The translations under genes and the position numbers were made by a program. Below the pieces are notes generated by a model, which saw only the letters and a program-made list of their open reading frames with translations, did not search any database and was not told the origin of the DNA. Below, one piece after another: positions 1 through 64,000 of a stretch of 64,000 nucleotides of DNA; within the stretch, counting starts at the first letter, position 1; the number at the start of each line of letters is the position of its first letter. Origin of the DNA: Cavenderia fasciculata (lineage: Eukaryota > Evosea > Eumycetozoa > Acytosteliales > Cavenderiaceae); contig NW_004457735.1 in NCBI RefSeq assembly GCF_000203815.1, positions 2,294,001 through 2,358,000 on the forward strand, written 5' to 3'.

Positions 1-154
1 ACCAGAAAATCAAATATTGATAAAATCTGTAAAAGTTTTAAATGTTAAACATTTATTAAATCATTTTGTTTTGGATCGTACTATGCGTTATGAATTGGCT
101 ATGATTTGTCAATTTGATGATATCGTTCAGTCAAATAAATCTCTAGTTAAATAA
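1..154 (+). CDS. 3' end of an unidentified gene
   Basis: The window opens inside a reading frame (frame 2) that stays open for 50 codons and stops with TAA at 152-154. The visible tail contains KSVKVLNVKHLLNHFVLDR and ends VQSNKSLVK. It looks like ordinary coding sequence, but no domain can be recognised from so short a piece. The rest of the gene, and any introns, lie to the left of the window. AT-rich sequence with an AATAAA-like motif follows at once, as expected for a dictyostelid 3' end. Confidence 0.55.
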   Translation, partial: PENQILIKSVKVLNVKHLLNHFVLDRTMRYELAMICQFDDIVQSNKSLVK

Positions 155-577
155 ATAAAATTAAATTAACACATTAATAACATTTACCACACCGTCACAA
201 ATTTGATCCCAGTACTCCCAACCGTTAACAACCCCCATTGTATACGAGACTTTTAGCCGTTTTTAGGTTTTTTGTCTAAAACTTTTTTCATACTCTCAGG
301 TTTTTCAAATAAAAAAACAACTGAATTTCATACACACTACTAAGGAGCTCCACCACTGTTTCATCAGATTCTAATAAAACATCAGTTGATCAATTTAAAT
401 TAATTATAGAATAATTTTAAAATAAATATTATTCTTTGATCCAAAGGTTAGGTTACCACCATAGAGCATTTATAAGCAGAATTGAATTTGTGTTTCATTC
501 ATATCCTTTTTACTCTCTCGTTTAAATAATAATAATTTTCTAGATTTCTCTCTCTTTCTTTCCTTCTTTCTTAAAAA

Positions 578-1383
578 ATGCATAAACCAAATTTACTTGT
601 ACTTATTTTAATTGGAATTGCATGGGTAATGCTCATTATCTCATTTAGTAGTTATTGGTATTACGCTGGATCAAAATCTTCATCTGATAACTATTCTTTT
701 TCTTATTTCAAGGTACCTTAAATCAAAACTATTTGATAAAAATATATTTTCTAATTAAAATATTCTGTTTTTTCTATCTCTATTTATTTTTCTATTTATA
801 TTTAGCATGATGGAGTTAGAACAGAATGGAAATTTGGTGATAATAGTGGTTCATCATTTAGTTCTTATTCAAGTGCCCAAAAGGATGCTGCTAAAAATGA
901 ACTCTCTCTTTATAGAGCATCACTCAGTTTTACTGTTATCGCTTGGATTGTTTTATCGGCCACTATCCTTTTCGTAGTACTTTCATTGTTTGGTATCCTC
1001 TCCAAGATTCCATTGCTTCCAACCATCACTAAATTATTGCCAATTGCAGGTTTTGTTTTGTGTTGTTTGGCTCTTTTCATCTTTGTCGGTCTTCCTGATG
1101 CTAGAAGTAAGTGATAATATAATATTCAATACAATCTATTTAAATGATGATGTATACTAATAATTTTTTTTATATTTTTCTATAATTTAATCTAGAGAGA
1201 GATTGTAAGAGAAATGGAAGTGATTCTTTCTGTGACAGTCAAGCCGATGATCACAAATTTGACTTTGTCTATCACAATGATAACTATAGACAATCTCCAT
1301 GGTTGTCGTGGGCCACTATTGTTGTTGCCTCTGCTTTTTGTCTTGGTGGTGCTATAGTTGGTGTCATTTCGGGAAGTTATTAA
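578..1383 (+). CDS. Four-helix membrane protein (claudin/PMP22-like topology)
   Basis: Three exons join in phase (578-712, 806-1106, 1196-1383) with GT-AG introns and give about 206 aa. Four hydrophobic segments are visible: residues ~5-26, then one starting VIAWIVLSATILFVV, one containing GFVLCCLALFIFVGL, and a last one WATIVVASAFCLGGAIVGV. A polar loop of ~50 residues rich in Ser and Tyr follows the first helix. A second loop with two Cys and several Asp/His precedes the last helix. This is the layout of claudin/PMP22/SUR7-type tetraspan proteins, but I see no family signature, so only the topology is claimed. The start is the first ATG after a pyrimidine-rich leader and is preceded by AAAAA. 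An adhesion or membrane-organising role is inference. Confidence 0.7.
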
Positions 1384-2140
1384 ACAAATAATAATGTTTA
1401 TTTATTTATTTTTATTTATTACTATACGCGATTTGAATTCAAAATAACAAATCATTTAAACCGATCAATCAATCAATCGTCAATATATAAATGTATTGAC
1501 GACGATGATTTGATTGGGATATAATATTATTCTTTAATAAAGATACTTGTACTTTATTTTTAAAAGAGTGTGGAAACAAACACTCAGGGACTATTATTAT
1601 AGCCAGAGTCAAGGTTCCGATAATCGCGTTGTCTCTCAGAGTTATCCAAAATAGGCAATTCAAATTCTCATCATCTCTAAGAGGTATTCCCACTTTCATG
1701 CTGTTCACTCTCCCTCGCTACGGCCATACACACCATCTGATTAGATTTGAACTCAACACACAATTGTATAAACACCACCTCTTATTTTTTTTTGCTAAAA
1801 CACAAAAAATAATATTTTAAAACAGTATCCATTTTAAGTTTGGGTGTATTTTATTACAACAACGAACCATTGATTGTTTTTTTTACCATTTGTATTTATC
1901 ATATGGTGGAATAGATTGTCGCTATCACTTGATTGATCGCCAAAGTTGTTGATGACAATTTAAAGTAGCAGGATCATTATGCACCAGTTGATCAGTAGAT
2001 CATCAAACAAACTGAATCATTCTATCATTGGTATAATCAATCAACTACAGATATGGATATCATTCCATTTTTAAACAAAAGGAAAGTTGTTGATTAAAAA
2101 GGTAATGCCCCTCTATCATTCTCTTCTTTATCAGAAGTAG

Positions 2141-2327
2141 TTTAAAAATGGTAATCATTGGAATATTATCATTTACCAAAGCGAGTAGATGCTTTAAAAT
2201 GGTAATCATTGGAATGTTATCATTACCCAAAACTAGAACATGTTTAAAAATGGTAATTATCAACTATCAGTTCACCAATATTGATTATTGGCGCTCATCC
2301 TCTTCATGCAACCGTTTAGTATAAATA
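2141..2327 (+). promoter_or_regulatory. Promoter of GGDEF copy 1: tandem ~50 bp repeats and TATA
   Basis: Two full and one partial copy of a ~50 bp unit, each starting TTTAAAA(A)TGGTAATCATTGG, lie at about 2141-2192, 2193-2242 and 2243-2260. TATAAATA at 2320-2327 lies ~115 bp before the ATG. The same arrangement precedes the second GGDEF copy. That both the repeats and the TATA region stayed similar in two copies suggests they matter for expression, but this is inference. Confidence 0.5.
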
Positions 2328-2440
2328 GAGCAACTTTCGATTCATTATTTAAATCACAAATCAAAACAATCAACAGTTTAACAACTAATTAAATTCACAA
2401 CAACTACCATACACACTAATAATAATAATAATATTAAAAA

Positions 2441-3430
2441 ATGGCAATTGAAATCATCAACTTTAACCAACTCATCCAAAGACAATCTTTGGATAGATTC
2501 CCAACCACTCTATTCCCAACCAACTATTTCTACATTGCTTTTTGTATCATTGTTTTCTTATATACCATCCAAAAGCGTGACAAGAAGTCATCAAGTCGCT
2601 TTATGGAAATACTCTCATCCAATCAATCAATCAGTATTTTAGAAATCAACTTTAACAATCGTATTGTTAAATCCAACAATAGTTCAGTATCACTCGAACA
2701 ATTCTGCCAATCATACCTCATCGACTCAATCACCCTCCAAAATAATATCATCTCATCAATGAATCAATTTTCTCCAAGTGACGTTCAAATCAAGAGCAAG
2801 AGCTGCTCTTCCTATTACCGTCTCACTGGAAAGTATGATGCTGCCACCAGTGTCTTCCAAGGAATCATGATTGACAACAGCCAAGAAAAACAACAACTCA
2901 AGAAGCTCAAGAACACCTTGACTCACGATGCACTCACCGGTCTCCAAAATAGATACCACCTCAACAACAAGATTCAAAAGTTATGTGCCAAGTTTTCATC
3001 AGACCAATGCTCAATCTATTTCATCGACCTCATCAAATTCAAACAAATCAACGATACTCATGGACACGACAATGGTGATGTTGTCCTCAGATCAGTTGCC
3101 GATCGTTTCCAACAATTCGCCGACGAATCAGTTCTCCCAGTCCGCCTTTCTGGCGATGAATTCCTCATTGTCAAACGCAATGTAGAATCAAACACACAAG
3201 CTGATCAATTCATTTCCAGCTACCTCTCACGTGTCCAATGCGACACTGTCCAACTCAACAACTCAAACTTCAATTCAAAGTAACTCTTTCCCTTTGGAGG
3301 TGTTGTATTCAACAAATCACAATCAACTCAAACCGACAAGTTGATTAAATGTGCCGATGAAAGAATGTACCAAATGAAGAAGAACCTTTTACCAAACGGC
3401 AATGCTTCCGTTACCTTTACCGATATTTAA
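2441..3430 (+). pseudogene. TM-PAS-GGDEF diguanylate cyclase, copy 1 (C-terminus cut by a stop)
   Basis: The protein would be 329 aa. It has a short N-terminus, one membrane segment at ~29-43 (YFYIAFCIIVFLY) followed by basic residues, a PAS-like region ~55-150 ending GIMIDNSQEKQQLKKLK, and then a GGDEF domain. The domain shows DALTGLQNR, a metal-site Asp in FIDL, FKQINDTHGHDNGD and the signature SGDEF at residues 237-241. Diguanylate cyclases make c-di-GMP; in Dictyostelium the GGDEF protein DgcA uses it to trigger stalk differentiation. Compared with copy 2, three bases are inserted around 3272-3293. They leave the frame unchanged downstream but create an in-frame TAA at 3281-3283, removing the last ~48 residues, including the ADERMYQMKK helix. 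The open part is 280 aa. The DLNKFK motif reads DLIKFK here. A sequencing error is possible but would need three separate inserted bases. Confidence 0.85.
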
Positions 3431-4449
3431 ATTAATAAATATTAATTAACTAAAAAAAAAGTAGTGTACTTTTTTTTTTCTAAACACCTAATATACTTGT
3501 CTTGTCTTCTTCTTCTTCTTCTTAATAATAATTGTCTTCTTTATTCTTTTTATATAAATATAAAAGTGCCAACAACAAAGTGATTATTAAAAATAAAAGT
3601 TAAAAATCATTTAAGATAACTTTTGAAAAAACTAGTATCCATAGTTGATCATCTCTCTCTCTCTCTCTAGTTAGTTAGTTCTGATTAAACTAGTGTACAC
3701 AATTCTCATGGTTGGACCATTGAGCTAAAGAGTTGATGCACACTCATCTCCTCTCCTCTTCTTAATCAAGCAATCAATCAATCAATCAATCATGACAGCA
3801 CCCACATAGTTTAAGTGAACTTGCAACACACTCTGCAGCTGCTGCTTAGTGCACTCTTTTGTTAGAGTGTGTGTCAGTGTGTGACAGACAGCCAATGAAC
3901 ATCAAATTTAATTGGGTGCGTTCATTGCATTCCTTTTTTAGTCAAACTCGTTTAAGACGACAGACTGTGAGACAGCACCCCCCCACCCACCAAGTCATCA
4001 TCATCATCCAGCAATGAAAATTAATTATGCGCATCAGATATATAATTATAAACCCCCACTACCCACACAAACTAACAAATATTAATAATATTTAAATAAT
4101 TACCGAGTGTTTCTTGGTATCCCCTAACCAACCTTCTCACTCTCTCTCATACTCTATATTATCCACTGATCATCCATTTTATTTCTTTTATGAAACTTGT
4201 TTCAAAAATCGTATGATATACAGATAATAATAGTGTCCTACTATTATCTCTCTCTCTCTCTCTCTTTTACCTTCTCTATACTCAAACTCTTAAACTTTAA
4301 TTAACCATTTAACAAATTTCTCTTATTTTTATTTTTTTCTTTTCTACTTACCTTCCATCTAACTATAGTCTTACAGCAACACAATCATTACTACTACTAC
4401 CTATCAACAATTAAAAATCAATCATTTATTTTACATTCATTATCCAATC
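3431..4449. other. Intergenic region with CT tracts and G-box-like blocks
   Basis: No reading frame of note. It contains CT-repeat tracts at ~3652-3669 and ~4249-4264, an AATC repeat near 3770-3791, and GT/CA-rich blocks (GTGTGTGTCAGTGTGTGA near 3869-3886; C-runs with CCCACC near 3978-3991; CCCACACAA near 4061). Such GT/CA-rich blocks resemble binding sites of the dictyostelid G-box factor. Their position upstream of the secreted-protein gene at 4450 would fit developmental control, but this is inference. Confidence 0.3.
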
Positions 4450-5574
4450 ATGAACCCATTAATTATTATCTTTATTTTGTGTATCCTTGTATCATCTGTT
4501 TTTGCCAATTTGTCTTGCAACAACCAATATGTCTTTGTCAACGACACCAACTCATTGTCATCATCTTTTTCATTGTTCAACCATGTTGAACAACAATCAA
4601 ATATCATCCAAAATAAAAATATTTCTTTGTCTATGATGATGCAGCCATCATCCGTTTCATTGGCATCTTTTAATCATTTTGAACATCCAATCATTCTTAA
4701 CAAAAAAAAAAACAACAAAAACAACATCAACTACAATAATAATATTAACAGTAATAATAATAACGATATCCATTCATCTATTTCACAAACCCAATTTGAT
4801 TCAAATCATATTGTTTCTCAATGTCATTTACCATCAAACCATACTTTTATTCCTGTCTATAACAATAACAAAAACAACAACAAAAATAATAATAATAATA
4901 ATTTATCTTTTAATCCATCAATTTCAATTCCTTTTAATGTTTTGTCCCAATCCCATTTCCAGTTACCCTTTAATCACTCAACCAACAACCATATTATTTT
5001 CTATGACGACCAAGAGGAAGAGGAAGAGTATGTTCAATTGAACAGCAACAGCAGCAACAACACCACAATCTCATGTTTCAACCATGTTGAACATCAATTA
5101 ATTTCCATCAAATATCCATTGCCAATTAGCAGTTTTCCATCGTTTTCACACAATATTCACTTTAACTCAAGCCATGTTTTGTTTATCTCAAATCATTCAA
5201 CACCCAAAAACCATATTATTTTAGAGGAGGAGGAGGACTTCAACAACAGTCCAATTTCAATTTGGTGTTTCAATGTTAACCATCAATCAAATCTCATCTT
5301 AGAGGAGGAGGAGTCTGTTCAATTGAACAGCAACAGCAATACAATCTCATTTTCATATTTCAACCAATCAATTCCCATAGATAATAATAATAATAATAAT
5401 AATATCTCATTCTTCAATGACCATCAATCATCGATTCCATGTTTTAAATCTAGTGATATTTTAACTCATTCAACAACCAACAACCACATTTTTTTAGACA
5501 AGGAGGAGGAGTTTGTTCAATTGAACAACAGCAGCAAAAGCACACATGCATTAACATGTTTAGACCCATGTTAA
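4450..5574 (+). CDS. Secreted Asn/Ser/His-rich low-complexity protein (C-terminal frame break)
   Basis: The open frame gives 374 aa. A clear signal peptide (NPLIIIFILCILVSSVFA) is followed by Asn runs and imperfect internal repeats built from three pieces: a Cys-Phe-Asn-His-Val-Glu-His motif, an acidic run followed by VQLNSNS, and HSTxNH-type segments. No known domain is visible; it may be a coat, slime or cell-surface protein. The last repeat starts Thr-Cys-Leu-Asp but an extra C in a CCC run (5565-5567) leads to an early TAA. In the +1 frame the repeat continues (DHVKHQSIPISNQS) and stays open to a stop at 5828-5830, about 85 residues further. The gene has therefore either recently lost its C-terminus or carries a one-base sequence error. 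The start is the first ATG after a long leader. Confidence 0.7.
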   Translation: MNPLIIIFILCILVSSVFANLSCNNQYVFVNDTNSLSSSFSLFNHVEQQSNIIQNKNISLSMMMQPSSVSLASFNHFEHPIILNKKKNNKNNINYNNNINSNNNNDIHSSISQTQFDSNHIVSQCHLPSNHTFIPVYNNNKNNNKNNNNNNLSFNPSISIPFNVLSQSHFQLPFNHSTNNHIIFYDDQEEEEEYVQLNSNSSNNTTISCFNHVEHQLISIKYPLPISSFPSFSHNIHFNSSHVLFISNHSTPKNHIILEEEEDFNNSPISIWCFNVNHQSNLILEEEESVQLNSNSNTISFSYFNQSIPIDNNNNNNNISFFNDHQSSIPCFKSSDILTHSTTNNHIFLDKEEEFVQLNNSSKSTHALTCLDPC

Positions 5575-5830
5575 ACATCAATCAATTCCAATTAGTAATC
5601 AATCAAATAATAATAATAATAATAATAACTATTTTTCATTAATTCATTCATCATTATTATTGATTTCACCTATTCCATTTTCATCTGATTATTTTAACTC
5701 TTCAAACAAATCCACATCATCATCAACATTATATATATTATCAAATACAATCAATTCAACAATATCAAAGACAAGCCCATTTTCAAGATACTCCAGCAAC
5801 ATCTCAAGAATAGTTGATAATTTATTATAA

Positions 5831-6140
5831 ATTTACTGACTCTTTTTCTTTTTATTTTATAGGTACACTAATCATTATTCTCTTCAACTCTTTTGGTAAT
5901 AACAACGTCTTAATAATACAACAATAATAATATTAATAATAATAATAAAATAATAAAACAACAACAACAATAATAATAATAATAATAATAATAATACAAC
6001 AATAATAACAACAATAATAATAATAATTTCAACAACCAACAACACTCACTAATAATAATAATAATAATTACAACAATAACTAATAATTATAATATTAATA
6101 ATAATTACAACAACAAGCAATTACAATCCTCTTCTTTTCT
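5831..6140. repeat. AAT/CAA simple-repeat tract
   Basis: Sequence dominated by AAT and CAA triplets in several runs (5925-6090), with stops in all long frames. It begins just after an in-phase-looking TTTTATAG at ~5855-5862, which could be a splice acceptor for a 3' exon of the preceding gene, but no convincing exon follows. Confidence 0.6.
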
Positions 6141-6145
6141 AAAAA

Positions 6146-6340
6146 AAGATATTCAATTACTTTTACCCAAGTGGTTTCCCTCTCTTCCTACTCTTTTCTT
6201 TTTATACATTTTCCGTTGTCCAGTCCATCCATGTTCCACGTTTCCCTAGGCTTTTATACCCAAAAAAGATATTCAATTACTTTTACCCAAGTGGTTTCCT
6301 TTACAAAAAGATATTCAATTACTTCACCCAGAGGGTTTCC
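6146..6340 (+). repeat. Three copies of a ~34 bp direct repeat
   Basis: The unit begins AAGATATTCAATTACTTTTA and ends in GGTTTCC. It occurs at 6146-6179, 6266-6299 (identical to the first) and 6308-6340 (diverged: ACCCAGAGGG for ACCCAAGTGG). Between the first two is ~85 bp of C/T-rich sequence. The three copies differ from the surrounding AAT-rich DNA in composition. No tRNA, SINE or coding match is evident. Confidence 0.65.
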
Positions 6341-6402
6341 CAGGTTCGCCCCCGTGTAAGTCGATTTTCTTCGCATTGGGAGGCTTTTTTTTTTTTTGGA
6401 CT

Positions 6403-6431
6403 GTTCCCATGGTCTAAACAACCATGGGAAC
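6403..6431. repeat. Perfect 10 bp inverted repeat (hairpin)
   Basis: GTTCCCATGG at 6403-6412 is the exact reverse complement of CCATGGGAAC at 6422-6431, with a 9-base loop. A T-run (6385-6397) precedes it and AACCAAAAC follows. It may be a transcript hairpin or a terminal remnant of a small element. Confidence 0.6.
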
Positions 6432-7375
6432 AACCAAAACTATATTTTTCTATTTCTTTCTTTCTCTTTTTTCCCTCTCTTTTTTTATTTCTTATTTTTT
6501 ATTTATTATTTATTTATTAATTCTTTTTACCCGCCAAATCAATATTATTTTTCTGATGAATTTAAAATTAATTCATCAGAATTTGTAATAATTATTTGTA
6601 ACAAATATTTGTGACACTACAACTATAGCAATATGTGTCTTTATAAAGGTGTGCATCCAAAGATGGTTTATGGGTTTGTAACTTTAATTTATTAAAATTA
6701 AAACTTTTAAAATACAAATAAAAAAGCAACCACACCACTTCACCAACTCTGACTTTATCATTTATTATTTTATTTTTCTTGTATTTATAATTATTCATCA
6801 CTTGTTACTCACAACCATATCAATATATATTCATACATATATATATATCTATATATTATCTACAGATAGAGATATCTAGTTGAGTACTCGAGGTGGATAG
6901 AAATCTATGATGATATTTTAGAGTATCAGCAATGTACTATTGTCGATAAATGATAGATTATGGTGGATGATAGTTACTATTAGATCCTCTGTCATCCTCT
7001 ATCCACCATCTACCATCCACCATCAATCATCCACCCTCTATTCACTGGTTGATTATCGTCAGCCATCCGTCTTCTCCAATCCAGCCACCATTGCGCATAT
7101 TCAACCATCGTCCATTGTACGAAACACCGCCAAAAAGTGGAAAATCAAGAATGGTTCATGTTTTATTGGGATCGATGGGTTCGTGAATGTTCATTTGAAT
7201 GATGGACCAATGAAAAAATAGAATCACCAAAGTCCAACTTTGTATATCGTATTATTATTTTATTGACAACTAGTTGGGGGTTTGATTATAATGATTGTTC
7301 AAAGAAACCAAAAAAATTAAATATCTTTTAAAATATAATTAAATCTAAGACTTATTTCTATCTCATTCAATTCAC
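6432..7375. other. Gene-poor region
   Basis: AT-rich, with short AT microsatellites near 6825-6860. A short open stretch at 6940-7221 is partly made from ATCCACC-type satellite sequence and shows no domain. I see no gene here that I can support. Confidence 0.4.
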
Positions 7376-7602
7376 CTCTATACATCCACCAACCATCCAT
7401 TTTCCCAATCCACTATCCTCTATCCATCCTCTATCCACCATTCATCCATCCTCTACCCTCTATCCATCCATCCATCCATCCATCCATCCATCCTCTATCC
7501 ATCTGTCCATCCTCTATCCTCTATCCTCTATCCATCCATCCATTCTCTATCCATCCATCCATCCATCATCTATCCATCCTCTATCCATCCACCATGCATC
7601 CT
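7376..7602. repeat. ATCC / TCTATCC satellite
   Basis: Irregular tandem array of CATC, ATCC and CTCTATCCATCC units. A smaller related block lies at 6990-7045. This is a typical slippage-prone minisatellite with no coding function. Confidence 0.8.
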
Positions 7603-7636
7603 CTTTAATAGAGCCAACAATAATTAATAATTAAAA

Positions 7637-8001
7637 AATATATCATAACTCTTTTCTTTGGAGGTGTTGTATTCAACAAAGATAGAGTGTCACAAATTAG
7701 TCTAGCATAGAACTGGGAGTTGCATTGAAATATTAGATGTTCCATAGTAACAAAAATCAGGGACGTCAAATTTAATGATTCGATGTGTTGAAGTATTGAT
7801 CATCAGGAATGGGCGAATTTAATTCATTTCAACTACCCAATTCATTCGATTATTGTTACCATCAATCAACTACAGATATGGATATCATTTCATTCTCAAA
7901 AATAATCGACAGTTCCATGTTTTATCAGGAAGAAGTACCGTTACCTTTACCGATATTTAAATTAATAAATATTAACTAACTAAAAAAAAAAAAAAGTAGT
8001 G
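7637..8001 (+). pseudogene. Scrambled remnant of a third GGDEF cassette
   Basis: Three pieces of the GGDEF cassette are present, out of their normal order. At 7647-7680 is the 3' coding piece (CTTTGGAGGTGTTGTATTCA). At ~7799-7900 is upstream flank (ATTTCAACTAC, then CAACTACAGATATGGATATC as at 2041-2060). At 7937-8001 are the last codons, stop and 3' tail (ACCTTTACCGATATTTAA followed by the A-run and GTAGTG). The end matches copy 1 (Thr-Asp-Ile-stop) rather than copy 2 (Thr-Ala-stop). Most of the gene is missing, so it is a fossil of a third copy or a recombination product. Confidence 0.75.
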
Positions 8002-8065
8002 CAAAACAAAAAAATTAGTATTTTTATATTTTGACTGTGAACATACACAAACTATTCTATTAATA

Positions 8066-9620
8066 ATGACTACAACAATAATTACATTTCAATCTATATA
8101 TAGAATGAAATACATTAGACAATTGATATTCAATCATATCAATGATATATCAAATCAATTGTACAAAGGCAGTATTTTTGATGGTAGGGAGCGATCATCA
8201 AAAGGAAGAGATATCATCAAGTTAACATTACCTCGTCTTGAAATGGTATCAAGGTTTGCAATGCCATGGAGCTATATTCGTCATTATCTACCAACAGATG
8301 TTGATCAAATAACATTCAAACAAAGAAAAAGAGCGATTACTCAATACTGTCAACATCATAATGCAACATTGGATACACTCCATCATCTATTGGAATGGTC
8401 TCCAGTCGTTCAAATTGAATGGCAGTACTTGAAAAGCAATGGTTGTGATATAAGAAATAAAGAGATATTGGAATATCTCATCAAGAGGTGTGGAGATTCG
8501 TCGAATGACTTTCTTGTTTGGGCAATGAACAGCGCGATAAATAATGGATATCTCTCGACCGTCAAATTGATAGGCTCTTACGATGGTTTAAAACTAGATA
8601 AAACAACAATGGACAGAGCTGCTAGAGTATCAATTGAAATTGTAAAGTATTTACACGAGAATAGAACTGAAGAGTTGTAGTCATTATGCCATGGTAAGAA
8701 TTAATTGAAAAAAAAAAAAAGAAAGAAAGAAATTACTAATTATAAATCTTTTTCTAATATTATTTAATGATTGATGTAGGACAATGCCGCAAGTAATGGT
8801 CGTTTGGATATTGTAAAGGTTAGTCTCATGAGATACATTAATATACAATTTAAAGAAATGTTTCAATATTAACAACATCATTTTTTAAAAAATAATAGTT
8901 TCTTCATTTTAATAGAACTGAAGGTTGTTCAAAGAATGCTATGGATAATGCAGCTACGAATGGCCATTTAGAGATTGTCAAAGTATGTATTTTAACATCA
9001 AAATCAACCAACCAATTAATCAATCAATCATCATAAATAATAACACAATAAATTTTCTTTCTTTATCAAAGTTCTTACATGAACATCGTCAAGAAGGATG
9101 CAACAAAGTGGCTATGGATCATGCCTCAAGAAAAGGCCACTTGAATGTGGTCAGATATCTTCATGAGCATCGTAGTGAAGGTGCAACGAGCAGTGCTATG
9201 GATTGGGCAGCTTGCAATAAACACATTGAAGTTGTCAAAGTAAGTATTCCAAAGACTGACAAATAATTTTATTTATTTATTTGGTTCCTTATTATATAGT
9301 TTTTACACTTTAATCGAAGTGAAAGTTGCCCGAAAAGGACTATTCGAAATGCTTGTCGTAGTGGGCTGCTTGAAATAGCATCTTTTCTCATCAATGTTAG
9401 AAAAGAGAAATGTGATGTAAAGGTACTTATGGCCGCATCAACTAGTGGGCTCTATGATATTGTCAAATCGATTCTCGAGCAGTATGGCGATCAAATAGGA
9501 ATAGAATCAATTGAAAATGTCATTCAACAAATGATTACTAGTACTAGTACGAGTCCTCATTCCGAAATCATTCAATTACTCGAAATTCATTTGAAGCAGC
9601 AGCAGAGAGATCATCAATAA
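8066..9620 (+). pseudogene. Ankyrin-repeat gene, one-base break after exon 1
   Basis: Five exons (8066-8693, 8780-8818, 8899-8982, 9072-9239, 9300-9620) with GT-AG introns in phase 0 would encode ~412 aa. The N-terminus (YIRQLIFNHINDISNQLYKG) matches a large dictyostelid ankyrin family. The repeats read FLHxxRxEGCxxxAMDxAxxxGHLEIVK. Three of the four introns lie exactly at IVK|FLH, so exons are repeat units. Near the end of exon 1 an extra A (GAAGAG for GAAGG, ~8672) shifts the frame and gives a stop at 8678-8680, so the uninterrupted protein is only 204 aa. All downstream exons keep clean frames, so the break is recent or a sequence error. It sits between the two GGDEF copies. Confidence 0.75.
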
Positions 9621-10190
9621 TAATTATAGGCCACAAACCATTGCTTTTGATTTTATCAAGATAGTCTTTATCAATACCAACCCGTATATCTGGTATGTAC
9701 CATTTTACCGAGTGAGATAGGGGACAAGTTGGCAATCACATATAATAGTAGCGTTTCTGTTTATTCCTAAATAAGCAATTTAGATTAATTATTCCACCCC
9801 CCTCATACTTGCTCCCTCCCTCTCTTTTGCACACATCCACCGATTTTTGAACTTACCACAATTTCAATAGTATTAACACCAATCCCCCTCTTTTTTTTTT
9901 GCTAAAACTAAAACAGTTTCCATTTTAAGTTTGGGTGTATTTTAAAACAACAACGAATCATTCATTGTTTTAAAAATCTGTATTGCTAAGTATATCGATC
10001 GACGCCTTGATCAATAGTTTTTTTCTCCCAATCAAATGGTGGATGGGAAGGATACATTGTAATTATCGCCTGAAAGATCTGTGCCAATTGTAGTTGATGA
10101 CAGTTTTGGAGTAGAATAATCAATCATCATCAGGCATTGGAGATCATTTCAACTACACAATTCATCAATCATTGTTATCATCAAAGTAGG
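9621..10190. other. Left flank of GGDEF cassette unit 2
   Basis: No gene. From ~9730 on, the sequence corresponds to the flank of unit 1 (~1600 onward), with many small differences. Poly-T and poly-C tracts (CCACCCCCCTC near 9795) occur. Confidence 0.55.
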
Positions 10191-10389
10191 ATGAAAATGG
10201 TAATCATTGGAATATTATCATTTACCAAAGCGAGTAGATGCTTTAAAATGGTAATCATTGGAATATTATCATTACCCAAAACTAGTAGATGTTTAAAAAT
10301 GGTAATTATAATCAAGTTCGCTATTATAATTGAATTAAATATTAATTTGCTCATCCTTCCTTTTATAGTGCAACCGTTTAGTATAAATA
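10191..10389 (+). promoter_or_regulatory. Promoter of GGDEF copy 2: tandem ~50 bp repeats and TATA
   Basis: Same arrangement as unit 1: ATGGTAATCATTGGAATATT occurs at ~10196 and again at ~10247, a partial third unit at ~10297, and TATAAATA at 10382-10389. The distance from TATA to ATG is ~107 bp, close to that of unit 1. Confidence 0.5.
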
Positions 10390-10495
10390 GAGCAACTTTC
10401 GATTCATTATTTAAATCACAAATCAAAACAAATCACAGCTTAAACACTAATTAAATTCACCACACTACCATACACACTAATAATAATATTAAAAA

Positions 10496-11478
10496 ATGGC
10501 AATTGAAATCATCAACTTTAACCAACTCATCCAAAGACAATCTTTGGATAGATTCCCAACCACTCTATTCCAACCAACTATTTCTACATTGCTTTTTGTA
10601 TCATTGTTTTCTTATATACCATCCAAAAGCGTGACAAGAAATCATCAAGTCGCTTTATGGAAATACTCTCATCCAATCAATCAATCAGTATTTTAGAAAT
10701 CAACTTTAACAATCGTATTGTTAAATCCAACAATAGCTCAGTATCACTCGAACAATTCTGTCAATCATACCTCATCGACTCAATCACCCTCCAAAATAAT
10801 ATCATCTCATCAATGAATCAATTCTCTCCAAGTGACGTTCAAATCAAGAGCAAGAGCTGCTCTTCCTATTACCGTCTCACTGGAAAGTATGATGCCTCGA
10901 CCAGTGTCTTCCAAGGAATCATGATTGACAACAGCCAAGAAAAACAACAACTCAAGAAGCTCAAGAACACCTTGACTCACGATGCACTCACCGGTCTCCA
11001 AAATAGATACCACCTCAACAACAAGATTCAAAAGTTTTGTGCCAAGTCTTCATCAGACCAATGCTCAATCTATTTCATCGACCTCAACAAATTCAAACAA
11101 ATCAACGATACTCATGGACACGACAATGGTGATGTTGTCCTCAGATCAGTTGCCGATCGTTTCCAACAATTCGCCGACGAATCAGTTCTCCCAATCCGCC
11201 TTTCTGGCGACGAATTCCTCATTGTCAAACGCAATGTAGAATCAAACACACAAGCTGACCAATTCATTTCCAGCTACCTCTCAAGTGTCCAATGCGACAC
11301 TGTCCAACTCAACAACTCAACCTCAATCAAAGTAACTCTTTCCTTTGGAGGTGTTGTATTCAACAAATCACAATCAACTCAAACCGACAAGTTGATTAAA
11401 TGTGCCGATGAAAGAATGTACCAAATGAAAAAGAACCTTTTACCAAACGGCAATGCTACCGTTACCTTTACTGCTTAA
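10496..11478 (+). pseudogene. TM-PAS-GGDEF diguanylate cyclase, copy 2 (N-terminus frame-shifted, catalytic domain whole)
   Basis: Near-identical to copy 1, but a CCC run became CC (~10570), so translation from the original ATG (10496) stops at 10696. An internal ATG at 10657 opens a 273-aa frame that lacks the membrane anchor but keeps the PAS-like region and the full GGDEF domain: DALTGLQNRYHL, FIDLNKFKQINDTHGHDNGD, SGDEF at residues 183-187 and the end helix CADERMYQMKK. All core signatures of an active diguanylate cyclase are present, so a soluble enzyme could be made if the internal start is used. SGDEF in place of GGDEF is tolerated in some active cyclases. Whether this is a working gene, a pseudogene or a sequence error cannot be told here. 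Confidence 0.85.
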
Positions 11479-11654
11479 ATTAATAAATATTAATTAACAA
11501 AAAAAAAAAGTAGTGTACTTTTTTTTTAACAACCCTAAAACCTCTTATAGTTTGTTGTGAATATAAATATAATTAAAAGATTTATATTTGATAACAATAA
11601 TCCAGTCTTATAATTATTTTAGTTATAATGCAATAAAGGAGGTTGTTAAAATTG

Positions 11655-12234
11655 GTTTACCGGAGACTTAAAGTGTAAAAATTCTCTTCTGGTTCTCTTA
11701 AACTTTTGTGAAAATACTGGAGACTTTAGAGTTTGTCTTTCACCATTGACCAACTTGATGACAAGGAATTCCTTGAGTTCAGATGGGTGTAAAGGAATGA
11801 TACTTGGGGAAAGATGGATCAAAGTCGATGAACTTATCGCGACAAGACACTGAGAAAAGGTCGAGGATTTGCGGGTGGCGATAACGTCTTGTCATACTCG
11901 AGGCAAAGATGTGGTTAAAGTTTGATTTACAGATGAAAGGGTCAAATGGAGTCGATCACTCTTTGAATACTATCATGACAATGTCATTGCCAAGATGACG
12001 TTTACGGTCGATTTGTTGCTCCTTGTATGGAATCTTGGCAGAGGTGTGAAATATGAGCTCATAGTCTCGCCAACAACGATAGATTGGGTGTGAACCAGTC
12101 ATATTGTCACGAATGTCGAGACCACCTCTGACAACAAAGACTAGAAGGTGAATCCACTTCACCTGCTTTTTCCTCAAAACCACTATTATCTTGAATGTAA
12201 TCATGGGTTTCTTGAGTATTGTTGAGGAATTCAA
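11655..12234 (-). pseudogene. RapGAP-domain gene remnant
   Basis: On the minus strand the core of a Rap/Ran-GAP domain is plain: RGGLDIRDNMTGSHPIY, then ELIFHTSAKIP, then RKRHLGNDIVMIVFKE, as in Rap1GAP family proteins. It continues after an in-frame TGA (at 11956-11958) as TPFDPFICKSNFNHIFA, and after a further one-base shift as ELKEFLVIKLVNGERQTLKSPVFSQK. The catalytic Asn-helix region (IDRKRHLGNDI) is kept. RapGAPs switch off Rap GTPases in adhesion and chemotaxis. There is no N-terminal part, no complete frame and at least two lesions, so this is a dead fragment. Up to 12300 a weak coding signal may continue upstream. Confidence 0.85.
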
Positions 12235-12706
12235 CTCTTCATCAAATTACTTTCACTAAAACAAGAACCATCGTGTAATTGGCATCACTAGAGTATAAGA
12301 GCAAAATAAGTCAGAGAACACTTGTAACACCTATCTGTAACGTACATTGATCATCGGTATTCATCTTGTATTGCCATAGCTCTTTTAATGTCTTTTAATA
12401 CATAAATAAAAGTTGTTGCCAAAAAAAAAAAAAAAAAAAGTGAACCAACAAAAGATTAATTAAAACCAATGTAATTTATTTAGTATTAAATAGATAAAAA
12501 TATTAATTCATTACCACGACAACTGAATTTGTTGAAGGGAGGTCAGCAACAACCTGATTATTATTTATAAAAGAATAAAATAAAAAAATAGGTTTGTTTT
12601 TTTTGGTTTTTTAACCTTTGCCAATATGAATCAAGTTTATTTCACCTCTATGTATTAAGCTTATATCGACCATCTATAAAACTTATCTGTAAGTTTGTTC
12701 TTTATG
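12235..12706. other. Gene-poor stretch with AATAAA and a 19-A tract
   Basis: On the plus strand AATAAA (~12404) is followed 11 bases later by 19 A (12421-12439), the look of a reverse-transcribed mRNA 3' end. No retroposed gene can be recognised on that strand just upstream. The A-tract may also be a plain homopolymer. Confidence 0.35.
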
Positions 12707-13069
12707 GAACCCGACAAGGAGCTGTTTTTTATGCCCTCAATACCATTCTTTTTGCTTCATTTTGGCACTTCCTTTTGTTCTTTTTCTTGAGGGGTATTGA
12801 GTCATTATGACTTGCAGTTGGTGATTGATTATTTTCGCAATGGTAAAAAAAAAAAGGATTGGTGGTTGTGGTGGTGTAGTATTTTTCCTCACAAAACTTC
12901 CACCTTTTATTTATTTTTTGGTCAGATTGATCATTTTATACTCTGGTTCTGTCCAAAATCAATGGGAGTTGGATAAATCGATAGCGGCAACCGAGATGGT
13001 TGCAATGGTGCCAAAATGAAGCAATAAGAATGGTATTGAGGGTATAAAAAACAGCTCCTTGTCGGGTTC
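12707..13069. repeat. 62 bp inverted repeat taking in the 3' end of the tRNA
   Basis: 12707-12768 is the reverse complement of 13008-13069 with two mismatches. The right arm covers the last ~16 bases of the tRNA gene plus ~46 bases of its 3' flank; the left arm is an inverted copy of the same. The ~240 bases between contain a short Lys/Ile-rich open stretch without meaning. Either a local inverted duplication or end joining after a break at the tRNA would explain it. Confidence 0.85.
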
Positions 13070-13125
13070 GAACCGGCGACTTTTTCCTTACGAGGGAAAC
13101 ATCATAACCACTAGATCAAAGGAGC
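13054..13125 (-). tRNA. tRNA-Thr (anticodon CGT)
   Basis: 72 bases fold as a tRNA: acceptor GCTCCTT/AAGGAGC, a three-pair D stem ATC/GAT, anticodon stem TTTCC/GGAAA with loop CTCGTAA (anticodon CGT, reading ACG), a five-base variable loop, and T arm with loop TTCGAAC. The T stem has one C-A mismatch. A box (TGATCTAGTGG) and B box (GGTTCGAACCC) are good. No intron. It would decode Thr ACG. The gene lies in decayed DNA next to an inverted copy of its own 3' half. Confidence 0.8.
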
Positions 13126-14480
13126 CTAGAATTTTCTTGAAATTCTGCTGGTTTACACCAATATGGTCCAAATGAGCTTGTAATCGTTACCAAATTAAAC
13201 AAATGTAATATCAATTTTGACAACAAAAAATAAATAAAGGTGGGGGAGGGGTTGTTTTTTCCCTCAGTGTTGGTGCTTTATTTCTCTAAATTTGGACACG
13301 CAATAAACTTCAAATCTGAAAAAACAAAAAACACTACAAACAAAACACAAGTATCTGTTCCATGTAAATCAATTGATTAACATCTACGCACTTCTTGAGG
13401 TGTATCTTTAACTCTTGTTCTGGTTAAATAAAACATTTTCATCTCCGAGTGAGCAGTTCCCTTCCAGATGGGAGGATGCCACCAAAAGTGATACTAGCTA
13501 AAACGATTTTTTATCAATCCATTGGAGAAGTATCATCAATGAGTTGAATTGTTCATCACGTAAATGAGGACGAAGAAGATTTTACGAGATTGAGCAGTTT
13601 ACCTCCAAAAAAAGAGAATCTTTTGATTCATATCCAGAAATGTTTCTTGATAGAGTTTGAGGCAATCCAACCAATCTTCCATACCCACTGAGGACAAAGA
13701 AGGGGGATAACTTTGCTACTACTTTAATCAATTTGGTTTGGTACCGTACCACCTTCCATAGCGTATTGATAAAGTAATCGACGATTTAAACCTAAACGCA
13801 ACAATAACTAAGAGGTAAATTAGCTTTATTCTCGGAACGTATGAGCTGTCAAAATTAAATGATTTCACGCACCTTGAATCACCCAGTCACTAGGCAATCA
13901 CCAGATAGGAAAAGGTTATTGATTGGTTCAAGTACCACCCATCCAGAGAGTAAAAAGAACCATATCCAAGAAACGCTCAATCGGGAGTAGCCTTTAACAA
14001 TTCATCTCCACGTGATTACTTTTCTGGTACTGCCAATGATTTTAAGAAATCATCAACTATCTTATATCATTCTCCTTCAATTGTCTAAACAAAAAGAATG
14101 AAAAAGTGAATAAACATGATGATGTATTATTTGTATATTTATGTATATATTTATCTACATACAGCAGTTACAAACTTATCAAATGCTTCCTTTTGACGTT
14201 TTAAAATGGTTAGACTCTTTTCTTCTTCCATTAAAGTGGTTCCACCAATAGAAGAGTTGATGCAAGTGCTCATTTGCATATCTATTTGAAACTAAAATAA
14301 TTAAAAAGTAAAGAAAAGTATAAGTACTTTTTCTCTTTCTATTCTATTCTATATCTTGCTTACAAGTTCTGGTAGCTTCCCCTTGTAACAGGTTTCTTGA
14401 TCTGTTAAACATTCTTTCTTTAGAAGGAGTAAAACCATGGACCAACTCAACCATGACTGAGCGAATGATACCTTCATTTC
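13126..14480. other. Decayed sequence, no intact gene
   Basis: 13126-13230 is shared with 15565-15650 (5' flank of the two tRNA copies). From 13400 to 14080 the minus strand shows short stretches that look like former coding sequence (for example MEDWLDCLKLYQETFLDMN near 13670, and GYGSFYSLDGWYLNQS near 13950), with stops and frame changes and no recognised domain. A clean 42-codon minus-strand stretch at 14157-14290 (containing LMEEEKSLTILKRQKEAFDK) preceded by TTATTTTAG could be a last exon of a lost gene. Confidence 0.35.
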
Positions 14481-14639
14481 TTGACCTCGTGGACAAACTC
14501 AACCATACAAACCAAACGACTTCCTGCGTCATCTGCCGCAGTGAGTGGAGAAGATGACTCAACCAGAGGCAGCGAGTCTGTAATAAACGAAAAATGGAAC
14601 AACGTATGTATGACCCATCCCCAATGGCCAAAAGATTCT

Positions 14640-15270
14640 AGCAACCGACAACCGAGTATATCCAATGAATGCGTTAGCTGCGCTCACCACGATCGTGCTA
14701 CCAAAAGGGACGAGATTTGGTTTGGAGGTATGTAACCATGTCTCCCGGGAGCGCTCGTCAGGTGTGACCCAGTCGCTTCCATTTGTGTATCGTGTGGTCA
14801 AAGAATCGTCCAAGCATCTATTATTTCAATGTAAAAGAGACTGCGCTACCGTCAGTGAAGATATTGAAAGAAGTTGCTACTGCCAACAATATTACACCAC
14901 CAGATCGGGACACGCTCCTCAACCTCAAACAATCGATATCTCCAACCAATTAATTGGTTGCTGCTACACTCGAACGGTTCCGACGTAACTAACGATCTAT
15001 GTCACCAGAGAGAGATGAACAATTGCGAGTTAGACGATTAAATGACATGCGTCATACGATAAAAGAATCTATGAAAAGACATTAGAAAAGTGTGATCGTT
15101 GGCATCTGATGAACACAGTCAAAGAAAACGAAATACATGTATTTGTATACAATAACTGAACGTATTCAAACAAACATCCTTCGATTCTCATCCAACTTTA
15201 ATCATCCTACAGTCCACTACCTAGTCCAGATCTGGAGAGATACAAGTCTGCGTATCCTTCATCTATAGTA
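14640..15270 (+). mobile_element. Possible LINE (TRE-like) ORF2 tail, broken
   Basis: The GC content is higher than its surroundings. The plus strand carries pieces in different frames that resemble the end of a non-LTR reverse transcriptase: a segment like TIVLPKGTRFGL, a CxxCG pair (14784-14798), and ESSKHLLFQCKRDC (to ~14842), the spacing of a zf-RVT zinc-binding tail. A later stretch reads YLVQIWRDTSLRI. It lies near a tRNA copy, and dictyostelid TRE LINEs insert next to tRNA genes. No complete frame, no poly-A end and no target duplication were seen, so the identification is weak. Confidence 0.3.
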
Positions 15271-15502
15271 TTAATATAATAATTAACTAAATAATAACAA
15301 AATTATATCACAGTATTTGGTAAAAACTAAAAAAAACTAAAAAAAGGTAACAGGATCTTTTTTAATTTTTTTTGAAACAATAAACCTTTGTTTATTACTT
15401 GCAGGTCAATTAAAGGTTTAATTAATTAAAACGTCGTCGTCGTCGTAACTCGTTACTAGTACTACTCTTCCCGATACTGATTGAGAGAACAGGAAAAGAA
15501 TT

Positions 15503-15564
15503 TCGTTCGAACTGGCGACTTTTTCCTTACGAGGGAAACATCATAACCACTAGATCAAAGGAGC
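15503..15564 (-). pseudogene. Truncated second copy of the Thr tRNA
   Basis: The 5' two thirds (acceptor 5' strand, D arm, anticodon arm CTCGTAA) are identical to the tRNA at 13054-13125, but the T stem reads GCCAG and the 3' acceptor strand is replaced by unrelated sequence. About 90 bases of 5' flank (15565-15650) are also shared with 13126-13215. The B box is damaged (AGTTCGAACGA), so it is unlikely to be transcribed or processed. Confidence 0.75.
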
Positions 15565-15887
15565 CTAGAATTTTCTTGAAATTTTGCTCCAACACACCGA
15601 CATGGATCCAAATGAGCTTGTAATCGTTACCAAATTAAACAAATGTAATATTACATTAAATTTCGTTGAACCAACGTCAGCAAACACCATTACCAGAGGT
15701 GACCCAGTCACCACTACAATAAAAATAAACATATGTTTAGTGTCATATATTCGAAATATTCCATAATGTTACTATACAAAAAGAGCAACAATAAAGAAGG
15801 TATCTCTCCATCTCTATCTATCTATATTCTTTATTATATTCATTTCATTCATTCCTCCAATATTGACCACTACAACAATCACCAGAA

Positions 15888-16459
15888 CTACAATCTCTTG
15901 AGACTACTCTTTTTAGCTTTGGCAGCATCTGGTTTATCGACTGTCTTTTTCTTTGCAGCTGCTGTCACTGATGACGACGACGATGTTTCAGTTGACAAAT
16001 TATTATTATTATTATTAGCACCATCATTTGAATCAATGGTAGTAGTAGGAGCAAGTGATTTTGAAGCATGAATAGAAGTAAACATCTTTGCATGTTTACA
16101 ATAGTCATCATAGTTTTCCAACAACAATCTACTAGCATCTTCATTTAAAGATGATTCTGCATTTGGAACGATTAAAAGACATTTAATAGTCTAAACGCGG
16201 AAAATATAAAAAAGAAATGTTATTAATAATCCAACTTTTTCTTTCTTTCTTTTCTCTTTTCCTCATACCAAAAGAATATGTTTAATACCCAAATCCTCAG
16301 ACCAATCCTTTTTAAGAGTGTTTACACAAATCTCACCCTTTTTAGAGACATTGGGATGAAAGATCTTTGTAATAAAGTTTGCCTTTGGTGGTGATCTTGG
16401 AAAGTCTGAACTCAATGTTAATCTAGCTTTAAAATGTCCTCCTTCATATGGTGTTCCTC

Positions 16460-16515
<56 letters not shown>

Positions 16516-16723
16516 GGGTTAGTACTTACGTATTACTATGACTAATATCTACTATCTATCAATTATCATTATATTTACCAGGACCATGAATAATAGCATC
16601 AATATTTGATAAATCTTCTTCACAAGGTACCAAAGAGATTCCTTCCATTGGAGAGTTTGAAAGTTCTTTCAATTCTCGTAGAATTCTTTTAATAACATCT
16701 GGAGGTAGGTTTTCACTAGACAT
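15888..16723 (-). CDS. ube2s: Ubiquitin-conjugating enzyme E2 S
   Basis: Exons 16723-16579, 16459-16269 and 16190-15888 join in phase to 212 aa. The UBC fold spans ~6-150: [10 protein letters not shown] at the N-terminus, EGTPY-type [20 protein letters not shown], then [14 protein letters not shown] with the active Cys (HPN motif before it), and LLTIKCLL. UBE2S extends K11-linked ubiquitin chains on APC/C substrates. Its C-terminal Leu-Arg tail docks on the APC/C. Here a Ser/Thr/Asn linker and a Lys-rich region end in SLKRL, matching the animal ending ALRRL. The first intron is filled by a GA tract. The gene is intact and single-strand convergent with nothing on its 3' side. Confidence 0.93.
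16464..16513. repeat. GA dinucleotide repeat inside UBE2S intron 1
   Basis: About 25 uninterrupted GA units (CT on the coding strand). They form the polypyrimidine tract of the intron's 3' end, directly before the TATAG acceptor. Confidence 0.95.
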
Positions 16724-16991
16724 GATTTATAATTTAATACACAAATATATAAATATAAATGTAGATAAGTAATGTAGATATGTAGATAGGTAGATAGATC
16801 AAGTATGATTATGAAGATGAAAGAAAACAAAAAAAGAAGAAAGGCGCCAAAATTCAAATTCAAAAAAAAAAGCTCGATTTACTCACAAATACGAATTCCA
16901 ACACACATTTTTATCAACTTTTATAGAATTAACATTGTCTATGAAATATAACTCTATCTTTTCTTTCAAAATGTTTATTTATATAAAATAG

Positions 16992-16996
16992 AGAAT

Positions 16997-17064
<68 letters not shown>
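16992..17064. repeat. AAT trinucleotide repeat
   Basis: About 24 AAT units in the divergent intergenic region between the UBE2S and PITP genes. The rest of 16724-17306 is AT-rich with T- and TTC-runs (17195-17215) and no gene. Confidence 0.9.
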
Positions 17065-17069
<5 letters not shown>

Positions 17070-17306
17070 CATTAGTTTTGGTTAATTTATTTAAAAAAAA
17101 AATTACCAATTTTGGAAAACAAGAAATGAGATTTATAGATTATTCATCTCCATTTTAAAACCAAAAGAGTAAAAAAGAGATCCATTTTAGTTTTTTCTTC
17201 TTCTTCTTCTTCCTTCTTTACGAATTTAGACCAAAAAACACAAAACTTTATTGATTGATTTAAATACTAAAATTTATTTATTCAAAGAGATAGAAAGAAA
17301 AAAAAG

Positions 17307-18455
17307 ATGTTGATTAAAGAATAGTATGTAAAAATAATAATAATATCCTTTAATTTTAAATATATTAAATTTAATTAATTATTTTTTGTTTTAGCCGATT
17401 ATTCTTACCAATGACATTGGAAGAATATCATATAGGACAATTATACATGGTAGCAAAAAAGAGTAAAGAATCAATGACAAGAGGAGAAGGAGTTGAAATT
17501 CTAGTCAATGAACCCTATGAAAATGAATATGGCAAGGGTCAATATACACACAAAATATTTCATCTAAAACAATCCCTACCCAAATTTGCATCTGCTCTTT
17601 TACCAAAGAGTGCATTACAAATTGAAGAAAAATCTTGGAATGGTTTTCCTTATTGTAAAACTATTTATACTGCAAGTAGATAAAATTTATATATATCTTT
17701 TTTTCAAAATACTAATATTTATTTTTTCTATTTTATGTAGTGCCCATTTTTTGGAGAAAACTTTTCAATTAGTATAGAATCTATACATAAAGATGGAAAT
17801 GTAATCAATGAAAATGTATTTAATTGTCAACAAGATGTATTGATTTCAAGATCAGTTGAATATATAGATATTGCAAATGATAATGTTGAACCAAAAGATT
17901 ATAGAAAAGATGAAGATCCAACTTTATTCATTTCAAAAAAAACTAATAGAGGTCCTTTAATTTCAAAAGATTGGGCTGTAAGCATAGAAATTTTAAAAAA
18001 TATATATATATTTATAAATATTTTAATATTAAATTCTTTTCTTTTTATTTTAGAAAACCCATTCACCAATAATGACATGTTATAAATTAGCCAAAGTTAA
18101 TTTTAATTATTGGGGATTTCAAAAAAGAATAGAAAGTTTTATACACAAGGTTGGTATTCACGATGTAATGTTGAAAGCACATAGAGCTCTATTTTGTTGG
18201 ATGGATGAATGGATTGATTTATCAATGCAAGATATTAGAGAAATTGAAACAAATATGATGACTCCAAATATTAAAAGAGATAATTATCATCATCATCATC
18301 ATCAACATGAAGGAAAGAAATCAATTCCATCAAATTTGATTCATTCTGCGTCTTGTATTGATACTAATAATAATAATAATGAAAATAATAATCAACATCC
18401 AATACTTGCAACTGGATCGCCATCCTTGATTGACAAGAATATGAATCTTGTCTAA
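17307..18455 (+). CDS. Phosphatidylinositol transfer protein
   Basis: Exons 17307-17323, 17395-17671, 17741-17977 and 18054-18455 give 310 aa. The start MLIKEYRLFLPMTLEEYHIGQ matches class I PITPs, followed by NEPYENEYGKGQYTHKI, EKSWNGFPYCKT, a segment DPTLFISKKTNRGPL, and LFCWMDEWIDLSMQDIREIE with the conserved Trp pair of the membrane-docking helix. These proteins move PI and PC between membranes and feed phosphoinositide signalling. Intron 2 uses a GC donor (GCAAGT at 17672); only this choice keeps the frame and the exact family length. The C-terminal ~75 residues are His- and Asn-rich and specific to the amoeba. Dictyostelium has several PITPs, so the exact paralogue is not assigned. Confidence 0.93.
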
Positions 18456-18679
18456 TTAAAAAATAAACAAATCAAGATCTTCATTGGTCTGAAATAATAG
18501 CAAAAAAATATCTTTTTCTTTTTACGCGGTTTCGTGTTTTATAGAACCAATTTGTGTAATCCTTTAACCAAAGAAAACAAGACATAATGTAGAACACCTC
18601 ATATATATAGATAAAGAAAGAGAAAGAAAGAGAAGAAGAAAAGAAAGCAATACCTTTTCTTTTATTTTTAAATCAAAAT

Positions 18680-19321
18680 ATGACAATCGCTGAACAAGAT
18701 GATACTACAATTGGTGAATTACCACCATCAGTACCAATAGAACATCAACATCAACAATATCATCAACCTCTTCCTCCTCCTCCACATCCACTATATTATG
18801 AACAACCACCACAACCACAACCATTACATCCTCTTTCACCACAAGGATACCCAAGTTACAGTATAGATAATACTACTACTACTATACAACAACCTACTCC
18901 TACACCATATTATATTGCACCACCACCACCAACATTTGAAAGACCAAAATGTATGTTGGAAGAATGTCCAGTACCAGCATCAAGTGGTCAACCCTATTGT
19001 GTATTACATGTAGGTGGTACAGCTCCACCAGCCATGGTCATGGCTATCAATGACTATGACGACAAGAAAAAGAAAACAAAAAGAACAAAAACACAGATAT
19101 TGATTATGTTGGTAATGGTTGTTGTAATGGATGTTGTTGGTTTTGGTGTTGTTGTGACAATAACAACAATAATTACAATAACGATAATTCCGGTTGCTGT
19201 GCCAGTGGTGACGGAGATTCTAGTTGTTGTGGAGATGGTTGTTGTGGAGACGGTTGTTGCAGTTGTTGTGATAATTGCGATTGTAATTGTGATTGTAATT
19301 GTGACTGTAATTAATAAATAA
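18680..19321 (+). CDS. Pro/Gln-rich protein with Cys-rich tail in the -1 frame
   Basis: The first ~130 residues (start 18680) are acidic, then Pro/Gln/Tyr-rich, then a CxxxxC...C..H-type knuckle (KCMLEECPVPASSGQPYCVLH). After an AAAAAG run (19067-19072) the zero frame turns into a meaningless Val/Ile string up to 19321. The -1 frame instead gives a clear Cys-rich tail with about 23 Cys (GNGCCNGCC, CCGDGCCGDGCCSCC, ending in alternating Asp/Asn and Cys) and stops at 19312-19314. The tail is almost certainly the real C-terminus. It is reached through a -1 ribosomal slip, a one-base indel or a sequence error. Cys-rich tails of this kind may be palmitoylated or bind metal. No family name is offered. 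Confidence 0.7.
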   Translation: MTIAEQDDTTIGELPPSVPIEHQHQQYHQPLPPPPHPLYYEQPPQPQPLHPLSPQGYPSYSIDNTTTTIQQPTPTPYYIAPPPPTFERPKCMLEECPVPASSGQPYCVLHVGGTAPPAMVMAINDYDDKKKKTKRTKTQILIMLVMVVVMDVVGFGVVVTITTIITITIIPVAVPVVTEILVVVEMVVVETVVAVVVIIAIVIVIVIVTVINK

Positions 19322-19525
19322 TAAAAGATTTAGGATATTTTTCAAAACGAAAAAAAACAAAAAAAAACAAATAATTTGTGGTAATTATTAGTACACAAAA
19401 AAACAGATAAGATAAATTACAAGTACACGAATTAATTAATATTCAATTAATCTATAAAATATAAATAGATAAAAAAAATGAAAAGAACAAAATAATATTA
19501 ATTAATTAAAAATATTTTATTTAAA

Positions 19526-20572
19526 ATGGAACCAGAAAAATTATTTGACAGTATGATACTGTTATTTGTAGCTCATTGGGTACCAAAGTCAATCAAATCA
19601 ATTATTGAATTAAAAATTGCACAACAATTGGAAGATGGACCAAAGACGACTGACCAAATTGCTCAAGCCGTTCAATGTGATAGTGCCTATCTTTACCGTT
19701 TAATGAGAGCCTTGTCAAGTGTTGGAGTATTTAGACAAGATGAAATGGATCAAAAATTATTTCATCAAACCATTTTATCTGCTTGTTTGGCAGGTGAAGG
19801 AAATGATAATCAAGAAAATTGGATCAATTTCTTTAAATTTGTACATGAACCATTCTTGGCAGAATGTTGGGACATGATCTCTGAAAGTGTTATTATGGGT
19901 AAAAGTGCATTCAATGTAAAACATGGTTATCCAGATGGTATTTGGGATATTGTTAAAACAAAACCAGAGGTATTCAAAGTGTTCCATCATGGCATGACTA
20001 CAATGACTCATCATTTTACTCGTAAAATCTTACAAGATTTGGATTTTAATCAATTCAATTGTGTTGTTGATCTTGGTGGATCAGAAGGGTATTTGGTTCA
20101 AAAAATTCTTGAAAAGAATCCCTATGTTAAAACTGGTATTTGTTTGGATTTGGAAAATGTCATCATTGGAAATGGAAAATTGGATCGTTCAACGATTCCA
20201 TCTCATGTAATGGATCGTTATAAAGAACAAGCTGGTTCAGTATTTGGTTCCATTCCAAAGGCTGATTGTTATACAATGAAAAGTGTACTTCATGGATACA
20301 ATGATGATGAAGTTTCAACCATCCTATTAAATCTCTCATCACAAATGCCAATTGGATCAAAACTCTTAATTATTGAACCAATCATTGGTACAAAAAATCA
20401 ATTAAATTTTCCAGTTTGGTTAGATCTTTTAATGGCACTCATTACAAATGGTAAAGAAAGAAGTGAAACTGATTGGAAAAATTTAATTCAAAATGTTTCT
20501 GGTTTCTCTATTGAATCAATTTCAAATGATCCTTTATCTACTCTTGGTGTTATCACAATAGTAAAACAATAA
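19526..20572 (+). CDS. SAM-dependent small-molecule O-methyltransferase
   Basis: Single exon, 348 aa, the usual length. An N-terminal winged-helix dimerisation domain (~1-100, with KTTDQIAQAVQCDSAYLYRLMRAL) is followed by the methyltransferase fold. The SAM site is VVDLGGSEGYL (~residues 180-190), an acidic residue follows in ICLDLENV, and the catalytic-base His lies in KSVLHGYNDDE (~255). Dictyostelids have many such enzymes; one, DmtA, makes the stalk-inducing factor DIF-1, others methylate polyketide products. The substrate here cannot be read from sequence. No polyketide synthase is in the window. Confidence 0.9.
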   Translation: MEPEKLFDSMILLFVAHWVPKSIKSIIELKIAQQLEDGPKTTDQIAQAVQCDSAYLYRLMRALSSVGVFRQDEMDQKLFHQTILSACLAGEGNDNQENWINFFKFVHEPFLAECWDMISESVIMGKSAFNVKHGYPDGIWDIVKTKPEVFKVFHHGMTTMTHHFTRKILQDLDFNQFNCVVDLGGSEGYLVQKILEKNPYVKTGICLDLENVIIGNGKLDRSTIPSHVMDRYKEQAGSVFGSIPKADCYTMKSVLHGYNDDEVSTILLNLSSQMPIGSKLLIIEPIIGTKNQLNFPVWLDLLMALITNGKERSETDWKNLIQNVSGFSIESISNDPLSTLGVITIVKQ

Positions 20573-20841
20573 ATAAAACAGATAGATAGATATCTGTTTA
20601 TTTTGAAAACCAAGTAAAAGGATTGAAAAATGAAAATGTAGATGTTGATTGATTTGGTCTATCAATATGCATCCAATATAAATTTTCATCTTGTTCCATT
20701 GGTATCTTTATATCCTTATTATTTAATTCCTACAATATATAAAGTTTTTATTTTATTATTTATTTATTTATATTATTATTATTATTTACAATTTTTTACA
20801 CTTTTGTTGATTGTTGTTGTTTTTAATTTCTTTTTTTTAAT

Positions 20842-21858
20842 TTAACTTACAACAATAACAAGATTAGCAGATGGATAAAGATTTAATTCACCAATGGTAC
20901 AATCCAAATCATTTACTGAAAATGGAGCAGGATTGGTTTCACTAATGATTGCATAAGGACCTCTTCCATCGGTTCTAAATTGATTAATATATCTTTGAAT
21001 CTCTCTAAAGGTATCGTTTTTACTAAATTTCTTTTTCAACATTTCTCCATTGGTCAATAGAATATTAATTTCACAAACTGATGCTTCTTGATTTGTTTTA
21101 TATGATTCTTGTTGTCTTGCTCTAACTGCTCTTAATTCTTCTTGTTGTTTTCTTTGTTGTGTTAAATAATCTGATTCAATTTTTTTGGTCGTAGTAGTTT
21201 TAGTTGTATTAGTTGTATTGGTCTTGAATAAAGATGGTGATGTATTATTATTAGATTTTATATCATGTGAACATTTATGTCCAGTTGGGAATCGATGTCT
21301 AAAAATAAATAAAAAGATTAGTTTAATATTTTCTTTTTCTTTTTCTATTTTCTATTTTCTTTTTCTTTCTATATATATTTACTTTAAACAAAAATTTTGT
21401 TTACATTTATCACAAATAACTTGAACAAATTCTTTTCCTTTACATCCTTGTAGAGTACATGGAAAACTCTTTGGTTTTGGTGGTTGTTTTGAAGAGTTTG
21501 GACCTTGACATTCACTATATAAATGTCTTGCCAATACTTCATCTAAATGTTGATTCTCCAATACCAGTATCATCTCGTTACACTCTGGACATGGTTCAAC
21601 TCTTCTATCTCTACTTTCATATTTTGTACATCTATGTTGTTTACAATCTTTATGTTCTGCACAAAACTTTAATTTACAAAATTCACATTCAAATGGTAAA
21701 TAATCTATTAGAAAAAAAAAAAGATATAAAGAAAGAGAGAGATACTAATATTAGTATATAGTTTTGTTTGATTTGATTTGTTAAAGTATGTATACATGCA
21801 TACCCAATTGTTTACAATATTGTACATTGCAGTGTGCTCCTAAATGTGGAAACTCCAT
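20842..21858 (-). CDS. zfand1: AN1-type zinc finger protein, ZFAND1-like
   Basis: Exons 21858-21804, 21704-21383 and 21298-20842 give ~277 aa. Two AN1 zinc fingers are visible: the first CNVQYCKQLDYLPFECEFC...FCAEH, the second CTLQGCKGKEFVQVICDKC..NFCLKH followed by GHKC. After a Thr/Lys linker and a short coiled region comes a ubiquitin-like/UBX-type C-terminus (NILLTNGEMLKKKFSKND to LYPSANLVIVVS). This is the architecture of animal ZFAND1 and yeast Cuz1, which bring p97/Cdc48 and the proteasome to stress granules or arsenite-damaged proteins. Confidence 0.88.
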
Positions 21859-22487
21859 CTTTTCTCTCTCTCTCTAAACTCTCTCTTGTAGTTGTACAAA
21901 TTAATTAATAATAAAATATGCGAATGAATGAATGATTAAAAAAATAGGTTGTTTTATTATGACAAAAATGCGCAACAGCAGAAGAGGAAGAAGCGAGGAG
22001 GTTGAGAGAATTAAAAATAAATTAAATTAAAAAATTGAAATTTCAATCAAAACTCCTACCGATTTTCTATGTCTCACGATTGCACCCACCTCCAACAAAT
22101 CATTTGTTTTTGAGAGAGTCACAGTGATTCATTCTAGACTGACTTGTTGTTTAATCTTTTTTTTTTTTATACTAGTAAATAGTTTGAATTAAATGCACTC
22201 GTTCATTTGAGCTTTTATTTTTATTATAGTTATAATTAATTGAATTGGTGATGATCTCTCTCTCTCAACCCCAACATGCTAAACCTGATGTCGATCTGAA
22301 CAAGCCCAAATTTTTAAAAGAATGATGGGTTGGTTCAAAAAAAAAATGTTTTTTCAAACAATTTTGAACTCTACCCTTACCTCACTGTCAGACCAAGTGT
22401 CACATCACCCATCATCATTTCTTCTTTTTCTTTTTTAGTTTCTTACTATTATATTTATATAATTCTCTACTACTACCCTATTAAAAA
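21859..22487. other. Divergent promoter region
   Basis: No gene. Divergent between the ZFAND1-like (-) and CH-domain (+) genes. Holds poly-T, CT runs (22255-22265) and CACA-rich blocks (CACATCACCCATC near 22401) close to the downstream gene. Confidence 0.4.
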
Positions 22488-23364
22488 ATGTCTTACAACT
22501 TTGGATTAGATGCTGATTTGGCTGCAAAGCGTGATGCTCTCTATGACCCAGCTCTCGAAAGAGAACTTAGAGCTTGGATGGAAGGTCTTGTTGGAGAATC
22601 ACTTTCAGGTGATTTTGCTGTCTCTCTCAAGAATGGTCAATACCTTTGCAAGTATGTTCAAAATGAATACGTTTTAGAGTACTTTGTTGATTATATTAAC
22701 CTCCTCAATTATTACTATTACCTACCTACCTACCTTACCTATTTATTTATTTATAGTTTAGCAAACAAGATTAAACCAGGATCATGCAAGATTCAAAAGG
22801 CTGCAGCTCCATTTGTTCAAATGGAAAACATCAACTCTTTCCTTAACTTTTGCAAGAGTTTGGGTGTTGCCACCACCGATCTCTTCATGACTGTCGATCT
22901 CTTTGAAAATAAGAACATGAATCAAGTTCTTCAAACATTATCATCTGTAAAGAGAATCATCAGCGGTTCCAAGGGTAGCACTCCAGTCAGATCGTAAAGT
23001 GTCACAAATATAGAAATCAACCAAATCAAATCAAATCAATCAAGTATATCAAATTACCCACCACCAACAAAACAAAAATCTCAAGACCAAACCCTTACCT
23101 CTCACCACTCTAAACACTTTCTCTCTCATCTCCTATCTATTTATTTATTTGTATTTATAAATTTAAAACGGAAATTGATATCAAAAAAAAGATTGATTGT
23201 TCACAAAACATTATAATGACTAACCACCAAAACCTTTTTTTTTCTATTTTAATTTTAGATCCCCAGCTCCAGCTGCTGCTACTTCTGGTGCCTCTTTCTG
23301 CTCACAATGTGGTACAAAAGGTGCTGGTGGTAAGTTCTGCGGAAACTGTGGAAACATCTTGTAA
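22488..23364 (+). CDS. Calponin-homology protein with C-terminal zinc ribbon
   Basis: Exons 22488-22651, 22757-22993 and 23259-23364 give 168 aa. A single type-3 CH domain fills ~15-140 (AWMEGLVGESLSGDF, YLCNLANKIKPGS, QMENINSFLNFCKSLGV, DLFMTVDLFENKNMNQVL), as in transgelin/calponin. After an Ala/Pro linker the last exon adds a two-pair zinc ribbon: FCSQCGTKGAGGKFCGNCG. The calponin-like CH domain suggests actin binding or cytoskeletal signalling. The exon 1 reading also runs into the intron, but the splice restores the family sequence. Codon use is more GC-rich and Dictyostelium-highly-expressed in type than its neighbours. Confidence 0.9.
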
Positions 23365-24013
23365 ACAATAAAAAAAAACTTATATATACATACTCTAAAA
23401 AAATATCAGATTATTATTATTATTATTATTATTACAAACTACTTTCACCCAACCATCTTTTCTTTGACCAATCCTGTAGGTATGGATTCCAACAAGGAAC
23501 TGGTATAATGTTTTAAAGAGCATATGTATACATATGTACTAAAAATATCTTGCCAGAGTACCAGTACCTCAGTGACCTTTGCTCAAGAGTAAAAATTTTT
23601 TCTATCGACTTTTTACTCTTGAAAATAAATTAAATGATTAGTTCGTCGACTAATTATCAAAAGTCTACGACTGTCTTGGCGGTCTCAGAACCTGTCCCAC
23701 CCCTTTTTTTATTTTTATTTTTATTATCTTCTACGCACAACACAATTAACACAATCAAATCAATCACACTCACTTTGATCATCAGTAGTGGTTCAAAACT
23801 TTGCATTCATTATCATCTGAAAGAATCATCATCACAGTGACAAGAAAGAAAGATAGATAGATAGATAGATAAAAAAAAAGAAGGGAAAACAAAGATTAGA
23901 TCAAGTTTATAAATATATATATAGTAGTTTGTAAATTGAATAAAGATAAAGATAGTTAGAGAGAGAGAGGACCGACCTCACCCTTGTACTGGGTCATCCT
24001 TTTAGAAACAAAA
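23365..24013. other. Intergenic region with a 12 bp perfect hairpin
   Basis: No gene. AAT and ATT microsatellites at 23409-23435. CAAGAGTAAAAA (23584-23595) is the exact reverse complement of TTTTTACTCTTG (23610-23621) with a 14-base loop. GATA repeats near 23855-23870 and a GAGA run near 23958-23970 precede the Piezo start. Confidence 0.5.
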
Positions 24014-27000
24014 ATGATAGCTACTTTATTTGTTAGTGTTGCATATCCATTCTCTTTATTGTGTGGTATGTCTAACTAAACCTAAACTATAAATGAATCG
24101 ACCCATCGATTATTAATTTCTTTTCTTTTACATTTAGCGAGTGTAATAAGAGCAAGTGTAGTATCATTTGTATACTTTATATTATTTTTAGTTACAGTAT
24201 TATTCTCACCTCATAGAACTTTATCTATTCAAAGTAAGATATATATATATATTATAAATTTATAAATCTATAAATCTATGATTCTTTATTTATTGACTCT
24301 TCTTTTCTATTTCTTAGATATAATATCAAAAACATCATCAATTACAACATTAGTATTAGCAGTAATTAATTTATTAGTAATAACATTGGTAAATGTTATA
24401 CCATCATTGGCTGTCAATGAAACATGTCAGTCATTGGGATATATAAAATATCAAGATTCATGGGATTCTTTTCTAAATACAATTCCAGATGTTTTGGTTG
24501 TCATCACTTCAATCATTTCAATGATCCTATGGCAAAGAGATTTAATTTCAAAAGATGATTATAGAAAAAAAGCTCGTAGACGTCGTCCTATTCCAAAACG
24601 TATGTAAAGTTTGTTTTGGATTTTTGAAAAACCAACAACTTATGTTTTGCTGTTTTTTTTTCAAGATTTAACTCGTAGTAATTCTCTTTTAATTAATTCA
24701 GATGAAGAAGATGGTAATCATCATCAAAATCAAAATGATGAAGCAAACTTGGATGAAAAACCACCACAATTGGAAAAGAATTATGATCATAAAATACATG
24801 GACCACCATCAAGAAAATTAACTGGATTTACATTTATTATGCTTTCATTATCTGCCATTTCATTCCCATCTCTAATCAATGCATTTTATTTTATTCATGT
24901 AATTGCTTTTATTCTTTGTTTATCTGGTAAACTTTCAATTCATAAATTAATGTTACGGTAAAGTAATCAAATAATATAACCTTCATTTCCATTTTTATTA
25001 ATTCTTTTCTATTTTTTAGATTATATCCATTTTTTATTATAGTATCATTTTTTCATTTAGTATTTATCTATTTATTCCAAATACCAATATTTTATGAAAA
25101 TTATTCATTTTATATCAATGATATGTATGGAATTAGAAATTTTCATCATTGGGATGAAACCATTTGGCCACTTGTAATTGGTTATATTACAGTCTTGTTG
25201 ACATTTGTATCGGCTAGTGTCATTCAAAGAAAATATATCCTTTATAATCGTACAAAACCAAGATATAGATCAATGATTAAATTACAAAGTGAAAGAGATC
25301 AATCAAACAAACAAAAAGCTACTAGATTTACTCAACTTGCTTTATTATTTAGTCGTCATGGTTGGAGTGTAAGAAAAAAAACAAAAAACAAAAAAGAAAA
25401 TAATAATATTTATTAACTTTTTTTTTCTTTAGATTTGTTGTATTGAAATTATAATTGTTTGTTTCTTTTTACAACCAAGTATATATACATCAGTATTATT
25501 ATTTTTTGGTTTAATTTGTACATTGTTACCAACAAAAATATTTAAAATGTTATCAAAAGCAATTCTTGGTTATCAATTAGTTTTTATAATTTCACAATAT
25601 GCTTTTAATATTCCTTCTGGTATTATTACTCCTGTATGTAAACAACAAGATAGAAAAAATATTTAAATATTAGTATTTAAATATTAATATTTATTTTTCG
25701 TTTTTAATTTTTTTAGACATTTACAACAGAAATTATAGGATTAATAATTTGGAATGGAACAGTTTGGTTAAATATTGGAGTACAATTAATACTTTCATTT
25801 ACTTTTGGTTTATATTGTTTTTATAGTGATATAAAACCAGAAGATTATATAATTGAAAAGGAAAAGGAAAAGGAAAAAGAAAAAGAAAAAGAAAAACAAG
25901 ATGATAAAAAACAACAACAATTAATTAGTATTAGTGATTCTGAAGAACCAGAAAAAAAGGAACCTACCTCACATCAAAGAAGAAAACCAAAACTTCAATC
26001 ACAAGAAAGTCAAACAGATTTATTATCAGATACATCAACAACATCAAAAAAGAGAGTAGTAATCAAGACGGTACCAAAGAAACCATTACCACCAGTACCA
26101 CCATTTTCAAAAAAATTACCACCTCTACCGCTACCAAAAACACCATCAGTTTCACATTTGCATCAACAAGCAGTTTCAGCATCAGCACTTTCATCACCAA
26201 GACAAGAATCCTCCTCCTTACCACCCATACCAGAATTTAATATTAATTTGCCAACTTCAATCATTTCAGATAGTTGGAATGCAACATGGGATAATTTCCA
26301 ACAATCCTATGGTGATACTATAGAACAAGTGAAACAAGTATTAAAAACAACTGTCGAAGTTTGTTTTCTTGCAATCATTGGACAATCTTATCGTATTGCA
26401 TTGGTAGGACTCTTTTTCTGTGGGTTGGCAACGGTCAACTTGTTAAATGCCGGTTACATGTTTTTCTTTATCTTTTTTACAATGTCTCAAACATTGGCTA
26501 AAAAGTTGTGGATGGTATTGATATTGTACGCTCAAATGGTTTTATTGTTACTTTATATTTGGCAAATGGGATTTACTGGACAGTACGAGAATTGGATTAC
26601 AGATTTGGTTGGAGTAACACATTACTCTGGTCAACCACTTTGGATTAATCTTATTTGGCATTTAATCATTATTACCTTTACATTGACTCAATGGAATGTA
26701 AACAAACTTTATAATACCAAAAAAGAAGATGATGATGAATCAAAAAGAAATGTACCACAAATCATAAAGTTACTTGGATTGGTAGCATCAACAGTAGCAC
26801 AAACTTATATTGCCTTGCCCATTTGTTATTTGGTTATTATATTGGTTAGTGTTTTTGCAAAGATATCAATCATTTCAATGATTTACATGGCAACTGTCTT
26901 TTTATGTTTGGTCATCCACAACCGATCACCAAATGGTGCTGCCCATATCCGTCGTTTCTGGGCAATCGTTGTCTTTTCACAAGCTGCCATTCTCATTGCT

Positions 27001-30000
27001 CGGTACATGTATCAATTTGATCCAGTCTACAATTGGCTCAATCAAATCTATCCTACCAATGATTATATATCGCTCGATGATATTGGCCTCCAAAAGTATA
27101 GTACCGATGTCCTTAGATTCAGCGAATTGATTGGAAACGTTGCCATCTTTATCATTTGCGTTTTCCAACTTTCTTGTTTCTTTACAACCGTTGACCAAGA
27201 AGAATCAGATGCACTCTACAAACAATTAGACAAATTCCCCATCCTAGAAAAAACAATCAATTTTATTGGAAGTATGTCTCATCAACATGGACCAAAGATT
27301 GTACTATGGACAGTCTTTTTAATTTCAATCAATAATCTCAGTTTCTTTAATCTCGTCTATTTGGTGATGATTGTCATTTCAATGTCATTTAGAAAGGGAA
27401 CTTATCGTATTGGATTCTATATATTGGCATACTCTCAACTATTGGTTCTAACTCAAATGGCTGCTCTCTTTCCAAAAGCTACATCAATTGGTCATACCTA
27501 TCAATTAAATTGGGTTGGTCTTGGTCAAATTGGTCAAAATCAATTTCATCTAATCAAATTGAATCTTGTTATTATTTTAATAATTAGTCTTCAACAAGTT
27601 TCTTATTGGTGGAACAAAAAAAGAGAACGAGGAAATGAAATGATCAATGATAGAGGTCAAAAAGAAAAATTATTATCATCTGATAATATTTCGGGTTCAT
27701 CAAATTTTTCTCGAATAGTATGGTATTTAAATCATTTTTATGAATTATATGGATTGGAAATTGTATTTGTAGTTATTAGTATATCACTATGTTGGAGAGT
27801 TAATATATTGGGAGTCATTTATCTATTGGTCATTGCAGTTGGATTAAATGTAAAAAGTGAAAATAGACATCGCTTTATTTATATTTCTGGTTTGATGATT
27901 CCCATCATACTGGTTCAATACATCTTTTTACTTGGAACACCAATTGAAACAAATGCATTCCCTTGGTTATTATCAAATGACCTACTCAACAATTTACTCA
28001 TCCTATCATCACCAAGTCAGTACATTTTGGTCTTGGACTTTTGCATTTTATTCTTTTCAATGCTCTACTTTAAACAACCTCGTGATGTTAAACCAAAATA
28101 CCCAAGAAATTTCCTTGCAGTCGATGGTGAAAATGTAAACTTTACATTAGAACCACGTCCATGGTATTCAGAAATACGTTACATCATTGTTAGATATTCA
28201 TCTCAACTAACGTTGATCGTTATCTTTATTGCTGGCACTTCTGAATGCGATCTAGTGTCATCTGGTTACGTACTATTCTCACTCTATGTATTGTTTGCTG
28301 GAAATACTCATGCTAGAAGATGGAGTGGATTATGGCGTTCAATGATGATTTACAATTGGTGTATCTTGCTCATGCAAATACTCTTCCAAGCGGTATTTGT
28401 CATTTGGGGAGAGAATAGTGGTAGTACAACCACCATCTTGGCTGACATTTTGGGTTTCTCTGTTGTAAAGTCTACTAGTTTCAACACTGCAAGAGAAACC
28501 ATTAGTGATGCCATCATCCTCATCCTCCTCACCTATCAAAAGACTATTTTCCAAAGTGATGATTTCCAAATGCTCGAAGAACATGTCAAAAACAAGAGTG
28601 AAAGTGCCTATGAAACAGCTCTAGAGTTTTATCGTGAACGTCGTCTACAACGTATCGATCAACTAGACAATATCAGAAATGTCCTCGAACAACGAAGAGC
28701 AAGATTACAACAACTCAAAAAACGTACCACCAACAAAAGATTATCAGTCTATCAAGATTTTCAATCTCATCCTTCTGGTTCTTTATCCTCCTCAAATATT
28801 CATCCTTCAACTATAAATCAAACAGAATTAAATCAACAACAAGAAAAAGAAAAAGAAAAAGTTCAGGTAGAACTAGATCCAAATAATAATAATAATAGTT
28901 TAGGGGAAATTAAACAAAAAGGTGTTAGATTTAATGATGAAACTGTTGAAATTAAAGAAGAAATGGAAAAGGAAAAAGAAGAAATGGAAGAGGAACAATC
29001 AACTTCTTCCTCTTCTTCTCTACGAAAGAGATCAGTGATTAAAAGATTTTTTATGAAGATATTGGCATACTTAGATCCATTACCAGTTCAAAAATCAATT
29101 GTCGATCAAGATGAAGATGAAGAAGGATCTTCTTCATTGTCTGGTCCAGAAATCCAATCATTATCTCATATGCAATTAAATAATCGTAATAGTGTATTTA
29201 TAGATCCAGAAGAATTAAAGGAGGCAATGAAAAATTACTCTCGTGATGACAAGCCAAGTTCAAGTTCTCGTTCAAATATAATCAAGGAACCTGCCAAAAT
29301 ACATGAAGATGATGTACTCAAGAGAATTGTAAGAGGAGTATCAAGAATTGCAAGAGATGAAAGTAAATGGATAGCATTTATGGCATGTCTTGCAAATGGT
29401 GTATTCAATGCAAACATTATATCGTTGGTTTACTTGTTTGGAGTATTTTTGTTTGGACGTCTATTCGAGAGTCCAAGACCATCAAAAGCTTTTTGGAGAT
29501 TCTTGATTGGTTTTAGTGCTTTGGTACTCTGCGTCAAATATCTATTCCAAATACCAATCTTTTGTCTTCAAAACAATACCACAGTCACCTATGAAATGTT
29601 TAGCAAGTGTTGGAGTAATCAACCAAGTCCTTTTATTCCAGAAAATTTGGTACTCTTGTCCACTCCCTACAAACTTGGTATCTACAAGATCGACGGTCAC
29701 TTTTTGGCTGGTGCATTTTGGGATCTAGCTGTATTCCTCTCTTGTCTCTGGCATCGTCATGTCTATAGATCCAAAGGTCTTTGGAAATTTGAAGAAAAGG
29801 ATTTCCAAGAAGCTGGTTTCGATTTTACCTATATCGAAGCTGAAGAAGAAGTAGTCTATGAAGAGGAAATCAGTGACAACGAAGAAGATATTGAACCCGA
29901 CGATCAATTCATCGATGATAAAGATTTAGATTTGGTTGAAGATAAAATTGATCAAGTTGATCATCTTATACAACAACAACAACAACCATTAATTATTGAT

Positions 30001-32089
30001 CAAAATAATAATAATAATGTGATTATTTCAACAACTTCAACAACTTCAACTATTTCAACTTTAAAGAAAAAAGAAGACAAAAAACCATTATTATTAATTG
30101 ATATTCCAGAAGAACCATCAGATTCAGATTCATCAGATTCAGAACAAGGTCCATCAGGTAATAATGGACTACCTCAACATGATAGTCAAGAGTATACATT
30201 TACATTGACATCACCAACAGGATCATCACCAAAACTTAGTAGAAGTATTCTTTGGGTTCTAGTCTATAAAATTCGTAATATGATCATTTCATTTATTCAT
30301 TTCCTTTGGTTGGTAACAAATACTTCAGAAAAAACTGGTAGAGATTATTATATCCCAATTTTCTTTACAGGTACGTAATACAAATAGAAAACAAAACAAA
30401 ACAAAAACTTTTATTAATATTTTAATTTTTCTTTTAGATTTTATATGTTTAGTATTTTTAATTGTATTTCCACAAAATTTTACAGCTATACCATCATCAG
30501 ATATTACACAATTTTTAGAACAAAATGTAATACCAAGACAATATATAGCAATATTATTGGCTCAATTTGGTATTATTATTTTGGATCGTATCATTTATTT
30601 GTACAAATCTGTAAAAGCCAAGTTTGCATTACAAATTGTTTTGACAGTACTCTATCACGTATTCCTATTCTTTTACTTTCCACAACTCATTGTCAAACCA
30701 TTTGATTTCACCTATTCTTGGACATTGGTTGCATTCTACATTCTCAAGTGTCTCTATCTCTACTACTCGGCACTCCAAATTTGTTATGGTTATCCAATCT
30801 TGACAGAAGGACGTTTCCTCATGGATGGTTATTCCGATTTCCATAATATTGGTTTTGCAATTTATCGTGCCATTCCATTTATTTTTGAAATGCGTACCCT
30901 ATTGGATTGGATTGCTACCGACACTACACTGCTCTTTTACGATTGGCTAAAGTTTGAGGATCTCTATGCTCAAGTCTTTTCGGTACACTGTCGTCAGGAA
31001 TGGATCAAACGCCAAGGTCGCAAGTATGGTCACAAACAACCCATCTTTGAAAAGTTTGTTACAGGTGTCACCTTTTTCGTTGGTTTGGTCGTCATTTTAT
31101 GGTTCCCTCTTATTATCCTTAGTTCTGGGTTGCCCGGTAGTAACATCATGCCAGTTACATCGGTTCAAATGCAATTGTCAATCACAGGTTGGAATCCACT
31201 CGTCTATATCAACCAAGAACTGTCACTTGAAGGTATCAATGGTACTGGAGGTGTATCTAGTACCTTTTTAACTGGATCAGAGTTTAGTCAACTACGTACC
31301 AACCATACATTTATCATGCCAGATGAACAAAGTGGAACGCAAATAATCAATATCAATTCATTCTCTGAACAGTCTTGGGATATGACTCCACCAGCTCGCT
31401 CACAATTACTTGACTTTTTAACTACAAGTAAATTGTCAATCACTGCCACTTATACCATTTCACGTTCCGGTACTATAAATATGGATATTCCAGGTACCAA
31501 CTCTGTCCCTCTTACCCCAGGTCAACAATCTGATCTCTACAATATCATCAATGGTACTCAAACATCATTCAATGTGACTGGACTATTATACAAATTTATT
31601 CGTCTTCCAGGTGTTAGTGGTAATCTTCTCTATCCTTCAAACTCGGGTAGTCAACCCGAATATTTGGATGTCCTATTTACTCTATTCAACGGTAGTTCAC
31701 AAATCAATTCGGGTGGATATAGTGATGGACCATACTGGCAAGCTACCGATCTTTCAGGTGGCCAATTATACTTTTACACCATCTCTTCCAAACTACCAAA
31801 TGGACTTGCCAGTACACTCGTATCTGCCGGTATCATTGGTCTATACGTTGGTGTTGTCTTGTCTGTCGGTAGATTCCTTCGTATGTATGTCACTGGTATG
31901 GCTCTTCGTATCACCCTCGAAAATATTGGCAACTGCGAAGAAATTGAAAAGATGATTGACGATGTATTCATTGCTAGACAATACGGTGATCTAGAATTAG
32001 AAGAAGATCTATACTATGAATTAATTCAAGTATTTAGACAATCAAATGTACTTTATGATTTAACTAAAACTAATCATAAAGATAGATAA
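24014..32089 (+). CDS. piezo: Piezo mechanosensitive ion channel
   Basis: Eight exons (24014-24065, 24138-24233, 24318-24599, 24666-24957, 25020-25368, 25433-25633, 25717-30370, 30438-32089) join in phase to 2525 aa, close to animal Piezo1. The N-terminal blade is many four-helix bundles. The anchor region near residue 2120 reads IPFIFEMRTLLDWIATDTTL, then WLKFEDLYAQVF, as in animal Piezos (FELR-LLDW-TDTTL-EDIYA). The inner helix segment WFPLIILSSGLP is followed by the extracellular cap (~2200-2430) and the pore helix GIIGLYVGVVLSVGRFLRMY, then the C-terminal plug with ELEEDLYYELI. Acidic and Gln/Asn-rich loops (~1000-1150, ~1290-1420 by position 28840-30230) are cytoplasmic and amoeba-specific. 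Piezo opens under membrane tension and lets in calcium; in Dictyostelium it guides blebbing in confinement. Confidence 0.97.
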
Positions 32090-32354
32090 AAAAACAAACA
32101 AACAAAATAATAATAATAATAATAAAAAATAATAATAATTAATATTCCCCTAAACAAGCATGTTTTTTTGATTGGTTGATTTTAAATCAATTTGTGTGTG
32201 AAATTTCACCCTACAGACCACCATTGTGATTAAAATTTTAATTTAAAAAACATTCACTCATATCATCAATAAAATCCTCTTATCAAGATAAATAAATATT
32301 TTGGGTATAAGAGACACAAATAGATATAAGATTAAAAAAAAGAGAAAAAGAGAG

Positions 32355-33615
32355 ATGTATTCAATGACAAATACAATAGAAACATTACCTACACCATCAG
32401 TAGTAATCTATGAAGATGTAGTAAAGAGAAATTGTAAATTAATGCATGATAGAGCAATATCATTGGGTGTTGATATTAGACCTCATATGAAGACTCATAA
32501 AACAATGTATGAATGAGGTCAACAACAAGACAACAAGAGATTACTTACTCTTATATTTTGATTACTTACTCTTTAATTTTGATTTTAGAGAGATTGGTAA
32601 ATTTCAAACAGAAACAATTAATATTAAAAAGATTATTGTTTCAACATTGTCAGAAGCAAGATTCTTTGCATTGAGTGGACAATTTAAAGATATTTTGTAT
32701 ACAGTACCTATAGTACCGACCAAGTTGGCAGCAGCTGCTCATATTCATTCAAGTATTGATGTGTTGCACTTGATGGTAGATCATCCAGACCATATCAAGG
32801 CAATGGTAGAGTATCGCAATCAACATTTAGGAGCATTGGGCAATAAAAAATGGTCAGTCTTTTTAAAGATTGATTGTGGTTATCATAGAGCTGGTGCAGA
32901 TCCCGAATTACCATCGACCATTAAATTGGTTGAACAACTGACCAAATCACTCTCGGATCATTTTGTATTTCAAGGTATCTATACTCATTCAGGTCACTCT
33001 TACAAACAAACCTCGCCAGATGGTATTGCCAAGATTGCAACAAGTGAAGCAACTGTAGCAGGAAACTTTGCCAAAAAGATTCGGTCGCTAGGATACCCAT
33101 GTCCAATCGTTAGTATTGGTAGTACACCCGTCTGTTGTCACCTACCCAACAATCTAAAGGATCTAGGTGTCACAGAGATACATCCAGGCAACTATGTATT
33201 CTACGATTTGATGCAAGTCGAACTTGGCAATTGCAAAGTCGACGATGTAGGCGTACATGTCGTCTCTCGTGTCATCTCTGTCTACCCCGAACGCAATGAA
33301 ATGCTTGTAGATGCCGGCTCGTTGGCTCTGTCCTCTGATCCAGGCTGCACACATCTACCAGACCGTGCACCAGGCTTTGGTATCATTGTCGGAGACAACA
33401 ACCTTCGTATCGTCGGAGTGACACAAGAGATTGGTAAAGTCAGCAGTGTCAATGGCTCTCCAATCGATTTCAACAAGTATACCATCGGTTCGATTGTCCG
33501 TATCGTCCCCAATCACAGTTGTCTCACAGCTGCAATGTTTTCTAATTTTAATGTACTCTCAACAGAGTCAACTACTCAAGTTAAAGAAACTTGGATACCA
33601 AATAAACATTGGTAG
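32355..33615 (+). CDS. dsd1: D-serine dehydratase (DSD1-like)
   Basis: Two exons (32355-32506, 32589-33615), 392 aa. A fold-type III PLP enzyme: N-terminal TPSVVIYEDVVKRN, the PLP Lys in RPHMKTHKT, KIDCGYHRAG, HSGHSY, SIGSTP, HPGNYVFYD, and the C-terminal zinc-site motif VPNHSCLTA (His and Cys ligands). It converts D-serine to pyruvate and ammonia. The Dictyostelium enzyme of this family has been characterised and is zinc-dependent. A second ATG three codons in could also serve as start. Coding is intact. Confidence 0.93.
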
Positions 33616-33791
33616 AATAGAAAAGAAGAAGAAGAGATAATGAAAATAGTAATAAAAATAATGAATAAAAAAAATGGTTTTCGAAGAAGATGATCATTAT
33701 CTTTTTTTTTTTTTTCAAAGGAGACCAACCATTTGATAATATCTTATCTTTTATTTGTATTATTTATTTGTTTTTATATATATTTATACAT

Positions 33792-35992
33792 ATGATGGTA
33801 GAATCATCACAAGATTTAGACAAGACAACAGGAGATATATCAGTTGATAATACTGATGTTGATAGTTTGGCATGGGCACGATTGATGTCTTTGAACCCAG
33901 AGTTTCCTCACATTTCACTTGAAGATGATGAATGTTCATTTGGTAGAGGTTCTCAACACAAAGTAGTCATTCAAGATAAAAAGATATCTCTTAATCATTG
34001 TAAAATATATAGAAAACAAGTTGATGGTGATTTTAAAATATTTTTAGAAGATTATAGGTATGTAACAAAAGAAGTAGAAAGAGTAGATCTATATATATTG
34101 TTGTTTGTTTGTTTGTTATTAACTCTTTCTTCTTCTTTTTGATTTCTTTTTCTTTTCTTCTATTTAGTTCAAATGGTACATTTGTAAATAGTAAAAGAGT
34201 AGGAAAAGGAAATACAATTACATTGGTTCATGGTAATGAAATATCATTGACTTCGATAGTAGATTTGAACAATCAAAGTAGAATTGTTTATGTTTTACAT
34301 GATTTGGAAAAGTTGAGACGTGATGCAGAGGAGGAAAGAGCTCGACTTGAAAGAGAAGAAGAGGAAAGAAGAAAGGTGGAAGATCAAGAGGAAGGTCATA
34401 CTCAAATCATTGATGATATTTCAATGAGTGACTTGCCAGTTACTCCAATCAAATCAAATAGTAATATTAATACAGTGACTACACCAGTTACTCCTCTTGT
34501 AAAAGATTCAACTACTTTGGTAACAAGTGGTAGTAATCTAATGTCAATCAAGAAATCAAGCAGTAAAGGATCTTTTAAGCAACAACAACAATTAAATACT
34601 TCAACTTCTTCTGCAACAGACAATTCTGTTGATAAAACTCCAGTATCTACACCAACCAAAAGACAATCAAGTGGAAATATCGTCTCTTCCCCTTCTACTA
34701 GTACTACAAGTACATCAACTACTACAACTACTGCTGCTCCAGATTCAAAAAGAAAAAGAGATGATGAAATGGATGATACATCTACATCTACATCAACATC
34801 AACAACTAGTACAACAAATACTTCAGTAGTAATTGATCAAGTTAAAAAGGCACAAAAAATAGATCATGATACAATGGAAGATAATTTAATGTGTGGAATT
34901 TGTCAAGAAATCATTCATAAATGTATTACTCTTATTCCATGCATGCATAATTTCTGTGCCTGTTGTTATGGTGATTGGAGAGCAAACTCTTCAGATTGTC
35001 CACAATGTAGAACTCCTGTCAAATCTGGTCAAAAGAATCATGCCATTAATAATCTTATCGAATCTTATCTTCAAAAGAATACAGAAAAAAGACGTGATCC
35101 AGAAGAACTTAAAGATATGGATCAAAGATCTAAAATTACTGATGAAATGGTAAGAAAAGAAAAAGAAAATTCATCTAAAAGTTTACTTTACTTACTTTTT
35201 ATTTATTATTTTTTTAGTTAACAAAAGGTGTATTAAACAAATCAAATGGAAAATATTATAATGATGATGAAGATGAAGATGATGAATATGATGAAGAGGA
35301 GGATGAAGAGGAAGATGATAAGTGTGTAAATTGTACAACTCCTGCAAGTGATGGATTTAAATGCCCTCCAAATGCAATGCATAGAACTTGTTCAGCTTGT
35401 TATGAATTATTCCCAAGTAGAACTCCAAATATTTATCCTGATCAATGTAAATCAAATATTAAAATATTTATTTATATATTTATATATAACTAATTTTTTC
35501 TTCTTTTTCTATTTTTGTTTAGGTGAATTTTGTATGAGACATTTTTGTCAAAAATGTTATAATAATGGACATCTTAGAAGATTGGCAGATATTAATGCAG
35601 GTGGAGTTGTACCTAGAAATACATTCTCTGGCAATCAATTTGAAATCAAGATTCTTACCGATTATTTACAAGAAAAAAACAAAATGGTTCAACAATTATA
35701 CACAGAGGTTATCACTCAAATCGATCAAGGAATCATTAAAAATGCAGACATTCAACCATTAGCACCAGGAAGACCAGAGATCAAAGGAGAACGTATCACT
35801 TGTGATCATTGTGCCAAGAATATTTTTGCTCAAGCTCTCTTTGCCTATCGTAAAAACCTTCCTAAGGATCAACTACCAGCATACGCTCATGCCAGAGATA
35901 AATGTTACTATGGAAAAAATTGTAGAACTCAATTTAACAAATTTGATCACGCTAAAAAGTTTGATCATATTTGTGATCAAACTAAATTCTAA
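33792..35992 (+). CDS. chfr: CHFR, FHA-RING checkpoint E3 ubiquitin ligase
   Basis: Exons 33792-34057, 34168-35149, 35218-35446 and 35523-35992 give 648 aa. FHA domain ~30-120 (ECSFGRGSQHKVVI, ISLNHCKI, SSNGTFVNSKRVGKGN); an acidic/Ser/Thr-rich middle; RING ~330-370 (CGICQEIIHKCITLIPCMHNFCACC...CPQCR); a Cys-rich domain; and a C-terminal PBZ finger (~619-645, CYYGKNCRTQFNKFDHA then FDHICDQTKF). The PBZ binds poly(ADP-ribose). CHFR delays mitosis under microtubule stress by ubiquitylating Aurora/Plk kinases. The ending is almost the same as in human CHFR. An in-frame extension upstream of 33792 is only AT-rich leader. Confidence 0.96.
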
Positions 35993-36077
35993 ACAATTAA
36001 AAAGAAAAAAGAATTAAATGTTAACATATATTACTAAAACCAAATTTTAGATAGAAAAAAAGAGATTTATTTTTGAT

Positions 36078-37065
36078 TTATTTAAATTGTGTTGAATTAC
36101 CATTATAATAACTATTTTTGCCATCATCTTGAGCTTTATCTTCTTCATCATGATTTAATTGATGTATAGATGATTTTTTACCTCTTTTCTTTAGACTAGA
36201 TTTTTCTTCATCTTCCTTTTCCTTTTTACTCTTTTTAGTTGATGATGATCCACCAGTAGAAGTGGTTGAAGTGCTACCCAAAGAATGAACATTACCAGTA
36301 TTTCTTGTAGTTGATGATGATGAAGAAGAGGAAGATTTGTTTTCACCAGTTACTTCACCTGGAGCTGGATACCAAAATGGGCTAAATACTTTTGATGCAT
36401 AACTCTTGATTGATGAAAAGTATCCACCTTCTTTTTCTTCTTCTTCTGTGGTTGCCTTTCCAGTACTAGCAGTATAACTGGGCGTAGAAGAGGAGGATGG
36501 AGCAGCAGTTTCAGATACTGGTGCGGGTTTTGGTTTTACATTACTATCCAACGAAACAAGAATAATGGTTGCAGACGGTATTAAATCCAATTGTCTAAGT
36601 GTAGAGTCCATATCTGAATCAAAAAATATACGTTTTGGGAATGGTACCATAATATAATATGCATGTTTTCCATCATTTCTATGCTAAAGGAAATAAATGG
36701 TAAATATAAAAAGAAACGAAATTTCGATATTTGATTATCTTTTTGTTTTCGTACCTTGTCAATGAATCTTTTAAGATCACTTAATTTATCATTTGGTGAA
36801 AATGTTTCTTTTAATGCAAATCCATTTGTTAATTTACAATTAATAATTGTAGATGTAATTGGTGCTGGTGGTGATGTTGGAAGCTTATTTGTAGTAGGAG
36901 TTGGCTTTGGTGAGGTAGTTTTTGGAACTACTTTAACTGGTTCTGTTGGTTTTTTCACAACTGGAGTAGTAGAAGTAGTACTAGTTTTTGGAACTGTTTT
37001 AATTGGTTCTGTTGGTTTTTTTACATTTGTATTTGTTGTTGGTGTTGTTGTAGTTGGTTTGGATA

Positions 37066-37097
<32 letters not shown>

Positions 37098-37678
37098 GTA
37101 GTTGGCGAAGTTGTTCTATTATTATTATTAATTTGATTATTATTATTATTTTGATTATTTGATTGAGATGCACTAAATGCTTGTAGATAAATTGCCATTA
37201 ATTGTTGTTGTTGTTTTTTAATATTATTATTAATTGCTTCCAACATTAGATTCTTATCAATGACTTGTTCCAATGTACCTTCAAGCTTTTGATGAAGAAC
37301 ACCATTTAACCCAATAAACAATAATGTAGGTACTTTATCAACGGCATCTAGAAATAACTATACATTAGAGAATAATTTATGCTACTGTTTGTCTATTCTA
37401 TACGTACAAAATTGTTGTAAAAGGTTTGATTCTTCTTGAGCAATATCAAGTTTTAAAACAACAGAAGTAAGTTCAAGTGATTTAAATAAATCTTGGTCAG
37501 TAGACAAGAGATTTAAAACATCTTTTGAAGCATCGTCATCTGAATGAACCACTACAATAAACAATAAACTCTTTTGTTTAGCATAGTTTACTGCATCATT
37601 TGCTGTACCTTTAAAAAAGATTGACTTTTCCTCTTCTACTTCTTTTGTTGTTGTTGTTGTTTTATCTTCTTCACTCAT
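36078..37678 (-). CDS. UBX-domain p97 adaptor (UBXN4-like)
   Basis: Exons 37678-37408, 37347-36755 and 36683-36078 give 489 aa. N-terminal thioredoxin-like (UAS) domain ~18-135 (IFFKGTANDAVNYAKQ, KLDIAQEESNLLQQF, VDKVPTLLFIGLNG), a long Asn/Thr/Pro-rich linker, a UBX domain ~260-330 (CKLTNGFALKETFSPND, MVPFPKRIF, IPSATIILVSL), then a Ser-rich tail with basic stretches. UBXN4 (erasin) recruits p97/VCP in ER-associated degradation. No hydrophobic hairpin like that of animal UBXN4 is obvious, so ER anchoring is uncertain. The gene converges on CHFR with only 85 bases between the stops. Confidence 0.85.
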
Positions 37679-37976
37679 CTTTTCTCTTTCTGTTTTATCT
37701 CTATAATATATTATTAATATTTGTTTAAAATCACTCTATGCCACCTCACCTTTTATTTCATTTGAATTTAATTAAAGTTTGACTTGAAGTTCAATTTTGT
37801 TAAAAATTATTCGGTTATTGTTTTATATTTATTTAATTATTTTATTTATTTTTAAAAATACAATGGAGATACATAATGGGAATTTGGATTGGTATTCTTT
37901 TCTTTTTTGATTTGGAAAAATGATCTGGTTGGTTTATCTTCTTTTCTTCTTTGTTTCTTTCTTTGTTCTATTTTAT

Positions 37977-38954
37977 TTATTCGCCTAATAAAACTTTAAT
38001 CTTATCCAATTCATCACGTAATTTGGAATCTGAAGGTTCCAAACGAATAGCTTGAACAATACATCTTTTAGCCGATTCAAATTGTCTATTGAGAGAGTAA
38101 GCTTGTGACATTCTAAAATAGAATTTGGCACTGCTGCCACCAAGTTCTAGTATTTTTTCGCAATTGGTCAATGCTCTCTTTCCATCCATCAATTTTATGT
38201 TACATGTTGCCAAATTTAAATATAATACAATCAATGCGTCTCTTTGAATCTTTGTTTGATCTTCATTTAATATTAATGTATAATTTGGATCTCCTAATAT
38301 CCATATTCCCTAAAAAAAAAACAAATAAATATTAATATTATTAATATTTCATTCCCTCATCAAATCCATTATTATTCTTACTTTAATATAATATTTCATT
38401 GCCAATTTAAATTTCTGTTGATTAAAATAATTATTACCTCTATCTTTTTCTTTTAATGATTTTGAAATTAATCCTTGGAATGAATTATAATCCTAAATAA
38501 TATTAATAAAAAGAATGGTGATTAGTTATCGAGGTACTTTATCATTTCTTGTTTTAGGTTTCATTCATACATGTAAAGTATCAAGTTTAAAAGAAATTAA
38601 TTGAATTTTATAAATGACAGAAGTATTGGGAGGTATAAAGGGAGGTAGACCATGTTTACCAAAAGCATAACGTTGAGTTGATACAATCTCTGCCTCTTCA
38701 CCTACACGCATTGATTTGACAGCCAATTCAACAGCATCAATTGATGCATGTGTTCCCAATTGAAAGGTGAATGGGGTACCTTTGAGTTGAACGTTTGAAT
38801 CGAATAAATGTCCATTTGAAAGATATGCTTCATATAGAATGCTTACTATAGCATTCGATGGTACTTGATCACCACTTCCATCTTTAAGTACTCTTTTAAT
38901 CAAACATCCATCATTATCTAAATGTATTCCTAACTTTTTTTGTGGTGATGTCAT
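37977..38954 (-). CDS. FKBP-type domain with TPR repeats (FKBP8/AIP-like)
   Basis: Exons 38954-38571, 38492-38382 and 38309-37977 give 275 aa. An FKBP domain fills ~5-125 ([57 protein letters not shown]). Where active FKBPs have a Trp at the pocket floor (GWE) this protein has DAVE, so peptidyl-prolyl isomerase activity is doubtful. TPR motifs follow ([57 protein letters not shown]). This layout fits Hsp90 co-chaperones of the FKBP8/FKBP6/AIP group. No C-terminal membrane anchor. Confidence 0.87.
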
Positions 38955-39320
38955 AACTATCTAAATATTTATATATATATCTCTTATCTCTTCTCTTATC
39001 TATCCTCTCTCTCTATATATTATATTATATTCTTCTTTTTATTGAATGATCTCTCGTTTCTCTCTAACACGTGTGTTCTAATTTAACTTCAAAGAATCTT
39101 TTCTTTTGCTCAAGATCACACATGGCAGCTCTGACAAACAAAAAATAATGATAATTATTAAAATCAAATGTTTTTTTGTAGAGTCCACATTCCACATCTT
39201 GTAAATCTATTTTTAAATCAATCAATAATAATAATAAATCTATGTTTTGATGATATATATAATATCTTCTTGTTTTGAAAATTACAATTAATTTATTACA
39301 TTCTAATATAGTTTTTAGTA
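38955..39320. other. Intergenic, no feature seen
   Basis: Between the FKBP-TPR start (-) and the lipase end (-). Contains CT runs at 39005-39015 and AT-rich sequence. No gene. Confidence 0.5.
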
Positions 39321-40849
39321 TTAATTTGAAGTATATTGGAGTAAGTATTGAGTAACTTCTTGGTATACATCGAGGTAGGCATTTTCACCCCAAACGAAAT
39401 CGAGATGAGAGTAACCTTGGATATACTTGTTGTAGAGGAGTGTTGGGAGTTGTGGAATGAGCCATTGGACATCGACTGGATCGGCGAGATAATCGTTGGA
39501 ACCGTAAAAGATGATGACTGGAGCATTAAAGGCAGAGATGTTGTATTGTGGTGGTGTGGCTTGACCATAGTGTGCCAAGTTACCCTTGGTACCATAATCA
39601 AACTTTTGGTAGCCAGTCTTGACGGCTTGGCTCCAATGGAGAACGTTTTGGACCGAGGTACCTCCTGGTTCGTGGCTCATGTATACTGGGAGACGGGTGC
39701 TGTTGATGTTGGCGGTATCCCAACCCATGATGAGAGCCAATGAGTTTTGACAGATCGATGGGTCAAAGGTACAGATGATTTGGAGGAACTTTTGCATACC
39801 CGGTGTTTGGATGAGGAATGATTTGTCACCCAACAAAACAAACAAATCGGCAACATCATACTTGGCCAACAAGTTGAGGAAGGTGCTCTTGCAATGAGTG
39901 ACACGTACCACTGGAGCCAAAGCAACAAACAAGTCAATCTTGGAGGCAAGAGTTTCATTGGCAAATCCAATGAATCCCATTGTAGTACCTTGGGAATGTC
40001 CAACATATGATATCTTACTGTTACCAGTAACTCTCAATACATAGTTCATTGCTGTTGGTAAATCATATTCTGCCATTTCATCAAATGAAAATTGCCAGTA
40101 CTAAAGAAAGAAAAAGAAAAAGAAAAATAGATAGATTAGAAAACTTGAGAAAGAGATATATAGATATATATATAATATTATCTTTATATTTACTTCAACT
40201 TGATCACTAGTATAATAAATATTTGTGTTACTAAGGTAGGTACCACGAACATTGTTAATCCAAACATCAAAACCAGCGTCGGCCAAAATAAAGCCTAAAC
40301 TTTGGTAGACGTTTTCTTGATTGACCCAACTGACACCAATATCCTCTACACCATGTTGAAGAAGTACTGCTGGCTTTCCATTGGAACGGTTTGGATTTGG
40401 ATTTGGTTGATATCGTCCTGCTGGAATTCTTTGAATTGAAAGCTTAATCAAATAAATAAATAAATAAATAGTTAGTTACCAAGTTCTATTGTATTAAATA
40501 TTATATTATATAATGGGGTTAACATACGATGTATCCATCTGGAGTTACAGCAACATGTTGTTCAACAGGGTAACCTCTTGCTTCAATCAATTCTGAAATA
40601 GAAAATGGAATGAAATCAAATGAATATTAGATATCAATATGATGATTGCTTGTTTTTTTTTAGTTGATTGATTCTATGATACGTACGAGTAATGTTTCTA
40701 TTTAAATCGGGATTTGAGCCTCCAAGTTGTGAAAGTATTAAATCATATAGTCTTGGATCGATAGCCTTGACTGATTCTATGATTGATGTTGATGATACAA
40801 TCGATACAATTACAACAAATAATAGTAAAAGTGATTGTACAAACTTCAT
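39321..40849 (-). CDS. Secreted/lysosomal acid lipase family protein
   Basis: Exons 40849-40687, 40592-40528, 40442-40194 and 40100-39321 give 418 aa. Signal peptide (FVQSLLLLFVVIVSIVSS), then the AB-hydrolase-associated lipase region (ARGYPVEQHVAVTPDGYILSIQRIP), the oxyanion segment PAVLLQHGVEDIG, FDVWINNVRGTYLS, and the nucleophile GHSQGT (Ser ~195). The catalytic Asp lies in YGSNDYLADPVDV and the His in YSHLDFVWG. This matches lysosomal acid/gastric lipases, which split cholesteryl esters and triglycerides. Conserved FDEMAEYDLP is present. Intact and codon-optimised in its last exon. Confidence 0.94.
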
Positions 40850-41515
40850 TTTTTTTTTTATTAAATCTAAGTAAAGAAAATACTACTTATTTCTATCTCT
40901 CTACTCTCTCTCTTTATATATCTTATCTTTTAAACGTGAAATTACAATGATTAAAAAAAAAACAGTTAGGGGGACAAAGAGGGTGCGAAAAAGTTAACTG
41001 ATTTTTGTTGATTGAATTGTTGTTTGATCTCAGTCGTTCTGTATTTATACTGTAAAAGAGTAGAAAGTGAATAGTTATTGTATATTTTCGATGCTGACTT
41101 TCATTTCGGTATTGCTACTCAATCATTACATGTACTCAGTCAGACTTGTATTTACGCCTTTATTTCTTGATTCAACCATGCTAAAACAAAATATCTAGTC
41201 AACATTCAACGAAACCCTATGGTGTCATGCCCGTGAAAACAGAGTCGTTGGACAAATAAGATATTCTTACAAATTTTCGACGGTCGATGATGAAAGATCT
41301 TTCAAGTTTGGCAATAAACAGTAACTGAGCGTGAAACCAAGAACTTTGTAAGAAATAAGCAACAGAGTAATCGATCGTAGCTGATAACTTTAAAGAAAGA
41401 TATTTTTCATTCTACAAACGATGGAATTTATTTATTAATAGAATAGAGTGCAGAACAAAGAATAGATAACACTCGCTCGATGATCAAATGATGATGTAAC
41501 AAATTATTTATTGGT
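40850..41515. other. Intergenic region of raised GC content, no gene
   Basis: The 41030-41400 part is less AT-rich than usual intergenic DNA, with short former-coding-like stretches but no long frame or domain on either strand. It might be decayed gene sequence. Nothing specific can be supported. Confidence 0.4.
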
Positions 41516-42243
41516 TTATTGAGGAAGTGATCCCTCTACAAACATATTGCTGTTGTCATCGTAAAAGACAGTTTTCGAGGTATCAGATGTATAGGTAAGG
41601 GTGAGAGCTTGGCTAGAGATATCAGAGATGACAGAACCATTGTCAAACTCGGCAAAGGTAAAGACGGACAAGGTGACCAATGGAGTGAATTCAGCGGTTT
41701 GGTTGGTCAATACGGTGGCGGCGTTGATTTCACCTTCTACTACGGCTCCGTTGACAGTGGCAAGTTGGGTGAGACCAAAAGTTAAGGGATCACCATAATT
41801 GTTGACAGTTCCATAGTCTGTGATAGAGACACCGTTGGGAGTATCGAAATAACCAGCTGCATTGAATGGGTATTGATGACCTTTACTGGCATACTTGACT
41901 GAACTTAATCTAGATATTTTGGCACCGTTCTGGATATTGGTACTACTAGCATAAATTCCATAATTTTCTTGCCATTGAACTTCGTTGGTTTCAAATGGTT
42001 TAAAGGTAACCCAAAGAACATTTCCAACAGTACCAGAAACAGATTTAACTATAAAGATTTTTTAAAAAAAAAATTAAGATTGACATTTTTTTGATTAGGA
42101 TTATTTATTCTTTGTATAGATTTGATTGGATTGATTTTTAGGTTGAAAGACTACTACTTACCTATACAAACTTTTTCTTGAGCATTTGCTAATGCTGCCA
42201 AACCAGCTTGTGAGAATTGAAAGTCTAAAGTATAAGTTGTCAT
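41516..42243 (-). CDS. Unrecognised intact protein, beta-rich
   Basis: Two exons (42243-42162, 42048-41516) give 204 aa. There is no signal peptide or membrane segment. The sequence alternates Thr, Val, Ser, Asn and aromatic residues as in beta-sandwich proteins (for example GNVLWVTFKPFETNEVQW and TPLVTLSVFTFAEFDNGS), with a GYFDTPNGVSITDYGTV stretch. It is intact, with codon choice like a well-expressed gene. I do not recognise the family. Its small size and lack of any targeting signal suggest a cytosolic single-domain protein; a bacterial- or fungal-shared family is possible but not shown. Confidence 0.75.
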
Positions 42244-42583
42244 TATTTTAATTTGTGTGTATGTGATATGTTTATCTATTAGATATAATATGTGTTTGTG
42301 AATGTAGATGATTGATGGTTATGAATTTTTTTAAATCCCTTTAATGAATTCATTGGAAGAAGTTGAGTTGATGATATTTTCATTATTAAATAATTATATT
42401 TCTCAATCAACGATTCATTCGCTAAACGGATACACATACTGTACCAACCACCCATCATGGGGCAAAGTGAACACGTGTGTTGATTGAGGAGCCAATCGAA
42501 CCGACTCATCGAAAAACCATTTTGTCAAGCAAATCGAATCGGTGATCACCCAACACTGATCCCATTTTGGTTTTTAGCCAGCG

Positions 42584-42724
42584 TCACATGCCGATCATGT
42601 ACACGATACCATCATCCATCGTTGTGTAATATTTGCCAACACAGGTGGCCTCACTCACACACTGTACACAATCAGGCAAAATCAATACGACGACTAGAGT
42701 GACGATTGATAGGTAGATAGTCAT
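42584..42724 (-). CDS. Possible small secreted peptide
   Basis: 46 codons from an ATG at 42724: a good signal peptide (IYLSIVTLVVVLILPDCVQC) followed by ~22 residues with one further Cys (SEATCVGKYYTTMDDGIVY). Local GC content (42400-42720) exceeds that of the flanks. Either a small secreted protein, a first exon of a decayed gene, or chance. No homologue is recognised. Confidence 0.35.
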   Translation of the reverse strand: MTIYLSIVTLVVVLILPDCVQCVSEATCVGKYYTTMDDGIVYMIGM

Positions 42725-42962
42725 TTTCGATCGTCGTTTACCAAAAAGATGATGATGGTTTAATATCAAGGAAGAAGTAGAAGTTCTTCCAATCTTATTG
42801 GTTAAACAAAATGATATTTTTTTTATTTTGATTTCTGTTGATTCATTAAATATATTATTTACATTTACATTTTTGATTGTGTGATTGATATCATTTTTTT
42901 TTTTGATAGGTACAGTTTGGTTTTGTCTTTTTTCTTTTTTTTTTTTAATGTTTTATAAATTA

Positions 42963-45625
42963 TTAAAATAATTCTAAAACTTTAATATTTCCTTGACTAT
43001 TTGCAGCCAATAAAATGTTGGAATCTTTTTTCCAACAAACAGAACTAACAAATTGAGTTCCATCTTCGTCGGTTTCTTCACCACTGCCAGAATTGGCACC
43101 AAATCTGTGAGTGACGATTGGTTTTGACAATGCTTTGTAATATGTATATACACCATTATTTTCACTTCCACAACAAATATAATCTCCATTGACCGCCAAA
43201 CCAACAAAATTCTTTTCATTTGAATGTCCACTATAAGTTCTAACACATGATTCACTTGCATTTACATTCCAAAGTTTTAATGTACTATCAGTTGATCTAA
43301 ATTAAAAACAAAAAATAATTTAATTAATAAATGAATAAAGTATATCTTCCAAACTTTTCTATATTTACGCTGAAATAATTTCATCCTTGTTCATAAATTT
43401 AACATAACTAACAGCTTTTCTATGACCTTTAAATACTGAAACTGCTGTAGTTGGTTGTCTAAGGTCATAATAATGAATATGATGATCTAAAAATTAAATG
43501 AATAGTATTAATATTATTTCTTTCTTTTTGTTTTTTGTTTTAATTTTAATTTTTTTTACCAGCAGAACCAAAAGCAATTAAATGAGAAAAAGAAGGATTA
43601 AATTTAACACAACAAATATTAGCTTTACTTTCAATAGTTGTTAAAGCCTTTTTTTGAGTGGTTGACCATAATTTTACTTTAGTGTCATCGGATCCTGATG
43701 CAAATTGAGTTGGATCAGTTCTAGAAAAATCGACACTCCAAACTCTTTTTTCGTGTTCTTCCATCATTGCCATTTCTTGACCAGTGTTTACATCCCACAA
43801 TGTAATGATACCTTCATAGTCTGATGAAGCAATTTGATTTTTAAAATAAGTGTTCCAACTGAGACAACTGATTTTCGAACGACAAACCATTTCCTTGACC
43901 GGTGCATGAACATCTACATCTTTCATTGTCACTTGAGAAAATTCAAAAACCTTGATCTTTTTAGTGACACCAGCCGTTGCAAAGAATTCATCGTCCTTGT
44001 CAAATTCAATTGAACTAACTATTGAACTTGTATTGAATAAATCTCCATACTTTAATGTTGATATTACTTTGAATTCATTGTATCTTGTAAATCTTGAAAG
44101 GTTCTTTGAAAATGTTAATAACCCTCTACTATTATTCATTTTTCTATTCATTTGATCTTCCATTAATAATAAATCATTTGATAATGATGATGAAGATGAA
44201 GTAGATGATGAAGATGATGTATTATTATTATTGTTGCCATTGGATTTTGAATTATTATTATTATTTTCAATTTCTAAATATAAATGGAAAAGAGATATTA
44301 ATATTTAATTGAATAGTTTAAACTCATTTCAATCTTACCATTATAAGTTGAAAAATAACAATTTTGTAAATCCTCCAAATGAGTATCAATTTTTCTTTTC
44401 TTATTTTCAAGTTTTTGATTTTCTTTACTACTATCCTTTGTTTGTACATTGTTAACTGCCGTCGTAGTTGAAGATGAAGATGAAGATGAAGAGGAAGAAG
44501 TAGTGGTCGTAGTAGTAGAAGAAGAAGGATTTGAGTCTGACGTCAATTGTTGTTGATTTGAAGTTTCATTTTCTATTCTTGAAATGTCTTGTTCCAACAA
44601 TACGATTTGTTTCTTTAATTGTTTATATGCCTCCATCTTTTGTCCCTTTGTTTTTGTTAAAAAATCCAATAATATTTCATACTCTACTTGTTGGTCTTGC
44701 AACTCTAACAATTTTTTCTTTTCCATCAATGTTGCCATAATATTGTTAATGTCAGTGATCGATATATTTTCATGTGTAATCGTATTTTGAAGTTGTTTAA
44801 TTGGTGGAGTCGTTGCAAGATGACTATGTGAAAACTTTTCAACCATTGTATTTACTTAAAGTAAGTAAAAAAGAATAAAAGTAAGTAAGAAGATGTACAT
44901 TATGATGATTGATGAATTGTCAAAACACATACAAGCAAAGTTTGGAAAGATTTGATCTCTTGTTAAATAATGTAAACATATTGGACAAGATGTTTTATCT
45001 GTAATTTGTGTAAGAATACATTGATAACTTTTGGAAATGAAAAAAAGAGAAGAAGAAATGAAAATACATTAATAAATATTCATATTTAATCATCATGTGA
45101 CATGTCACATGTGAGATAAATGTTTGATTCAATCAATAAGACATACCAAAAAGAATGACCACATCTTGTAATAAATGGTTCTTTAATGATTTGGAGACAT
45201 ATAGGACATGACAGTGTATCATCAATATCCTTTGGAGTGGCAGCTGCACCATTTGAATTTTTGGAATGTTTGTTTGGTTGAACTATTGCTCCATTACTAC
45301 TGCCTTGTGAAGATGATGACGACGACGATGTATTATTGTTATTATATGAAGATATAGTCAATGGTCTCTTGTTGTTTGAATTCTTTACTCCATTTGCTGT
45401 AGTACTATTACTATTGTTATTGTTATTGTTATTATCGCTTGTTACAGTTGTCGGTTCAGATGTTGATGAATCTCCACTGCTACTGCTGCTATTGGTTGGA
45501 GACTCTGAAATGGTAATAGGTGAAGTACTAGTTGTTGTATTGTTGTTATTGTTGCTGTTAGCTGTTGTACTAGAGGAGGAAGAGGAGGAAGTGGAGGGTG
45601 TTGTACTACTAGTAGTGGTCTCCAT
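42963..45625 (-). CDS. cop1: COP1-like RING/coiled-coil/WD40 E3 ubiquitin ligase
   Basis: Exons 45625-45147, 45027-44933, 44854-44339, 44273-43560, 43486-43369 and 43296-42963 join in phase to 751 aa. After a Ser/Thr/Asn-rich N-terminus come a RING (~140-182: [24 protein letters not shown]...CPICLHYL then FPNFALN), a coiled coil (~205-265), another low-complexity linker, and seven WD40-type blades (~415-751; for example [41 protein letters not shown]). The order RING, coiled coil, WD40, and the post-RING PNF motif are diagnostic of COP1 (RFWD2). COP1 marks transcription factors for degradation in plants and animals. Head-to-head with the methyltransferase gene. Confidence 0.92.
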
Positions 45626-45660
45626 AACCGAAATGATAAAAGAAAGAAAGATTAATCTCT

Positions 45661-45697
45661 TAATCTAATCTAATCCAATCTAATCTAATCTAATCTA
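45661..45697. repeat. TAATC pentamer repeat
   Basis: Seven tandem TAATC units with one variant (TAATCC), in the 440-base divergent region between the COP1-like and methyltransferase starts. It would lie in the COP1-like 5' leader. The rest of 45626-46065 shows no gene. Confidence 0.8.
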
Positions 45698-46065
45698 AGA
45701 GGTGTGTGATAATACTGTAATAATATAATAGTATAATAATAAGTATCTTCTTCTTTTGGTTTTGTATATTATTCGTGAATTAATGCAAACACATTTCAAA
45801 CAACCAAGCAAAGAAGAAGAAGAAGTTGTTTTATCTGTTTGACAAAATTTCAAAAATAAATTAAAATTAATATTTTGAACTTGAATGATGTTAACTTGGA
45901 ATCTGGGTTGTCGTCTGTTCACACATACGCTTAAATATCTATAATTTAAATATCTATCAATCTATATATATATATCAGATCGGGTAATTATTTAATGAAA
46001 TGATTGATATTAATTAATACTACAATGTAAACAAAACTAACTTTAAATGACTATTTATTAGATAG

Positions 46066-47333
46066 ATGACTGACAATATAGATACTATTAAAAAATGTTG
46101 TGGGTGCACTCCTCCTTCAGGTGATCAACAACAACAAACTCAATCGATTGATCTTTCTGTACACTCTCACCATGGTATATTGTTTAAATGGATTGAACAA
46201 TTCAAATTCTCTTATGGAGTCATTGATCTAAGAGATACTATACAATACCAATCCAAACATATCAAACATACTACTTCTATACCTTTTAATGAACTACCTA
46301 TTAGAATATTTGAATTACCTCCAAGAGTATGTTAGATATAATCAACCCCCCCTTCTTTCTATTAAAGTCACTTCTAATCATCTTCTTCTTCTTCTTTCTT
46401 TTTCTCTCTCTAAAAAAGGGACATGGTATAGGATTTATTTATTCAAAATCTATTAAAGTTAAGGGACAAGAAGAAGAATATATTGTAACAAAAGAATCAT
46501 TACAACAAGTAATGAATGATTTAGCATTTAGATCTGGATATATTATACACTTTGTCATTAATTTAGAGGATGATAGTCATTTATGGCAAAAATTAACAAA
46601 ACTAGATTTAGTACAAAGTGGCAGTCAATCTAGACTATTATGGCAAGCTTGTAGCTTTTTAACAGATTCAATTCAAGAAGTTGAAGATTCCTTAAGAAAA
46701 GAAAAAGAAAAATCAAGTATGACTACTACTAAAGAGTCTATTGAGACTATTATTACAGCATTGGATTTGGGATGTGGATCTGGTAGAGATTGTTTATATT
46801 TGGCTCAACGTGGTGGATGGACGGCAGTTGGAGTAGATAATAGTGATACTTTGCTCTCTAAAATGACAGAGGCTGCTAATCGATATAATCTCAGCGATAG
46901 AATTCAATCATACAACATTGACTTGGAACCTGTACAATCAGATGAACCATACCATGATACAGACTATAGTAACCGACAACTCAAATCAACAACTAAAGAA
47001 GATTTGGAAAAACTCCAACATCTTGAAGCCACCCTTTTAAATCTATCACCCGGTCAAGAGGGATATGAATTGGTCAATGTAGCAAGATATTTGTATCGAC
47101 CTCTACTACCAATCATAGCATCGATAGTCAAACCTGGTGGATTTGTTTTATACCATACTTTTATGGTCCCATCGAATGGTAAACCTAAACGTCCTCGATT
47201 CCTACTAAACTATAATGAATTAAAAGAAAGATTCCTATCATCGAAATTTGAAATTATTAAATATCAAGAAACTAAATTATTAGAAGATGGTAGACCCGTA
47301 CAATTCCTTTTAGCAAGAAAACCTATCAATTAG
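46066..47333 (+). CDS. Rhodanese-like domain fused to a class I methyltransferase
   Basis: Exons 46066-46326 and 46419-47333 give 391 aa. Residues ~40-115 have a rhodanese-like outline (YGVIDLRDTIQYQSKHIKHT, TSIPFNELPIRIFELPPR, then GIGFIYSKS), but the position of the rhodanese active Cys carries no Cys, so sulfur transfer is unlikely. From ~225 on is a SAM methyltransferase: motif I TALDLGCGSGRDCLYLAQRG, the acidic residue in VGVDNSD, a later KPGGFVLYHTF strand. Motif I with GSGRD resembles TehB-type thiopurine/tellurite methyltransferases. The substrate is unknown. An extra ~80-residue insertion separates motif I and the later strands. Confidence 0.85.
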
Positions 47334-47567
47334 TAGTAGAGTATTATTACTGCTACTATCTCAATAAATAATAATTAATAATTATTTATTTTTTTCCCTA
47401 TCCCTATTCTTTTTTGTTTAAATATTTTTTTTGTTTTATTTATTTTTTTTTTTGTTAACAGTACACCAAATTAGTTTAAAGAGTCAAATATGATCAACCA
47501 AAACTAGAGTCGGATTGATTGATCAAATAATGTGTCTCGCTCAACTGTATGACTTGGGGTATAGTTT

Positions 47568-48876
47568 TTATCTTGATTGCCAGTAGAATGGCTTGATCTG
47601 AGTATTCTTGGCATTATCGATAACTTGAAGTAAGTTCTTTACACTGCTTCTCCAGGCACCAACACGTAATCCTAATTGAGCCCATTGAGCCTTATTGAAA
47701 ACTCTTTGAGTTGAAGTACTATAATAATAAATAATAAATAATAAAATGACTAATTAGTTTTCGTTCCTATATTCTTATTTTTCTCTTTTGTTTTCTCTTT
47801 TGACATACTTGACATGAACAACACGATTTAATTGATCCAATTTAGCATCGATTAATTCACCAGCAATAGCATTAATAACCCAAGTTTCAACGTCATTTTC
47901 ATCGATTTGAAGACTCTTTGAGATGGTAGCGTATGGAACCTTGCTGTCTTCAGAGGTGAGGGTGGCAAGGGATAAGAGACGGATCTTTTGGAGACTGTCC
48001 TCTGACTTTAGGCCAATGGCAGCCAAAAAGCTTGGGTTACGTTGTTGGAAGGCCATAAAGGTGTCCAATTGCTCGGTGGCAAAGATCTTCATCAACTCGT
48101 ATGTTAACTTGTGTTGTTGGTTGCTTGAAGTCTCCAAGAAACGAATGGCTTCCAAATCTAATAAATAATCGGATTGATATAATTCTTGGAGTGAGATTGA
48201 CTCTATACAGGCACGAACCGACTCTTCTTGAGCTTCCTCGGCATCATTTTTGGTAAAAGTTTGTAAATATTTAACTAAATAACTATGTGATGTCATACTA
48301 AATAATATATATATATAAATAAGGAATTAAATATTAATATCTATATACATGTCCATATTCTTTGTTTGTTGTATATATATGTTTACCTATTCTTTTCCTT
48401 GAAAATGGTTGATAATAATTTATAAATCTTTCTCTTTTGTTCAGTGGTGGCAGACCAATCTTCCATCAAAGTTTCGAGGTTTGATAATTGTGATTTAATG
48501 AATTCAATGTTACCAGATTCGCTAGCAAGCTTGAGTAATGAATAGAATACTTCAAAACGTTGTGGTGACTTTGGTGGGAATGAATTGAACAAGTTAACCA
48601 ACCTAAATAATAGACAAACAATGGTTATATTAATATCTACAATAATGATCACAATATTATGATATGTTGATTCATATCATATCATATCATTCGTTTCGAT
48701 TCGATTCGATTCATACAATTTAATCTTTAATTGACTCTTTTCGTTTGCATTTGAAGTAAGAACATCTCTGATCTTTTGTGCAATGATATTGACGGCTTCC
48801 GTCTCTAATCTGTGAACAACTGTTAAAACGATATTAAAGAATGATTCGATATCTGTGCGATTTTGTAAAGAAAGGA

Positions 48877-48911
<35 letters not shown>

Positions 48912-49191
48912 AGTATTTGATGATGATCTCCGACTTGAGTCGACTTGATGATATGATATTGATATTGATATTGATATATATTATTGTACCTTTATCAGTT
49001 TCCTTGAACAATAAATCGGATTCAGAGGTGATGAGCTTTGAAAGGAATTCAGCAGCACGTTGTTCACCCAACATTCTTTGGTATTCAGCTGGATTAAAGT
49101 CGATTGATTTCTTCTTCTTGATGGAAGCTACTTGGTTGATGAGATCCATGTAGAGCTCTTCTGGGCTTGATAAATCGATATAAGTAGCCAT
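47568..49191 (-). CDS. eif3m: Translation initiation factor eIF3 subunit M
   Basis: Exons 49191-48990, 48852-48717, 48602-48387, 48297-47809 and 47718-47568 give 397 aa. Helical repeats fill the N-terminal half (QRFEVFYSLLKLASESGN; LMEDWSATTEQKRKIYKLLS), then a PCI/winged-helix domain ~240-350 (MKIFATEQLDTFMAF, LTSEDSKVPYATISKSLQID, VETWVINAIAGELIDAKLDQ, VVHV), then the eIF3m tail (RVFNKAQWAQLGLRVGAWRSS). eIF3m belongs to the eIF3 octamer on the 40S ribosome. A TTATAG acceptor at ~49258 suggests a 5' UTR intron. Intron 1 includes a GATT repeat (48885-48910). Confidence 0.95.
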
Positions 49192-49836
49192 TCTAACTCT
49201 AACTGTGTACTGTCTGATGTTGCTGATGTCTGAATGAACAATCTTCAAAGCAGTCCCTATAATAATATAATTAGAGAGAGAGAGCCGTGAGCACAGGCAG
49301 AGCTCAGCAAGGATGATGATCAAAACGCTCGATTGTCAAAAAAAAAATTAAAAAAATTCAAAAAAGACAAGAGGAGGAAGGAGAGAAGAATCGTGTTATA
49401 ACAACGACCAAGCTATACTTTAGTTATTTAACACAATTATCTTTTATTTCCATTTGAAATAAATAAGATAGTTGATGAACGACATGCATAGAGTATATGA
49501 GATGATATTTATTGAACTGAATCAAAAAGACATGTGTTTGTTGAAAAGACGAGACAGACAGACCACTGGTTAGCACGAAAACCTGTTTGCGCCCCTTTTT
49601 GAACTTTTTTTTTTGTGAGTTTGAGGTCACCAACCTATTGCAACAAGAATCCTCAAAAAGGATGCTTGAGAAAAAGAGATTGATACATACGAATAACATT
49701 CCATTTAATTCTTCTTCAATACATACATCACAATTCATTGTATTACAACTTTATATATCTATAAACGAGCAATATAAAGATAGATATTAGATAGGATAGA
49801 GAGAGCTGGAAAAGGTTTAGCAGAGAGAAACGACAT

Positions 49837-51871
49837 ATGGTACAACAAAGATTAACACTTTCAATACTACTGTTGCTAGTAGTAGTAACGACGATCATCT
49901 GTTCTGTCTTTATGTTTGACATTGTCGATGCAACAACAAGTTATCAAGATTTTGAAGGCAGTATTACATTCCAAGACGATATTATTGATGATGATGATGA
50001 TTCCTCATTTCAAGATTATGATGGTGATTCCTTATCACCATTTTCGTCATCATCATCTATATTCGATGACAGCGATGATACAAATGGATCGTCTGGTGGT
50101 GGCAATACATACAATTGTAATGTAGATTCTACCATTCCAAGTAATTGTACTAGTTTTGTTAAAGATTCAAATATTAAAACAGAGTATGTAAAACATAACA
50201 AGATAAAGAGATCGTTCATATAACATTAATTAATCATTCTTGATCGTTCTTTAGTGCATTGATTAATTGTACATATATCTCTGATTGTATAGCAGTTGTA
50301 CAAAATATGTCATTGACCAAAACCGATACACTTAATATCAATTTGGCTGACCCACTTTACAATGGATCTGGCAATTGTAACCTATATTTTGATACACCGG
50401 CACAGATCTTTATCTCACCGATGGGAACACCTGTGATTGTCGATTGTATAGGTCAGGCATCATTTATTACACACGCTCGTGCCAATCTTGTACTGAGCAA
50501 TGTTTACATCAAGAATGCATATTCGTCTTGCGTCACCATTCAACAGAATCCAACCAGTTTCACTGTGTTTGTTTACAACTCGGTCTTTGAAAATTGTACA
50601 TCACCCGGAAATGGTGGAGGTATCCAAGCAAGTTATCCAAATTCAATCATTGTTCATGATTCAACTTTTTCAAATAATCATGCTATTCAAGGTATGTTGT
50701 TGGAAATATTAATAGTATATATAGTAATTATAATGATTTAATTATTTATTTATTTTTTAGGAGGAGCAATTTCAGGATTTACAGTATTTCTTTATAATTC
50801 AATGTTTGTTGGAAACTCTGCTACCAAAGGAGGAGCTGTTTATACAGATTCAACAATGACATCTGCTTTTATTAGATCTGAAAATTGTACTTTTAAATCT
50901 AATAATGCTCATTGTAAGTGGCGACAATAGTATACTCTAGTCAAAATCTAACAAATTATCATTTTTTTACTATTTAGTGGGAGGAGCAGCATTTGTTTAT
51001 GATTTAAAATCAATCAATTCTATTTATTCAAATAATTTTGCACAGATGGGAGGTGCAGTCTTTACACAATCGATCGATACTACTCAATCGAGATTCCTTC
51101 AAAACTCTGCAGTGAATGGAGGTGCTATTGCACTTGCCGGTTCACCGTCGAAAAACTCAATCTCTCTCTCTTTTATCTATAACAACACTGCTCTAGAAGA
51201 TGGAGGTGCAATGTATATAATTTCTCCAACAGCACCGGGCAATCTCAATTTACAACACTCGAAAATATTCAATAACCAAGCCAGCGGATGTGGTGGTGCT
51301 GTATACTTTAATCAAACTAACTCTAGTTATCTACTTGGTGGATTCTTTAGTGATAATTATTCTCCTGATAATGAGTAAGCAAATATATATATATATATAG
51401 ATAGTCAAAACTAAAAAAAAAAATGATTCATAACATATTAATATTAATCTATTATTTTATTATAATTTTAGGGAAATTGCATGTGATGATTCAAGTCAAC
51501 CATATAATTGTAATCCATGTCAAGCTAATCAATGTGAAGATTGTTTACAAATGGCAGGAGCTATCTGTATTACACAAGATTTTACATCCTATTGTTATAT
51601 TGCCACGGAATCTTGTATTTTTGGAAATTGTAGTATTGGAAACAGCTCCAATGTCTCGTGTGACTGCTCGAGCGGATACCAAGGAGACACTTGTGCCACT
51701 CCCATCACTCCACCTCCTCATCATGGTGGAGGACACAACTCTGCCTTGGCATTTGAAATCTCAATGCCAATCGTTTTTGGATCACTTGTTATTTTATTCC
51801 TAATAGTCATTTTCATTATGATTAAAAAGAGAAATAATGAAAATAGTTATCAACCTTTGGTTAATAGTTAA
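49837..51871 (+). CDS. Pmp-like beta-helix type I membrane protein
   Basis: Exons 49837-50183, 50255-50691, 50761-50913, 50978-51374 and 51472-51871 give 577 aa. Signal peptide/anchor ~7-33, an acidic Asp/Ser stretch, then repeated GGA(I/V/A) and FxxN(S/N) motifs (GNGGGIQASY, QGGAISGF, KGGAVYTDS, LGGAAFVYD, MGGAVFTQS, NGGAIALAG, DGGAMYI, CGGAVYFN). These are the polymorphic outer-membrane-protein repeats of chlamydial Pmp autotransporters, which form a right-handed beta-helix. A Cys-rich/EGF-like segment follows (CSIGNSSNVSCDCSSGYQGDTC), then one membrane helix (~542-565) and a short basic tail. Dictyostelids have a family of such surface proteins; adhesion or recognition is inferred. Confidence 0.88.
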
Positions 51872-52399
51872 AATAATCAATAATCAATAGATAATACCAA
51901 ATTTAATTTAATTAAACTCCCCACTATCCCCCTCGATAATAATAATAATAATTCCCCAAATATATTAATAATAATAATAATAATTTTAACTCCCAACCAT
52001 ATTCTTCTTACTTTTAAAATAAATAAATCATATTTTTTTTTATGTAAACGCATTTGATCTTCTTTTTGTTTGTTGCTTGTAATATTGATCAAGATATTAA
52101 TAGCGGATGAAAAAATATCATTATTTTATTCTTTCGATTTTCCCGTTCTCTCGAACGAGTACCCTCTTTAAAAATACTTTTATCCCGTATTTGCATGACC
52201 CTCAAACCCGAACAGACATCATTCGTTCATTCGTTCATCATTAAAGTACTTTATTTGTATTTGTTATTTGTTTAAATCCCGAATTCGAATGTAATACTAC
52301 TACATCACTTACACACTCACCACTCACCTTTCATTGTCATAATCAACACAACACATTATACATTATAAAACTTTAGTAATAGTACTATAATACAAGAGA
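51872..52399. other. Intergenic region, no gene seen
   Basis: AT-rich with AAT runs at 51940-51985. Two TTCGTTCATTC-like direct repeats occur near 52220-52240. No coding sequence. Confidence 0.45.
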
Positions 52400-53724
52400 A
52401 TGGGAACTACAGTAAAGAGATATTTAAAGGAAAACTTTGTAGATAGCTTCAAGTTGGTAGATAGAAGATTAATCAAGAAAAAGATCAATGGATTGTTATT
52501 GGGACAATTCATTTCATTGTTGATTGCAGGAACTGCTATTTTCAGTCAGCTGTTGGTCATCAAATATGGTGTTAATATGCCTACGGCACAGAGTTTGCTC
52601 AACTATATCTTGTTGATGTTTTACTCGATCGTTTTGATACGTCGTGGCACTTTTTGGAAAACGATAAAGACCAAGTCACTCATGATGATCCCATTGGCAT
52701 TTATCGATGTCGAAGCTAATTATGTGGTTGTTAAAGCATACCAATATGGTAGTATCACATCTATCATGCTCTTGGATTGTTTCACTATCCCTGTCGTCGT
52801 AGTATTGTCACGTATCTTTTTAAAGACACGTTACACACTTGTCCATCTGCTCGCCGTCACACTCTCTATTGTTGGTATGGTCGTCTTGTTTGTATCCGAT
52901 CTTGTACAAGGTGAGGATGCCGGTGGCGGAACCAACCCACTTCTCGGTGACTTCCTCTGTCTCATCTCTTCCACGCTTTACGCCATCTCCAACGTCGGTC
53001 AAGAATTCACTGTCAAAAAATATGATCGTATCACCTATCTTGCATTGATTGGTATCTATGGTTCAATCATCTCTGGTGTTCAATTGTTTGTATCCAAAAA
53101 AATATAAATTAATCATTAATAATTAATAATATTATTATTTATTAACTTTTCTTTTTTTTTTTTCTTTTTAGAGCAATATTTGAAAGAAATGAATTAGCAA
53201 CGATGGATTGGAATAGTGGAGCAACTGGATATATGGTTGGATTTGCATTATGTTTGTTTATAATGTACTCGGCTACACCATTTATGATGGAGATTGCTGG
53301 TGCCACGCTGATGAATCTTTCACTTTTGACATCTGATATCTTTGGTATTGTGGCTGCCATCCTTTTGTTTGACAGACAATTATCGTGGTTATACTTTTTG
53401 TCGTTTGTCATTATTGTAAGTGCACTGGCCATCTACAATCTTTCACAACCGCATATTAAATCTTCCGAGATTAAAAACCTCATGGACGATGCCAACAAGG
53501 CCGGAGACATCCAAATCAACGAATCACAAGACGGTGCCAATACCGATCACATCAAAGACTCTATTATTATCAACAACGACCAAGAACAAAATGTCACACA
53601 ATCACCATCTACCTCTGATCTTCTTACTCTTCAAAATTCTTCAACTTCTTTAATTCATCAAACATCCGATCTATCATCATCTCAACCTCAACAACAACAA
53701 GATGATGATAATATTCCAGTTTAA
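52400..53724 (+). CDS. SLC35F1/F2-like drug/metabolite-superfamily transporter
   Basis: Two exons (52400-53085, 53172-53724) give 412 aa with ten hydrophobic segments. Family signatures: FIDVEANYVVVKAYQYGSIT, SIMLLDCFTIPVVVVLS, LLGDFLCLISSTLYAISNV, SIISGVQL|AIFERNEL, and ATLMNLSLLTSDIFGIV. These match human SLC35F1/F2 closely. The intron donor is GTTTGT; it is the only one that keeps frame and family length. The C-terminal tail is hydrophilic, Gln/Ser/Asp-rich. SLC35F2 carries small organic substrates; the amoeba substrate is unknown. Confidence 0.92.
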
Positions 53725-54060
53725 TTATGTATATATTTTTCCATTCCATCCTCTCTCTCTTTTTTGTTCAAATATATTTAAATATCATTATTTAAATATA
53801 TATATCCTTAAAATTAAAACATGTTTGCCTCTATCTCTACAAGTGCCAGGCAAACAATTCACATACACAAAATAGTATAGTATATCGCTATCTATATTGT
53901 TGTTGTTGTTGTGATTAATCACCACTCTAAAATCTATTATTATTATTATTATTATTATTATTATCATTATCTTTATCTTTTTATTATTATTCTTCCTATA
54001 ATGTCTTATTTGATTTATGTTACAATTGTATGTACATTAGATTAGATTAAGATAATTGAT
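53725..54060. other. Convergent 3' region with ATT/GTT repeats
   Basis: Between the SLC35F and SDR gene ends. Contains ATT repeats at 53937-53964 and GTT at 53896-53911. No gene. Confidence 0.5.
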
Positions 54061-55112
54061 TTACTCGGCAGTAACATAAGCAGCACATAGACCACCATCA
54101 ACCAAGAAATCAGTACCAGTTACATATGATGACTAACGTTTAGAGGAAATGAAATTTGGTTAATACATGACTATCTCTATCTGTTTTGTTTTGTTTTGTT
54201 TTCATACATCATCACTAGCAAGGAAAAGAGCACCTTTGGCAATTTCAGAAGCTTGACCGAATCTACCCATTGGCAAATGAACGAGACGTCTATTTCTCTT
54301 TTCCGGGGTGTTTAAGAATTTGTCGAGTAATTCGGTTCTGAGTGGACCTGGACACAAGGCATTGACTCTGATGTTTTGTTTGGCATGGATGATGGCCAAC
54401 TCTCTGGTCATGGCCAAGACACCACCCTTGCTGGCAGTGTAGGCAATTTGTGGAGTGGCAGCACCCATCAAGGCAACAAAACTGGCAGTGTTGATGATAC
54501 TACCTCCACCGTTTCTCAATAGTGCTGGAATACCAAACTTGCAGCCAAGGAATACACCCTTGAGATTGACGTTCATTGTCTTTTCCCATACCTCTTCAGT
54601 AGTACTAATAGCATCGTCATCCTCTGAAATCATAATACCTGCATTATTAAAAAGGATATCTAATTTGCCAAAGTTTTTCTCTGCTACATCAATCATTTCT
54701 TTTACTTGATTTGCTTTGCTTACATCTAGATATATAAATAAATTAAAACAATAAACAAATAAATAAAAAAGAGTTAGTAATCTTACTGTAAAAGATTAAA
54801 TAAATAGTTCTATTTTTGATATCTCTTACCAGCAGTAAAAAAGTAAGCATTTCCACCATTATCTTTGATTTGAGTGACGATACTCTTTCCCTTTGCAGCG
54901 TCGATATCTACAACCAATACCTTTGCACCTTCCTTTGCAAACAAGAGTGATGTCTCCTTGCCAACACCATCACCGCCACCCGTCACAATAGCTACCTTTC
55001 CATTGAGTCTTCCACTTCCTCCAACTGGTGTTGATTTAACAGTAGTGGTTGTGGAAAATGATCTAATAATATATTGTTGTGTAGATGGTTTAGATAAGAT
55101 TGATTTTAACAT
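54061..55112 (-). CDS. Mitochondrial short-chain dehydrogenase/reductase
   Basis: Exons 55112-54830, 54725-54208 and 54132-54061 give 290 aa. A basic, Ser/Thr-rich presequence (LKSILSKPSTQQYIIRSFST) points to mitochondria. Classical SDR motifs follow: cofactor loop VTGGGDGVGKE, acidic VVDIDAAK (NAD preference), NNAG, catalytic Ser in NTASFVAL, and Tyr-Lys in YTASKGG; then CPGPLRTEL and a final VDGGLCAAY. These enzymes oxidise or reduce alcohols, ketones or acyl chains. The substrate is not evident. Confidence 0.92.
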
Positions 55113-55624
55113 TATTTGTATCTCTTTGTATGTATGTGTATGTGTGATAAATATGATGATGTTCAAAATAAAAACATCCAGGGCAAAAAGCTTGAAACAG
55201 GTAGATTAAAAATTTAATTAGGCAATAGAATGGGTCAAGAAGAAGGATTTTACATAAAATCAGTGAGCTCTTTGTCACGCCATTGATGTTCAATTTGAGA
55301 TAGCCGAGGTTTAATAATAATCTGATGATAATCGGGTAATAAAAATAAATATATATAGTAAACTCTCACTATTTAAATTTAAAAAATTAATTTAATAACA
55401 TTTAATGATCGACAGTTAAAATAGTTAATTATATGATCAGACAAGACAGAATATTCATCAATGGAAGTTCATTTTCAAATTTTTTTTAAATTTTCTTAAT
55501 TTTTTTTTTTGGGGTCGACGATTTTTTTTTTTTTTTTCTTGCGCAGAAGAAAGAGAGAGACCTACAATAACTGTTAAGTCATTTCAAAGCTTCTCTAAAT
55601 AGAAGAACAAGTTTAAATAAGTAA
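55113..55624. other. Divergent promoter, no gene
   Basis: Between the SDR (-) and RanBP1 (+) starts. Two long T-runs near 55499-55510 and 55522-55536 precede the RanBP1 start; T-runs are common at dictyostelid transcription starts. Confidence 0.45.
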
Positions 55625-56599
55625 ATGTCAGAAGTACCACCAACTACCACCACCGAGGAAAAGAAGGAAGCTACCCCCATTTTCGGTAGCTCTTTGACTA
55701 GCAACTCTTCCTTTGGTAGCATCGTTGCCAACAACCTTACCAATCCTTCCACACCCTCAACCACTGAAGGAGGAGAAGAGGAACACGCTCCAGATCACGA
55801 ACCAAACGTCGAATTCACACCAAAATTGAACTTGCAAGTAGTCGAAGTCAAGACCAACGAAGAAGAGGAAGACATTCTCTTTGAAATTAGAGCCAAATTG
55901 TACAGATTCGTCACCGATCCACAACCACAATGGAACGAAAGAGGTGTTGGTATCGTCAAGTTCTTGAAGCATCAAACTACCAATAAGATTAGAATCTCAA
56001 TGAGAAGAGAAAAGATCCTCAAAGTTTGTTTAAATCATTACAGTAGGTAGTCACAAATATAGAATATACAGACAAAAGAGAGAGAGAGAACCTATCTCCC
56101 TCATATGGTTATGTGGATGTGTTCATCATTGAACACAAAACGTGATGGTTGTCACATGTGCTACACCTCAGAGAGAACCTTTTTTATCATTATATATATA
56201 TTAACCATTATTATTATTTTAGTTTCACCATTCTTTAAGTTGGAACCAAACGCTGATAGATCATGGGTTTGGAAGTGTCCAAAGGATTACTCTGACACTG
56301 ATGAGCATCCCGAAGGAACTGAAGAATTATTTGCCATTCGTTTCAATACTCCAGAAGGTAAGTCGACATTACTTTTGATTGAACCAACCAACCAATCAAT
56401 TGGATTATTTTATTAATCAATCGTTTTTATTTATTTATTTTTAGCCGCACAATCATTCAAGACTGTATTCGAACAATCTCAAAAGGATATGGCTGAATTA
56501 GCAGCTGGAAATAAAGTAGAAAAGAAAGAAGAAGAGGAAAAGAAGGAGGAAGAAAAGAAAGAAGAAAAGAAGGAAGAAGAGGAAAAGAAGGAAAACTAA
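55625..56599 (+). CDS. ranbp1: Ran-binding protein 1
   Basis: Exons 55625-56042, 56223-56357 and 56445-56599 give 235 aa. The N-terminus has FG-like pieces (PIFGSSLTSNSSFGSI), as in nucleoporin-type RanBDs. The Ran-binding domain spans ~70-205: LFEIRAKLYRFVTDPQPQWNERGVGIVKFL, IRISMRREKILKVCLNHYISP, RSWVWKCPKDYSD, ELFAIRFNTPEAAQSFK. A Lys/Glu tail follows. RanBP1 helps RanGAP strip RanGTP from export complexes in the cytoplasm. The acidic tail differs from the animal nuclear export signal. All intron phases close. Confidence 0.95.
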
Positions 56600-56709
56600 A
56601 CTAAACTTTAAAATTACACAATACGAATAATAGTAATATAATAATAATTTACTGTTCCTTTTTTTCTTAACAAACAAAAAAGGAGATAACAGGAATATAT
56701 AAATATTAT

Positions 56710-56741
<32 letters not shown>

Positions 56742-57000
56742 AAAATAGTCAACTTTCTTTTTTTGTACAATACTTTTTGATCTTAAAACATTGATTTGGT
56801 ATTAAATAAAAAGTCGACTTGAGTGTCAGTAGTTTTTTTTTCATTATTAAAACGCGTTCCTCCTTTTAGTGTTTTCATTCATTTTCCTTTTTAACATATC
56901 ATTAATCATATCATTTATATATCTATATATCTCAATCATTTATAATATTCAATAAGTAGATAGATAGATAGGAGGATATATATATTTATATATACAAAAC
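56600..57000. other. Intergenic, no gene
   Basis: AT-rich with an AAT repeat near 56709-56736 and TAGATAGA tracts upstream of the HslU start. Nothing else seen. Confidence 0.5.
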
Positions 57001-59110
57001 ATGTTTAACAGACTATTAAAGAGTTCTTGTACTGGTAATACAGCAAAGATATTACTTGCAAGACAATCACAACAACAACTAAAGTTTAGATCATACTCTA
57101 CTAAAGGTGGTGATAAAAATAACAACAATGAAGATATTGTAGAGGCAACTGACAACAACAGCAACGACAATAGTGACAATGTCTTTGATAGTAATATCGA
57201 TGAAAACCAACAAAAGATCAATCAAATATTAAAGGATCTCGATCAACGTGAAAGTAAAATAGAATTGGATGCTGCTGCTGCTGCTGCTGCTACCTCTGAA
57301 GAGATACCACCTGATCAAACTATCATAGATGAACCAATTACAACCACAACGACCACAACGACTACAACTACAACAACAAATGGTAAAAAGAATTCTAGAT
57401 TAAACTCTGATGAAGGAAATGTATCGTCATCATCATCATCATCAAACAATCAAACACAAACACAAAGTAAATCATTTGAAAACATTGTATTCAAGATGAA
57501 GTCACCAGAGGTAAGACCAAGATACTCGATTACTGATGAATTGATGGGTGATGACAAGTTGACACCCAAGGAGATTGTCAGCGAGTTGGACAAGTATATC
57601 ATTGGACAAGCCGAGGCAAAGCGAGCCGTATCGATTGCATTGCGTAATAGATGGCGTAGAAAACGTCTTGATGCATCGATCAAGCAAGACGTCTTTCCAA
57701 AGAATATTTTGATGATTGGTCCAACCGGTGTTGGCAAGACAGAGATTGCTAGAAGACTGGCCAACATTGTCAATGCCCCATTCATCAAGGTCGAGGCTAC
57801 AAAATACACAGAGGTTGGTTTCCATGGCCCAGATGTCGACTCTATCATTAGAGATCTCATCGAAGTGTCAATACACAACATCAAACAAAAGATTGCAAAC
57901 CTTCACAAGGAAACTATCGACATGGAAATTGAAAAGGAAATTATCTCTTCTCTTGTTGGTCCTGATTTTTTAAATAGATCCTATGAAGATTTAGTAAAGT
58001 AAGTAAATGAAAAAGAAAAGATTAAAAAGAATGAGAAATTGGATATTAATCTATTTATTTATTTTATTTATTTTATAGACTTTATAGAGAAAAGGCATTA
58101 GAAAATATTCAAATTGAATTGGATGTACCATCTTCAACTGATACAAAGTTACAATTGGATGATGAGAACTTAATTCCATTTGCAGTATCAAAATTATTTA
58201 ATGTTCAAGTTGATAAATCAAATCAAATTAAAAAGAGAATAGTAACTGTATCAGAAGCAAGAACTATTTTAGAAAAAATGTAACATTACATACAAACATA
58301 CATTAATATATTAAATATACATAATATTAATATCTCTTTTTTTTTTTTATTTTAGACAAAAAGAAAAACTAATTGTTCAACAAGATGTTACAAAATTGGC
58401 AATTCAATCAGCTGAACAAAATGGAATTGTTTTCCTTGATGAAATCGATAAGATTTGTACACCAAAGGAAAATACGCATAGAGGAGGTGATGCCAGTACC
58501 GATGGTGTCCAAAGAGATCTTTTGCCAATCATTGAAGGTTGTAATGTAAATACAAAGTATGGTATGATTGATACCTCTAGAATTCTTTTCATTGCCTCTG
58601 GTGCTTTCCATTCAAGCAAACCTTCAGATTTAATTAGTGGTAAGTGAGAGAAAACAAACAAAACAAAATAATATTATTATATGTTTGTAAATATATACTT
58701 AAGATTTTATCTTTATTTTTCTTTTCATTTCTATTCTAGAATTACAAGGTCGTTTACCAATTAGAGTAGAATTAAAACCATTGGATCAAAATGATTTTTA
58801 CCGTATTTTGACTGAACCAAAGAATAACCAAATCGAACAACAAAAGGCATTATTACAAACAGAAGACATTACTCTAGAGTTTACAATCGATTCACTCAGG
58901 GAGGTTTCAAGAATAGCATTTGATGCAAATGCACAAGTACAGAATATTGGTGCCAGAAGACTGCATGGTATCATTGAAAAGATTGTCGAAGAGTACAGTT
59001 TCAATTGCGATGATCACAAGGGCAAGACTGTTACCATCACTGAAGACAGTGTCAAGAAACATCTCAGTCAATTATTATTCAAGACTGATTTGTCTAAATA
59101 TATCATCTAA
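57001..59110 (+). CDS. hslU: Mitochondrial HslU (ClpY) ATPase of the HslVU protease
   Basis: Exons 57001-57998, 58079-58279, 58356-58639 and 58740-59110 give 617 aa. Basic N-terminus without acids ([20 protein letters not shown]) suits a mitochondrial presequence; a low-complexity Asp/Asn/Thr/Ala linker follows. The HslU core starts at ~180 ([23 protein letters not shown]), Walker [10 protein letters not shown] (~240), the pore-loop region [16 protein letters not shown] (GYVG-type), Walker B VFLDEIDK (~424), sensor [12 protein letters not shown], and arginine finger region IGARRLH. The C-terminus LSKYII is the tail that docks HslU into HslV. HslVU in eukaryotes occurs in some protist mitochondria. 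No HslV is in this window. Confidence 0.95.
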
Positions 59111-59510
59111 ACCCCCCTCTTCTTTGACAAATATAATCAATAAATCATTCGATATGATAATGATCCTTTATCTAAATTACCATATATATATTTTGGAGAC
59201 CAACCAATCCTACAATGAAAAAAATGCCCAAATGATTTTACATCGCGGAAGGACGACCCATTTTCTTTTAAAAAAAAACATATTCTCATAATTATCATTC
59301 AATCGCCAACTCCCTTTTTTGATCAAACAAAAGCCATAACCCTCATCACAACACGAACAATAATTGTTGTTTCACACACTCACACAATTTATTATTATCA
59401 TTATTTATTTATATCTTTAGTTTTTTGATTAAACTGTTAGATTAATTATTTTATAAAGATAAAGATAGAGTTGGTTTGTATTTAAAAGTAGTAATATAGA
59501 GAATCTCTCA
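59111..59510. other. Intergenic, no gene
   Basis: AT-rich; a short less-AT stretch at 59205-59260 has no meaningful frame. CACACACTC runs near 59375 precede the RhoGEF leader. Confidence 0.45.
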
Positions 59511-61577
59511 ATGGATATCAGTAATATACAAAACCTTGTAGTAAAGAATAAAGAGACAACATTAGTGATAACGATTTCGTGTTTTATGGCTGGTTATACA
59601 AGCACTGTAATCTATTCGGTTTTATTCCTTTTATCGGTAGTTGCCTATGTCTCTTTGACAAATCGAGGTAACAGTAACGATGTTGATCAACAACAAGAAG
59701 GAGAACAAAAGAAAAAGAACCCAATTGTAGTAAAAAAGTCAACAAGTGCAGTCACTGTTGAAAAGAAGATTGCATCACCAGTTAAAGTTCTTCCTCAAAC
59801 TCCTCCACCAAAACAACAACAACAACAAGTCAACTCAGCACCTTCAACACCTACTCCACCACCACCTATTCCACCAAGACCAAAGAATGAATCATCATCA
59901 TCATCGACATCATCGACACCCAATGGAACACCAACCAAACAAAATGTAGTTGGTGGACAATTATCTAATAGTTTTGGATCGCCTGCCTCTTCACCATCAG
60001 TCAATCCATCACCACTTGCTAGAAAGAATACAACCCAATCTGATTTATCTTACACTCCACCATCATCACCGTCGCCATCATCGTCTGTTGGTTATGGTAG
60101 TAAATCAGCTCCATCATCACCTGCAACTGGAACAACAGGATATGGATCTCCATCTGGATCATCATCATCAGCATCAAACACTCCAACTTTAAAAAAGATT
60201 TCTATAAACAAGGATAACAACATTGACACTACTTCTAATAATAAGGAAAATGATAAAAAGGATAAAAAGGTTGGAATGTCAACATTGAGAGGATTGATTG
60301 GAGGTGTAGTTGGAAAAAAGACATCATCATCGACTCCATCGAGTCCATCACTTACACCAGAGGAAAAGGAAAAGAATGATACAAAACGTAAACAAATTTC
60401 AGAGGAAATTCTTTCAACCGAGAGAGCCTATGTTGGGAAACTAAAGATCATCTCTGAAGTATTCTACATTCCATTGAAAACTGCTGCCACTGCCAACCCT
60501 CATCCACCACTCTCACTCGATCAAGTTCATACCGTTTTTTCTGAAATCCTTACCATTTACAATTACAACTCCCATTTCCTAACAGCTCTAGAAGATAAAA
60601 TGAAATCTTCTTCAAATTTATTAATTGGTGATACATTTATTGAAATTGTAAGAGATAAGAGAGAGAAGAGAAAACAACAACAAACAAACAAAAAATATTA
60701 ATTTTTTCATTTATTTTTATAACTTTTTTTAGACTGCATACCTTAAAACTTATACTGTATATATTAATAATTATTCAAAGGCTGTTGCAACTTTGGAAAA
60801 GTAAATATTAATAATATAAATAATATAATAATTATTATTATTTAAAGTTTGGTTTATTAATTTTTTGTTTATTTTTTCTTTTTTTGTAGAGCAAGAAAGA
60901 ATCAAAACTTTGATTTATTATTACAAAAGTTTACACATGAAACACCTGCATGTGATGGATTAGATTTAACGTCGTTGTTGATTATGCCAGTACAAAGAAT
61001 TCCAAGATATATTTTATTGTTGCAAGAATTGCTAAAAGTGACAGACAAGAAGGAAAAAGAATACGCATCTCTCAACACTGCATTGACCAAGATGAAAGAG
61101 TTGGCAAGTGATATGAACGAAAATAGAAGACAAGCCGAATTATTAAACAGCATGTACGATTTACAAAATAGACTCGATGGTTTCAAGGGCGATTTTATCG
61201 TTCCAGCCAGAAAGTTGTTGATGGAAGGAGATTTTCAAGAAAAGGTATTTAGTACCACCTCCAACTCTGCCGTTACCACCTCTTCTCGTCGTTATATTCT
61301 ATGCTCTGACATTTTACTTAGAACCAAGGTAAAAGGAAAGAAACTCATTGTCAAAGAGGTTGTCGATGTGTCTGGTATTCAATTCAAGGATCTTGCCGGA
61401 GAACCACTCGCCATCCACCCTCAAGATTCAAATGAAATATATGCCCTCAAAGCAATCTCTCCCGATGAATCATCAAACAACCTTGAAGATAAATGGAAAG
61501 AAGCAATCATTCATCAACAAAAAGTACTAAAAGATAATGAACATCAAAGAAGACAATCAATTGGTAAAACCAATTAA
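59511..61577 (+). CDS. RhoGEF (DH-PH) with N-terminal membrane segments
   Basis: Exons 59511-60647, 60733-60800 and 60890-61577 give 630 aa. Two hydrophobic stretches at ~18-52 (VITISCFMAGY; VIYSVLFLLSVVAYVSL) would anchor it. A long Ser/Pro-rich linker includes SH3-binding-like Pro runs (PTPPPPIPPRPK). The DH domain spans ~290-490 (ISEEILSTERAYVGKL, FTHETPACDGLDLTSLLIMPVQRIPRYILLLQELLK; the last is conserved region 3), and a PH domain follows ~500-610 (RRYILCSDILLRTK). DH-PH proteins load Rho/Rac GTPases with GTP in actin control. A membrane-anchored RhoGEF is unusual. Confidence 0.9.
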
Positions 61578-61762
61578 ACCCACAAAATCTATATATATAG
61601 GACTAGTATTTATCTTTTTTGATATGTTATGTTGTATTATTAATAAATAATTAATTATTTAAAAAACTCTGATGATAACTTGATTTCATTCAATTTATTA
61701 TATTAACTATTATTATTATTATATTTACAATTTGGTTGGGATATCCCCATTCTATTCTATCT

Positions 61763-62611
61763 CTATTCTAATAAACTCCATAAATGATTAACATTTTCAA
61801 AATGAGAATTTGAATCATAATCGAGTTGGAAATGAACCATTTTCTCTTTATCTGGTTTTGAAATGATTCCACTTATTATATTTGAATTATTATTATTATT
61901 ATTATTATTATTGTTACTATTATCTTTCATTTCAATATCATCATCTTTTTGACTATCATCATTTGATTCTTTTCCAGTACTATTTGAAATATTCCATTTA
62001 ATCAAACTTATACATAAATAAAGTGTAAATAATTCCCTAAATTTTAATTAATTAATTAAATTGATTAATAAAATAAATCATTTCTACCAAACAAATGTGT
62101 GTATATGGTTTAAAATTTACCTTTTATAAGGTATTAATTGATTCTTTTGTTTCTCTAATTGTATCTCTTTTTCACGTAGTTGTTGTATATCTTGTTTTGT
62201 TAATGCCAATGATTTTTTCATTTCTCTATATAATCAATCAATCAATCAATCAATATAATGTTAGTATATATATTTTATAAAGTACTTTATAATCTAGGAA
62301 ACAAACATTATATCATGCTCCAATTTATCGATATTAATTTGAATTGATCTTTTTTGTTCTTGATAGTGATTCAATTTTTTAGTATGTACTTCATCAGAGT
62401 CTTCTCGTTTCATCTCTTTTTCAAAGCCTATTAATCGCTGTGTCATATCTTTGACTACTATATCCAACTGACTTTGTTGTGCATTGAACAAAGCTGTAAT
62501 GTCATTGTGCATTGATTGTGCAGTCGTTACATTTGGAATCTCTAAATTGTTTAGAAATGATGTCTTTACTTCATCAACAACTAATAATAAATCTTCTGTA
62601 TCTACTTCCAT
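61763..62611 (-). CDS. spc24: Kinetochore protein Spc24
   Basis: Exons 62611-62307, 62225-62121 and 62036-61763 give 227 aa. The N-terminal two thirds are coiled coil (EKEMKREDSDEVHTKKLNHY, KQDIQQLREKEIQLEKQ). The globular end reads LYLCISLIKWNIS, an Asn/Asp-rich insertion, IISGIISKPDKEKMVHFQLD, and NVNHLWSLLE, the Spc24 pattern (beta strand with IxW, GxI, and a final LW). Spc24 is one of four Ndc80-complex subunits that hold microtubules at kinetochores. The first Met chosen is MEVDTEDLLL; in-frame upstream sequence lacks an ATG. A TTTAG-preceded stretch suggests a 5' UTR intron. Donor 1 is GTTTGT. The 3' end of the RCC1 gene lies ~150 bases upstream. Confidence 0.83.
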
Positions 62612-62758
62612 ATTGAAATTGTATCTATCTATATCGATATCTTTCAAAAGTATGAGATGTTTAATGATACAACACTAAACGAATGAATGAAAGATACAAA
62701 AGTTAATTAAAAAAAAAAGGAGGGAAATTTTTTGAATTTCACAACCAAGGTTATTTAT

Positions 62759-63975
62759 TTATTTAGTAATTGCCATTACCATTGACATTGAAGTTGATAA
62801 ATCAATGATTTCACCACTATTACTATTATTTAAAATTGATTTAATATTTGGTAATAAAACTGGATGATCAAATGAACATCTCTTTTCATGTGTTAATTGA
62901 TAATCAAAATTTGATCCCCAACCATAGAATTCATCACCGTCATATGCAATTACGTATTTATGTTTTGCCCAAAATCTCTTGATTCCTTTAACCTCTTTAA
63001 TATGATTAAATATACCATTTTTATATTCTTTTCCAACTCCAAGCTAAAATAATAATAAATTAATTATTATCATTCATTTGACTCTATATTTTTTATTCCT
63101 TTTACTTACTTGACCTTGATCATTTGAACCAAATGAATACATTGTACCTGAACTAGTTAGAATATAATTTGAGAAACTTGCACATTGAATTTGAATGATG
63201 GTTGCATTGGATGCTAGATCGTCTGGTGTGTAAAATAGATTCTTGTCAAGTTCCATTATTCTACTATAACTTCCTTTAGAGACCATTCCTTCTTCGATTG
63301 GATGACATTGAGATTCTTGATTTCTACCCCATACAAACAATCTATTGTCACGGGACAATGCCATCGAATGAGAAAAGCCACAACTAATATCGATAATGGG
63401 TGATTGACTTAGAAGAGGATTATCGATTCGAGTAGGAACACGTTCATTGAATTCATTGTCATGTCCCAACTCGTTGAATACCGATGATCCAAATGAATAG
63501 ACGTCTCCACTGTCAGTAAGAGCCAATGTAAAGGTTGATCCACACTCTATCTTGATTGTACCAATCTCTTTCAACATTGTATTGTTGTATGGTTCAAATT
63601 GAAGACGACGGTAGACCGGCGATCCAATCTGTCCACTATTGCCAATACCCCAAAGAAATGTAGTTCCATCGTCAAAGATACATGCATTGTGGTAGGTTCC
63701 CGATGACAGATGGCGAATCTTTCTCCCCTTTACCGTATCATCGCGACTAAATGCATCACATTTCAATCTTTCAATCTCTTCCAACACTGGTTGTTTACCA
63801 TTGCCAACGATCAATTGTGCCGATCCATTATCTCCAACACCATAAAACTCTATTGGTTCCGATCTTGCAAACAATGAATAGGTAGTACCACAACTAACCC
63901 GATCAACATTACAATTGTCTAATTTCTCTATTCTCTTTGGTTGAATGATTTGTGTTGTATCTATTCCATGACCAA
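62759..63975 (-). CDS. RCC1-repeat protein, 3' part
   Basis: Two exons are visible (63975-63110 and 63043-62759), ~383 residues; a 5' exon lies beyond the right edge (acceptor TATTTAG before 63975). At least six RCC1 blades are seen: SCGTTYSLFARSEPIEFYG, GTYHNACIFDDGTTFLWGIGN, ECGSTFTLALTDSGDVYSFGS, SCGFSHSMALSRDNRLFVWGR, QCASFSNYILTSSGTMYSFGSN, HKYVIAYDGDEFYGWGSN. Blade propellers of this type act as GTPase exchange factors or protein platforms (RCC1, UVR8, HERC). Without the N-terminus no orthologue can be named. Confidence 0.9.
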
Positions 63976-64000
63976 CTAAATAGTAGAAATGATTAAAGAA

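Follow-up and report, generated by a model that had tools for sequence, protein, structure and literature searches.

Do two neighbouring, near-identical GGDEF genes that are broken at opposite ends divide the work of one enzyme between them, are they decaying, or are they whole genes marred by errors in the sequence? The question arises in a stretch of 64,000 nt of Cavenderia fasciculata (contig C3, positions 2294001-2358000), hereafter the window, which was compared with the rest of a genome searched as 31.0 Mb in 21 contigs. It bears on a known signalling system. DgcA produces c-di-GMP, which acts as a developmental signal in social amoebae, and the dgcA gene is regarded as bacterial in origin (PMC4686194, PMC4931340); PMC4931340 describes it as acquired laterally from prokaryotes, and PMC4686194 gives DgcA a role in stalk induction and speaks of single genes. 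The parts of the two window genes are as follows.

2130..2440, plus strand: upstream region of copy 1, common to most family members and in part to copy 2
2441..3283, plus strand: open frame of copy 1, 280 aa, with anchor, probable PAS-like part and truncated GGDEF domain (ATG 2441, TAA 3281-3283)
3263..3292 (approximate limits), plus strand: clustered lesions of copy 1, which here has three bases more than whole paralogues
3284..3430, plus strand: cut-off tail of copy 1, original frame open
10180..10495, plus strand: upstream region of copy 2, common to other family members
10496..10696, plus strand: reading of copy 2 from its normal ATG, which runs for 66 codons to a stop at 10694 and is shifted out of frame beyond about 10570
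10657..11478, plus strand: 273-aa frame of copy 2 from an internal ATG, with a complete GGDEF (SGDEF) domain

Copy 1 (2441-3430) and copy 2 (10496-11478) lie where the initial annotation had placed two near-identical genes, and are 94.3% identical across an alignment of 1366 bp that takes in the 3' UTR and parts of the upstream region, a likeness far above chance. Copy 1 had been described as keeping its membrane anchor and losing the end of the cyclase domain to an in-frame stop. The outcome is as described; the cause is no plain nonsense change, however, but three additional bases in a span of about 30 bp, counted against copy 2 and seven whole paralogues elsewhere in the genome. These extra bases put the gene out of frame, bring in the TAA at 3281-3283 and then restore the original frame, which stays open to 3430; about six residues ahead of the stop are thus altered as well. 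The GGDEF domain of copy 1 is incomplete, matching profile positions 2-111 of 161 (89.6 bits; Pfam cut-off 23.8).

In a run of C near 10570, copy 2 is one C short of copy 1 and of the seven whole paralogues. The earlier description of this lesion, a one-base deletion that removes the anchor and leaves a complete GGDEF domain behind an internal ATG, was confirmed; the 273-aa frame is without the anchor-like hydrophobic peak. The predicted frame that starts at the internal ATG (10657) covers profile positions 2-157 of 161 and scores 121.1 bits against the same cut-off. The letters immediately upstream of the normal ATG at 10496 are kept, and the 66-codon frame read from it runs past the internal ATG. 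Scanning ribosomes are expected to use this internal ATG rarely.

The other members of the family lie beyond the window and were invisible to the initial annotation. Searches of the host genome gave at least 18 matches to the copy 2 protein, including an additional short match at C7:1275212, and at least 13 loci with the Pfam GGDEF domain (PF00990), 13/13 of them above the cut-off; both kinds of search score the best candidates only, so that these counts are lower bounds. Whole open frames are present at 8 of the 13 GGDEF loci found. Seven are near-identical (C3_1322, C7_1621, C7_1633, C4_353, C4_356, C4_375 and C4_378), share 94-98% identity with copy 2 and differ by indels in multiples of three only; the eighth, C4_896, is diverged and also open, with 321 aa. 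The remaining five are broken, each differently: copy 1; copy 2; C3_2370, with two bases too many; C8_471, which lacks its 5' end, has a stop inside the gene and a gap of about 20 bases, and is followed 2.2 kb away by a detached 5' piece; and C1_1692, a diverged locus in which the frame changes inside the gene. Both window copies carry frame-breaking lesions relative to whole paralogues, as a pseudogene does. Two distant GGDEF loci on viral contigs were left out of the comparison.

These numbers bear directly on the proposal that a single duplication was followed by a division of labour, with copy 1 as a membrane-bound, incomplete partner and copy 2 as a soluble, active cyclase, the two perhaps pairing. 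GGDEF domains act as dimers, and copy 2 retains a complete 273-aa frame with few changes and no hydrophobic peak, all of which would suit such a pair. However, with eight whole frames among 13 loci no complementary pair is needed; copy 1 has a domain match that ends at profile position 111 of 161, and all of its private changes are nonsynonymous; in copy 2 the internal ATG comes after the normal one and is overlapped, in another frame, by the reading from the latter; and the third local copy, C3_2370, is broken in yet another way. The division of labour is accordingly not borne out and is highly improbable. As a main reading, a cooperating pair of half-enzymes was rejected on the whole paralogues, the truncation of copy 1 and the ATG overlap of copy 2.

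Constraint on the whole copies is evident from their substitutions. Compared two by two (21 pairs), the seven whole copies give dN/dS values from 0.04 to 0.26, and private changes pooled over these copies comprise 6 nonsynonymous and 17 synonymous (P about 1e-7 when set against the neutral share). Copy 1, with 5 nonsynonymous and 0 synonymous private changes, departs from that pool (P 0.005) and is compatible with neutrality (P 0.30); its private changes look unconstrained. Copy 2 has one change of each kind, its 273-aa frame being little decayed, and C3_2370 has 1 nonsynonymous and 4 synonymous. The corresponding row for C8_471 (3 synonymous, 17 nonsynonymous) was left out, as its codons 106-112 are non-homologous.

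The broken copies are also unevenly placed. At C3 2.29-2.37 Mb none of the three copies is whole, against a single broken one among the eight other near-identical loci, eleven in all (P 0.024, on small numbers). In a tree the three C3 copies are grouped weakly (supports 31 and 51), the C7 pair has a support of 100, and the C4 copies group with C8 at 94-100. A further test, which asked at a uniform rate whether six lesions would all fall in the C3 copies (P 0.0008), was discarded as circular, the whole copies having been chosen as open.

Coding divergence between copies 1 and 2 is 21/983 sites (2.1%), below that of the upstream region (6/126 and 7/127 sites, about 5%), and the same holds between copy 2 and C3_2370 (25/983 coding and 10/125 upstream sites). 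The separate history of these genes was thus mostly constrained, or the genes were homogenised; by the same comparison the loss is recent if real, or is partly assembly error. Segment-wise differences, viewed by eye for gene conversion, displayed no clear pattern.

Additional information comes from the DNA between the two copies, where three further features are found.

3688..6847, plus strand: block that lies beyond copy 1 and before the remnant and contains an Asn-rich open frame (4450-5574), pieces of it common to C7 beside its dgc copies
7646..7990, plus strand: remnant of a further, third dgc copy, its coding, upstream and 3' UTR pieces scrambled
8066..9620 (end approximate), plus strand: ankyrin-repeat gene of several exons, linked to dgc at other loci, the frame of exon 1 interrupted near 8673 by one surplus base

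The initial annotation made no mention of the remnant or of the linked ankyrin gene and its frame break near 8673. The ankyrin-repeat gene adjoins dgc in the window, in the two C4 arrays, on C8 and at C3_2370, with a partial match on C7. Copy 2, the ankyrin gene and part of the upstream region match C3_2370 in two long stretches at 92-93%. The remnant directly precedes the window's ankyrin gene, and on C7 a short dgc 3' piece likewise precedes the partial ankyrin gene. Exon 1 of the ankyrin gene was compared in five segments. It is open in the two from C4 and frameshifted in the other three, those of C8, of C3_2370 and of the window (near 8673), where the extra base differs from one segment to the next; the second gene of the C4_35x array, the partial C7 gene and the diverged L026 match lie outside this comparison. 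All three frameshifted segments adjoin broken dgc copies. The sharing of blocks with dgc and ankyrin genes fits segmental duplication and loss, and dispersal by a mobile element was set aside on this ground. One tRNA, away from these genes, came out of a tRNA scan of the window and an Rfam search of positions 1-14000.

It may be that the duplicated unit is a two-gene module of cyclase and ankyrin protein, copied and lost together as their products cooperate, with the seven whole cyclases selected for the dose of stalk signal and the modules at C3 2.29-2.37 Mb dying; so extended, the reading is improbable.

A more serious alternative is that the lesions arose as errors of sequencing or assembly, the region being a repeated one, and that either copy, or each of them, is intact in the living amoeba. 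The D. fasciculatum genome is described in PMC5282741 as 25 supercontigs built from dideoxy and Roche 454 reads. All the frame-breaking changes counted in copies 1 and 2 and C3_2370 (6/6) are single-base changes, three of them crowded into copy 1 and another being the loss from the C run of copy 2, and coding divergence is below upstream divergence, each as error could leave it. Substitution errors would likewise yield the nonsynonymous excess of copy 1, so that its counts do not separate decay from error. Against this, the lesions coincide with broken ankyrin genes and are absent from the equally repetitive C4 arrays, although regional read quality could mimic such a pattern; several of the extra bases, in C3_2370 and in the window's ankyrin gene, fall outside runs; and on any reading real loss has occurred in the rearranged C8 copy and in the remnant (7646-7990), as a comparable 3' piece precedes the partial ankyrin gene on C7. 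Error as the source of the lesions is on balance rather unlikely, and we infer that they are biological.

The two window genes are probably recently decayed members of the dictyostelid DgcA family, which has 13 GGDEF loci here. The family would have spread by duplication of blocks, often with a dgc gene and an ankyrin gene together. Copy 1 would then have lost its function as encoded with the end of its cyclase domain, copy 2 with a usual start codon that is out of frame with the domain, and the third copy in the window would have been reduced to a remnant. The suggestion made at the outset that both copies may be decaying or hold sequence errors is supported by the lesions seen against the whole paralogues. 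Counting against decay are the single lesion of copy 2, with its even private changes, the mostly synonymous changes of C3_2370 and the weak grouping of the C3 copies; counting against a long decay is the lower divergence of the coding region. The comparison of coding with upstream divergence makes decay slightly less likely and error slightly more so.

The window genes had also been thought distinct from DgcA in their layout. According to PMC10559540, dgcA is amplified in D. fasciculatum "to a total of 13 genes" and is single-copy in most other Dictyostelia, a number that the GGDEF loci found here (at least 13) match. The distinction was rejected on this agreement with the published count, and the genes probably belong to an already known, amplified DgcA family, to which they are assigned by GGDEF domain and gene number. 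They are GGDEF genes like DgcA and, unlike it, are broken in both window copies. No description of lesions in these copies appears in the main-text passages on dictyostelid dgcA that were covered.

The protein that the family encodes can be read from the whole paralogues, which have 321-329 aa with an N-terminal membrane-anchor-like stretch (hydrophobic peak at residues 24-40), a middle part that is probably PAS-like, and a GGDEF domain with an SGDEF motif, found in 10/10 aligned sequences. Of the TM-PAS-GGDEF layout first proposed, the anchor-like stretch and the C-terminal GGDEF domain are supported; the PAS assignment stands as probable and depends on modelling. Pfam gave no PAS match in the amoeba proteins tested, a PDB profile search with the middle part returned no PAS chain and one chance-level hit to an antibody fragment, and hhalign of this part to PAS gave a probability of 1.7% (E 0.03) from a shallow query. 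An AF2 model made without an alignment was poor (pLDDT 40.6). In a model guided by alignment with bacterial PAS proteins, strands and helices follow one another much as in a PAS domain, and this model can be aligned with PAS-GGDEF chains; it differs from PA0861 (5xgb) by a large rmsd, the parts not superposing as one body. Compared with bacterial PAS-GGDEF cyclases such as locus L085 of Jeotgalibacillus and PA0861, the amoeba proteins differ in having no Pfam PAS match.

The I-site motif RxxD is absent, DESV in the amoeba protein being aligned to RESD of TpbB. This motif is common in such enzymes and is not required for catalysis. By analogy, the whole copies should make c-di-GMP as dimers. 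Among bacterial relatives, 95 were found, 80 loci kept, 33 read and 28 placed in an alignment (A2); their shared SGDEF is no evidence, because they were found with the seed peptides HGHDNGDV and LSGDEFLI. Bacterial cyclases with a changed first motif residue include ECA3270 (SGDEF, as in the amoeba genes) and VCA0965 (AGDEF), and for SGDEF there is one active precedent and one counter-example, VCA0965 losing its activity when changed to serine (PMC3974145). On these precedents, SGDEF alone is no predictor of activity.

The claim of a new enzyme pair does not hold, and amplification of the family is already published (PMC10559540). The published 13 may include broken loci as genes, and would do so if decay is the true account. 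A eukaryote would then show birth and death inside a family of bacterial-type signal synthases, some of its copies having been lost and several retained whole.

Beside the two broken diguanylate cyclase (dgc) genes of the window, a third copy persists as a scrambled remnant, in which the order of coding, upstream and 3' UTR pieces is altered. The features considered here are as follows.

Features of the window and of contig C1
4450-5574: Asn-rich frame, 374 aa long and hydrophobic at its start
7646-7990: scrambled remnant of the third dgc copy, immediately 5' of the ankyrin-repeat gene
8066-9620: ankyrin-repeat gene, adjoining dgc at several loci
13052-13126, minus strand: tRNA-Thr (CGT)
L031:4500-5760 (a locus on C1): diverged dgc copy with a start typical of the dgc family

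The first exon of the ankyrin-repeat gene is disrupted by one additional base near 8673. The diverged C1 copy carries an intragenic frame change, which is either a lesion or an error.

The sequence GTAGTGTACTTTTTT, flanked by A and T runs, lies once past each dgc 3' end, at 3461-3475 and 11510-11524; the window contains no exact match besides these two, against 0 expected. Separately, a AAAAAGATATTCAATTACTT...GGTTTCC repeat occupies 6131-6341 in three copies. The Asn-rich frame gave no match in a Pfam search, and a similar frame (353 aa versus 374 aa) is carried on contig C7, adjoining a dgc copy.
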